From positions 1-60,534 of the forward strand of contig CACMIW010000005.1 of NCBI GenBank assembly GCA_902613845.1: DNA of 60,534 nt, given 5' to 3'. A program made the translations under genes and the position numbers. This document shows, piece by piece, positions 1-60,534 of this stretch (position 1 is the first letter of the stretch; each line of letters starts with the position of its first letter). Under the pieces are notes generated by a model. It saw only the letters and a program-made list of their open reading frames with translations, had not been told where the DNA came from and made no database searches. Origin of the DNA: an uncultured Alphaproteobacteria bacterium. Lineage in GTDB: Bacteria; Pseudomonadota; Alphaproteobacteria; HIMB59.

Positions 1-674
1 GATTTATGAATTCTGTTGCATTTGGAAAATTAAAACTAAACGATTCATCTTTAGACAACTATCCAATAACAAAATCTATCGCAAACAATCTTGGTATAAC
101 AACCACTAACAAAAGTATAACTAAAACACTTGAGGAGATACTAGATGATCTTTTATCCACTGTTGAAAGTGGTAGTGACATATCAAAATATCTTATTAAC
201 CTAGCCATATTCCTAGGGCTTATTGGAACTTTTTATGGATTACTTTTAACAATAGGGAGTGTTTCGAATGTCATTGACAGTCTGTCAATTGAAGAACAAG
301 ACTTCACAGCATTTTTTAATAATCTAAAAGATGGCTTAAAGTCACCTTTGTCTGGAATGACAATTGCCTTTAGCTCATCATTGTTCGGTTTAGTGACTTC
401 CTTGATTTTAGGACTTTATGAAATAATTACCAGAGGAATTAAGCAGAACTATTATGAATTCTGTGAAAATCAAATTCGACTTTTTTATAGATCTAGCCCT
501 AATACAAATAAATTTAATCAAAATTCTGATAGCACCAACCTCTCTCAAAATATTGCCTCTAAGCTTAATGAATTGGTTGATGGCATGAAACATTCTAATG
601 ACGATTTAAGGAAAGAAGTTATTACAGAGCTTAGATCTGTAAGCAAGTCTATCAAAGACTTAGACAAAAAGTGA
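1..674 (+). CDS. MotA/TolQ/ExbB-family proton channel protein (5' end cut by window)
   Basis: Membrane stator-type subunit. The readable part (first in-window ATG at 6) has two hydrophobic segments: residues about 66-90, glycine-rich with a GLIGTFYGLLL core, and about 112-142, containing LSGMTIAFSSSLFGL. Both are typical of the MotA/TolQ/ExbB channel core. A charged, probably helical cytoplasmic tail follows. The frame stays open to base 1, and family members normally carry one or two more N-terminal helices, so the true start lies upstream. The stop overlaps the GTG start of the next gene (671-674), indicating translational coupling to its MotB-like partner. No flagellar genes are visible here. 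I infer a non-flagellar, proton-driven envelope complex of the kind conserved in alphaproteobacteria. Confidence 0.8.
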   Translation, partial: FMNSVAFGKLKLNDSSLDNYPITKSIANNLGITTTNKSITKTLEEILDDLLSTVESGSDISKYLINLAIFLGLIGTFYGLLLTIGSVSNVIDSLSIEEQDFTAFFNNLKDGLKSPLSGMTIAFSSSLFGLVTSLILGLYEIITRGIKQNYYEFCENQIRLFYRSSPNTNKFNQNSDSTNLSQNIASKLNELVDGMKHSNDDLRKEVITELRSVSKSIKDLDKK

Positions 675-1954
675 GCTATCTCTCTAAAACTCAAAGTTCA
701 GATAATGGAAATATAATTTGGCCAGGATTTGTAGATGTATTGGCATCTACATTGATGGTTATAATTTTTATAGTCTTACTATTCACTGTTGCTCAAGTTT
801 ATTTGGGAGATCTTGTAGTAGGAAAAAATGAACAAATACAAAGTTTAGAAAAGACAATTGATATACAAGACGAAACTATTGTAGAACAAGATGTAACACT
901 TACAGATAAAGAGATTGAATTAATTGATAGACAAAATTTAATTGAAAAACTTGATGAAGAGATATCAATTAAACAATCTCAAATTTTAGCTCAAGATACA
1001 ATTATTCAAGACCAAGCACTTGATATAGATAAACTAAATACAATAATTGCTAAAATTACTGATGAGTTATCTTTATCTTTGTCTGACAAAGAAACTCTTC
1101 AGCAAAATCTTTCTGAATTAAAAAAACAACAAGAAATATTAAAATCAGATTTAATAAAACTTGGTGGAGAAAACAGTGAGCTAGTTGGACAAATTGGAGA
1201 GTCACAAAATAGAATCGAAAATCTTCTTGAATCATTAAGTTCTTCAGAGAATATAAATCAAGAACTGCAAAACAAATTATCTACTTTAGAGGAGGAGTCA
1301 GCAATACAATCAAGTGATTTAAATGAGGCTTTAAATTTGATATCAAATTTAGCCTTGGATATTGAGATACTAAGTAATGAAATTAATCTCTTAAATAATT
1401 TACTGGAGTCTAAAGAGGCTGAAATTGCTCAAAATGAGATAGAACTTGGAGAGTTAGGAGATAGATTAAATAGAGTGCTTACAAGTGAATTGTTCAAACT
1501 ACAAAAGTACAAATCTGAATTTTTTGGTAAGTTATCTGAAGCCTTAGCTGATAGAGACGATATCCAAATTAAAGGGGATAGATTTATTTTTCAATCTGAG
1601 ATCTTATTTGACTCTGGAAGTGCAAATATTCAAGAAGAAGGAAGGATTGCTTTATCTCTTATTACTAAAACAATTATAGAGGTTGCAGAGTCAATACCAT
1701 CTGATTTAAATTGGATTTTACAAATAGATGGTCATACTGATAAAATACCTATTTCAACTTCTCAATTTCCATCAAATTGGGAACTATCTCATGCTAGAGC
1801 ACTTGAGGTTGTAAAATTTCTTATTCAACAAGGTATCCCTGCCAACAAATTATCAGCAAACGGTTATGGTGAATATCAGCCCATTAACCTAGGAGATAGC
1901 AGAGAAGATCTCAAAGAAAATCGAAGAATTGAATTAAAAATTACTCAAAAGTAG
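671..1954 (+). CDS. MotB/OmpA-like peptidoglycan-binding protein with long coiled coil
   Basis: 427 residues from a GTG start that overlaps the upstream stop. Residues about 15-47 form one membrane helix with an acidic residue near its start (Asp22, in PGFVDVLAS), where MotB and ExbD/TolR carry their proton-binding Asp. Residues about 50-270 are a glutamate/glutamine/leucine-rich coiled coil. Residues about 300-427 are an OmpA/MotB peptidoglycan-binding domain, with FDSGSANI, DGHTDKIPI and a closing ENRRIELKI. This is the expected partner of the MotA/TolQ-like gene: channel in the inner membrane, coiled-coil stalk through the periplasm, wall-binding head. The coiled coil is much longer than in flagellar MotB. 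The biological role is unknown. Confidence 0.85.
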   Translation: MSYLSKTQSSDNGNIIWPGFVDVLASTLMVIIFIVLLFTVAQVYLGDLVVGKNEQIQSLEKTIDIQDETIVEQDVTLTDKEIELIDRQNLIEKLDEEISIKQSQILAQDTIIQDQALDIDKLNTIIAKITDELSLSLSDKETLQQNLSELKKQQEILKSDLIKLGGENSELVGQIGESQNRIENLLESLSSSENINQELQNKLSTLEEESAIQSSDLNEALNLISNLALDIEILSNEINLLNNLLESKEAEIAQNEIELGELGDRLNRVLTSELFKLQKYKSEFFGKLSEALADRDDIQIKGDRFIFQSEILFDSGSANIQEEGRIALSLITKTIIEVAESIPSDLNWILQIDGHTDKIPISTSQFPSNWELSHARALEVVKFLIQQGIPANKLSANGYGEYQPINLGDSREDLKENRRIELKITQK

Positions 1955-1956
1955 AT

Positions 1957-2514
1957 TTATTCAATCCACATTTTGATAATTTTATCTGGGTCATCTACTA
2001 GACCATTTTTTATAGAATCACCTTTTTTAATTTTATCAACAAATTCCATTCCTTCGATTACTTCACCCCAAACAGTATATTGCCCGTCTAAATGCGGGGT
2101 ATCAACGAAACAAATAAAAAATTGACTATCAGCACTATTTGGATCTTGTGCACGTGCCATACTTAAAGTTCCTCTTTTATGTGCCATGTCATTAAACTCT
2201 GCTTCAATATTATTACCAGAACCGCCTGTACCAGCTCTTCTTAAATCATAATTATCTGAATTTGAATTTCCAAACTGAACATCTCCAGTTTGGGCCATAA
2301 AACCATCTATTACTCTGTGAAAAACTACCCCATCATAACTGCCTTTGGCAACTAGATCAGTTATTTGTTTGACATGTTTTGGAGCCTTATCTTCAAAGGT
2401 CTTTATTTTGACGATTCCGTCTTTAAGTTGTAAATTAATAACATCCTCCTTAGAATATAAATTGCTAGAAAATAGTAAAAATGAAATTGAAAATAGTAAT
2501 TTAATCAAACTCAT
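1957..2514 (-). CDS. Secreted cyclophilin-type peptidyl-prolyl cis-trans isomerase
   Basis: 185 residues. Residues 1-21 look like a Sec signal peptide (MSLIKLLFSISFLLFSSNLYS), so the enzyme probably acts in the periplasm. The cyclophilin core shows FHRVIDGFMAQTGD (catalytic Arg in FHRV), GTLSMARAQDPNSADSQFFIC and YTVWGEVIEGM, which covers most of the family's active-site residues. It would speed proline isomerisation during folding of envelope proteins. The stop lies 2 bases from the convergent MotB-like gene. The PpiA/PpiB distinction is not made from sequence alone. Confidence 0.93.
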   Translation of the reverse strand: MSLIKLLFSISFLLFSSNLYSKEDVINLQLKDGIVKIKTFEDKAPKHVKQITDLVAKGSYDGVVFHRVIDGFMAQTGDVQFGNSNSDNYDLRRAGTGGSGNNIEAEFNDMAHKRGTLSMARAQDPNSADSQFFICFVDTPHLDGQYTVWGEVIEGMEFVDKIKKGDSIKNGLVDDPDKIIKMWIE

Positions 2515-2549
2515 TCGATGAAACTAGCATAGTTTGCAGTCAATAAAAT

Positions 2550-2966
2550 TTATTTATTTGATAATTCTGTCGCTATTGATTTTATTTTTTTCCTGAGCGA
2601 ATTAAGGCCATTAGATCTTGATTGACCTAGATGATTAGAAAGACCTATTTCTTCAAAAAAAGATAAGGGGTTATTTATTATAGTTTCAGGAGTTTCTTCA
2701 TTATAAGCAAAATAAACTAAATAAAATAAACCTTTTACAATTACAGAGTCACTTGAACCAGAAAGGTTAATTTTTCCATCAATAAATTTTGGCACCATCC
2801 ATAGATTTGATGTACATCCTTGAACACGATATTCCTCAGTTTTATAGTTATCTTCAAGATCCGGGAGTTTTTTTCCTAAATCTATAAGGTATTGATATTT
2901 ATCTTCCCAATTATCAAAAAATGAGAAATCTTCTTTAATTTTGTTGATTTTTTCATGAATTAACAT
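2550..2966 (-). CDS. sufE: SufE-family cysteine desulfuration protein
   Basis: 138 residues, the usual SufE length. The sulfur-accepting cysteine is Cys51 in the RVQGCTSN motif, the same position as in E. coli SufE, followed by the family's W-MVP and SGSSDS segments. SufE takes persulfide sulfur from the SufS desulfurase and passes it to the SufBCD scaffold for Fe-S cluster assembly. The suf operon itself is not in the window. The demand for Fe-S clusters is evident from the formate dehydrogenase encoded at 48.8-53.3 kb. It diverges from rpmJ with a 39-base gap. Confidence 0.92.
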   Translation of the reverse strand: MLIHEKINKIKEDFSFFDNWEDKYQYLIDLGKKLPDLEDNYKTEEYRVQGCTSNLWMVPKFIDGKINLSGSSDSVIVKGLFYLVYFAYNEETPETIINNPLSFFEEIGLSNHLGQSRSNGLNSLRKKIKSIATELSNK

Positions 2967-3005
2967 AGATTTTTGCCTTACTATTTATAACTAATAAACT
3001 AAATT

Positions 3006-3131
3006 ATGAAAATTAAAAGTTCTCTTAAAACAGCTAAAACCAGAGATAAAAATAATCAACTGGTTAGAAGAAAGGGTAGGCTATATGTAATCAATAAAAC
3101 CAACCCAAGAATGAAAGCCAGACAAGGCTAA
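3006..3131 (+). CDS. rpmJ: 50S ribosomal protein L36, zinc-free form
   Basis: 41 residues starting [20 protein letters not shown] and ending NPRMKARQG. This is the short basic L36 protein of the large ribosomal subunit. It contains no cysteine or histidine, so it is the zinc-independent (C-minus, YkgO-like) paralogue that is the standard L36 in alphaproteobacteria. Its stop is only 2 bases from the convergent trxB stop. It stands alone, away from the main ribosomal operons, as is usual for this form. Confidence 0.95.
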
Positions 3132-3133
3132 AA

Positions 3134-4054
3134 TCAATCTAGATACTTCTCAACTTCCAACGCTGCCATACACCCCATACCTGCAGCGGTAACAGCTTGT
3201 CTATAAATCTTATCTTTAACATCCCCAGCAGCAAATACTCCTTCAATCGAAGTTTTTGTACTATCTGGATCAGTAATAATGTATCCACCATCATCCATTT
3301 TTAATTGACCTTTAAATAATTGTGTAGCTGGATCATGACCTATCGCAATAAATACACCATCTATTTTGAGATTTGAAATTTTATTATCTTGTTTATTCAA
3401 CAAGTCTATTGACTCTAAATCATCATTGCCATTAAATTTAGTTACTTCACTATTCCAAATAAAATCTATTTTAGAATTTTGTTTTAATCGATCTTGTAAT
3501 ATTTTTTCAGCTCTTAGTTTATCTCTTCTGTGAACAAGATAAACTTTTGTAGCAAACTTAGTTAAAAATAATGCCTCCTCAGCTGCACTATTTCCACCAC
3601 CAATTACAGCAACCTCTTTATCCTTGAAGAAAAAACCATCACAAGTTGCGCAGGCAGATAGTCCATGACCTTGAAATTTAGCCTCATTTTCTAAACCAAG
3701 CCATCTTGCTTGTGCTCCTGTACTAATTATCACAGTTTTTGTATTTAGAGTTGTGCCATTATCTAAATTTAATTTTTTAATTTTTTCGTTTAAAAAAACT
3801 TCTGTTACTTGTGAATTAATTATTTCAGTACCAACATGTGCGGCTTGCTTTTGCATTTGCTCCATTAACCAGGGACCTTGAATAGGATCTTCGTAACCCG
3901 GATAATTTTCTACATCAGTGGTTATGGTGAGCTGACCTCCAGGCTGAAAACCACTAACTAAAATAGGCTTTAAATTAGCCCTAGCAGCATATATTGCAGC
4001 AGTATATCCAGCAGGTCCTGAACCTATGATAATAACATTATTAATATCAGCCAT
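3134..4054 (-). CDS. trxB: Thioredoxin reductase
   Basis: 306 residues. An FAD-binding GSGPAG motif lies at residues 11-16, the redox-active CATC pair at Cys135/Cys138, and an NADPH-binding GGGNSAAEEAL motif follows. The C-terminal GVFAAGDV FAD motif is also present. The enzyme is cytosolic and uses NADPH to reduce thioredoxin. The start overlaps the stop of the 2OG-oxygenase gene by 8 bases, so the two are probably co-transcribed with the ELM1-like gene upstream. Confidence 0.96.
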   Translation of the reverse strand: MADINNVIIIGSGPAGYTAAIYAARANLKPILVSGFQPGGQLTITTDVENYPGYEDPIQGPWLMEQMQKQAAHVGTEIINSQVTEVFLNEKIKKLNLDNGTTLNTKTVIISTGAQARWLGLENEAKFQGHGLSACATCDGFFFKDKEVAVIGGGNSAAEEALFLTKFATKVYLVHRRDKLRAEKILQDRLKQNSKIDFIWNSEVTKFNGNDDLESIDLLNKQDNKISNLKIDGVFIAIGHDPATQLFKGQLKMDDGGYIITDPDSTKTSIEGVFAAGDVKDKIYRQAVTAAGMGCMAALEVEKYLD

Positions 4055-4673
4055 CTATTGGCCAGCTAGTGGGGAAGGTTACATAATTTATCTGCATGCA
4101 CCTTCTCTCAACCTTAATTTCTTTTTTTTCAAGTCCGTGCCAAGTATTATTTCCTGATGCAAAAAAATAACCTGTATTATGTTTGTATGGCACTGTTTTA
4201 ACAAGATTCATATCAGTATCATAAAAATCTGTCCCAAGTTTTTCTGATTCATCGTATGTGTTAATAAATAACATCATTGTCATAAGTTTCTCTTTGATAT
4301 CCAAATGTGGTTTTAACCAAAAACCTTTACGATCTGAAATGTACTCAATTCTAATAAAACTATCTGATAAGTTTTTTTTGATTTTCTCTTGTATTGACTC
4401 AATAACATCCTTATCCCTCAAGTCATCAATTAAACTCATTCCATTTGATAAGTTTTTTGAATTATCGCTTTCTAAAAAAACTCTAAGTTTGCCATCTATC
4501 CCATCTCCACCTGCATCAGCGGCTCTTGTTCCGTCAAAAGACCGAGGTGCATCAGATATATCAACATCATTTAGTTCCTTTATGAGCCCTTCTGTAAAAG
4601 GGGAGTCTAGCTCCCAATGAGGGAAGGGGTCTGAGTATGTTGTACAACGATTTAATATTGATTCCTTAAGCAT
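4047..4673 (-). CDS. 2-oxoglutarate/Fe(II)-dependent dioxygenase-like protein
   Basis: 208 residues with a plausible jelly-roll 2OG-Fe(II) facial triad: His123-x-Asp125 (in WLKPHLDIKEK), His179 (NNTWHGL) and a downstream arginine (Arg190 or Arg191) that could bind the 2OG carboxylate. Regions between them are hydrophobic strands (LMTMMLFINTY). The substrate is unknown. Small proteins of this type occur in marine alphaproteobacteria, sometimes near polysaccharide or peptide modification genes. It overlaps trxB by 8 bases and the ELM1-like gene by 8 bases, so it is part of a three-gene minus-strand unit. Confidence 0.7.
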   Translation of the reverse strand: MLKESILNRCTTYSDPFPHWELDSPFTEGLIKELNDVDISDAPRSFDGTRAADAGGDGIDGKLRVFLESDNSKNLSNGMSLIDDLRDKDVIESIQEKIKKNLSDSFIRIEYISDRKGFWLKPHLDIKEKLMTMMLFINTYDESEKLGTDFYDTDMNLVKTVPYKHNTGYFFASGNNTWHGLEKKEIKVERRCMQINYVTFPTSWPIDG

Positions 4674-5607
4674 TACTAGATCTGAACCTTAAATTAGATT
4701 GTATCTTATTCAAGATCTTAGTTTTAAGATTTTTGTTATAATCATCAATATGGATTTCATAAGGTTTTAAATTTTGATTATAAAATTTTGCTAAATTAAG
4801 CTTTGTAATTTTATCAAAAAACTTAAGATATCTTTTTGGGCAAAATTTTTCTTCAAACTTAAATAAAAAAGTACCTGCTTCAGAGGATATAGCTTCAGAT
4901 ATCATGGATATTGAGTCCCAAGTTACAACTTGTAAATTACCTATAGATAGAAGCTCACCATACTTCCTTGGATTAAATAAATCATCGAAGGTAATAACAT
5001 TTTCATTATCAATTTTTGATAATTCTTCTATGAGCCCTCTTGGTGTTCTTCGTGAAGGTATAACATTGACTTTAAAATCGTTACTTAAAAATTTTATTTC
5101 ATTCAAAATTTTTTCTTGTGTTTGCTGTTGAAATTTAAAATATTTGTTTGGTCCGCCAATAATAAAATTTATTGTATTTTTATTTCTAATATTTTTTTTG
5201 AATTTAATATTATGTATGGCTAATAAAGTTGAAATACAATTATCAAAATTTAAATTATCATGTTCTGGGCAAACAATAAGATCAAAAAGTTTATAATTTA
5301 TTTTTGGGTCTTGTATGTGAATATTAAAAATTAAATCCTTAAATTTTCTTTTTAAATAAACAGAAGCTTTAACACTTTTTTTACCACAACTGATAAGAAT
5401 TGTATTTTTTTCAATCTTTAATAAAGATAAATTACTATATGCAAAACTACTTGTAGGTATTAACTCAATAGGTAAATTTTTGAAAATAGATTTAAGTTTT
5501 AAATCAAAATTTTCATGAGAGTCAGATATTAAACTAGCTAATCCCTCTATCTGACTTCTCATACCAGCAGCTCCTTCACTGATGGTAATTACTTTGTAGG
5601 TATTCAA
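4666..5607 (-). CDS. ELM1-family (DUF1022/COG3660-like) protein
   Basis: 313 residues from a TTG start (no better start nearby). The N-terminal SEGAAGMRSQIEGLA, the central IGGPNKYF and the C-terminal VTWDSISMISEAISS segments match my memory of the 'mitochondrial fission ELM1' family. That family is conserved in alphaproteobacteria and plants and has a glycosyltransferase-like (GT-B) fold. Its function in bacteria is not established. The gene heads the ELM1-2OG oxygenase-trxB unit. Confidence 0.75.
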   Translation of the reverse strand: MNTYKVITISEGAAGMRSQIEGLASLISDSHENFDLKLKSIFKNLPIELIPTSSFAYSNLSLLKIEKNTILISCGKKSVKASVYLKRKFKDLIFNIHIQDPKINYKLFDLIVCPEHDNLNFDNCISTLLAIHNIKFKKNIRNKNTINFIIGGPNKYFKFQQQTQEKILNEIKFLSNDFKVNVIPSRRTPRGLIEELSKIDNENVITFDDLFNPRKYGELLSIGNLQVVTWDSISMISEAISSEAGTFLFKFEEKFCPKRYLKFFDKITKLNLAKFYNQNLKPYEIHIDDYNKNLKTKILNKIQSNLRFRSSNA

Positions 5608-5613
5608 ATTTTA

Positions 5614-6087
5614 TTATTTAAATCTTACTGATTTAATTTCGTATGAAGTTATACCTTTTGGTGTTGATACTTCTATATAATCACCCTTTTTCTTTCCAAT
5701 TAAAGCTCTTGCAATAGGGCTAGTTACAGATATTTTTTTTTGCTCAATGTCAGCTTCTACCTCACCAACTAACTGATACTTAGACTCTTTATTATTATCT
5801 AAGTTTATAATTGAAACAGTAGCTCCAAATTTTACAACCGTTCCTGATAGTTTTGATACATCTATTAATTCTGCTTGAGCAATAATGCTTTCTATCTCAG
5901 CTACTCTACCTTCAATGAAACTTTGTTTTTCTCTAGCTGCATGATATTCAGCATTCTCAGAAAGATCACCATTACTTCTAGCATCAGCTATGGCCTTAAT
6001 AATAATCGGCCTTTCAACTGTTTTTAGATGTTTAAGTTCATCAAGGAGTTTTTTTTGCCCCTCTTCTGTCATTGGTATCTTTTCCAT
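5614..6087 (-). CDS. greA: Transcription elongation factor GreA
   Basis: 157 residues, normal length. An N-terminal coiled coil (about 1-75) carries the family's DARSNGDLSENAEYHAA segment with the acidic tip that enters the RNA polymerase secondary channel. A C-terminal FKBP-like domain ends IARALIGKKKGDYIEV. GreA stimulates cleavage of backtracked transcripts. It lies downstream of carB on the same strand with a 69-base gap, the conserved alphaproteobacterial carA-carB-greA order. Confidence 0.96.
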   Translation of the reverse strand: MEKIPMTEEGQKKLLDELKHLKTVERPIIIKAIADARSNGDLSENAEYHAAREKQSFIEGRVAEIESIIAQAELIDVSKLSGTVVKFGATVSIINLDNNKESKYQLVGEVEADIEQKKISVTSPIARALIGKKKGDYIEVSTPKGITSYEIKSVRFK

Positions 6088-6156
6088 CTTATTAGTATTT
6101 TTATTAAGTTGTAGAAAATATTGAATTTTATGTGCTATTACAAATGAATTTTTAAA

Positions 6157-9100
6157 CTAAAAAGAATGATGAGTTTGTATGGGTTTTACGGAAATAGGCT
6201 TATTTTTCAATGTAATCAGTGATTTAATTAGTATTTCTGCACTTCTAAGATTGGTGTAATATGGAATATTAAGATCAACAGACGTTCTCCTTATAGTAAA
6301 ACTATCAATTATTGCCTGTTTTTTTTCTGTTGTATTTATAACTAAATCGATTTTATTTTGTTTTATATACTCTACTACATGTGGTGATCCTTCAGCCACC
6401 TTGTTAACTAAATTTGAAGAAATTCCCTCTTTTAATAAAAAGTCGTGAGTTCCTTTTGTTGTATATAAATTATAACCATTTTCTATAAAAGATTTAGCTA
6501 TTTTAGATATACTTTGCTTATCTTCATTTTTAACTGAGATGAATATATTTTTTAAGTCATTTAGTTTTTGTCCTGCACCAATTTGACTTTTGAAATAAGC
6601 TAAATAAAAATCCTCGTCTATACCCATAACCTCACCAGTGCTTTTCATCTCCGGGCCAAGTATTACATCTGTGTTTGGGAATTTATTGAATGGAAATACA
6701 GCCTCCTTAATTGCAAAGTAAGGTAAAGTATTATTATCAAAATTCTGATACTCTTCAGTTAGAATTTTACCTACGATTAATTCAGCTGCAATTTTAATGA
6801 ATGGTATTCCTATTGCTTTGGCCAGAAATGGAATCGTTCTACTAGCTCTAGGATTTGCTTCAAGTATAAAAATTTCATCATCTTTGATAGCATATTGAAT
6901 ATTCATCAAACCAAGTATCTTTAATTCATTCACAAGGGAGATACTAAATTTTTTTATATCTGATATAATCTTATCATTAAGAGAAAAGGGGGGTATGCTA
7001 CAAGCACTATCACCTGAGTGAACACCAGCTTCTTCAATATGTTCCATAATTCCAGCAATCATTGTATTACCCTGATTATCTCTTAATACATCAACATCTA
7101 CCTCTTTTGCATTCTGAAGAAACTCATCGATTAGAATCACATTATTTTCTAGTGCCCAATAGTTATGATCAATATAATCTTGCACATCATCTAAATTTGC
7201 CATTTTTTCCATCATTCTTCCTCCCAGGACATATGAGGGCCTTAACAAAATAGGAAACTTAAGCTTAGAGGATTTAGTGACTAGTTCTTTTGTTCCTAAA
7301 GAGATATCACTCTTTGGTTGTTTTAAACCTACCTTTTGAATTAATTTTTGAAATCTCTCTCTGTCTTCAGATATGTCTATCGCTTCGAAAGATGTGCCTA
7401 ATATCTTATATCCATATTCTTTGAGTTTATTAGCTATTCTCAAAGGTGTCTGCCCACCAAATTGGACAATAACACCCTCAACAACACCTTTCTCGTTTTC
7501 TTTATCAATTATATTTTTAACATATTCAAAGTCCAAAGGCTCAAAATATAGTTTATCTGAAGTATCATAATCAGTTGAGACTGTTTCAGGATTACAATTA
7601 ATCATAATTGTTTCATATCCAAGTTTCTGAAAAGATTTTACAGCTTGCACACAACAATAATCAAATTCTATACCTTGACCAATTCTATTAGGACCAGAGC
7701 CAAGGATAATTATCTTTTTCTTATTTGTTGGTCTAGACTCACAACTAAATTCATTTGTTTCAGAGATAAATGTTGAATAAAGGTATGCAGTAGAAGAGTC
7801 AAATTCATTTCCACAAGTGTCTACTCTTTTAAATACTGTTTTTAAGTTATTTTTTTCCTGAAGATCATAAATTTCATTTATACTAATTTTTGTTAAATTG
7901 CTTATATGATGATTAGAAAATCCAATCTTTTTGGCAAAAATAAATAAATTTTTTTCTAAACTACTACCTGCTTTTACTAATTGTTGCTCAATTTTTATGA
8001 TCTCATTTATTTCTCTTAAAAAAAACATATCAATATATGTTAATTCGTTTATTTCAATTAAAGGTATCTTACGTCTTATAGCCTCTGCAACTATTAATAA
8101 TCTATCAGGCCTTTGCTTTGTGAGTAAATTTTTTAAATTTTCATCTTTAATATTTAATAATTCATGACTTATATCTAAACCAAAGTTATCTGACTCTATT
8201 GAGTAGAAAGCTTTTAAAAGAGACTCTTTAAAAGTTCTACCTATAGACATAATTTCACCAACAGATTTCATGGCAGTATTTAACTCACTAGGTGTCCCTT
8301 GAAATTTTTCAAAATTAAATTTTGGTATTTTGGTCACGATATAGTCTATAACCGGTTCAAAACTTGCTGGAGTTACCTTAGTAATATCATTTTCTAATTC
8401 ATCTAATGTGTAACCAACTGCTAACAATGCAGCTATTTTAGCGATAGGGAAACCTGTAGCTTTAGAGGCTAATGCAGATGACCTACTTACTCGAGGATTC
8501 ATTTCAATAATCAATATCCTTCCATTTTCTGGATTTACTGCAAATTGGACATTTGAACCACCAGTCTCTACTCCAATTTTTCTTAGAATAGCAATACTTT
8601 GATTTCTTAGTTTTTGATATTCTTTATCAGTTAATGTAAGTGCTGGAGCTATTGTAATACTATCCCCAGTATGCACTCCCATTGGATCTAAGTTCTCTAT
8701 TGAACAAACTATTATTGAGTTATCTAAATTATCTCTAACTACCTCAAATTCAAATTCTTTCCATCCAATTAGAGACTCTTCAACAAGAGTTTTAGAAACA
8801 GGACTTAAATCGATAGCATTTTTGACCTTTAAAATAAATTCATCTTTGTCGTATACAATACCACCACCAGTTCCTCCAAGAGTATAAAAAGGTCTTAAAA
8901 TTAATGGAAAACTTACTTCATTAACTATTTTATTCAGATCAGACTTGTCATCTACTATTATACTAAATGGTGTCTCTAGCCCAATTTCAGACATCGCTTC
9001 GGCAAATAATTTTCTATCTTCAGCTACATCGATAGATCTTGGACTAGCACCTAAAATTTTGATTGAACAATTTTTAAAATAATTTTCTTTGTTTAACTCT

Positions 9101-9399
9101 CTGATAATATTTAGAGCTGTTTGACCTCCCATTGTTGGTAAAATTGCATCAGGTTTCTCTTTATCAATTATTTTTTTTACAATTTCTTTATCAATAGGCT
9201 CAATATAAGTTTTATCTGCAAATTCTGGGTCTGTCATTATAGTTGCTGGATTAGAGTTAATTAAAACAACTTCATAACCTTCTTTTTTAAGTGCCTTACA
9301 AGCTTGACTGCCAGAGTAATCAAATTCACATGCTTGACCTATAATGATAGGACCAGAGCCAATAACCAATATTTTAGATATATCTTTTCTAGCCGGCAT
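6157..9399 (-). CDS. carB: Carbamoyl-phosphate synthase large subunit
   Basis: 1080 residues, full length. Two homologous ATP-grasp halves are visible, each opening with a GSGP motif ([18 protein letters not shown] near residue 12; [16 protein letters not shown] near residue 555), plus a C-terminal MGS-like regulatory domain. It makes carbamoyl phosphate from ammonia, bicarbonate and two ATP for pyrimidine and arginine synthesis, in a complex with CarA. It overlaps carA by 11 bases. pyrE elsewhere in the window serves the same pyrimidine pathway. Confidence 0.97.
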
Positions 9400-10528
9400 T
9401 CTTTTCCATTAAATTTATAAACTCATCGAAAAGATATCTGCTGTCATGTGGACCAGGGCTAGACTCTGGATGATATTGAACAGAAAACAAAGGTTGATCA
9501 TTTGCTCTCATGCCATCAATAGTTTTATCAAACAATGATTTATGTGTTATTTGAAGATTTGAGGGAAAATTTTCATCTAAAACTACAAAACCGTGATTTT
9601 GAGATGTAATTTCAACTTTGTTTGTTTCCAAGTTTTTTACCGGGTGATTACCACCTCGATGGCCTTTTTCCATTCGAGCAGTGGAGGCATTAAATGCTAA
9701 GCTCAATATTTGATGACCTAGGCATATGCCAAAAGTGGGTATTTTTTTATTTAGTAATTTATTTAATTCAGGCTTTATATTTTCATATACTTTTTTAGGA
9801 TCACCTGGGCCATTACTCAAAAAAAAACCATCAAAATTCTTATTGATAATATCTTCGGCTTTAAAATTCATATCAAATTCCTCAATCTTACAATTTCTAG
9901 AGTATAAGTTCTTCTTAATGTTGTCTTTTGCTCCAAAATTTAAAAATGCTATAGAGTACTTTTTTTTAACTATTTCTTGTTTTTCTATGTTCAGTTCAGA
10001 TGTAAAATCTTTGATTACATCATTCTCTTCTAGAGAAAGACTCTGATCTATTTGTTTACAAATTTGTTCTATTCCTTTGTTTTCAAAATATTCCTCAGAA
10101 CATAGCATTATATTTTTTGGGCCAAAATTTCTTACAATTTTAGTTACAGCCCTTGTATCTAAATCAAAAAAAGCACAAGAATTTTGACTTATGATCCAAT
10201 TTGTAAAATTTATTTGTGCTCTCCAATTTGAACTTAATTCAAATAATTCATTACATATTAAACCAGATGCATGTATTTTCCATGACTCGTAATCTTCATT
10301 ATTACATCCAACAATTCCAATCAATGGAAAGGTAAAATTTATAAACTGTGATTTATATGAGGGATCAGTTAATATTTCCTGATATCCAGTCATACTAGTA
10401 TTGAAGCAAATTTCTGCTATCTTAAATTGATCTTTTGATAGAAACTTACCTTTGAAAATATATTTTTTGTTATAAATTAAATAACCGTTTTGATAATTAA
10501 GCTTAGTTTTATTATCTAATACGGTCAT
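9389..10528 (-). CDS. carA: Carbamoyl-phosphate synthase small (glutaminase) subunit
   Basis: 379 residues. The N-terminal CarA domain shows [18 protein letters not shown]. The C-terminal class I glutamine amidotransferase has catalytic Cys269 (FGICLGHQ), His353 and Glu355 (YHPESSPGP). It releases ammonia from glutamine and channels it to CarB. It is the first gene of the carAB-greA unit and diverges from the yqeY gene across only 43 bases, so the two promoters must sit back to back there. Confidence 0.97.
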
Positions 10529-10571
10529 ATTAAATCATGTGTATTAGTATATTATATGAGAGGAATTTCAA
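10529..10571. promoter_or_regulatory. Compact divergent promoter region carA / yqeY
   Basis: 43-base intergenic stretch between two outward-facing start codons. It is rich in TA steps (TATTATAT around 10549-10556), and a GAGAGG ribosome-binding site for the rightward gene is visible about 6-10 bases before its ATG. Individual -35/-10 pairs cannot be assigned with confidence. The presence of promoters is inferred from gene orientation. Confidence 0.4.
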
Positions 10572-11030
10572 ATGAGTTTGGCAAAAAAAATTTCTGATGA
10601 CGTCAAAAGTGCTTTAAAAGGCGGAGATAAGAAAAAACTTTCAATAGCAAGGTATGTCTATTCTGAGTTAAAAAATTTTCTTATTAAAGAGAATCTAGAT
10701 AGAGATGTGCTTAAATTATCTGATGAAAATATAATCAAAATTGTTAAAACCCAACTAAAACAAAAGAAAGAGTCTTTAGATTTCGCAACAAAAGCTAAGG
10801 ATCAAGTTAGAATAGAGGACTTAGAATTTGATATCAATTACCTTAATGACTTTATTCCGACAATGATGGATGAAAAAAATACAATTGACATTATATCAAA
10901 TCACATAAAAGAAAATAACCTAGGTAACAAAGACTTTGGAAAAATAATGGGTTTTCTTAAACAAAACTATAATAATAAAATTGATATGAATTTAGCTTCA
11001 AAAATTATCAAAAATATTTTCAAAGAATGA
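10572..11030 (+). CDS. GatB/YqeY domain protein
   Basis: 152 residues, the usual length for the stand-alone YqeY family. The N-terminus (MSLAKKISDDVKSALKGGDKK, continuing with a basic LSIARYVYSELKN helix) and the closing LASKIIKNIF are typical. The fold is like the tRNA-binding tail of GatB, and a role linked to tRNA has been proposed but not proved. The stop overlaps the dnaG start (ATGA), matching the conserved yqeY-dnaG-rpoD order. A GAGAGG Shine-Dalgarno sequence precedes the start. Confidence 0.9.
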   Translation: MSLAKKISDDVKSALKGGDKKKLSIARYVYSELKNFLIKENLDRDVLKLSDENIIKIVKTQLKQKKESLDFATKAKDQVRIEDLEFDINYLNDFIPTMMDEKNTIDIISNHIKENNLGNKDFGKIMGFLKQNYNNKIDMNLASKIIKNIFKE

Positions 11031-12610
11031 CAGATGATAATATTAAGGAAGTTATAAACAGAACCTCTATTGTTGAGATTATAAACTCAACTGTACCTCT
11101 AAAGAAAAAAGGCAGTAATTATTTTGGTTTAAGTCCTTTTAAAAAAGAAAAAACTCCTTCTTTTTCAGTAAATGAAGAAAAAAAAATATTCCATTGTTTT
11201 AGCACCGGAGAACATGGAAATGTAATTGATTTTTTAATAAAAGTTAAAGGATATAGCTTTAAGGATGCTCTGTATGAACTAGCAGATAAGGCTGGTATTG
11301 AATTAAATTACAAATCATCAAAATTAAATAATATTATCTATGAAATTAATTCTTTAACAAAAGAATTATTTTATAAGAATTTATTAAATTCTAAAAAACA
11401 CTTAGATTATTTACTTAAAAAAAGAAAGTTTAATATAGAAACTATTCATAAGTTTGAATTAGGATCATCAATAAATTCATTTGAACTTCAAAAAAAACTC
11501 TTGAATAATTTTGAAGTCAATAACTTAGTAGCAGCAGGGGTTTTTAGTAGAACTAACAACACAAAATTATTTTTTTCTAATAGAATCATGGTTCCAATAA
11601 TTAATTTGCAAAATAAAACCCTTGGATTTGGGGGAAGAGTAATTGATGATAGCTTACCAAAATATATTAATACAGCTGAAACAAAAATTTTTAAAAAAAA
11701 ACAAATCTTATTCAATGAAAAAATACTTAATAAACAAAATAGTAAAAAAATAATAATAGTTGAAGGCTATTTTGATGTTATTAAATTAGAACAAAGTGGT
11801 TTTACAAACTGTTTGGCTCCTCTTGGCACATCAATAAATCATGAAAAATTAATTGAAATCACAAAGAAAGGATTTGAAATAATTGTATGTCTTGATGGAG
11901 ATATTGCTGGAAGAAATGCCACTATAAGACTAATGAATAATTTACTTGCTGATAAAAATTTTGAGCTTGGAATTAAATTTGTGCTTTTGCCTAAAAATTT
12001 TGATCCCGATCAATTAATAGAATCAAAGATGACTGACAAATTATATAAACTCATTGATCAACCATTATCAATCGAGGAGTTAATAGAAAAATATTTAGAA
12101 AAGTTTCGCAAAAGTAATGATATTGATAATCAATTTAAAGGATCAAAAGTTTTAAAAAGTTTACTTAATAACGTATCTAACATTGATTTAAAAAAAATAT
12201 TAACAAAACACTTTAATAAAATAACTTTAAATCAGACAACATTAGATAATAAGTCAAAACCAAATAATCAAAAACTTGAACTCAAATTAGATTTGAAGTC
12301 AAAATTTTCAGCCGCATTAATTATATTTTATATCGAAAACCAATCGTACAGGGAGAGAGTCTTTGATTTGATAGCAACAGCTAAATTTGAGGGAAAATTT
12401 AGAGAAATTCGTGATTTAATAATAAAAAAAACTCTTTTCAAATCAACAACTATTGAAATTTATGAAGAATTAGACTCTAAAGGATTGAATTTTACAAAAA
12501 ATTTACTATTTTCTAATGAAGTTCGAAGGCTTTGTAGATTTGCATCACCTAAATTTAATGAAGACCCTTACAATGAAATTGAAAAAACAATTAGTTTTAT
12601 AAATAGTTAA
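11027..12610 (+). CDS. dnaG: DNA primase
   Basis: 527 residues. The N-terminal domain aligns with the DnaG zinc-ribbon region (GLSPFKKEKTPSFSVNEEKK, then FHCFSTGEHGN), but of the usual Cys-x2-His/Cys-x2-Cys ligands only Cys57 remains: Ser36, Lys39 and Thr60 stand at the other three sites. The TOPRIM catalytic core (IIVEGYFDVIKLEQSG, VCLDGDIAGRNA) is intact. The C-terminal DnaB-interacting domain is short and poorly conserved. DnaG makes RNA primers for replication. It overlaps yqeY by 4 bases and touches rpoD. Confidence 0.95.
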   Translation: MTDDNIKEVINRTSIVEIINSTVPLKKKGSNYFGLSPFKKEKTPSFSVNEEKKIFHCFSTGEHGNVIDFLIKVKGYSFKDALYELADKAGIELNYKSSKLNNIIYEINSLTKELFYKNLLNSKKHLDYLLKKRKFNIETIHKFELGSSINSFELQKKLLNNFEVNNLVAAGVFSRTNNTKLFFSNRIMVPIINLQNKTLGFGGRVIDDSLPKYINTAETKIFKKKQILFNEKILNKQNSKKIIIVEGYFDVIKLEQSGFTNCLAPLGTSINHEKLIEITKKGFEIIVCLDGDIAGRNATIRLMNNLLADKNFELGIKFVLLPKNFDPDQLIESKMTDKLYKLIDQPLSIEELIEKYLEKFRKSNDIDNQFKGSKVLKSLLNNVSNIDLKKILTKHFNKITLNQTTLDNKSKPNNQKLELKLDLKSKFSAALIIFYIENQSYRERVFDLIATAKFEGKFREIRDLIIKKTLFKSTTIEIYEELDSKGLNFTKNLLFSNEVRRLCRFASPKFNEDPYNEIEKTISFINS

Positions 12611-14662
12611 ATGCCAAAAAAAAAAGTTATTGCAAAAAAAATAAAAAAGAAAATTACTAAAAAAAAATCTGTTTTAAGTAATAAAACTAAACCATCTAAA
12701 ATTAGCAAAAAACCTACTTCTAAAACAAATCCTCTTGAATTACTTTTTAAAGAAAACGAGAGTCAGCTTGTTTCATTAATAACTAAAGAATTTGACAAAG
12801 ATTTAGCTTCAAAAGCAAAAACTTATATTAAGTCTTACTCTAAGATTGAGGAATCCATAATAACTGTCAATGATTTTTTAAATTATATTGAAAACCTCGA
12901 TGAGGATCTTTTTAAATTATTTAATGCTTATACTTCAACTTCAGATCAAGATACATCTTCTTCTAGTGAAGAATCAGAAGAAGAGGAAAAGTCAACTGGT
13001 GTTAAAAGCGATGATCCCGTTAGGATGTATCTTAAAGAAATGGGTAATGTTGAGTTACTCTCTAGAGAGGGTGAAATTGCAATTGCTAAAAGAATAGAAT
13101 CTGGATTGGATAGGATGATGAACTCAATTCTTGAGTGTCCGGCTTCAATAGATATTTTAAAAAAATGGATTGAACAAGTTAAACATGACGAAATCAATCT
13201 AAGAGAAATAGTAGATTTTGATGAATATTTTAATGAGGATAATGATCCATACTCAAATTCAACTAAAAGAAAAGAAATTCAAAAAATAATTAATGACAAA
13301 AAGAAAGCTCTTTTAAAAGAAAAACAGCAATTGATGAAAGATCAAGGTATAGAAATTGATAAAGAAAAGCTACAAGAGACTTCAAATGAGGAAGATATTG
13401 AAAATGAGAGTTTTTCTATTTCCATTATAGAAGAGTTCTACAAACCTGAAATTCTAAAAAAGTTGGATAGAGTTTTAGTATTATCTCAAAATATAACAAA
13501 AATAAAAAAAAATAAAAATATAACTAAAATTTCTGATACTAAGGCACTTAAAGAATTAAAAAAATATCAAGACGAAATACTTAATTATTTTAATGAAATT
13601 AAAATTAAACCTCATAAGCTTGAAGAAATAATCTCACATCTTTATTCTATAAATAAAGAGATACAGTCAAAAGAGGTAACACTATTGACTTTGGCTACTC
13701 AGAATAAGATAGGAAGGGATATTTTTCTAAAACATCATAGCTTAAAAGATACTTACACTCTTTATCAAAAATATATGATATCAAAAGACGATTCATTTAA
13801 GTCTCTTTTTCAAAAACAAAGTGATAAATTAAAGAAAATTTATAAAGATGTATTAAGTTTATCTAAAATTGCAAATCAGAACACAATTGAATTTAAAGAA
13901 AAAGTTAGAGAAATACAATCTGGGCAAAGAACAGCAAATCAGGCAAAAAAAGAAATGATTGAGGCTAATTTACGTCTCGTTATTTCTATTGCAAAGAAAT
14001 ATACAAACAGAGGACTTCAGTTTTTAGATCTTATTCAAGAGGGAAATATAGGCTTAATGAAAGCTGTTGATAAATTTGAATATAGAAGAGGTTATAAATT
14101 TTCTACTTATGCTACTTGGTGGATTAGACAAGCTATTACTAGATCTATAGCTGATCAAGCAAGAACTATTCGTATCCCTGTTCATATGATTGAGACAATT
14201 AATAAAATTGTTCGATCTAGCAGGCAATTAATACTTGAATTAGGAAGAGAACCTACTCCAGAAGAGTTATCTTTGAGATTAAAAATGCCTATTGAAAAAG
14301 TAAGAAAAGTTCTAAAAATTGCTAAAGAACCGGTTAGTTTAGAAACGCCAATTGGCGATGATGACGATAGCTTCCTTGGTGACTTTATAGAGGATAAAAA
14401 TGCAGTAATTCCTGAGGATGCAGTTATGCAATTAAATCTGAGAGAAACCACAACTAAAATACTTTCAACTTTAACACCAAGAGAGGAGAGAGTTCTGAGA
14501 ATGAGATTTGGAATTGGAATGTCTTCCGATCATACTTTGGAGGAAGTTGGCCAACAGTTTAGCGTAACTAGAGAAAGAATTAGACAAATTGAGGCTAAAG
14601 CGCTTAGAAAATTGAAGCACCCTATAAGATCTAAAAAACTTAAATCCTTTATGGATTCATAA
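12611..14662 (+). CDS. rpoD: RNA polymerase primary sigma factor
   Basis: 683 residues, group 1 sigma-70. A lysine-rich N-terminus and an acidic region 1.1 precede region 1.2 ([19 protein letters not shown]). A long non-conserved charged insert follows. Region 2 contains [15 protein letters not shown], region 3 is next, and region 4 carries the helix-turn-helix [20 protein letters not shown]. The conserved region 4 suggests recognition of ordinary -35/-10 promoters, consistent with the TATAAT seen before mraZ. It starts directly after the dnaG stop with no gap. Confidence 0.97.
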
Positions 14663-14727
14663 ATCTTTCAAAAATTTAAATTCTTGTTTTTTTTTAATAA
14701 GATTATAAAAGTTACATTTCTAACCGT

Positions 14728-14804
14728 GGGCCTGTAGTTCAGTTGGTTAGAACGCGGTGCTCATAACGCCGTTGTCGCAGGTTCGAGTCCTGCCGGGCCC
14801 ACCA
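14728..14804 (+). tRNA. tRNA with CAT anticodon (tRNA-Ile2 or elongator tRNA-Met)
   Basis: Full cloverleaf: acceptor GGGCCTG/CGGGCCC, D-arm GTTC..GAAC, anticodon stem CGGTG/CGCCG around loop CTCATAA (anticodon CAT), T-stem GCAGG/CCTGC, discriminator A at 14801 and an encoded CCA at 14802-14804. The D-stem pair at 11-24 is T-A, not the A-T of initiator tRNA, so this is not tRNA-fMet. The body resembles isoleucine tRNAs (GGGCCTGTAG start). I lean to Ile2, which needs TilS lysidine modification, but elongator Met is not excluded. Confidence 0.9.
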
Positions 14805-14818
14805 TAAAAAAATAAATT

Positions 14819-15385
14819 TTATATTTTTTGTATTTCTGTAATTAAAGACTCTAAACTTCCTCTATTTTTTCTCAATATCTTATTAAATTCTGATTTTTTA
14901 GTAACAAAATAAGATGTGTTCTCAACTATTACATCAATTATTTTATAAGACTCACCAGTATTTATTACTTTCCAATATAGATTTGCAGTTGATTTTTTAT
15001 CAGAAATTTCAGATTTAATTATGTAAATATCATTTTTTATATCAACATCTTTTAATATTATCGAGCTTGATGAATTTGAATTAGCTAACTTGTAAATTGT
15101 CTTTATTAGATAATCAGAAAAAACATCTAAATATATCGACAAATCACTTTGTGAACTGTTTTCAATAATTTTCTCTCCGATCAGTCCATAAGCAATAGAC
15201 TTTACCGCAAAATTTTTATTAACAAAATATTTATATCTCTCATAATTCTCACTTTCAGTTCCTTCATTATTATTGATTATCTCTAAAAATTGATTTGATT
15301 CTCTTTCAAACCATTCTGAAACCTCTGAGGCTTGGAGCGTTGAAAGAGAAAATATAATAAAAAATATTAGTGGTAAATTTCTCAT
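14819..15385 (-). CDS. mlaC: MlaC-family phospholipid-binding periplasmic protein
   Basis: 188 residues with a Sec signal peptide (about 1-19, ending LQA). The mature part shows the MlaC/Ttg2D pattern: YERYKYFVNKNFAVKSIAYGLIG, LDVFSDYLIKTIYKL and the closing LRKNRGSLESLITEIQ. MlaC shuttles phospholipids across the periplasm between the outer-membrane MlaA and the inner-membrane MlaFEDB transporter. mlaA lies just upstream on the same strand (27-base gap). The ABC components are not in the window. Confidence 0.85.
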   Translation of the reverse strand: MRNLPLIFFIIFSLSTLQASEVSEWFERESNQFLEIINNNEGTESENYERYKYFVNKNFAVKSIAYGLIGEKIIENSSQSDLSIYLDVFSDYLIKTIYKLANSNSSSSIILKDVDIKNDIYIIKSEISDKKSTANLYWKVINTGESYKIIDVIVENTSYFVTKKSEFNKILRKNRGSLESLITEIQKI

Positions 15386-15412
15386 GTTAATAAATAAATA
15401 TAGTTTGACTGA

Positions 15413-16153
15413 TTATTCAATGTAAATTTTTGGCACGGGGAGGTTTTGTATATATTCTTCCTCGAGTTGGGCATTTCTATTCTGATAATATATTGATTTT
15501 ATCATCTCATATCTATCTGAGGATGCCTCTCTAACTCTATCCAGTTGTTCATCAATTTCGGCTCTCTCATTTAATCCATCACTTATTGCTATATATTCTC
15601 TATTTGGAACATTATTTGATATTGGATCAACAAAATATTCAACAACATCCCCACTCAAATCCCTTAAATTACTTGGACCTATAATTGGCAGAACTATATA
15701 AGGTCCACTTGATACACCTCCTTTAGCTAAAGTAATTCCAAAGTCAGTTTCATTTTTTTCCATTCCAACTCTTGATGCTAAATCAAAAGTTCCTAAACTA
15801 GTTATTGTATTAATGGTAAACCTTCCAATTGAATTAAAAGATTTATAAAACTCTCCCTGAAAAATAAAAGATACTGTTCTTATTGGTTCTTTTAAATTAC
15901 TAAAAAAATTAGAAACTCCCTTTTCAACTGGTTCTGGAGCAATAAATTTGTATGTTTTTATTATCGGTCTTATAGCAATATCATCAATAAAAAAATTAAA
16001 ATTTAAAACTGCTCTGTTTATGGGCTCTATCGGGTCATATATTTCGTCGTACGAAATTCCTGATACTGAAACTTCCTCATTTGCATATAAGGGAGTTGTC
16101 TGAAAAAAAGTAACAGATATTATTAAAAGAATTACTTTCAAATGTTTTATCAT
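15413..16153 (-). CDS. mlaA: MlaA (VacJ)-family outer-membrane lipid asymmetry protein without lipobox
   Basis: 246 residues. The core is typical: YDPIEPINRAVLNFN, GRFTINTITSLGTFDLAS, the ETDFGITLAKGGVSSGPY segment and a DP near YFVDPIS. MlaA forms a channel in the outer membrane that removes misplaced phospholipids from the outer leaflet. The first 25 residues form a signal peptide ending LYANEE, but no cysteine is present there, so the usual lipoprotein anchor is missing. It is paired with mlaC downstream and diverges from uvrD. Confidence 0.9.
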   Translation of the reverse strand: MIKHLKVILLIISVTFFQTTPLYANEEVSVSGISYDEIYDPIEPINRAVLNFNFFIDDIAIRPIIKTYKFIAPEPVEKGVSNFFSNLKEPIRTVSFIFQGEFYKSFNSIGRFTINTITSLGTFDLASRVGMEKNETDFGITLAKGGVSSGPYIVLPIIGPSNLRDLSGDVVEYFVDPISNNVPNREYIAISDGLNERAEIDEQLDRVREASSDRYEMIKSIYYQNRNAQLEEEYIQNLPVPKIYIE

Positions 16154-16190
16154 TAATTAAAATCTAGATTCATTATATTACATTCAATTT

Positions 16191-18209
16191 ATGGATCTTA
16201 GTAAATTAAATAAAGAACAAAAAACTGCTGTTGAGCACAAAAAAGGACCGCTTTTGGTACTTTCAGGTGCTGGAACTGGGAAAACTAGAGTCTTAACATC
16301 TAGATTCGTTTATATTGTAAAAAATTTAAATGTTAACTTTAATAAAATTATAGCTGTAACCTTTACAAATAAAGCCGCTAATGAAATTAAAGAAAGAGTT
16401 AACTCAGAACTTCAAAGTAGTATTGATAGTCCTTGGATAGGTACTTTTCATTCAATATTTGCAAAATTTCTCAGAAAGCATTCTAGTTTAGTAAAATTAA
16501 AATCTAATTTTACGATATTAGACATAGAGGATCAAAAAAAACTTTTAAAACAAGTTTTAGATTACTGTAAGATAGAAAAAGATATTAACGAAGGAATATA
16601 TCATAATGAAATTCAAAACTTAAAAGATAATAAAATCCTTTTTAATGAAAATAAAAAAATATCTAAATTTTCATCTATAGAGAGATTAGATGATATTTAC
16701 TCTTTTTATCAACAAAGATTAATTGAAATAAACGCAGTAGACTTTGGAGATATTCTTCTACATAGTTATACCATACTATTAAATAACGAAGATATAAGAA
16801 ATTCATATCAAAAATTCATCGAACACATACTAATTGATGAATTTCAAGACACAAACTTAATCCAATATGATTTAATTAAATTAATTTTAAATTCTAATCA
16901 AAATTTATTTTGTGTTGGAGATGATGATCAGTCAATTTATGCATGGCGGGGTGCAAATATAGAGAACATTATAAATTTTCCAAAAGAGTTTAATTCTTCT
17001 GTAGTTCGCTTAACAAAAAATTATCGCTCAAATAGCTCTATTTTAGAGGCAGCAGCTTGCATCATTAGTAATAATAAGAATAGATTAGGTAAAGATTTAG
17101 TAAGTTTTAACAAAAACATTCCTGATCAAAAAATAAATTTAAATTCATTTTACTCTCAAGAAGAGGAGTCATTATGGATATCAGATAATATATCTAAGAA
17201 GTTTAAGGATAATAATAGTATTGGGGTTTTAGTGAGATTAACTGCCCAAATGAGAAGCATCGAGGATAAGTTTATAAAATATGCCTTGCCTTATGAAATT
17301 ATTGGAGGTCCAAGATTTTTTGAGAGAAAAGAAATAAAAGATATTCTTGCTTACTTAAAACTTGCAAATAGTTTCAAAGACGATTTATCATTTGAAAGAG
17401 TGATTAATTTACCTAAAAGAGGATTAGGAGATCAATCAGTAAAATTAATCATTGATAATGCAAGAGAGAATAAAATTTCATTTTTTGAGTCTTTAGAACT
17501 ATTATCTAACGAAAATAGTTTACCTGGATCTCTTATGGTAAAAACTAAACCATTTATTGATATTATAAAAAAAACATCTGACCTCATTAACAAAACAACT
17601 CTTGAAGATATAGGTATTTTTATAATTGAGGAGTCAGGATATTTAAAAATGTTAGAAAATGAAAAAAATAAATTGAAACAAGTAGAAAATGAATCAAGGA
17701 TTGATAATTTGAAAGAGTTTGTTAACGCTCTTTCAGAATTTGAGAATTTGGATGATTTCCTAGAACACGTTGGTTTGGTTAACGAAAATCAAAAAAAAAT
17801 ACACTCTAATTCTATAAAACTAATGACATTGCATGCTGCTAAAGGATTAGAATTTGACCATGTTTATTTACCAGGTTGGGAAGAGGGTATCTTTCCAAGC
17901 TCACGTGCATTAGAGCAAAATTCATCAAAATCATTAGAAGAAGAGAGGAGACTTGCTTACGTGGGAATTACTAGGGCTAAGTTTGATTTAAATTTAAGTT
18001 ATGCAACCTCTAGATACACATATGGGATGAATAATTATTCATTACCATCAAGATTTTTAAATGAAATTTCAAATGTTGAAAAAAATTCATTAAATAATAT
18101 CGAAGATCACTTTGAATTTAATCTCACAAAAAAGATCACTTCCGATAATATACAATTAAGTCCTGGAAAAAAAAGAATGTTAGAATTTTTAAAAAAAAAT
18201 ACTAAATGA
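16191..18209 (+). CDS. uvrD: UvrD/PcrA-type superfamily 1 DNA helicase
   Basis: 672 residues. Walker A LSGAGTGKTRVL near residue 24, VTFTNKAANEI, DEFQDTN (Walker B), DDDQSIYAWRGA, LTKNYRS, LMTLHAAKGLEFDHVY and AYVGITRAK give all SF1A helicase motifs. It is a 3'-5' helicase used in excision and mismatch repair and in clearing replication conflicts. It is at the short end for the family: the extended C-terminal tail seen in many homologues is reduced. It shares an ATGA overlap with the downstream peptidase. Confidence 0.94.
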   Translation: MDLSKLNKEQKTAVEHKKGPLLVLSGAGTGKTRVLTSRFVYIVKNLNVNFNKIIAVTFTNKAANEIKERVNSELQSSIDSPWIGTFHSIFAKFLRKHSSLVKLKSNFTILDIEDQKKLLKQVLDYCKIEKDINEGIYHNEIQNLKDNKILFNENKKISKFSSIERLDDIYSFYQQRLIEINAVDFGDILLHSYTILLNNEDIRNSYQKFIEHILIDEFQDTNLIQYDLIKLILNSNQNLFCVGDDDQSIYAWRGANIENIINFPKEFNSSVVRLTKNYRSNSSILEAAACIISNNKNRLGKDLVSFNKNIPDQKINLNSFYSQEEESLWISDNISKKFKDNNSIGVLVRLTAQMRSIEDKFIKYALPYEIIGGPRFFERKEIKDILAYLKLANSFKDDLSFERVINLPKRGLGDQSVKLIIDNARENKISFFESLELLSNENSLPGSLMVKTKPFIDIIKKTSDLINKTTLEDIGIFIIEESGYLKMLENEKNKLKQVENESRIDNLKEFVNALSEFENLDDFLEHVGLVNENQKKIHSNSIKLMTLHAAKGLEFDHVYLPGWEEGIFPSSRALEQNSSKSLEEERRLAYVGITRAKFDLNLSYATSRYTYGMNNYSLPSRFLNEISNVEKNSLNNIEDHFEFNLTKKITSDNIQLSPGKKRMLEFLKKNTK

Positions 18210-19924
18210 AATCTCATTTAATTAAAAAATATTTAAAAGATAATGGAATAGATTTTTATCTTATAACAAATAACGATCTGCATCTTAATGAAAGTCCAAA
18301 CCTAGATTTAAAAGACATATATAAATTATCTAAATTTGATTGCACTAGGGGATATATACTTTTCTTTATAAATAGATTCGTCTTTTTTACTGACTCACGT
18401 TACACGTTAGCAGCTAAAAAATTTTTTAGGAATAATTGCGAAATATATGATTTAAGTGAAGTAACTTTTGTTGATTACTTAATTATGCAAAACAAAAAAT
18501 TATCAGGTGTTTTAGACTCAAAATTAATTTCAGTAAAAGAATACAGAGAAATAAATTCAAAATTACAAAAAAATAATATTAATATTTTCCCGAAGTCAAA
18601 AAATTCTTTTAGAAAAAATTATTATCCAAATTTTAATATTTCCTATCCGTTAAGTATGCCAAAAAATTTAATACCAAGAACTTATAATAAAAATTTAGAA
18701 AGAATTAAATCTAATCTTAAAACTGATGGTATATTAATTTGGAATAATGCTCAGGTAGCGTACCTTTTAAATCTTAGGTCATTTGAACTATGGAATTCAA
18801 CCAAACCTTTTGCAGGCTTATTTATTCCAAGAAAAAATATTAAACCTGTTTTAATAACAAATAACTTTAATTTGAAAAAAGTAAGTAAACTTATAAATAA
18901 TTTTAATATTTTCGGAGAGGAAAATTTTATTAGATATCTTAAATCCTCAAAATTTAAAAATATTGATACTTCTTACGAATTTTTAAATTTGAATATGTAT
19001 TTACGATTATCTAAATTTCTGAATTTATCTGAAACTAAAATAAATATTTCTAAATATTTGGGTGTTAAAACATCTAATGAAATAAAAAATATTCAAACTT
19101 GTCATATTGAAGATGGTTTAGCTGTTCTCAAATTTATAATTGAATTAAAGCAAAATAAATTAAATCCCAAAAATGAATTTCAAGTTTCTGAATATCTATA
19201 TAATAAAAGAAAAGAAGGTATTAATTTTTTTAGAAATTCTTTTGATTATATCAGTGCATTCGACTCAAATGCTGCAATTGTTCATTACAAGGCGCCTCAA
19301 AAGAAATCTCTTTCTTCAAAAAATAGAAAAATTTTATTAATAGACTCTGGTGCTCACTATTTAGAAGGAACTACAGATATTACAAGAGTAATTAAAATAG
19401 GAAAAAAAAATTATCCTAGAATAAAATACTCCTATACTTATTTATTAAAGTCATTAATAAAAATAGAAAACAAAATATTCCCAAGAAATATAAGATCTTC
19501 AGAAATAGATTTTTTTATAAGAAATTATCTATCTAAATTTAACATATCCTATAGTCATGGGACTGGACATGGTGTAGGAAATTTTGGCGACGTTCATGAG
19601 AAATATCCATCTATTTCTTCTAGATCAAGTGACATTCTTACTAATAACAATCTATTTTCTATTGAGCCAGGTCATTATGTCGAGGGTGAGTTTGGTATTA
19701 GAATAGAAAATTTATATGTAACAAAGCTTATTAATAAAAACTTGAAACTAAAAAATGTCACTCTAGTTCCTTACGATTTAGATTTAATTAATTGGAGATT
19801 AATAACGAATTTTGAAAGAATGTTCATAAAGCAATATCATAATAAAATTTACCAATCTTTTCAGTCAAGATTAAATAATTATCATAAGAATTATTTTATA
19901 AAAAATTTAATTAATAAGATTTAA
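18206..19924 (+). CDS. M24B metallopeptidase, Xaa-Pro aminopeptidase type
   Basis: 572 residues. Two creatinase-like N-terminal domains precede a pita-bread catalytic domain. Its five metal ligands are recognisable in order: Asp in IDSGAHY, Asp in GTTDITR, His in GTGHGVG, Glu in SIEPGHY and Glu in GIRIENLY. It would remove N-terminal residues before proline, recycling peptides in the cytosol. It overlaps uvrD by 4 bases and its 3' end overlaps convergent ligA by 18 bases. Confidence 0.92.
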   Translation: MKSHLIKKYLKDNGIDFYLITNNDLHLNESPNLDLKDIYKLSKFDCTRGYILFFINRFVFFTDSRYTLAAKKFFRNNCEIYDLSEVTFVDYLIMQNKKLSGVLDSKLISVKEYREINSKLQKNNINIFPKSKNSFRKNYYPNFNISYPLSMPKNLIPRTYNKNLERIKSNLKTDGILIWNNAQVAYLLNLRSFELWNSTKPFAGLFIPRKNIKPVLITNNFNLKKVSKLINNFNIFGEENFIRYLKSSKFKNIDTSYEFLNLNMYLRLSKFLNLSETKINISKYLGVKTSNEIKNIQTCHIEDGLAVLKFIIELKQNKLNPKNEFQVSEYLYNKRKEGINFFRNSFDYISAFDSNAAIVHYKAPQKKSLSSKNRKILLIDSGAHYLEGTTDITRVIKIGKKNYPRIKYSYTYLLKSLIKIENKIFPRNIRSSEIDFFIRNYLSKFNISYSHGTGHGVGNFGDVHEKYPSISSRSSDILTNNNLFSIEPGHYVEGEFGIRIENLYVTKLINKNLKLKNVTLVPYDLDLINWRLITNFERMFIKQYHNKIYQSFQSRLNNYHKNYFIKNLINKI

Positions 19925-21901
19925 AAAATCTTTTTCATTTAAAATATTGATTTTTAAATCTTTAGCTTTTTTTAATTTAGAACCTGATTTTTCTCCAAAA
20001 ACAAGAATGTCTAAATTTTTTGATACATTTGAGGCAATTTTATATCCTTTTTTTTTTGCTAATTCTTTTGCCCTATCCCTTGACATTTTTTGAAGAGTTC
20101 CTGTGAACAATATGCTTTTATTAAGACTAATTTTACTATCTTCATTTTCTATAACTTCAATTACATCAAGTAAAGCAAATGACTCTTCAATATTAATTTC
20201 ATCAGAAAAGTAATTTACAAATGAACTTATAGCTTTTTCTCCTAATCCATCAATATTTTCAAGTTTTTCCCTTAGTTTTTTTGATTGTATGAAATTTTTA
20301 AATCTTGTTTTATTTTTAAAATACATAGATATAAGCTCAGAATTATTTTCACCTAAATACCTTAAACCAAGAGAAAATAAATATCTTGATAAATTAGTGA
20401 CTTTGGATTTATTTATTGAGTCAATTAGGTTTAAAAAGGATTTTTCTCCAAATCCATCCAATGTAATAATTTTATCTTTATGATTTTCTAATTTGTAAAT
20501 ATCTAATTTACTTGTGATTAAATTAAGACTGATAAATTTTTCAATTAATTTCTCACCAAGCCCATCAATATTCATCGCTTTCTTAGATACAAAGTGTTTA
20601 AAAGACTCTAAGTTTTGGTATTTACATTCATTTTTTTCTGCACTACATCGTTGAACTGCCTCATCTTCAATTTTAATTATTTTAGATCCGCATAAACATT
20701 TTTTTGGGATATCAAATTTTTTATTAGATTTTTTCCTTTTTTCTGTATCTACTCTAGAAACATAAGGTATTACGTCTCCAGCTCTTTTGACCCAAACAAA
20801 ATCATTTATTCTTATATCTTTTCTAGTTATTTCATCAAAATTATGAAGCGTTGCATTTGATACAATTACTCCTCCAATATTAATTGGTTTAAGCCTTGCA
20901 ACAGGTGTTATGGCTCCAGTTCTTCCAATTTGTAGTTCTATTTTTTCAACTTGTGTCAATGCCTCTTCTGAACTAAATTTTGCAGCTATTGCCCAACGTG
21001 GAAATTTGTTGGTACTTCCTAACATCCTTTGTAAATCCAAGTCATTAATCTTTATTACCATTCCATCAATATCAAAATTAATTGAGGTCCTTTTCTTTTC
21101 AATGTCCGAAATATAATTATATATATCAATCAAATTATCATATTTCTTAGAATAGCCTGTTTGATCAAAATTATTTTTTTTGCAAAAGTTTAAAAATTCT
21201 TCAAAATTTAAAAACTCTTTTTCATAGGTAAATTTTCCATATCCATGAGGTATAAATCTCAAAGGTCGATTGTTTGTGATTTTACTATTGATCTGACGAA
21301 GAGATCCTGAGGCAGCATTTCTTGGGTTTGAAAATTGATTTTTTTTTTCAAATTGTTTGTTCAACTTTTCAAAATCGTTTCTAAAAAAAAATACTTCGCC
21401 CCTTATTTCTATAAGATCAGACTTACAATTTTTTAGAAGCTTAGGTATGCCCTTAATACCCAATACATTTTCTGTTATCTCTTCCCCAACAACACCATCT
21501 CCTCTAGTGATTGCCTTAAATAATTTGTTATTTTTATATATTATAGATAAAGATACCCCATCTATTTTACAGTCGACATTAAATATATAATTTGAATTTT
21601 GCTTTTTTAAAAAATTACTTGCTTTATCGAAGAACTCCTCAGTTTCACTTACACTAAAACTATTTGATAGAGACAGCATTGGTTCAAAGTGATAAAATTT
21701 TTTAAATTTTGATGAAGGTGAAGTGCCTATGCCCAAATCATCATATTTTTTTAATTCTGGATTTTTTGATAATAAATGATCATACTTTTTCTTTAAATCA
21801 TCGTATTCTGAGTCGTCAATTGATGGGTTTGAATTGTAATACTCTTTGTTATACTTTTTTAATTTATCTCTAATTTTGATAAAACTATCTCTTGTTTTCA
21901 T
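19907..21901 (-). CDS. ligA: NAD-dependent DNA ligase
   Basis: 664 residues, normal length. The adenylated lysine is Lys112 in the KIDG motif. The order is domain Ia, the nucleotidyltransferase domain, an OB fold, a zinc-binding segment, HhH repeats (NIDGLGEKL, LDGFGEKSF, NIDGLGEKA) and a C-terminal BRCT domain (ILFTGTLQKMSRDRAKELAKKKG). The zinc segment reads KKCLCGSK with C-x-C spacing instead of the usual C-x2-C, then two further cysteines. It seals nicks in replication and repair. It is followed closely by recN and bamD upstream on the same strand. Confidence 0.96.
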   Translation of the reverse strand: MKTRDSFIKIRDKLKKYNKEYYNSNPSIDDSEYDDLKKKYDHLLSKNPELKKYDDLGIGTSPSSKFKKFYHFEPMLSLSNSFSVSETEEFFDKASNFLKKQNSNYIFNVDCKIDGVSLSIIYKNNKLFKAITRGDGVVGEEITENVLGIKGIPKLLKNCKSDLIEIRGEVFFFRNDFEKLNKQFEKKNQFSNPRNAASGSLRQINSKITNNRPLRFIPHGYGKFTYEKEFLNFEEFLNFCKKNNFDQTGYSKKYDNLIDIYNYISDIEKKRTSINFDIDGMVIKINDLDLQRMLGSTNKFPRWAIAAKFSSEEALTQVEKIELQIGRTGAITPVARLKPINIGGVIVSNATLHNFDEITRKDIRINDFVWVKRAGDVIPYVSRVDTEKRKKSNKKFDIPKKCLCGSKIIKIEDEAVQRCSAEKNECKYQNLESFKHFVSKKAMNIDGLGEKLIEKFISLNLITSKLDIYKLENHKDKIITLDGFGEKSFLNLIDSINKSKVTNLSRYLFSLGLRYLGENNSELISMYFKNKTRFKNFIQSKKLREKLENIDGLGEKAISSFVNYFSDEINIEESFALLDVIEVIENEDSKISLNKSILFTGTLQKMSRDRAKELAKKKGYKIASNVSKNLDILVFGEKSGSKLKKAKDLKINILNEKDFLNLIN

Positions 21902-21905
21902 ATCC

Positions 21906-23552
21906 TTAATTTTGAAGTAAATCTGAAGCTACTTTTTTAGCAGTTTCAGTAATTTTAGCCCCACTTATTAAACTTGCTATTTCATTAACTCTTTCTTGAT
22001 CATTCAACTCAATTATTTGACTAGTCATTTCGTCATTTTTGATCACTTTCTCGATTTTCCAATGTTTATTTGCTTTTGAGGCAACTTGCGGTGAATGTGT
22101 TATAGCAATTACCTGATTTTTTTTTGATATATTATTTATTTTTTCAGAAACATTTGATGCAATTTTTCCACTTAAACCACTATCTACTTCATCAAAAATA
22201 AGAGTAAGGTCATTATCATTTTTAGCTGATAATGATTTTATTATAAGAAGTAATCGAGATAATTCTCCACCAGAGGCTACTTTTTTAATTGAGCTAAATT
22301 TAGAATTTTTATTAGTTCTAAATAAGACATCTAATTCATCATATCCATTTGAATTATAATCTTTTTCATCTTTTTTTGAAAACTCAAATATTATTTCACC
22401 TTGTTCAATATTAACTATTGGTAGTTGTTTATTAATATTTTCTGATATTTTTTTCGACTCTTTTTTTCTAAGATTTGATACTTTTAAAGCCTCTTGTTTA
22501 TAATGATTAAGGTCATTAGTGTATTTTTTAAAAAGAATATTTTTCTCTCTATCAAAATTTTCAAGATTGTCTATTTCATTAGATAAATCTTCCTTAATTG
22601 AAAATAAATTTTCGGGTTCTACTTCAAAAAATTTTGAAAGTTGCTGATATTGGTAAATTTTTTCATCAACTTCATCAAAATCAATTTCATCATGATCAAC
22701 AGAATTAAGTTTGTTTTCTAATTCGTTTATTAATTCATTTATATCTAAAATTGAAGATTGAAGTTTTTGAGAAATATCCGAGTATTCACGATTAATATCT
22801 TCTAATTTATTAAGATTTTTTTCAATTAAATTTAAGTTATCATTTGAATTGTAATTAGATATTGATTTTTTAATTTCGTTTGAAATATCTCTAAATTTTT
22901 TGATATTTTTATTTAAATTTCTTTTATTAACTAGCTCCTCGTATTCATTTTTAGTTGGATTTAAAATTTTAATTTTATTATCTTTTATTTTTAATATCTC
23001 AAGTTTTTCATTAATATTTTTTTCATTATTTAAATGGGACTGATAAATATTTTTTGAGTTCTTATATATTTCATATTTCAAATTTAAATCATTTTTTTTG
23101 ATCCCACCTATATTGTCTATAAATTTTAGAAAATATTTGTTATCAAATAGTTCTTGTTGTTCAAAATTCTCTTGAAATTCAATTACATTTTTTAAAATAG
23201 ATTTTACAAAAGAAAGAGGCTTTACTTCACCATTAATTAATAACTTAGATTTTTGATTTGAATTAATCTCTCTCTCTACAATTAAATAATCATCATCAAA
23301 ATTTATATTAAGTTTATCAAGATTTTTTTTTATTAAATTATTAATTTCAAAAATTGCTTTTATTGTTGAAATTTCATTATCTTTTAAATTAAGACTAGTT
23401 TGATTTTTTCCACCTAGTGCTAATTTAAGTCCTTCTATAATAATTGATTTACCTGCACCTGTTTCCCCTGTAAAAGCATTAAAACCCTCAATAAAGTTAA
23501 TTGATATTTTTTTAATCAAAAGAAAATTTTTAATTTCCAGCGAAACTAACAT
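21906..23552 (-). CDS. recN: DNA repair protein RecN
   Basis: 548 residues, SMC-like. Walker A GETGAGKSIIIEGL near residue 31, a long coiled-coil middle (about 150-380), then the ABC signature ASGGELSRLLL and Walker B LIFDEVDSGLSG with VIAITHSPQVA. RecN acts early in double-strand break repair with RecA. It sits in the bamD-recN-ligA order on the minus strand with gaps of 4-5 bases, a conserved proteobacterial neighbourhood. Confidence 0.95.
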   Translation of the reverse strand: MLVSLEIKNFLLIKKISINFIEGFNAFTGETGAGKSIIIEGLKLALGGKNQTSLNLKDNEISTIKAIFEINNLIKKNLDKLNINFDDDYLIVEREINSNQKSKLLINGEVKPLSFVKSILKNVIEFQENFEQQELFDNKYFLKFIDNIGGIKKNDLNLKYEIYKNSKNIYQSHLNNEKNINEKLEILKIKDNKIKILNPTKNEYEELVNKRNLNKNIKKFRDISNEIKKSISNYNSNDNLNLIEKNLNKLEDINREYSDISQKLQSSILDINELINELENKLNSVDHDEIDFDEVDEKIYQYQQLSKFFEVEPENLFSIKEDLSNEIDNLENFDREKNILFKKYTNDLNHYKQEALKVSNLRKKESKKISENINKQLPIVNIEQGEIIFEFSKKDEKDYNSNGYDELDVLFRTNKNSKFSSIKKVASGGELSRLLLIIKSLSAKNDNDLTLIFDEVDSGLSGKIASNVSEKINNISKKNQVIAITHSPQVASKANKHWKIEKVIKNDEMTSQIIELNDQERVNEIASLISGAKITETAKKVASDLLQN

Positions 23553-23557
23553 TATTA

Positions 23558-24430
23558 TTACTTTATAGATTGTATCGATGTTTTATTAGAATTATTTTCC
23601 ACATTTTGTATGAATAATTTAACTGGATTGAATCTTTCGAACCATTTTTTGTTTTCGCTGACTTCATCCAATTCGTTTATTATATTATATGATTTCTGAT
23701 ACCATTTACTCTCAGGAAAATTATAAGCTAAGATTGATGCATAATTTTTTGATAATTCATACTCATCTAAAGAATAATAAATTTTAGTTATTAAAAAAAG
23801 AGTTTCTTCAATTGAAAGGCTAGAGCTATGATTATTAAATATATCTTTTAAATACATTAATGAACCATTTGTATTACCCTTGTTTAAATAAAATTTTGCC
23901 ACACTAAGTTTTTCTGCTGCTAAGTTATTATTAATTAGTTTAATTTTTGTTATAATATCAATCTCATATTTACTATTAGGATACGCATTTAATATAAAAT
24001 TAAATTTTTCATAAGCTTTATCTGTATTTTCTTGACTATAATCAGTCTTTTTAATTAATACATAATATGTCATAGCTTCTAAATAATTAGCATAAACAAT
24101 ATCTTTGCTTCCCGGGTAATAGCTTTTGTACATTTCGGCAATTGCTCTGGTTTTCTCATAATCTTTATTTAAAAAGTGAATATATGCTTTTACAAGCATA
24201 CTTTTGTTAGCGAATGGACTGCTTGGATAGATTACTTCTAGTTTATCTAATTCAATCAAAGCTAGGTCTAGTTGGTTATTAATTATGAAATCATTTGCTA
24301 AATTAAATAATTCATAATCCTTTAATGAATTATTTTCATAAAAACTTTGATCATTTTTATATTCATCTTTATCATTAGTTGAACAAGATATAATAAAAAA
24401 AGACAAAATTATAAGAATCGGTTTTTTCAC
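23558..24430 (-). CDS. bamD: Outer membrane assembly lipoprotein BamD
   Basis: 290 residues. A lipoprotein signal peptide ends in IISC with Cys16 as the lipidated residue. TPR-like repeats follow (LALIELDKLEVIYPSSPFANKS, YEKTRAIAEMYKSYYPGS, YEKFNFILNAYPNSKYE), the standard BamD pattern. It is an essential partner of BamA in inserting beta-barrel proteins into the outer membrane. It starts only 2 bases from the divergent amidase gene, so the upstream regulatory sequences of each must lie inside the other's coding region. Confidence 0.93.
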   Translation of the reverse strand: MKKPILIILSFFIISCSTNDKDEYKNDQSFYENNSLKDYELFNLANDFIINNQLDLALIELDKLEVIYPSSPFANKSMLVKAYIHFLNKDYEKTRAIAEMYKSYYPGSKDIVYANYLEAMTYYVLIKKTDYSQENTDKAYEKFNFILNAYPNSKYEIDIITKIKLINNNLAAEKLSVAKFYLNKGNTNGSLMYLKDIFNNHSSSLSIEETLFLITKIYYSLDEYELSKNYASILAYNFPESKWYQKSYNIINELDEVSENKKWFERFNPVKLFIQNVENNSNKTSIQSIK

Positions 24431-24432
24431 AA

Positions 24433-25074
24433 ATGAATTATAGCTTCAGAAGAAAAAATAAAACAGTCAAATATATTGTCATCCACTATACTGGCATGAA
24501 ATCCCTAAAATCTGCTTATCAGAAATTATCAAATGATAATTCAAATGTAAGTTCCCATTATTTAATATCTAAAAAAGGCACTATTTTTAATTTATTATGT
24601 CCTAAATTTAAAGCTTGGCACGCTGGTAAGTCCAAATGGAAAACTCATATAAATATAAATGATTATTCAATTGGAATTGAACTTGAAAACAAGGGACATG
24701 AATTTGGGTATTCTAATTTTTCAAAAAATCAGTATGTATCTCTCAAAAAATTAGTCTCGTTTCTCAAAACAAACTTCAACATTGTTGATAAAAATATAAT
24801 TTTTCATTCGGATATAGCCCCCAACAGAAAAAAAGACCCTGGAGAGAAGTTCTACATAGATAAAATTGGAGTAAAAAGATTTAAAAAACAGATTATTAAT
24901 AAAATCTATAATTTAGATGAATTATTGTCTTTATATGGTTTCCATAAAACATATATTAAAAAATATAAAAAATTCTGTATTAAGGCTGTAAAGAGGTCAT
25001 TAAATTATAAAGATATTAATCATTCACAATCTAGAAAATTTCTAAAAGATTTTTATAATTTATTATTTGACTAA
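24433..25074 (+). CDS. N-acetylmuramoyl-L-alanine amidase, AmpD/Amidase_2 family
   Basis: 213 residues, no signal peptide, so probably cytosolic peptidoglycan recycling (AmpD-like). Zinc ligands are visible: His in VIHYTG, His in IIFHSDIAPNRKKDPG and the Asp of KKDPG. The substrate-binding AWHAG and SIGIELEN segments are also present. A basic C-terminal tail of about 50 residues is specific to this protein. The gene runs into the RNase P RNA locus downstream. Confidence 0.9.
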   Translation: MNYSFRRKNKTVKYIVIHYTGMKSLKSAYQKLSNDNSNVSSHYLISKKGTIFNLLCPKFKAWHAGKSKWKTHININDYSIGIELENKGHEFGYSNFSKNQYVSLKKLVSFLKTNFNIVDKNIIFHSDIAPNRKKDPGEKFYIDKIGVKRFKKQIINKIYNLDELLSLYGFHKTYIKKYKKFCIKAVKRSLNYKDINHSQSRKFLKDFYNLLFD

Positions 25075-25088
25075 TTTTATATATATTG

Positions 25089-25427
25089 CTCATGGGTAGC
25101 GTGCAGTCGCTTTGTATATCAAAGAGGAAAGTCTGAGCTCACGTAGAAAGTGATAACGGATAACATCCGTCGAGGGCAACCTTAGGGAAAGTGCAGCAGA
25201 AACAAACCGCCATAAGGTAAGGGTGAAAAGGTGAGGTAAGAGCTTACCGGATACTTAAAAACTATCGCAATATGCAAACCCTATCACGAGTAAGATCAAA
25301 TAGAGGCTAAAGCTATTTCTACAGTTGGCCTGGGTTGATCGCTGGAGTTAACTAGCAATAGTTAATCTAGATAAATGACTGCAGTTTTTTCAAAATACAG
25401 AACTCAGCTTATAGCTACCCAATGCTA
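25089..25427 (+). ncRNA. rnpB: RNase P RNA (M1 RNA), bacterial type A
   Basis: Fills most of the roughly 400-base gap between the amidase gene and mraZ. Conserved signatures in order: GAGGAAAGTC at 25124-25133 (CR I, P4 5' strand), GTGCAGCAGAAA followed by the GGGTGAAAAGGTG segment, and ACAGAA at 25397-25402 followed by CAGCTTATAG. The ends close a P1 helix: TGGGTAGC at 25093-25100 pairs with GCTACCCA at 25414-25421. It is the catalytic RNA that trims tRNA 5' leaders. The mraZ promoter begins only a few bases after it. Confidence 0.95.
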
Positions 25428-25456
25428 TTTACTATTCCAATAAAATCCCATATAAT
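25428..25456 (+). promoter_or_regulatory. Candidate sigma-70 promoter of the dcw cluster
   Basis: TTTACT at 25428-25433 (4/6 match to the -35 consensus), a 17-base spacer, then a perfect TATAAT at 25451-25456. Transcription would begin near 25463, leaving a leader of only about 7-13 bases before the mraZ start codon. The -10 element sits between MraZ operator repeats. The promoter is a visual match, not experimentally shown. Confidence 0.65.
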
Positions 25457-25470
25457 CCCATAAAATACCA
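25446..25470 (+). promoter_or_regulatory. MraZ-binding box: three 10-base-period repeats
   Basis: TCCCA at 25446-25450, TCCCA at 25456-25460 and TACCA at 25466-25470, each separated by 5 bases. On the minus strand this reads TGGTA-N5-TGGGA-N5-TGGGA, the known MraZ operator format (TGGGN repeats with 5-base spacers). The array overlaps the TATAAT box and ends at the mraZ start, so MraZ binding would block polymerase. This predicts autorepression of the dcw operon. Confidence 0.75.
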
Positions 25471-25475
25471 TGATG

Positions 25476-25886
25476 ATGTTTCTTTCTTCTTTTTATGGGA
25501 TAATTGACTCTAAAAATAGAGTAGCCATACCATCTTCTTTCAGATCAATAATAAAAATCTCCAAAGAAAAAATATTCATATTCAAAAGTTTAAAGTATGA
25601 GTGTTTAGAAGTGCACCTATCTTCTAAGATTAATTCTTTAGTAAAAAGTTTTGATGAAAAAGATTTTTTTTCAAAAAAAAATGATCATTTTAAAACAGCA
25701 ATTCTCTCTGATTTAGAGGAAATATCTATAGATAAAGACGGAAGGTTTATTGTAAAAGATCAACTTCAAAAATTTTCAAAACTATCCAAAGAAATAATAT
25801 TTATAGGTAAAGGAAATCATTTTGAGATTTGGGAAAAAAAATTAGGTGAAAAACACAAGAAAATTTCAAGAGCAAAATTTAAATGA
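25476..25886 (+). CDS. mraZ: Transcriptional regulator MraZ
   Basis: 136 residues from the third of three consecutive ATG codons (25470, 25473, 25476). The third gives the family start MFLSS; the first would add two Met. Two SpoVT/AbrB-like half-domains carry the family's D-x3-R pattern (DSKNRVAIPSSFR and DKDGRFIV). MraZ forms rings that bind repeats upstream of its own gene and regulate cell division and wall genes. It is the first gene of the dcw cluster and overlaps rsmH by 4 bases. Confidence 0.93.
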   Translation: MFLSSFYGIIDSKNRVAIPSSFRSIIKISKEKIFIFKSLKYECLEVHLSSKINSLVKSFDEKDFFSKKNDHFKTAILSDLEEISIDKDGRFIVKDQLQKFSKLSKEIIFIGKGNHFEIWEKKLGEKHKKISRAKFK

Positions 25887-26785
25887 TTAATAATTTACAT
25901 ATTCCTATTATGGCAAATGAGGTGTTATCACTAATTGATAATAAAAATAACTTATCTATTTTAGATTGTACATTTGGTGGGGGAGGGCATTCTAAAAAAT
26001 TTCTAGAAAAAGGACATCATGTTATTGCTATAGATCAAGATGAAAATGCAAATATTATTGCTAAAAAATTAAAAAAAAAATTTCCTAATTTTTTTTTTTA
26101 TAAATCGAATTTTAAAAATTTTGATTTATTAGATCTGGATAAAAAAAAGTTTAATTTAGTCCTATTAGACCTAGGTTTTTCATCAAATCAATTAGCTGAT
26201 AGCGATATTGGTTTGTCATTTAAAGAAAATTCAAAATTAAATATGAATTATTTGGGTGGTGACTTAAATGCATATAAAATAATTAATTACTATGAAAAAG
26301 ATGAACTTCAAAGAGTCTTCAAAATATATGGTGAAATAAATCAAGCTGAAAAATTAGCAAAATATATTATTCAACAAAGATCCTTAAAAAAAATTAATAC
26401 AAATTTTGAATTTATTAATGTTTTGAGGGATAGCGGAGTAAATTTTAGGTCTAAAAAAATACATTTTGCTACAAAGGCATTTCAGGCATTAAGAATCGAG
26501 TCAAATAGTGAATTAGAAAATCTAAAGATATTTTTAAAAAATATTCATATTTTTTTAGATATTAATGCATATTTAGCAATAATTTCTTTCCATAGTTTAG
26601 AAGACAGAATAGTTAAGAATTACTTCAGAGAAAACAGAATTAAAAAAAACAAAAACTTTCAAAATAATAAAAATTGGGGTTTTGAAATCCTTACTAAAAA
26701 ACCGTTAATAGCATCAAAAACTGAAGTTTTAGAGAATAATAGAGCCAGATCTGCAAAATTAAGAGTAGGGAGATTTATTAATTGA
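25883..26785 (+). CDS. rsmH: 16S rRNA (cytosine-1402-N4)-methyltransferase RsmH
   Basis: 300 residues. The N-terminal HIPIMANEVLSLI, the SAM-binding LDCTFGGGGHSKKFL, LLDLGFSSNQLAD and the C-terminal SFHSLEDRIVKNYF and RARSAKLRVGRF segments are diagnostic of MraW/RsmH. It methylates C1402 in the ribosomal P site. It overlaps mraZ by 4 bases (ATGA) and ftsL by 4 bases (TTG start of ftsL on its TGA stop). Confidence 0.96.
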   Translation: MINNLHIPIMANEVLSLIDNKNNLSILDCTFGGGGHSKKFLEKGHHVIAIDQDENANIIAKKLKKKFPNFFFYKSNFKNFDLLDLDKKKFNLVLLDLGFSSNQLADSDIGLSFKENSKLNMNYLGGDLNAYKIINYYEKDELQRVFKIYGEINQAEKLAKYIIQQRSLKKINTNFEFINVLRDSGVNFRSKKIHFATKAFQALRIESNSELENLKIFLKNIHIFLDINAYLAIISFHSLEDRIVKNYFRENRIKKNKNFQNNKNWGFEILTKKPLIASKTEVLENNRARSAKLRVGRFIN

Positions 26786-27078
26786 TTAATCATATTTCTA
26801 AGTTTTGTTTAATATTTATTTTTATTATTTTATTTTTAAGTTTTAAAAACCAAATTAAAATACTTGAAAATAAGCTTACTTTTTTGAAAATAAATTACAC
26901 TAATGATTATCAAAAATATGTAAATAAAGAGATACTACTTTCAAAGCAAATAAATAAATTACAGATAAATAAATTAAATAATTTTGAATTTGTTAAAAAT
27001 AAAAAAATTATACAATTTGATAGAAATGAGTTTGATGACTTTACAATAATAAAGGTCAATTATGTTCAATCTGAGTAA
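26782..27078 (+). CDS. ftsL: FtsL-like cell division protein
   Basis: 98 residues from a TTG start overlapping the rsmH stop. One membrane helix (about residues 6-21) is followed by a short coiled coil rich in Lys, Leu and Asn, the standard bitopic FtsL layout. Sequence conservation is weak in this family, so the call rests largely on topology and position between rsmH and ftsI. FtsL would bridge FtsQ/FtsB and FtsW/FtsI at the septum. It overlaps ftsI by 17 bases. Confidence 0.8.
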   Translation: MINHISKFCLIFIFIILFLSFKNQIKILENKLTFLKINYTNDYQKYVNKEILLSKQINKLQINKLNNFEFVKNKKIIQFDRNEFDDFTIIKVNYVQSE

Positions 27079-28528
27079 TGAAACAGACTATAAATTATTA
27101 TTAAAAACAAAAAATTATTACAATTTTTTTATTTTTGCAGTCCTATTTCTTTTTACTGCTATCTTTGTAAGGCTTTTATTTTTAAGTTTCGATAATAATA
27201 GCATTTCTAGTTCTAATGAACGAGATACAAGTCTTAGAGCTTTACCCACTATTTATGATTTAAATAAAAATATCTTAGCATATTCTGACTATAACTATTC
27301 AATTAAAAATATTAAGAATAAAGTTAAATATCTAAAAAGAAATGTACCAATCAGTGTCATTCTAGAACCAATCTACAAAGGTGACCCATACATCAAATTT
27401 GAAAAAATTTTAACAAGAAAGTACCCACACAGTGCCATATTAAACAACATGATTGGAAATACAAATATTGATCATAAAGGAATATCTTTAATTGAGAAAT
27501 TTATTGATCAAAACAATAGAGATATTGATATATCTATAGATATCAAGATACAAAAGAAAATATATGACTCATTGTTTAAAGATACATTAAATTTAAATCC
27601 AGATTACTCTTTGAATGTTTTAGTTGACTTAAGTAGAGAAGAGATTGTTAGTAACGTTTTTTTAGATAACAGAAATGTTAATGATAGATTTGATCAAACC
27701 TTATTGCCTTTAAAAGATCTTAAATTTGATTTTGGATCTGTTTTCAAAACATTTACAGTTTATTCTGCTTTAAAAAATCAGAAAATTGAAGTTAATGAGT
27801 ATTTTGATGTAGATCAACCAGTATACATTGGTAGTAAAATGATAAATGACTATCCAAGAAATAGCGAAATACCCATGCAAGTAGGAGATATATTAAAAAA
27901 ATCATCTAATAGAGGGGCGATCTTAATTAGAAGAAATTTGGATTGTCAAAATGAATTTAAAGCTGATTTAGATCAAATAGGTCTTTTAAAATCTACTAAA
28001 ATTGGATTTGGAATGACTTCCGTCGAACCAACAGTAAATAATTTTAGAGGAAGATATTGTGACAATATCCCTTTTGGTTATGGATTGTCAATTTCTCCAA
28101 TTCAGTTAATTAATGCTTATGGAAAAATAATAACAGGTAGGGATAATTTCAATGCTTCATTTGAGAAAAATGAAAAACAAAATAAAAATAAATACAATAA
28201 AATATCAAATACTGTTAATAAACTATTATTTTATGCAAATGAGACTGATAATGAATTATACAAAAACTTTTTAGTAGCGGGCAAAACTGGAACCGCTGAT
28301 CAATTTATATTAAATGATGAAAAATTTCAAAATGTTACTTATATAAGTTTTTTTCCTTACAATAACCCAAAATATTTAAATTTAACATTTATGCAAAACC
28401 CCAAGGAATCCTATGGAAAATACATGACTGCAGGGAATACAGTAAAACCAACTTTTTATAATCTATTGAAAGAAATATACATATATTTGGACTTATCTAT
28501 TGTTAATACTAAAAGTACAGATATTTAA
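27062..28528 (+). CDS. ftsI: Septal peptidoglycan transpeptidase FtsI (PBP3)
   Basis: 488 residues: one N-terminal membrane helix (about 21-42), a reduced pedestal region, then a penicillin-binding domain. The three active-site motifs are present: Ser226-x-x-Lys229 (GSVFK), Ser281-Ser-Asn283 (KSSNRG) and Lys408-Thr-Gly (AGKTGTAD). It crosslinks septal peptidoglycan together with FtsW. It is shorter than typical homologues (about 550-600) and the N-terminal domain is compressed. It overlaps both neighbours. Confidence 0.93.
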   Translation: MFNLSNETDYKLLLKTKNYYNFFIFAVLFLFTAIFVRLLFLSFDNNSISSSNERDTSLRALPTIYDLNKNILAYSDYNYSIKNIKNKVKYLKRNVPISVILEPIYKGDPYIKFEKILTRKYPHSAILNNMIGNTNIDHKGISLIEKFIDQNNRDIDISIDIKIQKKIYDSLFKDTLNLNPDYSLNVLVDLSREEIVSNVFLDNRNVNDRFDQTLLPLKDLKFDFGSVFKTFTVYSALKNQKIEVNEYFDVDQPVYIGSKMINDYPRNSEIPMQVGDILKKSSNRGAILIRRNLDCQNEFKADLDQIGLLKSTKIGFGMTSVEPTVNNFRGRYCDNIPFGYGLSISPIQLINAYGKIITGRDNFNASFEKNEKQNKNKYNKISNTVNKLLFYANETDNELYKNFLVAGKTGTADQFILNDEKFQNVTYISFFPYNNPKYLNLTFMQNPKESYGKYMTAGNTVKPTFYNLLKEIYIYLDLSIVNTKSTDI

Positions 28529-29907
28529 TGAACTTAAATGACTTAAAAAAAAAGGGTTTTAAGATTGTTACAAATTGGCAGGAATGTAATAAAAATACTA
28601 TTTTTCTATTTGATAGTAAAAATCAATCAAAATTTATTAAGTATATAAATTTAGCCATCAAAAAAAATTGTAATTTTTTTATTTGTAATATTAAGTTAAA
28701 GGGGAATATTAAAAAAAAATCGATTAATTTTTTTTTCTATAAAAATAACAAGGATTTAGAAAACATAGTTAAAATATTTTATAGATTTAATCGTCTTAAA
28801 TTAATTTTTGTTACAGGTACTAATGGTAAAACCTCCATTGCTTATGGTGCAAATAAATTATTTAATAAAAATGGACTAAGATCTTGTTACATAGGTACTT
28901 TAGGTTTTTTTATAAATTCAAAAAGAATTAAAAAACTGAGCAATACTACACCTTCATATTTTGAAATTCTTAATTTACTTCAATTTGCGAATGATAATTA
29001 CATAAAATTTGTTTTTATAGAAGTTTCCAGTATTGGATACTGTGAAGGAAGAATTGGAAATTTAAATTATAATTATTGTATTTTAACAAATTTAGAGTCC
29101 GATCACCTTGATTACCATAAAAATATAAATGATTATCATTTAGCTAAAATAAATCTTATTAAAGATCATAGATTGAAGAACTCAATTTTATTTTTACAGG
29201 ATTATAATTTAAAAAATATATTTAAAAGCTTTGATAAAAACTTACTTACCCAGGATAATTTTATATCTAAAAATAAAATATCCATAATTAATAAGAGTTT
29301 TAACCAATACCAAATAACCTTAAAGGACAAATCTTATAAAATAAACTCATATAATGATTTTATGGTTAAAAATATTATAACAATATTGATGGTTTATAAT
29401 AAAATTGCAAATAAATTTCCATTAAAAATTACTAAATCATTATTTCCACCTGGTAGATCTGAAATCATTTATAATAAAAAAAATAAAGTAATAATAATTG
29501 ATTATGCTCATTCAAAAGATGCATACGAAAATTTGTTAAACAAATTTCCTCTACTAAATAAAAGTGTAATAATTATTTATGGCTGTGGCGGTGATAGAGA
29601 TAAAACTAAAAGACCACAAATAGCCAAGGTAATCTCAAAGTATACAAAAATACAGATAATTACTGATGATAACCCAAGATATGAAGACCCAGCTTTAATC
29701 AGAGAAACTCTTATAAAGTATTCCTCAAACCCAATTGAGATCCCTAGTAGAAGAAAGGCTATAAAATTTGGAATAGATTACATAAAAAAAAATGATGGTA
29801 TTTTAATTATTGCTGGAAAAGGTCATGAAGATATACAAACATACAAAAATAAATCCTACTTATTTAATGATAAAGTAATTTCGTCAAATTATGCTAAAAA
29901 TTTATAA
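28528..29907 (+). CDS. murE: UDP-MurNAc-tripeptide synthetase MurE (meso-DAP adding)
   Basis: 459 residues. ATP loop TGTNGKTS at 96-103, NTTPS near 139, the carboxylated lysine candidate in HLAKINL near 207 and the motif DNPRYEDP at 381-388. DNPR is the signature of MurE that adds meso-diaminopimelate, so the wall should be of the DAP type. It acts in the cytosol on UDP-MurNAc-Ala-Glu. The ATG shares its A with the ftsI stop. Confidence 0.94.
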   Translation: MNLNDLKKKGFKIVTNWQECNKNTIFLFDSKNQSKFIKYINLAIKKNCNFFICNIKLKGNIKKKSINFFFYKNNKDLENIVKIFYRFNRLKLIFVTGTNGKTSIAYGANKLFNKNGLRSCYIGTLGFFINSKRIKKLSNTTPSYFEILNLLQFANDNYIKFVFIEVSSIGYCEGRIGNLNYNYCILTNLESDHLDYHKNINDYHLAKINLIKDHRLKNSILFLQDYNLKNIFKSFDKNLLTQDNFISKNKISIINKSFNQYQITLKDKSYKINSYNDFMVKNIITILMVYNKIANKFPLKITKSLFPPGRSEIIYNKKNKVIIIDYAHSKDAYENLLNKFPLLNKSVIIIYGCGGDRDKTKRPQIAKVISKYTKIQIITDDNPRYEDPALIRETLIKYSSNPIEIPSRRKAIKFGIDYIKKNDGILIIAGKGHEDIQTYKNKSYLFNDKVISSNYAKNL

Positions 29908-31189
29908 AATTATTGAAGATTTAAAATCGAAATATAAATCTGACATTGTTTTTGACACAAGATTAATAAAAAAAAATGATATTTTTATCGGTTTAAAAAC
30001 AAAAAATAATGATGGTAGCTTGTATTATAACGAAGCAATAAAAAAAAAAGCAGCGTTGGTAATTGTAAATATTTACAATACTCACCCAAAATTATTATAT
30101 GTTAAAGATACTCATCTATTTATAAAAAAGTTTTGCAAATTTATATTAGACTCTTATAAAGGTAAAATTATTGCTGTAACTGGATCTGTAGGTAAAACAA
30201 CATTTAAAGAGAATATTTTTCACATTCTAAAAAATAATAATATTAGCGCATATAGATCTTATAAAAATTTTAACAATATTCAGGGTTTGCAGTTTTCTAT
30301 AATGAATATGAATTTAAAAAGTAAATATTCTATATTCGAATTAGGAATTAATAACCCTAAAGAGATGCTTAAATTAGTTAATACTTTACAACCACATTAT
30401 TGCCTAGTTACAGGTATTGAAAATTCTCATATTGGTAATTTTAGAAATTTTAGACATCTTGTAGATAACAAACTAAAAATATTCAAATCTAAAAGACTTA
30501 TTAGTGGGTTAGTCAACTACAATTATGAACCTCATTATATTAATAATAAACTGAACCTAAAAGTTGATCTTATAAATTCTGAAAATCTGAAAAAATTTAT
30601 TATCTCAAATAAAAAAATATATAAAGTAAATTTTATTTATAATAAAAGAAAATACTTTATAGAGTCATCTAGAGGGGAATTTTATATTAACATTGCTATA
30701 ATATCTTTTTTATTCATTAAAAAATTTATAAAGAAAATTAAATTTAAAAATTTTTTTTATGATGAGTCAATTATTGAGTCCAGGGGTAAAGAAGTTTTGA
30801 CTTATATAGGAAGTAAAAAAATTAAATTTTATGATCACAGTTATAATGCAAGTCCATATTCACTAAATAAACAAATTTTAATCTTTAGTAAGAGAAATAT
30901 TAAACAAAAAGCATATATTTTAGGTTCCATGAAGGAACTAGGAGATCAATCAGATTTTTTTCACATGCAAATTATTGAATTAGCAACTAAATTAAATTTA
31001 AGAAAAATAATTTTTATAGGAGACGAATTCTATAAGTTTAAAAAAAAATTTGATAAATTTATTTTTTACAAGAATTATATGCCAGCTATCAATTATTTGA
31101 ATACAGAAATTAATAATATAAAAAATATATTTGTGATGGGTTCAAGATTAAACAAACTAGATAAGATAATAAAACAATATGTTAGGTGA
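29891..31189 (+). CDS. murF: UDP-MurNAc-pentapeptide synthetase MurF
   Basis: 432 residues. ATP loop VTGSVGKTTFKENI at about 96-109, the SYKNFNNIQGLQFSIMNM segment, ELGINNPKEM, and YNASPYSLNKQI with LGSMKELGDQSDFFH in the C-terminal ligase domain. It joins D-Ala-D-Ala to the tripeptide precursor in the cytosol. It overlaps murE by 17 bases and mraY by 11 bases. The sequence is very lysine- and asparagine-rich, in line with the AT bias. Confidence 0.93.
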   Translation: MLKIYKIIEDLKSKYKSDIVFDTRLIKKNDIFIGLKTKNNDGSLYYNEAIKKKAALVIVNIYNTHPKLLYVKDTHLFIKKFCKFILDSYKGKIIAVTGSVGKTTFKENIFHILKNNNISAYRSYKNFNNIQGLQFSIMNMNLKSKYSIFELGINNPKEMLKLVNTLQPHYCLVTGIENSHIGNFRNFRHLVDNKLKIFKSKRLISGLVNYNYEPHYINNKLNLKVDLINSENLKKFIISNKKIYKVNFIYNKRKYFIESSRGEFYINIAIISFLFIKKFIKKIKFKNFFYDESIIESRGKEVLTYIGSKKIKFYDHSYNASPYSLNKQILIFSKRNIKQKAYILGSMKELGDQSDFFHMQIIELATKLNLRKIIFIGDEFYKFKKKFDKFIFYKNYMPAINYLNTEINNIKNIFVMGSRLNKLDKIIKQYVR

Positions 31190-32255
31190 TTTATTATATT
31201 CTCTAAGAGATACACAATTTTTATTTAATTTATTTGGTTATATTTCTTTTAGGTCGGGCTTATCCTTGGTCACCTCTTTTTTAATAGTCTTAATACTTAT
31301 GCCTCATTGGGTTAGAATTCAAAAAAGTGCTTTTCCTAGCGGACAACCTATAAGAAATGATGGTCCGGATACACATTACTATAAAAAAGGAACTCCAACG
31401 TTAGGCGGTGTGCTCATTCTTTTTTCAATAATTTTAAGTTCAATTTTGTGGACTTCGAATTTCTCAAGTTTTAACTATATATTGATTTTGACATTAATTT
31501 TATTTGGATTGATAGGTTTTTTTGATGACTTCCAAAAAGTTAAATTAGGTAAGGGAATAACATCTAAAATTAAATTTTTATGTCAACTATCAGCTACATT
31601 AATTATCTATTTTACTATTAAATATAATGGATTTGATTTAAACCAATTTAGCATTCCTTTTTTAAAAAATGTTTCAATTGAACTTGGCTATTTTTACTTT
31701 GTTCTAATTCTATTTATTGTAATTGGTTCAACAAATGCAACCAATTTGACTGATGGATTAGATGGATTAGTAACAATGCCTTTGATATTTGTATTTCTTA
31801 CATTTGCTGTATTTGCATATGTTTTGGGTAACATGAATTTTTCTGATTATCTTTTAGTTAATTATATAAACGGATCAGGAGAAATTGTAATTTTTTGTAC
31901 CTCAGCAATTGGAGCATTACTCGGTTTCTTATGGTTTAACTCAAGTCCTGCATCTATATTTATGGGAGATACAGGATCACAATCCTTAGGCGCTTCATTA
32001 GCCGTAACATCAATCCTTCTAAAACAAGAAATAGTATTAGCTGTTGCTGGAGGTCTATTTGTAATTGAAACTTTATCTGTCATGATACAAGTTACATATT
32101 TTAGATTATCAAAAGGAAAAAGAGTATTTTTGATGGCCCCACTTCATCATCATTATGAAAAAAAAGGACTATCAGAACAAAAAATAGTAATTAGATTTTG
32201 GATATTAAGTTTCCTTTTTTGTTTGTTAGCTTTATCACTTTTAAAAATTAGATAA
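31179..32255 (+). CDS. mraY: Phospho-MurNAc-pentapeptide translocase MraY
   Basis: 358 residues, about ten membrane helices. Family motifs: KKGTPTLGGVLIL, FFDDFQKV (the DD pair), NATNLTDGLDGL, FMGDTGSQSLGA and the histidine-rich MAPLHHHYEKKG loop. It transfers phospho-MurNAc-pentapeptide to undecaprenyl phosphate, forming lipid I at the inner membrane. The most conserved gene of the cluster. murD starts directly after its stop. Confidence 0.97.
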   Translation: MLGDLLYSLRDTQFLFNLFGYISFRSGLSLVTSFLIVLILMPHWVRIQKSAFPSGQPIRNDGPDTHYYKKGTPTLGGVLILFSIILSSILWTSNFSSFNYILILTLILFGLIGFFDDFQKVKLGKGITSKIKFLCQLSATLIIYFTIKYNGFDLNQFSIPFLKNVSIELGYFYFVLILFIVIGSTNATNLTDGLDGLVTMPLIFVFLTFAVFAYVLGNMNFSDYLLVNYINGSGEIVIFCTSAIGALLGFLWFNSSPASIFMGDTGSQSLGASLAVTSILLKQEIVLAVAGGLFVIETLSVMIQVTYFRLSKGKRVFLMAPLHHHYEKKGLSEQKIVIRFWILSFLFCLLALSLLKIR

Positions 32256-33500
32256 TTGATAAAATTAAATAAAAAATTTTTAATTTATGGATATGGTGTA
32301 AGCGGGAAATCAGTAGAAAAATATCTTATAAATAATAATTGTAATTTTAATATATATGATGATTTTAAAAAAATTATAAATAAAAGAGTAATTAGCAAAA
32401 AGTATTTAGAAAATAAAATTAATCAATATAGTTATTTCGTAGTATCTCCATCGATCAAGATTGAAAAAAATCATTTTTTATATAAACATAAAAATAAAAT
32501 TTTAATAGATTTAGATTTTTTAAGTTTAGAAATATCGTCGCAAAAAATATTGGGCATAACAGGAACAGAGGGTAAATCTTCAACTTGTAGTTATATTAAT
32601 CAAATACTTTCAAAAAAATATAAAACTAAAATTATTGGCAATTTTGGAAATACTATTTTGGACAAAACAAATTTAAACAAATATTTATCAAAAATAGATA
32701 TTTTAATTATTGAATTAAGTTCATATCAATTAGATAAATTGAAATTTTTAAAATTACATTATGCTCTGATTACAAATATATTTAGTGATCATTTAGATTA
32801 CCATAGAAATATAAAAAATTACATTAGCTCTAAATTTCGAATACAAGATTTTTTATATAAAAATTCACCTTTATTTTTATCAAATAACTTATTTCTAAAA
32901 CATCGAAGTCATGTAAAAATTGATAAAAATAGATTAATTTTGAATGATAAAAAAATAATACATAAAAAAGAACTCCCCAACCATATTAGAGAATTAAATT
33001 TATATTCAATTAAAAATTTGATTTATTTTATCGACTCACGAATAAAAATAAAAAATATTAATGTTTCTGATGATTTAAGTCATAGAATTCAGCTAATTTA
33101 TAATAAAAATTCCCTAAAAATTTATAATGATAGCAAGTGCACTAACTTAAATAACGCTGTTTATAAAAATAATTTAATAAATAGTTCAAAAAAAATTTTA
33201 ATTCTTGGAGGCATACTTAAGAAACAAGATAAAAATTTAAAATTTAATATTAAAAATACATTAGTGCTAACATTTGGTAGTCAAAGAGATTTATTTATTA
33301 ATCAATTAAATCTTATTGACTCTAATTATTTTAAATTTAATAGACTTATTGAATTAATAAACTTTCTCAAATTAATAGTTAAATTACGTAAATATGAATA
33401 TATACTTTTTTCTCCTGGTGGTGAGTCTTTTGACTCCTTTAAAAATTATATAGATCGTGGAAATTATTTTAATCGACTCATAAATAAAGCCATACCTTGA
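32256..33500 (+). CDS. murD: UDP-MurNAc-L-alanine:D-glutamate ligase MurD
   Basis: 414 residues from a TTG start immediately after the mraY stop. An N-terminal Rossmann-like YGYGVSGKS, the ATP loop ITGTEGKSSTCS (Glu in place of the usual Asn), LSSYQLDKLK, NIFSDHLDYH, and HRIQ with NDSKCTN in the C-terminal half match MurD. It adds D-Glu to UDP-MurNAc-Ala. Divergent from well-known homologues but all motifs are in order. The stop overlaps the TTG start of ftsW. Confidence 0.9.
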   Translation: MIKLNKKFLIYGYGVSGKSVEKYLINNNCNFNIYDDFKKIINKRVISKKYLENKINQYSYFVVSPSIKIEKNHFLYKHKNKILIDLDFLSLEISSQKILGITGTEGKSSTCSYINQILSKKYKTKIIGNFGNTILDKTNLNKYLSKIDILIIELSSYQLDKLKFLKLHYALITNIFSDHLDYHRNIKNYISSKFRIQDFLYKNSPLFLSNNLFLKHRSHVKIDKNRLILNDKKIIHKKELPNHIRELNLYSIKNLIYFIDSRIKIKNINVSDDLSHRIQLIYNKNSLKIYNDSKCTNLNNAVYKNNLINSSKKILILGGILKKQDKNLKFNIKNTLVLTFGSQRDLFINQLNLIDSNYFKFNRLIELINFLKLIVKLRKYEYILFSPGGESFDSFKNYIDRGNYFNRLINKAIP

Positions 33501-34597
33501 AAAATATACTTTTTAGAGATGACAAAAGTTTATTAGGATCTAATTGGTATATATTATCAAAAAAGCTTTTTATAATTCCATTTATTTTATCATTCATTGG
33601 CATCCTTGCTATTTATTCTTTAATAGGTACTGAATATTCTATTTTATTAATACTAAAACATATTATTTTTTTATCTATATCTCTGGGTGTTTTAATTTTT
33701 ATATCTTTATTGCCTAAAAATAATTTAAGAAAATTTCTAAATATCTTGAGTATTTTTTTTATTTTACTTTTATTAATTGTGCCAATTTTTGGATATGAAA
33801 TTAAAGGTGCAACGAGATGGTTAAGTTTTAATTTTATTTCTATTCAGCCTTCTGAATTACTAAAAGGACCTCTTATTTGTATGTTTTCTTGGTTTTGTTA
33901 TTTATATACTAAAACAAAAAATAATTTTTATTTATTATTAAGTTTTGTAATATTAAGTACAGTTATAATACTTCTACTTCTTCAACCAGATATAGGAACA
34001 TTATTGGTTTATATTTCAATTTTTTCTTTAATTTTAATTTTATATTTTAGAAATTTAAAACTTTTTATTTTATTAGCATTTATAGGATTATTTTTCCTGT
34101 TAATTTCTTATTTTTCGTTTGATCATGTTGCATACAGAATTGACAATTTCCTAAATGGCGACAATTCTCAAGTTTCGAAAAGTTTATCAGCAATTAAAAC
34201 TGGTGGGTTATTTGGTGTAGGTTTGGGTGAAGGTCAACTTAAATACTCAATCCCTGAGTCCCATAATGACTTTATATTTGCTATTTTAATTGAGGAATTT
34301 GGAGTCTTATTTGGTCTATTTGTTGCCTTTTTGTATCCAGTATTTTTCATAATGGTAAGAAGATCTATTTTGAGTCCATCAAATTTATTTATTACTAATA
34401 CGATTTTCAGTTTATGCTTTATGATGTGTTTGCAAGCATTTGTGAATATAGGTTCTTCTATTAAACTTATACCACCTACTGGAATGACATTGCCATTTAT
34501 TAGCTACGGAGGATCATCAATGCTTTCTTATGCTATAATATTTGGTACAGTCATAAACTTTAGTAAGAATGAAGAGAGTACTGCAAATAATTCATAG
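33497..34597 (+). CDS. ftsW: SEDS-family peptidoglycan glycosyltransferase FtsW
   Basis: 366 residues from a TTG start overlapping the murD stop, with nine or ten membrane helices. SEDS motifs: KGATRWLSF with IQPSELLKGP, LLLQPDIGTLL, GGLFGVGLGEGQLKYSIPES, HNDFIFAILIEEFG and PPTGMTLPFISYGGSS. It polymerises septal glycan strands together with FtsI. In most alphaproteobacteria murG follows; here the next gene is an amidotransferase that overlaps the ftsW 3' end by 29 bases. Confidence 0.95.
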   Translation: MKNILFRDDKSLLGSNWYILSKKLFIIPFILSFIGILAIYSLIGTEYSILLILKHIIFLSISLGVLIFISLLPKNNLRKFLNILSIFFILLLLIVPIFGYEIKGATRWLSFNFISIQPSELLKGPLICMFSWFCYLYTKTKNNFYLLLSFVILSTVIILLLLQPDIGTLLVYISIFSLILILYFRNLKLFILLAFIGLFFLLISYFSFDHVAYRIDNFLNGDNSQVSKSLSAIKTGGLFGVGLGEGQLKYSIPESHNDFIFAILIEEFGVLFGLFVAFLYPVFFIMVRRSILSPSNLFITNTIFSLCFMMCLQAFVNIGSSIKLIPPTGMTLPFISYGGSSMLSYAIIFGTVINFSKNEESTANNS

Positions 34598-35240
34598 TGA
34601 AGTTGCTGACGTAAGCGTAGTATCAAAATTTTTTCAAAAAAAACATAAAACCTCTACAATTTTTTATAAAAATTTACATTTTTTAAAAAAAAAAGATATC
34701 GATCAATTTGATTTATTTATTTTTCACGGTGGTAAACAGAGTGCAAATAGTAAATCAAAGGCTATTTCTTATGAATATAAATTTCTGAATTATATAATAA
34801 AAAAAAATAAACAGATTGTCGGTATTTGTTTAGGTGCTCAATTAATCGCAAAAATCTTTGGTTCAAAAATATCTAAATCAAAAACTAAATTATTTGAGTG
34901 TGGTTATAAGAAAAATTTAAAAAAAAATAATAAAGTTTTTAAAAATAATTTATCTTTTTTACAATTTCACACAGAGGGTATTTCCTATAATAAAAATATG
35001 GAACTATTATCTAAGGGTATTTTGTATGAAGTAGACTCTTTTAAAATAAAAAGAAAAGATATATATGGTTTTCAATTCCACCCAGAAGTAACATCTAATA
35101 CTATAAAAAGATGGCACGATATAGTTAAAATAAAATATCCATATATAGATAATTTAAATAAAATAATGAAAGACTTTAAAAAATACCAGTTTAAAAATTA
35201 TGATTGGTTTCAAAGTTTTTTATTAAAGCTTTTAAAATGA
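34569..35240 (+). CDS. Class I glutamine amidotransferase-like protein (GMP synthase-like)
   Basis: 223 residues. A nucleophile elbow GICLGAQLIA with Cys87, plus His171 and Glu173 in FQFHPEVT, complete the class I glutaminase triad. The oxyanion-side HGG motif is at 53-55. The protein stands alone without a synthetase domain, so its acceptor is unknown. Homologues are loosely called GMP synthase-like. The ATG lies inside the ftsW 3' end, and the stop overlaps the next start (ATGA), so it is read from the dcw transcript. Confidence 0.85.
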   Translation: MKRVLQIIHSEVADVSVVSKFFQKKHKTSTIFYKNLHFLKKKDIDQFDLFIFHGGKQSANSKSKAISYEYKFLNYIIKKNKQIVGICLGAQLIAKIFGSKISKSKTKLFECGYKKNLKKNNKVFKNNLSFLQFHTEGISYNKNMELLSKGILYEVDSFKIKRKDIYGFQFHPEVTSNTIKRWHDIVKIKYPYIDNLNKIMKDFKKYQFKNYDWFQSFLLKLLK

Positions 35241-36157
35241 TAAATATTATATTTTCAGAAGAATACAAAAATCATGATACAGGAAGTCATCCTGAGTCAA
35301 TCAAAAGGATAGAGGTTGTAAATAATTTAATAAAAGAAGAGTATTCAAAACATAATTTTATTGAACCGACTATTGCTGAAAAACAAATTATATCTTTGGT
35401 GCATGATATTAATTATGTGAATTATATCTTTGATTCTATTCCTACTTCCGGTTTTACTCATCTTGATCCTGATACAATTGCTTGTCCAAATAGTTTAAAT
35501 AGCTATCTTCTTGCTGTTGGTGGTAGTGTTGATGCAGTTAACTATATTATAGATAATAAAAATAAAGGTGTTTTCTTTTGTGCACATAGACCGCCAGGTC
35601 ATCATGCTGAGAGCAATAAAGCTATGGGATTTGGAGTATTTAACAACGTCGCCATTTCAGCTCAATATGCATTAAATACTGGTAAATTTAAAAAAATATT
35701 AATTGTAGATTTTGATGTGCATCATGGAAATGGTACTCAACATATTTTTGAAAATAACCCTAATATTTACTACGCATCAAGTCATCAATACCCTTATTAT
35801 CCAGGGACTGGATCACTTGACGAAGTTGGTGTTGGGAATATATTTAACTGTCCATTACCTAGCGATTGTGATACTAGCACTTTTAGATCCTTATTTGGAA
35901 AAAATATAGTTGATAAAATTGATACAAAATTTGATTTGATATATTTCTCTGCTGGTTTTGATGCACATAAATTAGATCCTCTAGCATCTATAAATTTAGA
36001 GGATGGTGACTTTTATTGGGTGACAAAAATTATATTGGAAAAATTTGCAAATAATGTTCCAATAATATCTGTCTTAGAGGGCGGATACGATATGATGGGT
36101 TTGCATAATGGTTTGAATAACCATCTTAAAAGATTAGTTGAGTACTCAAATGAATAA
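35237..36157 (+). CDS. Histone deacetylase-family (AcuC/acetylpolyamine amidohydrolase-like) hydrolase
   Basis: 306 residues from the ATG that overlaps the upstream stop; an earlier in-frame ATG at 35204 would give a longer and less likely N-terminus. Zinc-hydrolase motifs: RPPGHHAES (paired His), DFDVHHGNGTQ (metal Asp/His), AGFDAHKLDPLA (metal Asp) and LEGGYD. It removes acetyl groups from an unknown small molecule or protein lysine. The pairing with xseB and dxs downstream is a common alphaproteobacterial arrangement. Confidence 0.92.
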   Translation: MINIIFSEEYKNHDTGSHPESIKRIEVVNNLIKEEYSKHNFIEPTIAEKQIISLVHDINYVNYIFDSIPTSGFTHLDPDTIACPNSLNSYLLAVGGSVDAVNYIIDNKNKGVFFCAHRPPGHHAESNKAMGFGVFNNVAISAQYALNTGKFKKILIVDFDVHHGNGTQHIFENNPNIYYASSHQYPYYPGTGSLDEVGVGNIFNCPLPSDCDTSTFRSLFGKNIVDKIDTKFDLIYFSAGFDAHKLDPLASINLEDGDFYWVTKIILEKFANNVPIISVLEGGYDMMGLHNGLNNHLKRLVEYSNE

Positions 36158-36374
36158 AAAAAAAGAAAATAACTTTGAAAGTGCACTAAAAAGATTGGAG
36201 GAAATATCTGATTTATTAGAGAATGAAGATACTCCCCTTGAGGATAGTATAAAGCTATTTGAAGAGGGGATAGAGCTAAAAGAATTTTGCGAAGACAAAC
36301 TAAAATCTGCAAAACTTAAAATAGATAAAATTGTGAAGAGAAATAAATCTTTAACTTCAACAGAATTCAAATAA
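36150..36374 (+). CDS. xseB: Exodeoxyribonuclease VII small subunit
   Basis: 74 residues from ATG 36150; an upstream in-frame TTG at 36138 would add only four residues. The FESALKRLEEISDLLENEDTPLEDS core and KLFEEGIEL are characteristic of XseB, a small helical hairpin that binds the XseA catalytic subunit (not in the window). It overlaps the HDAC-like gene by 8 bases and precedes dxs by 12 bases. In related genomes ispA often sits between xseB and dxs; it is absent here. Confidence 0.93.
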   Translation: MNKKKENNFESALKRLEEISDLLENEDTPLEDSIKLFEEGIELKEFCEDKLKSAKLKIDKIVKRNKSLTSTEFK

Positions 36375-36386
36375 CTTAAAATTCTA

Positions 36387-38252
36387 ATGTCAATTTTAAG
36401 TAAAATTAACCTGCCTAAAGATTTAAAGAAATTATCATTTAATCAATTACGAAAACTTAATGATGAGTTAAGAGATTATACAATTCAAGTAGTATCGAAA
36501 ACAGGAGGTCATTTAGGAGCTTGTTTGGGAGTAATAGAATTAACATCAGCTTTACATTATGTCTTTAATACTCCAAGAGATAAAATTATCTGGGATGTAG
36601 GTCATCAAACTTACCCCCATAAAATATTAACTGGTAGAAAAAGCAAAATTCATACATTAAGAAAAAAAAATGGTTTATCAGGTTTTACTAAAAGATCTGA
36701 GAGCATTTATGATCCTTTTGGAGCTGCACATAGCTCTACTTCTGTTTCAGCCAATTTAGGGATTACGGCTGCCAGAGATATGCTCAATCAAAATTTTGAT
36801 GTTATTAGCATTATTGGTGATGGTGCTATTAGTGCAGGATTGGCTTATGAAGGTCTAAACAATTTAGGGCATTTAAATAAAAATTCCCTGATTATTTTAA
36901 ATGATAATGAAATGTCTATAGCAGAACCAGTAGGTGCAATGAGCAAATATCTTGTAAAACTATTAAGTTCAAAATCATATGAAAGCTTTAGAGATATCAT
37001 AAAAAATTTTACTAAAAGATTACCCAACGAAGTAGGGGATTTTGCAAAAAAAACTGAGGGTTATTTAAAAGGATATTTAACTGGAAATACATTATTTGAA
37101 GAACTTGGTTTGAACTATTTAGGCCCTATTGACGGACACAATCTAAAATTATTAGTTCAATTATTTAAAAAATACAAAAATAAGGAATTACATGGTCCTG
37201 TTTTTTTACATTTAATTACTAAAAAAGGAAAAGGTTACAAACCTGCAGAAAGTTCAAAAGATAAATTTCACGGCGTTTCTTCTTTTAACTTAAAAACTGG
37301 TGTTCAAAATAAATCTAAAGAAAAAACATTCACTAATGTTGTAAGTGATACTCTTTTAAAATTAGCAAAAAAGGATAATAAAATAGTTGCTATCACAGCT
37401 GCTATGCCCTCAGGAACAGGTTTGGATAAATTCAAAGAAATTTTCCCAAATCGTTTCTATGATGTAGGAATAGCAGAACAACATGCTGTAACCTTTGCTG
37501 GAGGTATGGCGACTGAAAAAGTTAAGCCTTTTGTGGCAATATATTCTACCTTTTTGCAAAGGGCATATGATCAAATAATACATGATATTGCAATTCAGTC
37601 TTTGCCAGTTAGATTTTTAATAGATAGATCAGGTTTTGTTGGTGCTGATGGAGCTACTCATGCAGGATCTTTCGATTTGAGTTATTTATGTTGCTTACCA
37701 AATTTCATAGTTATGGCTCCTTCAAGTGGAGAGGAATTAAAGAATATGATTAAATTATCTATGACTCTTAATGACAAACCATCTGCAATCAGATATCCAA
37801 GAAATTTAGCCAATGATTACAATGAAAAAGCTAAGTTTAATAAAATTAAATTGGGTGAAGCAAAACTAGTAAAAAAAGGAAAAAGAATTGCTTTTCTTAG
37901 TTTAGGCACTCGGCTACAAAAAATCTTGGAGGTTTCTGAATTAATTAAAAAAAATTATAAATTTCAATGTAGTGTGTTGGACATGAGATTTGCTAAACCG
38001 ATAGATAAGAAATCCATTAATTCTCTTATAAAAAATCACGAAATTTTTGTAACCATAGAGGAGAACGCAATTGGAGGATTTTCAAGTCAAGTAAACGACT
38101 ATTTGTTAAATGAGTCATCAACAACACCAAAAATTTTAAATTTTTTTATGAAAGATAAATTTATTGATCAATCTGATATTGAGGATCAATACACTATATC
38201 GGGCATATCTTCAAAAAAAATATATGAAAAACTTACTAATTTTTTAAAGTGA
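36387..38252 (+). CDS. dxs: 1-deoxy-D-xylulose-5-phosphate synthase
   Basis: 621 residues. Thiamine diphosphate motif GDGAISAGLAYEGLNN, HQTYPHKILTGR at the active site, and the transketolase-like pyrimidine domain with GIAEQHAVTFAGG. It condenses pyruvate and glyceraldehyde 3-phosphate, the first step of the non-mevalonate isoprenoid pathway, which also supplies the undecaprenyl carrier used by MraY. The 3' end overlaps convergent aroC by 9 bases. Confidence 0.97.
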   Translation: MSILSKINLPKDLKKLSFNQLRKLNDELRDYTIQVVSKTGGHLGACLGVIELTSALHYVFNTPRDKIIWDVGHQTYPHKILTGRKSKIHTLRKKNGLSGFTKRSESIYDPFGAAHSSTSVSANLGITAARDMLNQNFDVISIIGDGAISAGLAYEGLNNLGHLNKNSLIILNDNEMSIAEPVGAMSKYLVKLLSSKSYESFRDIIKNFTKRLPNEVGDFAKKTEGYLKGYLTGNTLFEELGLNYLGPIDGHNLKLLVQLFKKYKNKELHGPVFLHLITKKGKGYKPAESSKDKFHGVSSFNLKTGVQNKSKEKTFTNVVSDTLLKLAKKDNKIVAITAAMPSGTGLDKFKEIFPNRFYDVGIAEQHAVTFAGGMATEKVKPFVAIYSTFLQRAYDQIIHDIAIQSLPVRFLIDRSGFVGADGATHAGSFDLSYLCCLPNFIVMAPSSGEELKNMIKLSMTLNDKPSAIRYPRNLANDYNEKAKFNKIKLGEAKLVKKGKRIAFLSLGTRLQKILEVSELIKKNYKFQCSVLDMRFAKPIDKKSINSLIKNHEIFVTIEENAIGGFSSQVNDYLLNESSTTPKILNFFMKDKFIDQSDIEDQYTISGISSKKIYEKLTNFLK

Positions 38253-39326
38253 TTTTGATTTGTTAATTAGCAATAAATCTGCAATTACAAAATTGGTCAT
38301 AGCAATTCCAACTGGCACTGCTCTAATGCCTACACAAGGATCATGACGTCCTTTAGTTTTGATTTTAGTATTTTTAAAATTCTTTGTAACAGTATTTTTT
38401 TCACTTAACACTGAGCTTGTAGGTTTAACAATATATCTAAAAATAATATCTTGTCCTGAAGAAATACCACCTAATATTCCTCCAGCATGGTTAGTATGAA
38501 ATTTAATTTTCTTATTTTCAAAGTTAATTTGATCAGAACCATTAGTGCCATCATAGTTTACTAAATCAAAACCAGTACCAAACTCTATACCTTTTACAGC
38601 ATTAATGCTCATAATTGCTTTTGATAATTCTGAGTCAAGTTTTTGATATATTGGCTCGCCTATACCTATAGGACAATTTGAGACTCTAACTTCAATTACA
38701 GCACCAAGAGATGAACCTTTTTTTCGATGAGTAAGGATTAGATCTTCCCATTTTTTAACGATGGACTTATTTGGTGCAAAAAAAGGATTTTTGTTAATAA
38801 AATTATTATTCCAATTTAAGTTTTCTATCTTCTCATTTCCAATTTGAATAACAGCACTTGTAACATTTATTTTATTTTTTGAAATTTTTTTTAGAAGTAA
38901 TTCTGAAAGAGCACCTGCAGCAACTCTCATGGCAGTTTCCCTAGCACTAGACCTTCCCCCACCTCTATAATCATAATTTTTATACTTAATAAAATAGGTG
39001 TAATCGGCATGACCAGGTCGAAATTTATTTTTTATATCTGAATAGTCCTTGCTTCTTTGGTCAGAGTTATAAATTATCATTGATATCGGAGCACCAGTGC
39101 TTTTACCATTAAAAACTCCAGAGAGTATATTAACTTCATCTTTCTCTTTTCTTTGTGTTGTAAATTTTGACTGACCTGGTTTTCTTAAATCTAGCCTTGT
39201 TTGAATATATTTTGTGTTAATAGGTATTCCTGCTGGAAAGCCATCAACGACACAACCTATAGCTTCTCCATGACTTTCTCCCCAAGTAGTAAATTTTAAT
39301 AAATTTCCAAAAGAATTATGTGACAT
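38244..39326 (-). CDS. aroC: Chorismate synthase
   Basis: 360 residues, normal length. Signatures: NLLKFTTWGESHGEAIGCVVDG, the FRPGHADYTY region, GGGRSSARETAMRVAAGA, and GGILGGISSGQDI with KGRHDPCVGIRAVPV near the C-terminus. It forms chorismate from EPSP using reduced FMN, the last shared step to aromatic amino acids and folate. It lies 7 bases downstream of fabI on the same strand. Confidence 0.97.
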   Translation of the reverse strand: MSHNSFGNLLKFTTWGESHGEAIGCVVDGFPAGIPINTKYIQTRLDLRKPGQSKFTTQRKEKDEVNILSGVFNGKSTGAPISMIIYNSDQRSKDYSDIKNKFRPGHADYTYFIKYKNYDYRGGGRSSARETAMRVAAGALSELLLKKISKNKINVTSAVIQIGNEKIENLNWNNNFINKNPFFAPNKSIVKKWEDLILTHRKKGSSLGAVIEVRVSNCPIGIGEPIYQKLDSELSKAIMSINAVKGIEFGTGFDLVNYDGTNGSDQINFENKKIKFHTNHAGGILGGISSGQDIIFRYIVKPTSSVLSEKNTVTKNFKNTKIKTKGRHDPCVGIRAVPVGIAMTNFVIADLLLINKSKSL

Positions 39327-39333
39327 GAACTAA

Positions 39334-40155
39334 TTATTTTTTACTAAACTCATTTAATAATCCTGCTACACCTTCAGCTTCATCAACTGCTACCATTCCA
39401 ACTGTATGATAACCGCAATCAACATGGTGAATTTCACCAGTTACACCCGATGAAAGGTCGCTCAAAAGGTAGGCCCCTGTGCTACCAACATCTTCAAGTG
39501 TAACATTTCTCTTTAATGGAGAATTTAGCTCATTCCATTTTAAAATAAATCTAAAATCACCAATACCAGAAGCCGCAAGAGTTTTAATTGGGCCTGCAGA
39601 TATGGCGTTAACTCTTATATTTTTATCTCCCATATCCACAGCAAGATATTTAACTGAAGCCTCAAGTGCTGATTTTGCGACTCCCATTACATTATAGTGT
39701 GGCATAACCTGCTCTGCTCCATAATAAGTTAAAGTTAAAATACTCCCACCATTATCCATTAAATCATAGCAATATTTACAAGACTCAGTGAAGGAATAAC
39801 AAGAAATATTTAAACTATTTAAGAAATTTTCTTTTGATGTATCAACATACTTACCTCTTAGCTCATTTTTATCTGCAAACGCTACGGCGTGAACGAAAAA
39901 ATCCAATTTTCCCCATTTATCTTTAATTTTTTCAAAAGTATTTTTTACTGATCCTTCATCACTAACATCACATTGTATCAATAAATTAGAACCTACAGAT
40001 TTAGCTAAAGGATCTATTCTCTTTAATAGAAGATCATTTTGATAAGTAAAAGCTAATTCAGCACCAAAATTTGCACATTGTTGAGCTATGCCCCAGGCAA
40101 TGGACTTATCATTAGCCACTCCCATTATAAGCCCTTTTTTATTTTTTAAATCCAT
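39334..40155 (-). CDS. fabI: Enoyl-[acyl-carrier-protein] reductase FabI
   Basis: 273 residues, short-chain dehydrogenase fold. The NADH-binding MGVANDKSIAWGIAQ replaces the usual Gly-rich loop as in FabI, and the Tyr-x6-Lys catalytic pair is in MPHYNVMGVAKSALE. NAISAGPIKTLAASGI is typical. It reduces enoyl-ACP in the last step of each fatty-acid elongation round. It diverges from pdxH over 31 bases. Confidence 0.96.
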   Translation of the reverse strand: MDLKNKKGLIMGVANDKSIAWGIAQQCANFGAELAFTYQNDLLLKRIDPLAKSVGSNLLIQCDVSDEGSVKNTFEKIKDKWGKLDFFVHAVAFADKNELRGKYVDTSKENFLNSLNISCYSFTESCKYCYDLMDNGGSILTLTYYGAEQVMPHYNVMGVAKSALEASVKYLAVDMGDKNIRVNAISAGPIKTLAASGIGDFRFILKWNELNSPLKRNVTLEDVGSTGAYLLSDLSSGVTGEIHHVDCGYHTVGMVAVDEAEGVAGLLNEFSKK

Positions 40156-40186
40156 TTTTTGCTAAAATTAATATAATACTCATACC
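40156..40186. promoter_or_regulatory. Short divergent region fabI / pdxH
   Basis: 31 bases between two outward-facing start codons. A TATAAT lies at 40172-40177 on the plus strand, 9 bases before the pdxH ATG, which would give an almost leaderless message. No -35 match is found at the right distance, so this is only a weak promoter candidate. Confidence 0.3.
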
Positions 40187-40774
40187 ATGTCAGATAAATT
40201 AAATCCAATTATTAAGTTTAAAGAATGGTTTGATTTAGCCACTGAAAAAGAGATCAACGATCCTAATGCGATGTGTCTATCAACAGTTGACGATAAAAAT
40301 ACCCCCCATTCAAGGATGGTTCTATTAAAAGATTATAACGATGAAGGTTTTATTTTTTACACAAATTACGATAGCAATAAAGGAAATGACATTTTAAAAA
40401 ATGCTAATGTTTGCCTAAATTTTCATTGGAAGTCATTGTTAAGGCAAATAAGAATAGAGGGTAAAGTAGAAAAAGTCTCAAAAGAAACATCTGATAAATA
40501 TTTTAATTCAAGACATTATTTAAGTCGAATAGGGGCGTGGGCTTCTAATCAATCAAAAGTCCTAAAATCAAGAGATGATTTAGAGAATAAAATTGAATTT
40601 TATAAAAATAAATATCCTGAAAAAGAAAATTTCCCTCGTCCTGATTACTGGGGAGGGTTTATAGTAAAATATTCAAAAATCGAGTTTTGGGAGGATATGC
40701 CTCATAGAATTCACAAAAGAGAAGTCTTTGAGTTTAAAGATAATGATTGGCTATCGTATACCCTTAGCCCTTAG
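40187..40774 (+). CDS. pdxH: Pyridoxamine 5'-phosphate oxidase
   Basis: 195 residues. FMN-binding and catalytic segments: PHSRMVLLKDYNDEGFIFYTNYDSNKG, HWKSLLRQIRIEGKVEK, SRIGAWASNQS and the C-terminal WEDMPHRIHKREVF. It oxidises pyridoxamine/pyridoxine 5'-phosphate to pyridoxal 5'-phosphate. The 3' end overlaps the convergent nucleotidyltransferase gene by 4 bases. Confidence 0.96.
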   Translation: MSDKLNPIIKFKEWFDLATEKEINDPNAMCLSTVDDKNTPHSRMVLLKDYNDEGFIFYTNYDSNKGNDILKNANVCLNFHWKSLLRQIRIEGKVEKVSKETSDKYFNSRHYLSRIGAWASNQSKVLKSRDDLENKIEFYKNKYPEKENFPRPDYWGGFIVKYSKIEFWEDMPHRIHKREVFEFKDNDWLSYTLSP

Positions 40775-41226
40775 TTTTTAAAGTATTCACTCCATCTTTT
40801 TAGCAAATCAGAACTAGAAGACTCTTTGTGATTTCCACCTACACCAAATTTTAATTCAATATTATATATCTTTGCTGTTTCATATTCTAAAATTTTAGCA
40901 GTATCTGATCTATCACCTCCATTAGCAAAAATAATTTTTTCATTTGGATATTTATTTCTTATTTGAATTAACAAATTATTTGCACTTCCCAATTCATCAT
41001 CTTCAAATTCCATAGCTTCATTTACCACTTTTAAGCTATCAACAACATACAATCTATGTTTAATATCCATAAAAAAATTTCCTTTTTTATCAATTAACCA
41101 TTTATTAGAATTTACACCTACGATTAAAAAATTAGAAAACTCTAAACATTCTTTCATCATCATAATATGTCCTGGATGGATGGGATCAAATCCCCCTGAA
41201 ACAACACTGATAATTTTATTTTCCAA
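40771..41226 (-). CDS. Cytidylyltransferase-family nucleotidyltransferase (RfaE2/TagD-like)
   Basis: 151 residues from a TTG start. The HxGH nucleotidyltransferase motif is in GGFDPIHPGHIMMM, followed by the usual NGGDRSD and a C-terminal SSSSDLL in place of the ISST motif. Family members attach CMP or AMP to phosphorylated sugars or glycerol phosphate (heptose-1-P adenylyltransferase, glycerol-3-P cytidylyltransferase). The substrate here is not decided. It overlaps pyrE by 11 bases and is the last gene of the minus-strand operon. Confidence 0.8.
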   Translation of the reverse strand: MENKIISVVSGGFDPIHPGHIMMMKECLEFSNFLIVGVNSNKWLIDKKGNFFMDIKHRLYVVDSLKVVNEAMEFEDDELGSANNLLIQIRNKYPNEKIIFANGGDRSDTAKILEYETAKIYNIELKFGVGGNHKESSSSDLLKRWSEYFKN

Positions 41227-41860
41227 TTGAAATTGACTCTAAATAATTTTTTAAGTTCTTGTAATCTTTATCTGAAATGTAATTTGGAGAAATAGTTAAT
41301 ATATCTCTCCATGATGTGAGATAATTTAAATTCACATTCATTTTAGATATATTTTTTTTAGCTTTAGGGTAAATACCATAGTAAAAAACTACATAAATAT
41401 CTTTAACTTTAAGTTTATTTTGTCTTAAAGCTTTTATGAAATGTAATTTACTTCCCCCATCAGTTGCCATGTCCTCTACTAATATTGACTGATTATTCTT
41501 TTTATACTCTCCCTCTATTAGCTTACCTTTTCCAAACCCTTTAGGGCTCTTTCTTATGTATATCATTGGATATTTCATCTTTTGACACAGAAAGGAAGAG
41601 TAGGGAATACCAGCTGTTTCACCTCCTGCAATAATAGTCGAATTATCTTTATACTTCGATTTAATCTGTTTGCTCATTTCATTAATAATTAATTCTCTTT
41701 CTTTTGGAAATGAAATTAATTTTCTACAATCAACGTAAACAGGACTTTTTTTGCCAGATGTAAGAGTAAATTGTTTTTTGAAGTCTATATTAACGCATCC
41801 AATACTTAACAGTAAGTTTGCTATCTTTTCTTTATTATTTTTGATTTTGACCTTCGACAT
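41216..41860 (-). CDS. pyrE: Orotate phosphoribosyltransferase
   Basis: 214 residues from ATG 41860; a TTG four codons upstream is also possible. Signatures: [14 protein letters not shown], the loop [11 protein letters not shown] and the PRPP-binding [13 protein letters not shown]. It makes orotidine monophosphate in pyrimidine synthesis, the same pathway as carAB in this window. The 5' end overlaps the DUF2256 gene by 40 bases in another frame. Confidence 0.92.
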
Positions 41861-41964
41861 TTTTCTGAACAATATTTAACATCATTCCATACTTTTTCCC
41901 ATTTTTTTCTCCAACTAAATGGTCTTTGGCATACCACACAAATTTTGAAATCTTTTTTATTCAG
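41821..41964 (-). CDS. DUF2256-family small zinc-finger-like protein, CTG start
   Basis: 47 residues, easy to miss. After a stop at the uspA end, the frame reads (M)[18 protein letters not shown], then [18 protein letters not shown] and a short basic tail. Cys-x2-Cys (codons 9 and 12) and Cys-x3-Cys (codons 32 and 36) with the PFSWRKKW core match the DUF2256 pattern. No ATG, GTG or TTG start exists before the first cysteine; CTG at 41964, directly abutting the uspA stop at 41965, is the only sensible start. It overlaps pyrE by 40 bases. Function unknown. Confidence 0.75.
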
Positions 41965-42444
41965 CTAAATAATCTTCTCAATCTCTTTATCTTCTAGATT
42001 ACCATTAATTATAACAAGAGGGCAATGTAACGAGTTAGATTTTTCATATATAAGTTTGTCAATTAAAGGTCCAGGCTTGCCTATATCTTTACTTGTAGCA
42101 AGAATAATAGTTGAATTAGATGAATATTTATTTAAGAAACTTATAAACTCATCGATCTCATTATATTTAAATATTTCAGATTTTGCTTTAATTTTAGATT
42201 TATCTGAGATGTAGTTATGCACTTCTTTATGTTTTAATTTTTCAGTTGTTATTTGATCTATATCCAAAATTTTTTCGGCCCCTGATGTAAGCATCATACC
42301 TTCGCTTGCGCTTTGAATAAAGCTTACAGTAATAATATTTGATTTAGTTATTTTTGCTCTCCTTATAGCAAATTTAACTGCAGTCCACATTTCAGCACTT
42401 TGATCAATAACTACAAAATAATTTCTATTATTATTTTTTTTCAT
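41965..42444 (-). CDS. Universal stress protein (UspA family)
   Basis: 159 residues, single Usp domain. It opens NYFVVIDQSAEMWTAVKFAIRRA and continues with a NIITVSFIQ strand and the C-terminal GKPGPLIDKLIYEKSNSLHCPLVIING, which corresponds to the nucleotide-binding loop region, though the canonical G-x2-G-x9-G spacing is loose. Its ATG overlaps (ATGA) the stop of the shifted membrane-anchor frame upstream, which suggests coupling to that frame. Role within the operon unknown. Confidence 0.8.
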   Translation of the reverse strand: MKKNNNRNYFVVIDQSAEMWTAVKFAIRRAKITKSNIITVSFIQSASEGMMLTSGAEKILDIDQITTEKLKHKEVHNYISDKSKIKAKSEIFKYNEIDEFISFLNKYSSNSTIILATSKDIGKPGPLIDKLIYEKSNSLHCPLVIINGNLEDKEIEKII

Positions 42445-42545
42445 TTTTTTCTAAATATTAAATTTGTAACTAAGCTAAGCAATAATGATATAGCAATCAA
42501 AATTATAATATAAATAAAAGACTCAGTTTTTAACAACTTTTCCAA
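42441..42545 (-). CDS. Detached C-terminal membrane anchor of the Alph_Pro_TM protein
   Basis: 34 codons if read from TTG 42545: EKLLKTESFIYIIILIAIS then a leucine-rich helix end and the basic close NLIFRKK. This looks like the conserved C-terminal helix and FRxK end of TIGR02186 proteins. It lies in the +1 frame relative to the preceding gene, whose frame stops at 42547-42549. It may be translated separately (a GGAGG lies 13 bases upstream of TTG) or, more likely, is the tail of one protein interrupted at the A8 tract. Confidence 0.6.
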   Translation of the reverse strand: MEKLLKTESFIYIIILIAISLLLSLVTNLIFRKK

Positions 42546-42546
42546 T

Positions 42547-43119
42547 TTAAATGAAATTCCTCCTTTTTTTTATTTGCAAGTTTTTAGATACCATCTTAAT
42601 AATTTCATCATTTTTTATCTCGTACATATAAACTTTTATATTTCCAGGTGATATATTATCTGGTATTAAAAATTTTTTTAAAAATAGATTTCCACTTATA
42701 CTTTCAAGCTCCTCTTCTATATACAAATTTTTCACCTTCATTGCTTTTCTTATTTTATGGAGTTCAAGAGAGTGATTACTTATTAATGAATGCCTATCCT
42801 TTAAAATAGAATATAAAAATATTTCATTCAAAGTCTTTTTAGGAGACGTGAAGATCGCAAAAAAACTAGGTTGATTATTCAACTCTTTTGTTTCGTTAAT
42901 CCATAAAAAACCTTCTTTAACTTTTGTTGTCAATTTAACTTTTTTATTCTCTCCTTCAAAAATGAAGATTACATCACTGTCTTTATCTTTATTTCCAAAT
43001 AAAACTACTTCTTTTCCTAAAAAATTTGAGTTTATTTCAATTTCGAATTGATCTAAGGAAAAATTAGATGCAAAAACAATTTTAATAAAAAATATGATTA
43101 TTAAAATATACTTATACAT
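42547..43119 (-). CDS. Alph_Pro_TM (TIGR02186)-family periplasmic protein, frameshifted near the C-terminus
   Basis: 190 residues as read: a signal peptide (about 1-17), then a beta-rich domain with the family segments KEVVLFG, DVIFIFEG and FFAIFTS. The frame ends in KKRRNFI right after a run of eight A (minus strand, 42571-42564). Dropping one A restores a 225-residue protein (42441-43119) with a C-terminal membrane helix and FRKK end, as expected for the family. It overlaps the TauE/SafE gene by 8 bases, a known alphaproteobacterial pairing. Function unknown. Confidence 0.75.
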   Translation of the reverse strand: MYKYILIIIFFIKIVFASNFSLDQFEIEINSNFLGKEVVLFGNKDKDSDVIFIFEGENKKVKLTTKVKEGFLWINETKELNNQPSFFAIFTSPKKTLNEIFLYSILKDRHSLISNHSLELHKIRKAMKVKNLYIEEELESISGNLFLKKFLIPDNISPGNIKVYMYEIKNDEIIKMVSKNLQIKKRRNFI

Positions 43120-44014
43120 AATTTATAATGAATAAGTTCTCAGGTGTTCTAAATAAATCATAAGCTAAAAATGATGAAATAATTAATAGTAACATACCAA
43201 ATGTAACTTTTAAATTTTCTTGATCAAGTATATCAACTATCCTTGCAGCTAGTGCAGCTCCAATAGAGCTACTAACTATTAATCCTAAAGCTAATACAAA
43301 ATCTATATTTTGATTTATGTATATTTGTAAAAATAAAGACACAAAGGATACTATCGTGATATTAAATAGAGATGTCCCTATTACTGAAATAGTTTTCATA
43401 CCTAAAAAATAAATCATACATGGAATAAGTATAAAGCCACCACCAATACCAGTTAGCCCTGTCAACACACCTATAAAAAAACCAATTAAAAGTGGTGCTA
43501 GTACACTTATATATAGTTTAGATTTTCTATACTTAATTTTAAAAGGAAGTCCATGTATCCAAGAATGTTGGTGTAATTTAAATTTTTTATTTTTATGTAC
43601 GATATTAACTTTAGCTGTTTCATAAAGAATAAATACAGCAGTTATAATTAAAAGAATTATATAGATACTATTCAAATAGTTATCAATTAAACCAATATTT
43701 TTTAAATTATTTAGAATCAATACACCAAAAAGTGTCCCCACTAATCCACCGATAACCATTGTTAAGCCCATCTGATAGTCTATGTTTTTTCTTTGAAAAT
43801 GACTTACAACACCAGTTGATGTCGAGGCGAATACTTGAACAGTTGTAGTTCCAACTGCAACAGCTGGAGGAATGCCAACTAGTATCAAAAGAGGAGAGGA
43901 TATAAAACCTCCACCTATGCCAAAGAGTCCAGATATAAAACCAATTCCAACTCCAAGGGAAATTAATATATAAATATTTATGGATATTTCAGCAATAGGT
44001 AGGTAAAAATTCAT
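43112..44014 (-). CDS. TauE/SafE-family membrane permease
   Basis: 300 residues, about eight membrane helices arranged as two repeats. Each repeat carries the family motif: GFISGLFGIGGGFISSPLL near residue 24 and GVLTGLTGIGGGFILIPCM near residue 190. The family exports or imports sulfonates, sulfite or related anions; the substrate is undetermined. It leads the minus-strand operon TauE-Alph_Pro_TM-uspA-DUF2256-pyrE-nucleotidyltransferase and diverges from the DHFR-like gene. Confidence 0.9.
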   Translation of the reverse strand: MNFYLPIAEISINIYILISLGVGIGFISGLFGIGGGFISSPLLILVGIPPAVAVGTTTVQVFASTSTGVVSHFQRKNIDYQMGLTMVIGGLVGTLFGVLILNNLKNIGLIDNYLNSIYIILLIITAVFILYETAKVNIVHKNKKFKLHQHSWIHGLPFKIKYRKSKLYISVLAPLLIGFFIGVLTGLTGIGGGFILIPCMIYFLGMKTISVIGTSLFNITIVSFVSLFLQIYINQNIDFVLALGLIVSSSIGAALAARIVDILDQENLKVTFGMLLLIISSFLAYDLFRTPENLFIINYV

Positions 44015-44058
44015 ATATTGAAATAAAATATTATACTTAAAATTAATAAAATAAATTA

Positions 44059-44592
44059 ATGATTAAATACACTTTAGCATTTGCTTGTTCAAGCGATGGT
44101 TTTATTGCAAAATATTCTGGAGATAACCCATTTGAATGGACTAGCTTGGAAGACAAAAAACACTTAGACAATTTAATAAAGAATCATAAATGGCAAGTTA
44201 TGGGCAGAAAGACTCATGAATTAAATCCAAACGATTCTAGATCAAGAATTATTTTTTCTAGAAAATACCAAAAAATCAAACAAATTAAAAATTCAATAAA
44301 TCAATATTATTTTAATCCAGATATTAATCAGTGGGATGAATTTGAAAATCTTTGCAAAGAAAGTGTTTTAATTTTAGGGGGAACAAGTGTTCATGATTAT
44401 TTCTTGTATGCTGATTTAATTGATGAAATCTTTATTACTATAGAGCCTTTAAAATTTGGAAAAGGCTTACCAGCTTTTACATACATAAATTTTACGGACT
44501 TAGTTCCTTACTTAAAAGAGAGAGGATATCGACATTCTGAAAAAAAAATTAATGATAAGGGCTCTTTGTTAGTTAATTTTTCAAAAACTTAG
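44059..44592 (+). CDS. Dihydrofolate reductase / RibD C-terminal domain-like protein
   Basis: 177 residues. The opening FACSSDGFIAK, the NADPH-binding VMGRKTHEL and VLILGGTSVHDYFLYADLIDEIFITIEP give the DHFR/RibD-C fold. The active-site pattern is not that of canonical FolA, so a pterin or flavin-precursor reductase or another role is possible. It is short and single-domain. The 3' end overlaps mobA by 12 bases, placing it at the edge of the molybdenum cofactor genes. Confidence 0.7.
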   Translation: MIKYTLAFACSSDGFIAKYSGDNPFEWTSLEDKKHLDNLIKNHKWQVMGRKTHELNPNDSRSRIIFSRKYQKIKQIKNSINQYYFNPDINQWDEFENLCKESVLILGGTSVHDYFLYADLIDEIFITIEPLKFGKGLPAFTYINFTDLVPYLKERGYRHSEKKINDKGSLLVNFSKT

Positions 44593-45174
44593 TAGTTCTG
44601 TATAATCATTTTTGTCGTTTACATTAAAAAATTCTATTTTTTTATTTTTTTTAAAATTTATATAATCAAATCCAATTTCTTCAGCAAATTTCATAATTTT
44701 ATAACCATTATTTTTTAAAAGGACTTCATTTAATTCCATAAATATTTTTGATGACCAAAAAGAGAACATTGGTTCGATAATATTATCAATCTTACAAATA
44801 TAAACTTTACTCTTTTTTTCTGTAATTGAGATAAAATTATCTATAATACCTGTGTTTATTATTGGGGCATCAGTGGGAAAAAGTGCAAACCATAAATCCT
44901 CTTTTGAGTTTTTATATAGATCAAGAGCGCTATGTAACCCAGCTAGTGGCCCTTTGTAACCGCCAATTTTATCACTTACAACTTTATAACCAAATATTTT
45001 GTACTTACTGATATCTCTATTAGCGTTAATAATAATCTCATTAGACTTTTCTTTAAGACTTTCTATTAAAATTTCAATAAAAAACTTATCTTTAATTTTT
45101 AAAAAACTTTTATTTTCATAACCCATTCTAGAGGATTTACCACCCGTTAGTATTATAGATACAAGCTTACTCAT
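44581..45174 (-). CDS. mobA: Molybdenum cofactor guanylyltransferase
   Basis: 197 residues. The GTP-binding loop ILTGGKSSRMGYENKSFL, the GPLAGLHSALD segment and LFPTDAPI are the MobA signatures. It adds GMP to molybdopterin to make the bis-MGD cofactor that FdhA needs. It overlaps fdhD by 8 bases on the same strand, so cofactor synthesis and formate dehydrogenase maturation are co-transcribed. Confidence 0.92.
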   Translation of the reverse strand: MSKLVSIILTGGKSSRMGYENKSFLKIKDKFFIEILIESLKEKSNEIIINANRDISKYKIFGYKVVSDKIGGYKGPLAGLHSALDLYKNSKEDLWFALFPTDAPIINTGIIDNFISITEKKSKVYICKIDNIIEPMFSFWSSKIFMELNEVLLKNNGYKIMKFAEEIGFDYINFKKNKKIEFFNVNDKNDYTELLSF

Positions 45175-45979
45175 CTTTGGTATATCTAAATTCTCCAGAT
45201 AAAATATTTAACCTTTTACCTCTAATTCTTCCAATCATTGTTAAATTTTTCTTTCTAGCTATTTCAACTGCCCAAGCAGTGAAACCTGATCGAGATAATA
45301 GTATTGGTATTTCCATTTTGATACATTTCAATACCATTTCACTTGTCAGCCTGCCAGTAGTGTAAAAAGACATTTCTTTTGCGTCTATTTTCTTATCAAT
45401 TATCAAACCAGCAATTTTATCAACAGCATTATGTCTTCCCACATCTTCAAAATAATACAAAGGTTTATCTCCCTGACATAAGACGCAACCGTGTATTGCA
45501 CCTACAGATAAATATAAACTTGGCTCAGTATTAATTTTTTTGGATAAATTCATAAGCTGTTGATGATCTATTCTTATTTTTTTATTTAAGGAAATGGTGT
45601 TTATTTCCTCAAATAAGTCTCCAAATACAGTCCCTTGTGCACAACCAGAAGTATTTACTTTCTTCTTTAATTTTTCTTCATAATTAGTTTTACTCTTTGT
45701 TCTCACAACAACTGTCTTTAGGTCTTTATGAAACTCAATCTTTTTTACATCGTCTATATTATTAAGCATCCCCTGATTGAACAAATAACCTATAGCTAAA
45801 TATTTTGGATAATCTCCTATAGTCATTATTGTCACTATTTCTTGGTTGTTTAAGTATAGCGTGAGTGGTTTTTCTTCAATGATTGGAATTTTTGTTATTT
45901 CGCCTTTTTCATTAATTGATTTTTTTAATTTAAATAAAGATCTGTTATTTACACTTGGTTTGATTAAAAAATCTGTCAT
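45167..45979 (-). CDS. fdhD: Formate dehydrogenase accessory sulfurtransferase FdhD
   Basis: 270 residues from ATG 45979; the longer TTG-type frame to 46018 would run into mobB. Motifs: TIGDYPKYLAIGYLFNQG, TSGCAQGT with one conserved cysteine (Cys113) where E. coli has C-x2-C, AIHGCVLCQ, FEDVGRHNAVDKIAG and TTGRLTSEMVLK. FdhD passes sulfur from a desulfurase to the bis-MGD metal of formate dehydrogenase, which is required for activity. It diverges from mobB across 29 bases. Confidence 0.94.
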   Translation of the reverse strand: MTDFLIKPSVNNRSLFKLKKSINEKGEITKIPIIEEKPLTLYLNNQEIVTIMTIGDYPKYLAIGYLFNQGMLNNIDDVKKIEFHKDLKTVVVRTKSKTNYEEKLKKKVNTSGCAQGTVFGDLFEEINTISLNKKIRIDHQQLMNLSKKINTEPSLYLSVGAIHGCVLCQGDKPLYYFEDVGRHNAVDKIAGLIIDKKIDAKEMSFYTTGRLTSEMVLKCIKMEIPILLSRSGFTAWAVEIARKKNLTMIGRIRGKRLNILSGEFRYTKDE

Positions 45980-46008
45980 TTTTTTCTTGATTGTATTATG
46001 GTGACAAG

Positions 46009-46497
46009 GTGAAAACAATAGCTGTTATTGGATGGAAAAATAGTGGCAAAACTACTTTAGTGAGTAATTTAGTAAAATTTTTTAAAGAAAATAAAATAAA
46101 AGTTGGTGTGGTAAAACATGCTCATCATTCTTTTGACATTGATCATCCTAATACAGATAGCTATAAAATTAGAAAATCCGGAGCATATAAAACTACACTA
46201 GTATCAGATAAAAGACTTGCATTCATAGAAGAGAAAGCTGAGTCACATATTAATTTAGAACGTTTGGTAGAAATTAACAAAGATTGTGATTTGCTAATAT
46301 TTGAAGGGTTTAAGAGATTTGATGATTTGATAAAGTTAGAAGTAAGCTTACAAAAAAATAACAAAGACTACCTCTACAAATCTATAAATAATGTTAAATA
46401 TATTGTTACAGACGATAATATTGATCATCCAATTCAGACCTTTAATCACAGTCAAATAGAAGAAATTGCCTCTAAAATATATTATGAAAACTCCTAG
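46009..46497 (+). CDS. mobB: Molybdopterin-guanine dinucleotide biosynthesis protein MobB
   Basis: 162 residues from GTG 46009 (a TTG at 45991 is less likely). It opens VKTIAVIGWKNSGKTTLVS, a P-loop GTPase start, followed by KHAHHSFDIDHPNTDSYKIRKSGA and LLIFEGFKRF, all typical of MobB. It assists MobA in MGD synthesis and delivery. It overlaps moeA by 14 bases and forms the start of the rightward moco unit. Confidence 0.92.
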   Translation: MKTIAVIGWKNSGKTTLVSNLVKFFKENKIKVGVVKHAHHSFDIDHPNTDSYKIRKSGAYKTTLVSDKRLAFIEEKAESHINLERLVEINKDCDLLIFEGFKRFDDLIKLEVSLQKNNKDYLYKSINNVKYIVTDDNIDHPIQTFNHSQIEEIASKIYYENS

Positions 46498-47662
46498 GCT
46501 AATATCTTTCAAACTTGCGCAAAAAATAATTATTCGGGAAAAAAAGAAGTTATTTCAAGAGTCTAAGATTAAATTAAAGGAAGCACATAATACAGTAGCA
46601 TCAAGAACAATTACTTCACCAATAAATCTACCCTTACAAAATACTGCAGGATTAGATGGTTATATTGTTTCTAATAAAAATCTCAACAAAGTGTCAATAT
46701 CTAATAAGCTTCTAAATGCTGGACATTCATATAAAAGATTAAATCATAATTTAGCCTATAAAATAAATACAGGAGGTATTATCCCACAAAACTTTAAAAA
46801 TTTTATTTCATTAGAAAACGCAAAAGTTGAGGGGAAAAATCTATTAGTCCAATATTCAAAAATATCTAATAAAGATATAAAAAAAAAAGGTGAGGATTTA
46901 AAAAAAAATAAAATATTGATAAAAAAAAATGAAAAAATTGATTTCATAAAAATTGCATTACTTTCATCAGTAGGGATAACAAATTTATGGGTATATAAAA
47001 CTTTGAGAGTTGCTGTCGTATCCTCAGGAAATGAATTAATAAAATCTGGCAAAAAAATAAATGATCATCAAGTATATGACTCAAACAAATATCAAATAAT
47101 TCATTTTTTAAAGAAATTTAATATAAGTGTTCATGACTTAGGTATTTTAAAAGACGATGAAATAAAAGTTGATAAATTTTATAAAAAAAATCAAAATAAA
47201 TTTGATATTATAATTAGTTCAGGTGGCTCCTCATTTAGCTCTAAAGATTACATATCGTCATATCTAAGTCAAAACACTGAACTTCTTTTTAAATATGTAA
47301 GAATTCAACCAGGTCGACCTGTAATTTTTTCAAAACTAAAATTCAATTATTATTTTTCACTTCCAGGAAATCCATTAGCTGTTTTCACTAATTTATTTTT
47401 TTTAGTAAGTTTATTTATAGATCCTTCTCGCAAAGATAATTCTAGCATCACCAAATTTTACCAATCTGGATTTTCAGAAAATAAAAAATCTAATTTAACA
47501 AAATTTTATCGTGTGAAATTATCTAAAAATATACTTTATACTCATAACTCAAAAGGTTCTGCAAAACTAATTTCTCTTTCTGAGGCAGATGGGCTAGCGT
47601 TTGTCCCTGAAGGAAATGATAAAATTAAAAAAGGCGAAAAGATTAGATTTATTGAATTTTAA
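46484..47662 (+). CDS. moeA: Molybdopterin molybdenumtransferase
   Basis: 392 residues from ATG 46484, which lies inside mobB; the longer TTG frame from 46466 is unlikely. Motifs: NTAGLDGYIV, VSSGNELIKSG, ISSGGSSFSSKDY and QPGRPVIFSKL with SLPGNPLAVFTN. It inserts molybdate (or tungstate) into adenylylated molybdopterin. Its 3' end overlaps the convergent tusA-like gene by 14 bases. moaA-E and mogA are not in the window. Confidence 0.93.
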   Translation: MKTPRLISFKLAQKIIIREKKKLFQESKIKLKEAHNTVASRTITSPINLPLQNTAGLDGYIVSNKNLNKVSISNKLLNAGHSYKRLNHNLAYKINTGGIIPQNFKNFISLENAKVEGKNLLVQYSKISNKDIKKKGEDLKKNKILIKKNEKIDFIKIALLSSVGITNLWVYKTLRVAVVSSGNELIKSGKKINDHQVYDSNKYQIIHFLKKFNISVHDLGILKDDEIKVDKFYKKNQNKFDIIISSGGSSFSSKDYISSYLSQNTELLFKYVRIQPGRPVIFSKLKFNYYFSLPGNPLAVFTNLFFLVSLFIDPSRKDNSSITKFYQSGFSENKKSNLTKFYRVKLSKNILYTHNSKGSAKLISLSEADGLAFVPEGNDKIKKGEKIRFIEF

Positions 47663-47870
47663 ATTTGATATTTACTAAATTCCCATTTTTTTTTAGTGAA
47701 ATGATCTCATATTTTTTTTCTTCACAAAAATTTCTAAAGTCAAATTGCGATAACGGGTCATCACTTTCTATTGTAAGAACATCATTTTTTTTTAACTTTT
47801 TTATAAATTTTTCAGCTTTTAAGACAGGTATAGGGCATTCAAAGCCTTTAGTATCTAGATAATAATCCAT
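47649..47870 (-). CDS. TusA/SirA/YedF-family sulfur carrier-like protein
   Basis: 73 residues with the family motif GFECPIPVLKAEKFIKK; Cys12 in Cys-Pro-x-Pro is the sulfur-carrying residue. The rest (VLTIESDDPLSQFDFRNFC) fits the small IF3-like fold. TusA relays sulfur from IscS to several targets, including molybdenum cofactor synthesis in E. coli. Placed here between moeA and the regulator of formate dehydrogenase, a role in feeding sulfur to FdhD or molybdopterin is plausible but inferred. Confidence 0.85.
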   Translation of the reverse strand: MDYYLDTKGFECPIPVLKAEKFIKKLKKNDVLTIESDDPLSQFDFRNFCEEKKYEIISLKKNGNLVNIKFKIQ

Positions 47871-47897
47871 TTACATATATATTTATTTTAAAAATAC

Positions 47898-48779
47898 ATG
47901 GAAATAAAGAATTTAGAAATTATTTTAGCTCTAGATAGTGAAAAACATTTCAATAGAGCAGCAGAAAAATTAAAAATATCACAACCTGCTTTATCTATGA
48001 AGCTTAAAGCTCTAGAAAATGAAATAGGGGTTAGATTAGTAAAAAGAGGAAAGAACTATATTGGATTAACCTCTGAGGGGGAAATTTTAAAGGAACGATT
48101 TAAAAATATTGTCAAAGAGTACACTAATATAAAACAGTTAAGCTCCGAGTTAAAAAACAATTTAACTGGAAATTTAAGAATAGGTGTTATTCCTACCGCT
48201 TTATTGGAAGTTTCTTTTTTATTAAATAGTTTTGTTAAAAAATTTACAAATGTCAAATTGCAAGTAATTTCTATGTCCTCTAATGAAATTGATAAAAATC
48301 TTCATGATTTCAAATTAGATTTAGGGATAAGTTATTTAGAAAATGAACCAATATTAGGAGTTGAGAAGATACCTTTATATAAAGAAACATATTTTCTCAT
48401 ATCTAAAAAAAAGAATTTAATAAATAAAAAGAAATTAAAATGGCAAGAAATTGGTAATTTAGATCTATGTTTAATTTCTAAAGAAAATCAATTTAGAAGA
48501 ATATTAGATGCTGTTTTTAAAGAAAATAATATTAATCCGCGGGTATTAATTGAGTCAAACTCTATGACTCATATTTACTCTCATGTAAATAGTTCGGAAT
48601 TTTCAACAATTATGCCATATATATTTACTCAGTCATTTAACTACGATGAGAATACAAATTTTATTCAATTAATTTCTCCTGAAATATCTCATAAGGTAGG
48701 TATAGTTCATATTGATGATAATCGCCCATCACCTATTAAAAATAACTTTTTAAAATTCTTAAAAAGCTTTAATAAGTAA
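47898..48779 (+). CDS. LysR-family transcriptional regulator
   Basis: 293 residues. An N-terminal winged helix-turn-helix (NRAAEKLKISQPALSMKLKALENEIGVRLVKRG, about residues 17-49) and a C-terminal periplasmic-binding-protein-like effector domain. It lies directly upstream of the formate dehydrogenase genes on the same strand. LysR-type regulators (for example FdsR) control FDH operons in other proteobacteria. A 25-base palindrome sits between it and fdhB. The effector is unknown; formate or a related C1 signal is an inference. Confidence 0.92.
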   Translation: MEIKNLEIILALDSEKHFNRAAEKLKISQPALSMKLKALENEIGVRLVKRGKNYIGLTSEGEILKERFKNIVKEYTNIKQLSSELKNNLTGNLRIGVIPTALLEVSFLLNSFVKKFTNVKLQVISMSSNEIDKNLHDFKLDLGISYLENEPILGVEKIPLYKETYFLISKKKNLINKKKLKWQEIGNLDLCLISKENQFRRILDAVFKENNINPRVLIESNSMTHIYSHVNSSEFSTIMPYIFTQSFNYDENTNFIQLISPEISHKVGIVHIDDNRPSPIKNNFLKFLKSFNK

Positions 48780-48782
48780 TAC

Positions 48783-48807
48783 TTATCAATTAATTACTTT
48801 TTGATAA
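48783..48807 (+). promoter_or_regulatory. Inverted repeat between lysR and formate dehydrogenase genes
   Basis: TTATCAA at 48783-48789 and TTGATAA at 48801-48807, perfect 7-base arms with an 11-base centre. The end of the array is 35 bases before the fdhB start. LysR regulators bind interrupted dyads of about this geometry, so this is a candidate operator. It could instead be a weak terminator of lysR, but no T-run follows. Confidence 0.45.
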
Positions 48808-48842
48808 TTGAAACTTAATAAAAAATTACTAAATTAAATCAA

Positions 48843-50540
48843 ATGAAAAACTCACAAAATAAGATTCATCCAGGTTCTGGTAGAAGAAAAGCATTAGAAT
48901 TCAACAAGGGTCGCCAAAGTGATGACCAGTCAATTGATGATCTTAAAAACCTTATACCTAATGAATATTTTAGACAAAGGGATATGCTTATTGAAAGCCT
49001 TCACTTAATTCAAGACCATTATAAATGTCTTAAACCAAAACATTTAACAGCACTGTCCGAATTAACAAATTTACCTTTAACTGAAATTTACGAGACTGCA
49101 TCATTCTATGCTCACTTTGATATTTATAAAGAGGATGATATCAGCCCACCTGAAACAACAATTAGAGTTTGTGATGGTATTACATGTGAGATGAACGGAT
49201 GCAAAACTTTAGAAAAAAATTTAAGTGATAGCGTATCCGCTAATGTGAGAGTAGTTAGAGCACCTTGCATGGGAAGGTGTCATCAAGCACCAGTAGTTGA
49301 GGTAGGAAAAAAACATTTTGTAAACGCAGATGTAAGTGTAGTTCAAAAAGCCTTAGAGGAGCAAGATACAAAACCGGTTATACCAAATTACATTAGCTAT
49401 GACGATTATGTAAAAAATGGTGGATATAAAATTCTAAATGATTGTATTGAAAATAAAAAAGACCCAATGAAGCTAATAGAAGAAATGGAGCAATCAGGTT
49501 TGAGAGGTCTTGGTGGTGCAGGATTTCCAACTGGTAGAAAATGGAGATTTGTCAGAGCAGAAAATAAACCCAGATTAATGGCAATTAATGGAGATGAGGG
49601 TGAACCAGGAACTTTTAAAGACCATCATTATCTTACAAGAGATCCTCATAGATTCCTTGAGGGAATGCTAATAGCTGCATGGGTTGTTGAGGCAACAGAT
49701 GTATATATATACATGCGAGATGAGTACCCTGATGTAATAAAGTTTTTAAAGAAAGAAATTAAAATTTTAGAAGAAAAAAATTTAAATATTAAAACAAGAA
49801 TTCATTTTAGAAGAGGAGCTGGCGCCTACATTTGTGGTGAAGAGTCATCAATGTTAGAAAGTTTAGAGGGTAAAAGAGGCTTACCTAGACATAAACCTCC
49901 ATTTCCATCTCAAGTAGGACTTTTTGGTAGACCAACATTAATACACAATGTTGAAACAGTTTTTTGGGTAAGAGAGATTTTGGAAAAAGGTGCTGTCTGG
50001 TTTAGTAGTCATGGTCTCAATGGCAGGAAAGGTCTAAGAACGTTCTCTGTGTCGGGAAGAGTAAAAAACCCTGGTGTTAAGTTAGCTCCAGCAGGGATCA
50101 CAATAAAACAACTTATTGAAGAGTATTGTGGTGGTATTCAAGAGGGTCATACATTTAAAGCATACTTGCCTGGAGGAGCCTCTGGAGGAATACTTCCTGC
50201 AAAATTAGATAACATTCCACTTGATTTTGACACGTTACAAGAGCATGGATGTTTTATAGGTTCAGCTGCTGTAGTCGTTTTATCCGACAAAGATAACATG
50301 AAAGATATTGCCAAAAATTTAATGTTCTTTTTCCATGATGAAAGTTGTGGTCAATGTACTCCATGCAGAAACGGAACTGAAAAAGCTCTTAAACTTATGA
50401 ACCAATCATCTTGGGATGTAGACCTTTTAAAAGAATTATCATCAGCAATGATGGACGCTTCTATATGTGGTTTAGGACAAGCTGCTCCAAATCCAATGCT
50501 TTCTGTTATTAAACACTTCCCAGAGGAGGTAACCAACTAA
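48843..50540 (+). CDS. fdhB: NAD-dependent formate dehydrogenase beta subunit (NuoE-NuoF fusion, FDH1B type)
   Basis: 565 residues. Residues about 35-175 are NuoE-like with a [2Fe-2S] site at Cys110, Cys115, Cys142 and Cys146. Residues about 190-565 are NuoF-like: FMN loop GLRGLGGAGFPTGRKW (219-234), the NAD-binding GDEGEPGTFKD, and a [4Fe-4S] site at Cys502, Cys505, Cys508 and Cys542. It takes electrons from the alpha subunit and reduces NAD+. The fused 24-kDa part and overall length match the FDH1 beta subunit of Methylorubrum, not the FdsG+FdsB pair. It overlaps fdhA by 1 base. Confidence 0.94.
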   Translation: MKNSQNKIHPGSGRRKALEFNKGRQSDDQSIDDLKNLIPNEYFRQRDMLIESLHLIQDHYKCLKPKHLTALSELTNLPLTEIYETASFYAHFDIYKEDDISPPETTIRVCDGITCEMNGCKTLEKNLSDSVSANVRVVRAPCMGRCHQAPVVEVGKKHFVNADVSVVQKALEEQDTKPVIPNYISYDDYVKNGGYKILNDCIENKKDPMKLIEEMEQSGLRGLGGAGFPTGRKWRFVRAENKPRLMAINGDEGEPGTFKDHHYLTRDPHRFLEGMLIAAWVVEATDVYIYMRDEYPDVIKFLKKEIKILEEKNLNIKTRIHFRRGAGAYICGEESSMLESLEGKRGLPRHKPPFPSQVGLFGRPTLIHNVETVFWVREILEKGAVWFSSHGLNGRKGLRTFSVSGRVKNPGVKLAPAGITIKQLIEEYCGGIQEGHTFKAYLPGGASGGILPAKLDNIPLDFDTLQEHGCFIGSAAVVVLSDKDNMKDIAKNLMFFFHDESCGQCTPCRNGTEKALKLMNQSSWDVDLLKELSSAMMDASICGLGQAAPNPMLSVIKHFPEEVTN

Positions 50541-53302
50541 TGTCAGAAAATATTAAATTTAAAATTGATGGCAACGAATATGTAGCTAATAATGACGAGT
50601 CGATTTGGGACGTTGCAAAAAAAAATAACATAGATATCCCTCATCTCTGTTACTCACCTGAGCCAGGTTATCGAGCAGACGGAAATTGTAGAGCATGTAT
50701 GGTTGAAATTAAAGGAGAGAGAACTCTTGCAGCGTCGTGTATTCGTAAACCTACTGAAGGCATGGAGGTTACAGTTAACTCTTCAAGAGCAGAAAAATCA
50801 CGATCTATGGTTTTTGAACTTCTTGTGTCTGATCAACCAGAAAAAAATAATTCTCCTGACCCTGAGTCAAAGTTTTGGAATTGGTCTGAAAAATTAGGTG
50901 TTAGTGATAGTCGTTTTCCTAGTAAAGATAAAATAGAGTTAGACAGATCTCATAAAGCGATGAGTGTTAATTTAGATGCATGTATAAATTGTAATTTATG
51001 TGTTAGAGCTTGCCGTGAAGTACAAGTAAACGACGTAATCGGAATGGCATACAGAGGGTCAACAGCAAAGGTAATATTTGATTTAGATGACCCAATGGGT
51101 AATAGTACTTGTGTTGCTTGTGGAGAATGTGTTCAAGCTTGTCCAACAGGAGCATTAATGGAGTCCTCCTTAGTTGATAATGAGGGAAAAAGAGACTCTT
51201 ATTCAGATAAAGTAGTAGAGAGTGTTTGTCCTTATTGTGGTGTAGGATGTCAAACTGAAGTACACGTAAAAGACGATAAAATATTGTACGTTGATGGTAA
51301 AAACGGACCTGCCAATGAAAATAGATTATGCGTAAAAGGTAGATTTGGTTTTGACTATATCAATCATGATGGAAGACTCACTAAACCATTAGTGAGAAAA
51401 GCTGGTGTTAAAAAAGACCCAAATCTTGAAATTAAAGATGCTGATATCTATGATTATTTTGAACAGACTACTTGGGAAGACGCAATCGAAAGAGCTTCAT
51501 CTGGTCTTTTAAATTTGAAAGAAGATCATGGACCAAAAAGTTTGGCTGGTTTTGGTTCAGCAAAGTGCTCTAATGAAGAAGCTTATTTATTTCAAAAATT
51601 GGTAAGAGTTGGTTTTGGATCAAATAATGTAGATCACTGTACTAGACTTTGTCACGCATCTTCTGTTGCAGCGCTGATGGAATGTGTAAACTCTGGAGCT
51701 GTATCAGCTCCTTTTATGTCAGCATCTGATGCTGACTGTGTCATTGTTATAGGTGCAAGGCCTACTGAAAACCATCCGGTTGCAGCAACGTATCTAAAAC
51801 GTGCAGCAAAAAGAGGATCCAAGTTAGTTGTTATGGATCCAAGAAAACAAGGCTTAACAAAACATGCCACATATAACTTGCAATTTAAAGCGGGCACTGA
51901 TGTTGCAATGCTCAACGCACTTTTATTTACCATTGTTGAAGAGAAACTTTATGATGAACAATATATTCAAGGACAAACAGAGGGCTTTGAAAAATTACAA
52001 GAAGAGATAAAAGATTTTTCACCTGAAAAAATGGAAGCTATTTGTGGCATTAAAGCTCAAGAGTTAAGAGAAGTTGCCAGAATTTATGCTAAATCAGAGA
52101 GATCCATTATCTTTTGGGGCATGGGAGTATCTCAACATGTGCATGGAACAGACAATGCTAGATGTCTAATTGCTTTGGCTTTAACCACAGGACAGATTGG
52201 AAGAGAAGGCACAGGTTTACATCCTCTTAGAGGACAAAATAATGTTCAAGGTGCATCTGATGCCGGATTAATTCCAATGGTCTTTCCTGATTACCAGTCA
52301 GTTGAAGATGGGAGTATCCATCAAAAATATGAGAATTTTTGGAAGACAGGTCTTGATGATAAAAAAGGTTTAACTGTCGTTGAAGTTATTAACAAAATTT
52401 TAGAAGATGAAATTAAAGGTATGTATATTATGGGCGAAAACCCTGCAATGTCAGATCCTGATCAAAATCATGCTAGAGCAGCATTAGCTAAATTAGAACA
52501 TTTAGTTGTTCAAGACATTTTCATGACTGAAACTGCCTGGCATGCAGATGTAATCTTACCTTCATCAGCCCATGCTGAAAAAACTGGAACTTATACAAAT
52601 ACTAACAGACAAGTCCAATTAGGTCGCCAAGCAGTAACACCTCCTGGTTCAGCCAGACAAGATTGGTGGATTACTCAAGCTATAGCTCAAGGTATGGGAT
52701 TAGATTGGAGCTATTTACATCCAAGAGATATTTTTAATGAAATGGCTCAAGTAATGCCTTCATTAAAAAATATTACTTATGAACGACTAGAAAATGAAAA
52801 TTCTGTTACATATCCTTGTGATGATCCAAACAAACCCGGAAATGAGATTATATTCAATGAAAATTTTCCAACTGCAAATGGAAGGGGAAAAATAGTACCT
52901 GCTAAACTAATACCACCAGCAGAACTACCAGATGACGACTACCCGATGATATTAACAACAGGAAGATTATTAGAGCATTGGCATACTGGTTCTATGACAA
53001 GAAGAGCAAATGTTTTAGATCATATAGAACCTGAAGCTATAGTGAGTATGAATAGATGGGACATGAAAAGAATGACAATTAATCCAGGAGATCAAGTTTT
53101 AGTTAAGACAAAAAGAGGATCGCTAGCTATTAAGGTCAGAAGTGACAGAGAAATTCCTGAGGGTATGGTTTTCATGCCATTTTGTTTTGCTGAGGCTGCT
53201 GCAAACGTACTTACAAACCCGCAGTTAGATCCGATTGGTAAAATTCCTGAGTTTAAGTTTAGTGCAGCAAGTGTTGAAAAAATTCAAACTTCAGTCAACT
53301 AA
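50540..53302 (+). CDS. fdhA: NAD-dependent formate dehydrogenase alpha (catalytic) subunit, Mo/W-bis-MGD
   Basis: 920 residues. N-terminal [2Fe-2S] domain (Cys37, 50, 53, 67); two [4Fe-4S] sites (Cys148/151/154/158 and Cys191/194/197/201); a further [4Fe-4S] cluster at Cys230/233/237/264; then the bis-MGD catalytic domain. The active-site Cys371 followed by His372 (CTRLCHASS) is the formate-oxidising residue; there is no in-frame TGA, so no selenocysteine. It oxidises formate to CO2. Metal (Mo or W) cannot be told from sequence. No stand-alone delta or gamma gene is seen. Confidence 0.95.
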   Translation: MSENIKFKIDGNEYVANNDESIWDVAKKNNIDIPHLCYSPEPGYRADGNCRACMVEIKGERTLAASCIRKPTEGMEVTVNSSRAEKSRSMVFELLVSDQPEKNNSPDPESKFWNWSEKLGVSDSRFPSKDKIELDRSHKAMSVNLDACINCNLCVRACREVQVNDVIGMAYRGSTAKVIFDLDDPMGNSTCVACGECVQACPTGALMESSLVDNEGKRDSYSDKVVESVCPYCGVGCQTEVHVKDDKILYVDGKNGPANENRLCVKGRFGFDYINHDGRLTKPLVRKAGVKKDPNLEIKDADIYDYFEQTTWEDAIERASSGLLNLKEDHGPKSLAGFGSAKCSNEEAYLFQKLVRVGFGSNNVDHCTRLCHASSVAALMECVNSGAVSAPFMSASDADCVIVIGARPTENHPVAATYLKRAAKRGSKLVVMDPRKQGLTKHATYNLQFKAGTDVAMLNALLFTIVEEKLYDEQYIQGQTEGFEKLQEEIKDFSPEKMEAICGIKAQELREVARIYAKSERSIIFWGMGVSQHVHGTDNARCLIALALTTGQIGREGTGLHPLRGQNNVQGASDAGLIPMVFPDYQSVEDGSIHQKYENFWKTGLDDKKGLTVVEVINKILEDEIKGMYIMGENPAMSDPDQNHARAALAKLEHLVVQDIFMTETAWHADVILPSSAHAEKTGTYTNTNRQVQLGRQAVTPPGSARQDWWITQAIAQGMGLDWSYLHPRDIFNEMAQVMPSLKNITYERLENENSVTYPCDDPNKPGNEIIFNENFPTANGRGKIVPAKLIPPAELPDDDYPMILTTGRLLEHWHTGSMTRRANVLDHIEPEAIVSMNRWDMKRMTINPGDQVLVKTKRGSLAIKVRSDREIPEGMVFMPFCFAEAAANVLTNPQLDPIGKIPEFKFSAASVEKIQTSVN

Positions 53303-53831
53303 TTAAAAAAATACTTATAATATCTTTGATCGGTATGTCTTTTATATAAACAATTAAAGCTATAAGAACTATTATTAGAAAATTAATTGTCATTATAAAA
53401 CGAAATAAATTAAAATTTGATCTATTAAAATCTGCTTCATCTTCAAGAACTAGCAATGATTTGTTCTGTTGTATTGATGATTGATTATCTAATTTATGAA
53501 AAATACTTAAATCCCCGTCAAGTTTCTTATTAATCGGTTCCTGAAATTTTTCGTAAATTGATTTATTTTTTAGAAATGTATCAATATTATTAAGTTTTTT
53601 TTCTAAAGATTCAATTTTTGATTTTAGATCATCAAAATCAGATTTATTTTTTAAGTTACTTATTTTAATTTTAGGTGATGGTTCATCAAAATTTGGATTA
53701 TAGTCTTTATTTTCTAGCTGATTTTTAATTTCAGCTAATGAGTCTAAAATTTTTTTTGATTTTTCTTCATTTAAACTTTGTGTATTATTTTTTGAGGTAT
53801 CTCTCCCAAATTGATCTATATCCGAAACCAT
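53295..53831 (-). CDS. Unknown coiled-coil protein with C-terminal membrane helix
   Basis: 178 residues from ATG 53831; a TTG at 53858 would extend it by nine. The first 140 residues are charged and contain a heptad-like coiled coil (about 75-100, DLKSKIESLEKKLNNIDTFL). Residues about 150-175 form one hydrophobic helix near the C-terminus, so it is probably an inner-membrane protein with most of its mass in the cytosol. The stop overlaps fdhA by 8 bases. I recognise no family. Link to formate dehydrogenase is only by position. Confidence 0.6.
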   Translation of the reverse strand: MVSDIDQFGRDTSKNNTQSLNEEKSKKILDSLAEIKNQLENKDYNPNFDEPSPKIKISNLKNKSDFDDLKSKIESLEKKLNNIDTFLKNKSIYEKFQEPINKKLDGDLSIFHKLDNQSSIQQNKSLLVLEDEADFNRSNFNLFRFIMTINFLIIVLIALIVYIKDIPIKDIISIFLIS

Positions 53832-53907
53832 GTATTTTAAGCTTAATGTAAGTATCAAAAATAATCAATTGTATGTGTTTAATGTTTGATTTTTAAATTA
53901 CAATTTA

Positions 53908-53983
<76 letters not shown>

Positions 53984-54024
53984 ATTGTGTTATTATTTAT
54001 ATTAAAATCTAGAATAAACAATAT

Positions 54025-54747
54025 TTAAAAAGTACTAATTTTGAAATGATATGCAGCAATTGCTAGAGAATTTGCTGCATTATAACTATCAATACCATCT
54101 ACATTTATTTGAGGGATGCTTATTTTAAAGTCACTCTTTGCTAAAATATTTCTTCTAATCCCTTTTCCTTCATTTCCTATGATGATGACAGATTTTTTAT
54201 CAAAATTAAATTCTCTATTCATTTCTTCACCACTCATATCTAGGGAATAAGTCCAATAGCCAGATTTTTTTAGAACTTCTATTGTTCTGTTAATATTTTT
54301 AGAAACGTGATATTTCAACACTTCAACGGCTCCAGACGAGGTTATTGAAGTTACATCGTTAATATCTGCAGAAGAATGCTCTGATAGTAATAAACCATCA
54401 GCTCCCATCAAAAGAGCTGTTCTTATAATGTTTCCAATGTTATTTTGGTCTGTAATCTGATCAGCAATAATAATAAGAGATTTTTCGGTGTTTATGATTA
54501 TTTCCTCTAAATTGGAGGGTTTATACTTTTCTCTTCGTATAACTATATCACTGATAAATCTATCATTTTTAATACCAAGTCTATTAAAATCGTTTTTATT
54601 TATTAAGTTTGTCTTATTATTTAGTTTATTTTGCTCTATCAACTTTGCAAAAGCAGATTTTCTCTCAATATTTATAAAAATTTCAATAATTTTATCTGGG
54701 TTATGAATTATACAACTAGTACAAGAATTAACCCCTGAAATAAGCAT
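54025..54747 (-). CDS. SPOUT (TrmH/SpoU) RNA 2'-O-methyltransferase
   Basis: 240 residues. SAM-knot motifs: NIGNIIRTALLMGADGLLL, VIIIGNEGKGIRR and SYNAANSLAIAAYHF, the three SpoU motifs in order. A short N-terminal substrate-binding domain (about 1-85) opens with INIERKSAF. It methylates ribose 2'-OH in tRNA or 23S rRNA (RlmB or TrmH type); the target is not decided from sequence. It lies between tRNA-Thr and tRNA-Tyr. Confidence 0.9.
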   Translation of the reverse strand: MLISGVNSCTSCIIHNPDKIIEIFINIERKSAFAKLIEQNKLNNKTNLINKNDFNRLGIKNDRFISDIVIRREKYKPSNLEEIIINTEKSLIIIADQITDQNNIGNIIRTALLMGADGLLLSEHSSADINDVTSITSSGAVEVLKYHVSKNINRTIEVLKKSGYWTYSLDMSGEEMNREFNFDKKSVIIIGNEGKGIRRNILAKSDFKISIPQINVDGIDSYNAANSLAIAAYHFKISTF

Positions 54748-54781
54748 TGTTTTAAATAACAGTAAAAATTAACTAAGTCTA

Positions 54782-54810
54782 TTGACTTTCAAAGACAATT
54801 ATCTATTAAT
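54782..54810 (+). promoter_or_regulatory. Candidate promoter of the tRNA-Tyr/tRNA-Gly/tuf unit
   Basis: TTGACT at 54782-54787 (5/6 match to -35) followed 16-17 bases later by TATTAAT (54804-54810), a moderate -10. Transcription would start near 54817, about 17 bases before tRNA-Tyr. Visual match only. Confidence 0.5.
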
Positions 54811-54833
54811 CAACACCTGATTTTAAACACTTT

Positions 54834-54919
54834 GGAGGGATGGCCGAGTGGTTAAAGGCGGCAGACTGTAAATCTGTTCACGCAAGTGTACGTAGGTTCG
54901 AATCCTACTCCCTCCACCA
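54834..54919 (+). tRNA. tRNA-Tyr (anticodon GTA)
   Basis: Class II cloverleaf with long variable arm: acceptor GGAGGGA/TCCCTCC, anticodon loop CTGTAAA (GTA), variable arm with TTCACGCAAGTGTACG, T-arm TAGG..CCTA, discriminator A at 54916 and encoded CCA at 54917-54919. First gene of the tRNA-Tyr, tRNA-Gly, tuf series. About 105 bases separate it from tRNA-Gly, in which I see no gene. Confidence 0.95.
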
Positions 54920-55024
54920 CTTTTTTTCACTTTTCTTATTGAATTTTAAAGAAAAATTAGTAGTTTATCGGAACTCACAAGGATTTGATTTTGTGAATGT
55001 TTTGAAGTGGTTACCCGCTAAATC

Positions 55025-55098
55025 GCGGGTGTAGCTTAATGGTAAAGCTCCAGCCTTCCAAGCTGGCTACGAGGGTTCGATTCCCTTCACCCGCTCCA
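55025..55098 (+). tRNA. tRNA-Gly (anticodon TCC)
   Basis: Cloverleaf: acceptor GCGGGTG/CACCCGC, anticodon loop CTTCCAA (TCC) closed by CCAGC/GCTGG, T-arm GAGGG..CCCTT, discriminator T at 55095 and encoded CCA at 55096-55098. The leader just upstream carries ACCCGCT (55013-55019), a copy of the tRNA's own 3' acceptor strand. tuf follows after 52 bases, the common tRNA-tuf arrangement. Confidence 0.95.
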
Positions 55099-55150
55099 AG
55101 TACATTGAAAAAATTAAGTAATAGATATTAAAAAGAGGTAACAACTTAAA

Positions 55151-56341
55151 ATGACTAAAGAAAAATTTGACAGATCGAAAGAACACGTCAACATCGGAAC
55201 TATCGGTCACGTCGACCATGGTAAAACTACACTTACTGCAGCAATAACAAAAGTTTTGGCAGAAAAAGGTGGTGCAGAGTTTACAGCGTATGATGAAATT
55301 GATAAGGCACCTGAAGAAAAAGAGAGAGGTATAACAATTTCTACAGCGCACGTCGAGTATTCAACTGATAAAAGACACTATGCTCACGTCGACTGCCCAG
55401 GTCACGCAGACTATGTAAAAAATATGATTACAGGTGCTGCTCAGATGGATGGAGGTATTTTAGTTGTTAACGCAGCTGATGGTCCAATGCCACAAACACG
55501 TGAACACATTCTTTTAGCTAGACAGGTTGGTGTACCAGCACTAGTTGTTTACCTAAATAAAGTTGATCAAGTAGATGATCAAGAATTATTAGAGCTTGTA
55601 GAAGTTGAAATAAGAGAGCTACTATCAAAATATGATTTCCCTGGTGATGATATTCCAATCGTTAAAGGTTCAGCTCTTGCAGCTGTAGAAGACAGAGATG
55701 AAAATATTGGTAAAAATTCAATCATTGAATTAATGTCAAAAATTGATGAGTACATCCCTGCTCCTACAAGAGAATTAGACAAACCTTTCTTGATGCCAGT
55801 TGAAGACGTATTTTCTATCTCTGGAAGAGGTACTGTTGTTACTGGAAGAGTGGAACAAGGCGTTATTAAACCAGGTGAAGAAATTGAAATTATTGGTTTA
55901 AAAGATACAACCAAAACAGTTTGTACTGGAGTTGAGATGTTTAGAAAACTATTAGACTCAGGTGAAGCTGGAGATAATATTGGTGCTCTTCTTCGTGGAA
56001 CTAAAAAAGAAGAGGTTGAAAGAGGCCAAGTTTTGGCAGCTCCTGGTAGTATTAAACCTCACAAAAAATTTAAAGCAGAGATTTATGCTTTAAGTAAAGA
56101 AGAGGGTGGAAGACACACTCCTTTCTTTGCAAATTACAGACCTCAGTTTTATTTTAGAACCACTGATGTTACTGGTTCAATTAAATTACCCGAAGGTACT
56201 GAAATGGTAATGCCTGGAGATAATATTACACTTGAAGTTGAGTTACTTGCTCCTATCGCAATGAATAACAATTTACGTTTTGCTATTCGTGAAGGCGGTA
56301 GAACTGTTGGCTCAGGAGTTGTTTCAGAGATTATCGAATAA
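55151..56341 (+). CDS. tuf: Elongation factor Tu
   Basis: 396 residues, normal length. G-domain motifs [10 protein letters not shown] (G1), RGITI (G2), DCPGH (G3) and NKVD (G4), then domains II and III ending [12 protein letters not shown]. It delivers aminoacyl-tRNA to the ribosome. Base composition is less AT-extreme than neighbours, as expected for a highly expressed gene. It lies between tRNA-Gly and tRNA-Trp. Confidence 0.98.
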
Positions 56342-56370
56342 AAATATTCTCTGCAGTAATACTAATATGA

Positions 56371-56446
56371 AGGAGTGTAGCTCAACTGGTAGAGCGCCGG
56401 TCTCCAAAACCGGAGGTTGCGGGTTCGATGCCTGCCACTCCTGCCA
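56371..56446 (+). tRNA. tRNA-Trp (anticodon CCA)
   Basis: Cloverleaf: acceptor AGGAGTG/CACTCCT, D-stem GCTC/GAGC, anticodon stem CCGGT/ACCGG around loop CTCCAAA (CCA), T-stem GCGGG/CCTGC, discriminator G at 56443 and encoded CCA at 56444-56446. The CCA anticodon fits UGG-only tryptophan and TGA as stop. It lies immediately before secE, the conserved tuf-trnW-secE-nusG order. Confidence 0.96.
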
Positions 56447-56463
56447 AAAATATAAATAAAAAT

Positions 56464-56649
56464 ATGAAATTTAATCCTGCAAAATATTTAAGAGAAGTTC
56501 GACAGGAGGTATCCAAAGTTACCTGGCCCTCTAAGAGAGAAACTTTTACATCAGCAGGTATCGTTTTGGTTGTGATTAGTATTGCTGCAATTATTTTAAT
56601 GCTCTTAGACCAATTTTTTTCTTTTATTGTGAGAATAGTTCTAGGATAA
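56464..56649 (+). CDS. secE: Preprotein translocase subunit SecE
   Basis: 61 residues from ATG 56464; the longer in-frame reading would overlap tRNA-Trp. An amphipathic N-terminal helix (REVRQEVSKVTWPSKRET, with the hallmark KVTWP) is followed by one membrane helix. This is the short single-helix SecE of most bacteria. It clamps SecY in the Sec translocon. Four bases separate it from nusG. Confidence 0.95.
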   Translation: MKFNPAKYLREVRQEVSKVTWPSKRETFTSAGIVLVVISIAAIILMLLDQFFSFIVRIVLG

Positions 56650-56653
56650 TTTA

Positions 56654-57199
56654 ATGGTTGAAAATACAGATACATCTAAGTGGTATGTTGTACACTGCCA
56701 CTCTGGCTTTGAGAAAAAAGTTGCAGACTCAATTATAGATGAGGCAAAAAAAGTTAATTTAGAAGACTCTATATCTGAAGTATCTGTTCCTACTCAAGCA
56801 GTAGTGGAGGTAAGAAGGGGTGTAAGAGTAAACTCAGAAAAAAAATTTTTCCCAGGGTATGTTTTAATCAAGATGATTATGAACGATGACACTTGGCACT
56901 TAGTTAGAGATATACCAAAAGTTTCAAACTTTCTTGGCACAAAAGATAAACCAATTGCCATATCTGAACGAGAGGTATCTAAATTATTACAAGATATTAC
57001 TGAAGGTGTTGATAATCCTAAACCTAAGTTTGAGTATGAAGTTGGTGAACAGATTAAGGTGTCTGATGGTCCATTTGCTTCATTTAGTGGTATTATAGAA
57101 GAGGTTGACAGTTCAAGACAAAAGCTTAAAGTGTCCGTCTCAATTTTTGGGAGACCGACACCTTTAGAATTAGATTATTCACAAGTGGTAAAGGGCTAA
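56654..57199 (+). CDS. nusG: Transcription termination/antitermination factor NusG
   Basis: 181 residues. The NGN domain begins [19 protein letters not shown] and includes [10 protein letters not shown]; a C-terminal KOW domain contains [16 protein letters not shown]. It binds RNA polymerase and links it to Rho or to the ribosome. Part of the secE-nusG-rplKAJL-rpoB series. Confidence 0.97.
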
Positions 57200-57203
57200 T
57201 ATA

Positions 57204-57629
57204 ATGGCTAAAGAAATTCTAGGATATATAAAATTACAAATTCCTGCTGGTTCAGCTAATCCTGCACCCCCTGTTGGTCCTGCTTTAGGTCAAAAAGGTT
57301 TAAACATTCAAGACTTTTGTAAACAGTTCAATGATAAGACAAAAGATTTGGAAAAGGGTGCACCTATCCCTACTATAATTACAGCTTACAAAGATAGATC
57401 ATTTGATTTTGTCACAAAAAAACCACCTGTTACTTTTTATTTAAAAAAAGCTGCAAAAATAAAAAAAGGCTGTCAAACACCTGGTCGATCAACTTTAGGT
57501 AAAGTGACAATGAAACAGGTCGAAGAGATTGCAAAAGAGAAATTAGAGGATCTCAACGCCTATGATGTTGATCAAGCATCAAAAATAATACTTGGATCAG
57601 CAAGATCAATGGGAATGGAAGTTGTATAA
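57204..57629 (+). CDS. rplK: 50S ribosomal protein L11
   Basis: 141 residues, normal length. [26 protein letters not shown] is the conserved N-terminus; the RNA-binding C-terminal domain ends [14 protein letters not shown]. It is part of the GTPase-associated centre that stimulates EF-Tu and EF-G. The stop overlaps the rplA start by 1 base. Confidence 0.98.
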
Positions 57630-58303
57630 TGATTTTATCTAAAAACAAAAAAAAACAGTTAGAAGGTATAGACTTTACGAAGTCATACAAGATATCTGAT
57701 GCAGTTAAAATTATTAAAGAAAAAAAATATGTAAAATTTGATGAGTCTTTAGAAGTATCTATTAATACAGGTATCGACTCTAAGCAGTCTGATCAAAATG
57801 TCAGAGGTAGTTTTGTACCTCCTCACGGATTGGGAAAAAAAGTTCAAATAGCAGTTTTTGCTCAAGGAAAAGCAGCGGAAGAGGCCAAAGCAGCTGGAGC
57901 TAAACAAGTAGGTGGAGATGATTTAGTTACATCTCTTGAGAAAAAGATTGATGTAGATGTAATCGTTGCAACACCAGAGATGATGTCTGTCGTGAGTAAA
58001 ATAGCAAAGATTTTAGGTCCAAAGGGATTAATGCCTAACCCTAAAACAGGCACTGTTACAAATGATATCAAAAGCACTCTTGAAAATATTAATAAAGGGC
58101 TTGTAGCATATAAAAATGATAAAGCAGGCACAATACACGCCGCACTTGGAAAGCTCAGTTTTGAAGAAACTAAACTATCTGAAAATGTAGTATCATTTAT
58201 TGACGAAATAAAAAAAATAAAACCATCAGGTTTGAAGGGTAATTTTGTAAATTCTGTTTACTTATCTTCGTCTATGGGTTTTGGTTTAAGGGTCGAAATT
58301 TAA
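57629..58303 (+). CDS. rplA: 50S ribosomal protein L1
   Basis: 224 residues, near the usual 230. GSFVPPHGLGKKVQIAVFAQG, the GLMPNPKTGTVT motif and the C-terminal SVYLSSSMGFGLRV are diagnostic. It forms the mobile L1 stalk and in many bacteria represses its own rplKA message. The stop overlaps the rplJ start by 1 base. Confidence 0.97.
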   Translation: MILSKNKKKQLEGIDFTKSYKISDAVKIIKEKKYVKFDESLEVSINTGIDSKQSDQNVRGSFVPPHGLGKKVQIAVFAQGKAAEEAKAAGAKQVGGDDLVTSLEKKIDVDVIVATPEMMSVVSKIAKILGPKGLMPNPKTGTVTNDIKSTLENINKGLVAYKNDKAGTIHAALGKLSFEETKLSENVVSFIDEIKKIKPSGLKGNFVNSVYLSSSMGFGLRVEI

Positions 58304-58809
58304 TGAATAAAGCTGAAAAAAAACAATATATTGAAAACCTTGATCAAATGTCAAAGGATTATTCAGCATTATTTGTTGCTTCGTTTTCAGAGATGTCAGT
58401 AAAAGAAATGATCGAATTTCGAACTGAAATTAGAAATAATGATGGAGTTACTAAAGTTTCCAAAAACAATATTGTTAAAATTTTTGTTAATAAAGATGAT
58501 GAAAAAAAGGGATTGATTGATTTTTTATCAAATCAAAAATTATTAATTTTTACCAATAATCCAGTAGGTACTGCGAAAGTTTGTAAAAAATTTGAAAAAG
58601 ATTTAAAAAAGCTATCTGCAGAGGCAGCTTTTTTTGATAACCAGTTATATTCAAAAGAGGATATAGCAAAGGTTGCAACTTTACCTTCTCTTGATGAAAT
58701 AAGAGGAAAAATAGTTGGATTGATTAATGCTCCTGCATCAAAACTTGTTAGATTATTACAAAGACCTGACCAGGATATTATTTCAATATTACAAAACAAA
58801 AAAGACTAA
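58303..58809 (+). CDS. rplJ: 50S ribosomal protein L10
   Basis: 168 residues. N-terminal rRNA-binding domain with [20 protein letters not shown] and [12 protein letters not shown]; the C-terminal helix that holds the L7/L12 dimers is present. It anchors the stalk. The usual long L10 leader is absent because the gene overlaps rplA by 1 base, so leader-based autoregulation of the E. coli type is unlikely here. Confidence 0.94.
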
Positions 58810-58826
58810 TTAGGGAGAGACAAAAA

Positions 58827-59201
58827 ATGGCAGATTTAAATAAAATTGTTGACGAGCTATCAACACTAACAGTAATGGAAGCAGCAGAACTTTCAAAGCT
58901 TTTAGAAGAAAAATGGGGTGTAACCGCGGCAGCACCTGTAGCAGTTGCAGCAGGTGGAGCAGCTCCTGCAGCAGATGCAGCAGAAGAAAAAGATGCTTTT
59001 GATGTTGTTCTTACAGCAGCTGGAGATCAAAAAATTAATGTAATTAAAGAAGTAAGAGCTATTACTGGTCTTGGTTTAAAAGAAGCTAAAGACATGGTTG
59101 AGGGCGCTCCGAAAACTTTAAAAGAAGGAGCTAAGAAAGAAGAGGCTGAAGCTATGAAGACACAGCTTGAAGCCGCAGGCGCAAAAGTAGAACTTAAATA
59201 A
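58827..59201 (+). CDS. rplL: 50S ribosomal protein L7/L12
   Basis: 124 residues. N-terminal dimerisation helix ([22 protein letters not shown]), an alanine-rich hinge (about 33-55) and the C-terminal factor-binding domain with [24 protein letters not shown]. It recruits elongation factors. A GGGAGAG Shine-Dalgarno lies 9-15 bases before the start, stronger than most in this window, fitting its multi-copy need. Confidence 0.98.
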
Positions 59202-59226
59202 TTAACTATTATAGGTTCTATATAAT

Positions 59227-60534
59227 ATGCCACTTAGCTTTACAGAAAAAAAACGAATACGTTACTCATTTGGTAAGATCGGCAAAACGATCGAAGTTCC
59301 AAATTTAGTAGATATTCAAAAAATTTCCTACGACAAATTCCTTCAATTAGGGAAATCAGTAGAGAATCGTTCAAATACAGGTCTGCAAGAAGTCTTTAAT
59401 TCTGTCTTTCCCATAAAAGATTATGCAGGTAAATCTGAACTTCACTACATAGATTATTATCTTGATAATCCCAAGTATGATGTAGATGAGTGTAGAAGGA
59501 AGGGCTTAACATTTTCCGCTTCTCTCATGGTCACTTTTCGACTAATCATTTGGGATATAAATGAGGAAACTGAAGAAAAATCTCTAAGAGATATAAAAGA
59601 ACAAGTTGTTTACCTTGGTGATTTACCGTTAATGACAAATAACGGAACATTTGTCGTTAATGGAACTGAAAGAGTTGTTGTAAGTCAATTACACAGATCA
59701 CCAGGTGTATTTTTTGATCATGATGATGGTAAAACCCATGCGAGTGGAAAGGTTTTATACAATGCTAGAATAATTCCTTATAGGGGTTCTTGGTTGGATT
59801 TTGAATTTGACCATAAAGACAACTTATTCTTTAGAATCGATAGAAAAAAGAAAATGATATCTACTACTATATTTCAAGCCCTTCCATCTAAAGCTTCTGA
59901 AAAATATTTACATGAGTGCATACAAAATAAGGTAGAGCCAGATATATATAAAGTATCTGGAATGACCTCAGAAGAAATTTTAACTTACTTTTATGAGACT
60001 TTTAATTTTAAAAAAAATAAAGATGGTTGGGTAGTTAATTTTGATTTAAATAAGTTTAAATATAAAAACTTACCATTTAATTTGGTTGATCCTAGTACAA
60101 ATGAAGTAGTTGCATATAAAGATGTAAAATTATCTCTTAAATTACTAAAAGAAATTAAGGATAAAAAAATAAATAAATTCCTTTTTAGAGAAGAGGATTT
60201 GTATGGTTTTTATTTGTCTAATGACATTGTTAATTATGATAATGGATTAGTCTATGCAGAAGCTGGTACTTTATTAAGTGAAGAATTTTTTAAAAGATTA
60301 GAAGAACTATCAATTAATCAATTTTCTGTTATTAACGCTAATCAAGCTACTGGAAATTTAGGTGTTATTAATTCACTAGTAGTTGATAAAAATAATTCAC
60401 GAGAAGAGGCTCTTTTTGATATTTTCAAAATTTTAAGACCAGGTGAACCACCTACCTTAGAAGCAAGTAACTACTTGTTCCAAAATATGTTTTTTAGCGA
60501 AGATAGATACGATTTATCAGAAGTTGGTAGAGTT
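59227..60534 (+). CDS. rpoB: RNA polymerase beta subunit, 5' part (cut by window end)
   Basis: 436 codons open to the window end. It starts MPLSFTEKKRIRYSFGKIGK, 25 bases after rplL. Beta-subunit segments: GEVPLMT-like GDLPLMTNNGTFVVNGTERVVVSQLHRSPGVFF, IPYRGSWLDFEFD and the later ILRPGEPPTLEAS. This is the N-terminal third of a protein normally about 1350-1400 residues. It includes the protrusion and lobe regions; the rifampicin region lies beyond the window. Confidence 0.97.
   Translation, partial: MPLSFTEKKRIRYSFGKIGKTIEVPNLVDIQKISYDKFLQLGKSVENRSNTGLQEVFNSVFPIKDYAGKSELHYIDYYLDNPKYDVDECRRKGLTFSASLMVTFRLIIWDINEETEEKSLRDIKEQVVYLGDLPLMTNNGTFVVNGTERVVVSQLHRSPGVFFDHDDGKTHASGKVLYNARIIPYRGSWLDFEFDHKDNLFFRIDRKKKMISTTIFQALPSKASEKYLHECIQNKVEPDIYKVSGMTSEEILTYFYETFNFKKNKDGWVVNFDLNKFKYKNLPFNLVDPSTNEVVAYKDVKLSLKLLKEIKDKKINKFLFREEDLYGFYLSNDIVNYDNGLVYAEAGTLLSEEFFKRLEELSINQFSVINANQATGNLGVINSLVVDKNNSREEALFDIFKILRPGEPPTLEASNYLFQNMFFSEDRYDLSEVGRV

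Follow-up and report, generated by a model that had tools for sequence, protein, structure and literature searches.

In the 60,534-nt stretch of DNA analysed here (the window, part of contig C5 of genome G000), a gene for a PF09608 (Alph_Pro_TM) protein loses its reading frame at a run of eight A, which leaves a predicted C-terminal membrane anchor out of frame. Judged by sequence comparison, this frame break is private to the window genome among the genomes compared, and we consider it very probable that it represents a private, single-base change in homopolymer length and not a programmed element. A recent replication-slippage mutation and an amplification, sequencing or assembly error appear about equally likely as its source.

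An eight-A run separates a PF09608 domain from its predicted membrane anchor

The following features of the window are considered.

42547..43119, minus strand: truncated PF09608 (Alph_Pro_TM) ORF, 190 aa (profile match, hydropathy)
42564..42571, minus strand: eight-A run, site of the frame loss (read in the sequence)
42441..42563, minus strand: out-of-frame tail of 40 codons plus stop, with a predicted membrane helix and an FRKK end (homology to the C-terminus of intact relatives, hydropathy)
42441..42444, minus strand: ATGA overlap joining the tail stop codon to the Usp-like start codon (sequence; relatives)
41965..42444, minus strand: Usp-like ORF, 159 aa, downstream (below the Usp cut-off here, above it in an order relative)
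43112..44014, minus strand: TauE/SafE-family permease ORF, upstream (profile match, 170.9 bits)

The 190-codon ORF (43119..42547, minus strand) encodes a protein ending in LQIKKRRNFI and closes with a stop codon whose last base lies 17 bases past the eight-A run. The segment from 42441 to 43119 comprises 679 bases, or 226 codons plus one base, and the frame that opens at 42563, read to 42441, encodes GGISFKLEKLLKTESFIYIIILIAISLLLSLVTNLIFRKK followed by a stop. The TGA of this tail forms an ATGA overlap with the start codon of the Usp-like gene (42444..41965), which begins 102 bases past the premature stop. At the other end of the gene, the permease ORF overlaps the PF09608 gene start by 8 bases. 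The run at 42571-42564, the KKRRNFI end, the length of 679 bases and the helix and FRKK end of the shifted frame were all re-read as an earlier note on this DNA had described them.

The 190-aa product matched PF09608 at 73.3 bits (cut-off 24.5) over profile positions 5-188 of 227. Positions 189-227 are missing from the ORF as assembled, the anchor being in the other reading frame. Against NCBIfam, no model matched at 1e-3, TIGR02186 included; an intact congener, with 34.9 bits, and an order relative, with 130.2 bits, likewise remained below the TIGR02186 cut-off of 255.25 bits. The TIGR02186 label given earlier thus applies in a loose sense only. The features shared with PF09608/TIGR02186 proteins are a signal-like N-terminus, a domain at profile positions 5-188 and an anchor, here out of frame. 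For the 190-aa ORF, we infer a hydrophobic, signal-like N-terminal segment followed by an extracytoplasmic part. Literature searches for TIGR02186 and for Alph_Pro_TM/PF09608 returned nothing.

The downstream neighbour had been called uspA, a label that is weak in the window, where the ORF scores 14.1 bits against a Usp cut-off of 24, and firmer for its counterpart in the order relative L002 (26.6 bits). A Usp-like gene directly follows the PF09608 gene in L002, and in a second relative, L027, a Usp-like gene is also next, as in the window. In L002, the place of the permease is taken by a 139-residue ORF (L002:2243-2662, minus strand) with no Pfam match at E <=1.

The tail has a peak 19-residue hydropathy of 2.78. 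Among 17,262 stretches of 120 bases sampled from the two strands, the frame read was free of stops in 3,207; in 17 of these the hydropathy also reached the peak of the tail, true membrane proteins included. On the evidence of homology, the tail is a genuine C-terminal anchor, because 39 other same-genus homologues carry it in frame, and this homology to the C-terminus of relatives rules out a chance reading. Searched alone, the tail gave no PF09608 match. A sub-threshold similarity to SieB (E 0.0098, 15.9 bits against a cut-off of 26) was disregarded as hydrophobic likeness.

Related genomes read in frame into the tail

The close relatives available for comparison are, we presume, marine HIMB59-group genomes obtained from single cells; one of them, G030, is a single contig of 1,410,127 bases. 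The ORF was matched in 40 of 52 genomes of the genus, the window's own included, and the frame continues into the tail in all 39 others. The frame also runs into the tail in G074, where the gene start is cut by a contig end. In an order-wide search of 69 genomes (requested completeness at least 80%), PF09608 was matched in 58; all 57 matches besides the window reach profile position 227, and the window match alone stops at 188. The frame break is therefore conserved in none of the homologues, with 0 of 39 genus and 0 of 57 order matches ending before the tail. The earlier note had named, as an outcome that would overturn its reading, a normal 190-residue end and a tail lacking homology; we found a homologous tail, into which the relatives read.

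Tract length was compared in related genomes, as proposed in the same note. Among the 29 nearest relatives (77-96% identity), the run consists of seven A in 27 and six A in two, and none has eight. Eight A are found in five of 10 more distant genus homologues, in frame and in a different codon context. The ATGA overlap at the tail stop is common to all 27 near relatives listed, this comparison covering 27 of the 29 (L052 and L076, whose starts are incomplete, were left out). This bears out the proposal that the operon is fitted to the shifted frame.

Any homopolymer indel that is very recent or artefactual would leave an out-of-frame domain that still fits the operon perfectly, and it is the comparison with relatives that reveals whether such a break is private. 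Since the break was seen in one genome only, it looks more like the outcome of a chance mutation of recent date, or of a sequencing slip, than like a gene-control device, and both a recent mutation and an assembly error, which had been offered earlier as options, are valid. For frameshifts seen as singletons, an indel mutation or a sequencing error is given as the likely cause in the GeneTack survey (PMC3711429). The H-pseudo/error class, as described there, resembles the present case in its restriction to a single genome, a poly-A run of 7 or more where the frame breaks and an otherwise intact gene; among the features that we tested, no difference was found.

In relatives with an intact gene, the predicted protein begins with a signal-like segment, continues with an extracytoplasmic domain and ends in a membrane anchor. 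In the window assembly, the A run is longer than in the nearest relatives, which ends the frame at codon 190 and leaves the anchor in another one. The extra base may be a slipped-strand mutation carried by the sampled cell or its population, or it may stem from an amplification, sequencing or assembly error. If real, the change would probably yield a soluble, unanchored extracytoplasmic product and may weaken translational coupling to the Usp-like gene.

The 12 genus genomes without a match to the ORF were all queried with the two neighbouring genes, TauE-like and Usp-like. Two of them, G015 and G024, were matched (in G024 the TauE-like match is only 28% identical), while the other 10 gave no match. 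In both, a contig edge lies at the operon, and a tail-like, in-frame reading extends to the Usp-like start. Four further genes of the region were searched in eight of the 12, with G001, G016, G034 and G064 covered by the two neighbours. G014 and G023 have the 360-aa gene (window 38244-39326), and their contigs end 1,638 and 1,851 bases past its start; these ends precede the expected operon, given that the corresponding distance to the Usp-like stop in the window is 2,639 bases. For G005, G018, G028 and G032 (73-92% complete), all six region genes (window 38244-46018) were unmatched or gave weak, paralogue-like matches. We read these four as assembly gaps, although the whole block is possibly missing. 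Gene loss within the genus was considered and rejected, as no clean loss was seen among the eight flank-tested genomes, where the absence in every case appears to reflect an assembly gap or a contig end. One of the weak, paralogue-like matches, in G023 (L138, G023:C1:49243-49725), is to the 218-residue ORF of the window (41216-41872) and has one in-frame TAG.

Substitutions in the head and tail of the gene

Sites unique to one sequence were compared between the window and 19 close relatives over 549 bases of head and 123 bases of tail. In the window, 10 unique sites fall in the head (four silent and six residue-changing) and none in the tail, where about two would be expected at the head rate. 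A tail without a unique site is also found in 14 of the 19 relatives. Compared directly with the window, each of the five nearest relatives has between one and three silent changes in the tail and no altered residue, and tail residues are unchanged in 14 of the 19. The tail is thus conserved in general, and its intactness hardly discriminates between a recent event, an artefact and continued use, and we dropped the undamaged tail as proof of either recency or use. The window lineage does not seem especially young, since its unique head sites outnumber those of 17 of the 19 relatives.

The same sites bear on the idea that selection in this lineage has favoured the truncated 190-residue product as a new, functional soluble protein. 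Both the excess of unique head sites and the six residue changes among 10 could be read in its favour. That proportion is, however, similar in the controls, which together have 52 residue-changing and 38 silent unique sites in the head. In a low-confidence AlphaFold2 model (mean pLDDT 49.2), built for an intact congener, the last strand spans 172-184 and a single helix 191-224. According to this model, the break would fall between the two and remove the anchor but little else; the domain could survive truncation because the break follows its last predicted strand. The anchor is nevertheless conserved order-wide, and we regard a selected soluble form as highly improbable.

Homopolymer runs on contig C5

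We next considered whether the break might be one of many on an error-prone contig. C5 consists of the window and 52,162 further bases, and accounts for 112,696 of the 1,275,251 bases of the assembly. ORFs of at least 90 aa from the congener G004 were matched to C5 at >70% identity and counted as full length when at least 90% was found in one piece. Of 161 such ORFs, 125 were matched, and 120 of these were full length. The remaining five are two contig-end genes, one ORF matching from residue 18 (probably a start difference), one antisense shadow ORF lying over a longer ORF, and the PF09608 gene, which is thus the only frameshift found on C5 among the 125 matched ORFs, in a census blind to breaks within the final 10% of a gene, to ORFs below 90 aa and to the 36 unmatched G004 ORFs. 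In the reverse direction, 120 of 121 matched C5 ORFs were full length in G004. The exception reflects a one-base frameshift in G004 itself (L123:3342-4736, on G004:C2), near residue 411 of a 464-residue gene whose C5 homologue lies at 86246-87640, outside the window; we take this gene to resemble a phosphohexose mutase. Among the 65 ORFs given for the window, those with matches were full length in G020 (63/63) and in G022 (60/60).

The homopolymers themselves were also compared. Among A/T runs of at least 6 on C5 that aligned to G004, the aligned length is unchanged in 750 of 762 (within-run substitutions ignored). Nine of the 12 length-changed runs differ by a non-multiple of three, among them the run in the PF09608 gene and one at 58822, outside the listed ORFs. 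A raised rate of homopolymer indels elsewhere on C5, as error would predict, was not found. Frame breaks were seen in one of 125 matched ORFs on C5 and in one of 244, a small sample, over three congener regions. Homopolymers are well assembled on C5, and such breaks are rare but present. Because the C5 homopolymers look clean against G004, random error is not the obvious default.

Long A runs are frequent in this sequence, which has a GC content of 28% in the window. On the sense strand of C5 ORFs, we counted 69 A8 runs (68 besides that of the PF09608 gene), 32 A9 and 7 A10. Eight A in a row are therefore not unusual in themselves, as the five distant homologues with an in-frame eight-A run also indicate. 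Eight-base A/T runs lie inside ORFs in 79 of 82 cases and longer ones in 45 of 51, compared with a coding share of 96% of bases; the coding share falls only mildly with run length.

These counts speak to phase variation, by which reversible replication slippage at the tract would switch between anchored and soluble forms. The tract is placed between domain and anchor, as a switch of this kind would have it, and environment-exposed proteins are described as typical targets in the GeneTack survey (PMC3711429). The off-state was found in none of the 39 other genus genomes, however, and runs of equal length are common in C5 ORFs, yet no further break was found on C5. We consider phase variation extremely improbable.

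Slippage at the eight-A run

The earlier note had also raised slippage-rescued expression, in which a genuine eight-A allele would still yield some anchored protein because RNA polymerase or the ribosome drops one base often enough. Several observations are compatible with this. The genome is AT-rich, and the tail frame is unspoiled, with its lack of window-unique sites also fitting a tail that is still translated. Frameshifted genes of Blochmannia and Buchnera provide a precedent from AT-rich endosymbionts; both shared and private poly-A frameshifts without decay are reported for Blochmannia, perhaps corrected by slippage (PMC3017870). In Citrobacter rodentium, a run of 11 A in tssM is associated with ~20% frameshifting (PMC4256274). 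A runs >7 are named among programmed transcriptional realignment tracts in the GeneTack survey (PMC3711429). In AT-rich Buchnera, the commonest transcription deletion is of a single base and rises with run length (PMC5574713).

Other evidence argues against rescue. None of the 39 other matched same-genus genomes has the frame break. Restoring the frame would require the loss of one A or the gain of two, and the loss of one base is the rarer polymerase slip: among Buchnera transcription errors, 151 of 157 insertions and 16 of 57 deletions were in homopolymers, and homopolymer deletions are rarer in E. coli than in Buchnera (PMC5574713). A -1 ribosomal slip would enter the third frame, which stops after ten codons past the run. 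Eight bases are also fewer than the nine at which selection against A/T runs appears in many bacteria (PMC1088944). Sense A8, A9 and A10 runs are abundant in C5 ORFs, and therefore a large fraction of the genes would be perturbed if slippage at A8 were efficient.

The endosymbiont cases resemble the window in the AT-rich genome, the single poly-A indel and the absence of downstream decay. They differ in that tracts of at least 9 are numerous there, reaching 12 (PMC3017870), compared with eight A in the window; further, the window break is present in no relative, and its host is presumably a free-living marine bacterium. Rescue by slippage is thus unlikely. As a maintained device it is poorly supported, given that the break is private and equally long or longer A runs are many in C5 ORFs. 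We consider it very unlikely that the eight-A allele is both real and fixed in the species, tolerated through RNA polymerase stutter at A8 that produces a mix of soluble and anchored protein. Such an allele would be a free-living counterpart, in an AT-rich, streamlined host, of the slippage-rescued frameshifts of insect endosymbionts. Were A8 rescue to operate in a marine lineage that is free-living, AT-rich ocean genomes would hold many seeming pseudogenes in need of re-reading; we do not favour this, and retain a private change in homopolymer length as the best explanation.

Longer sense-strand runs also occur elsewhere in the window. A9-A10 runs lie within its ORFs at, for example, 12616, 20048, 21339, 26071, 30040, 34685 and 46879, with little sign of avoidance, and the gene at 46466-47662 has three A9-A10 runs within 60 bases.
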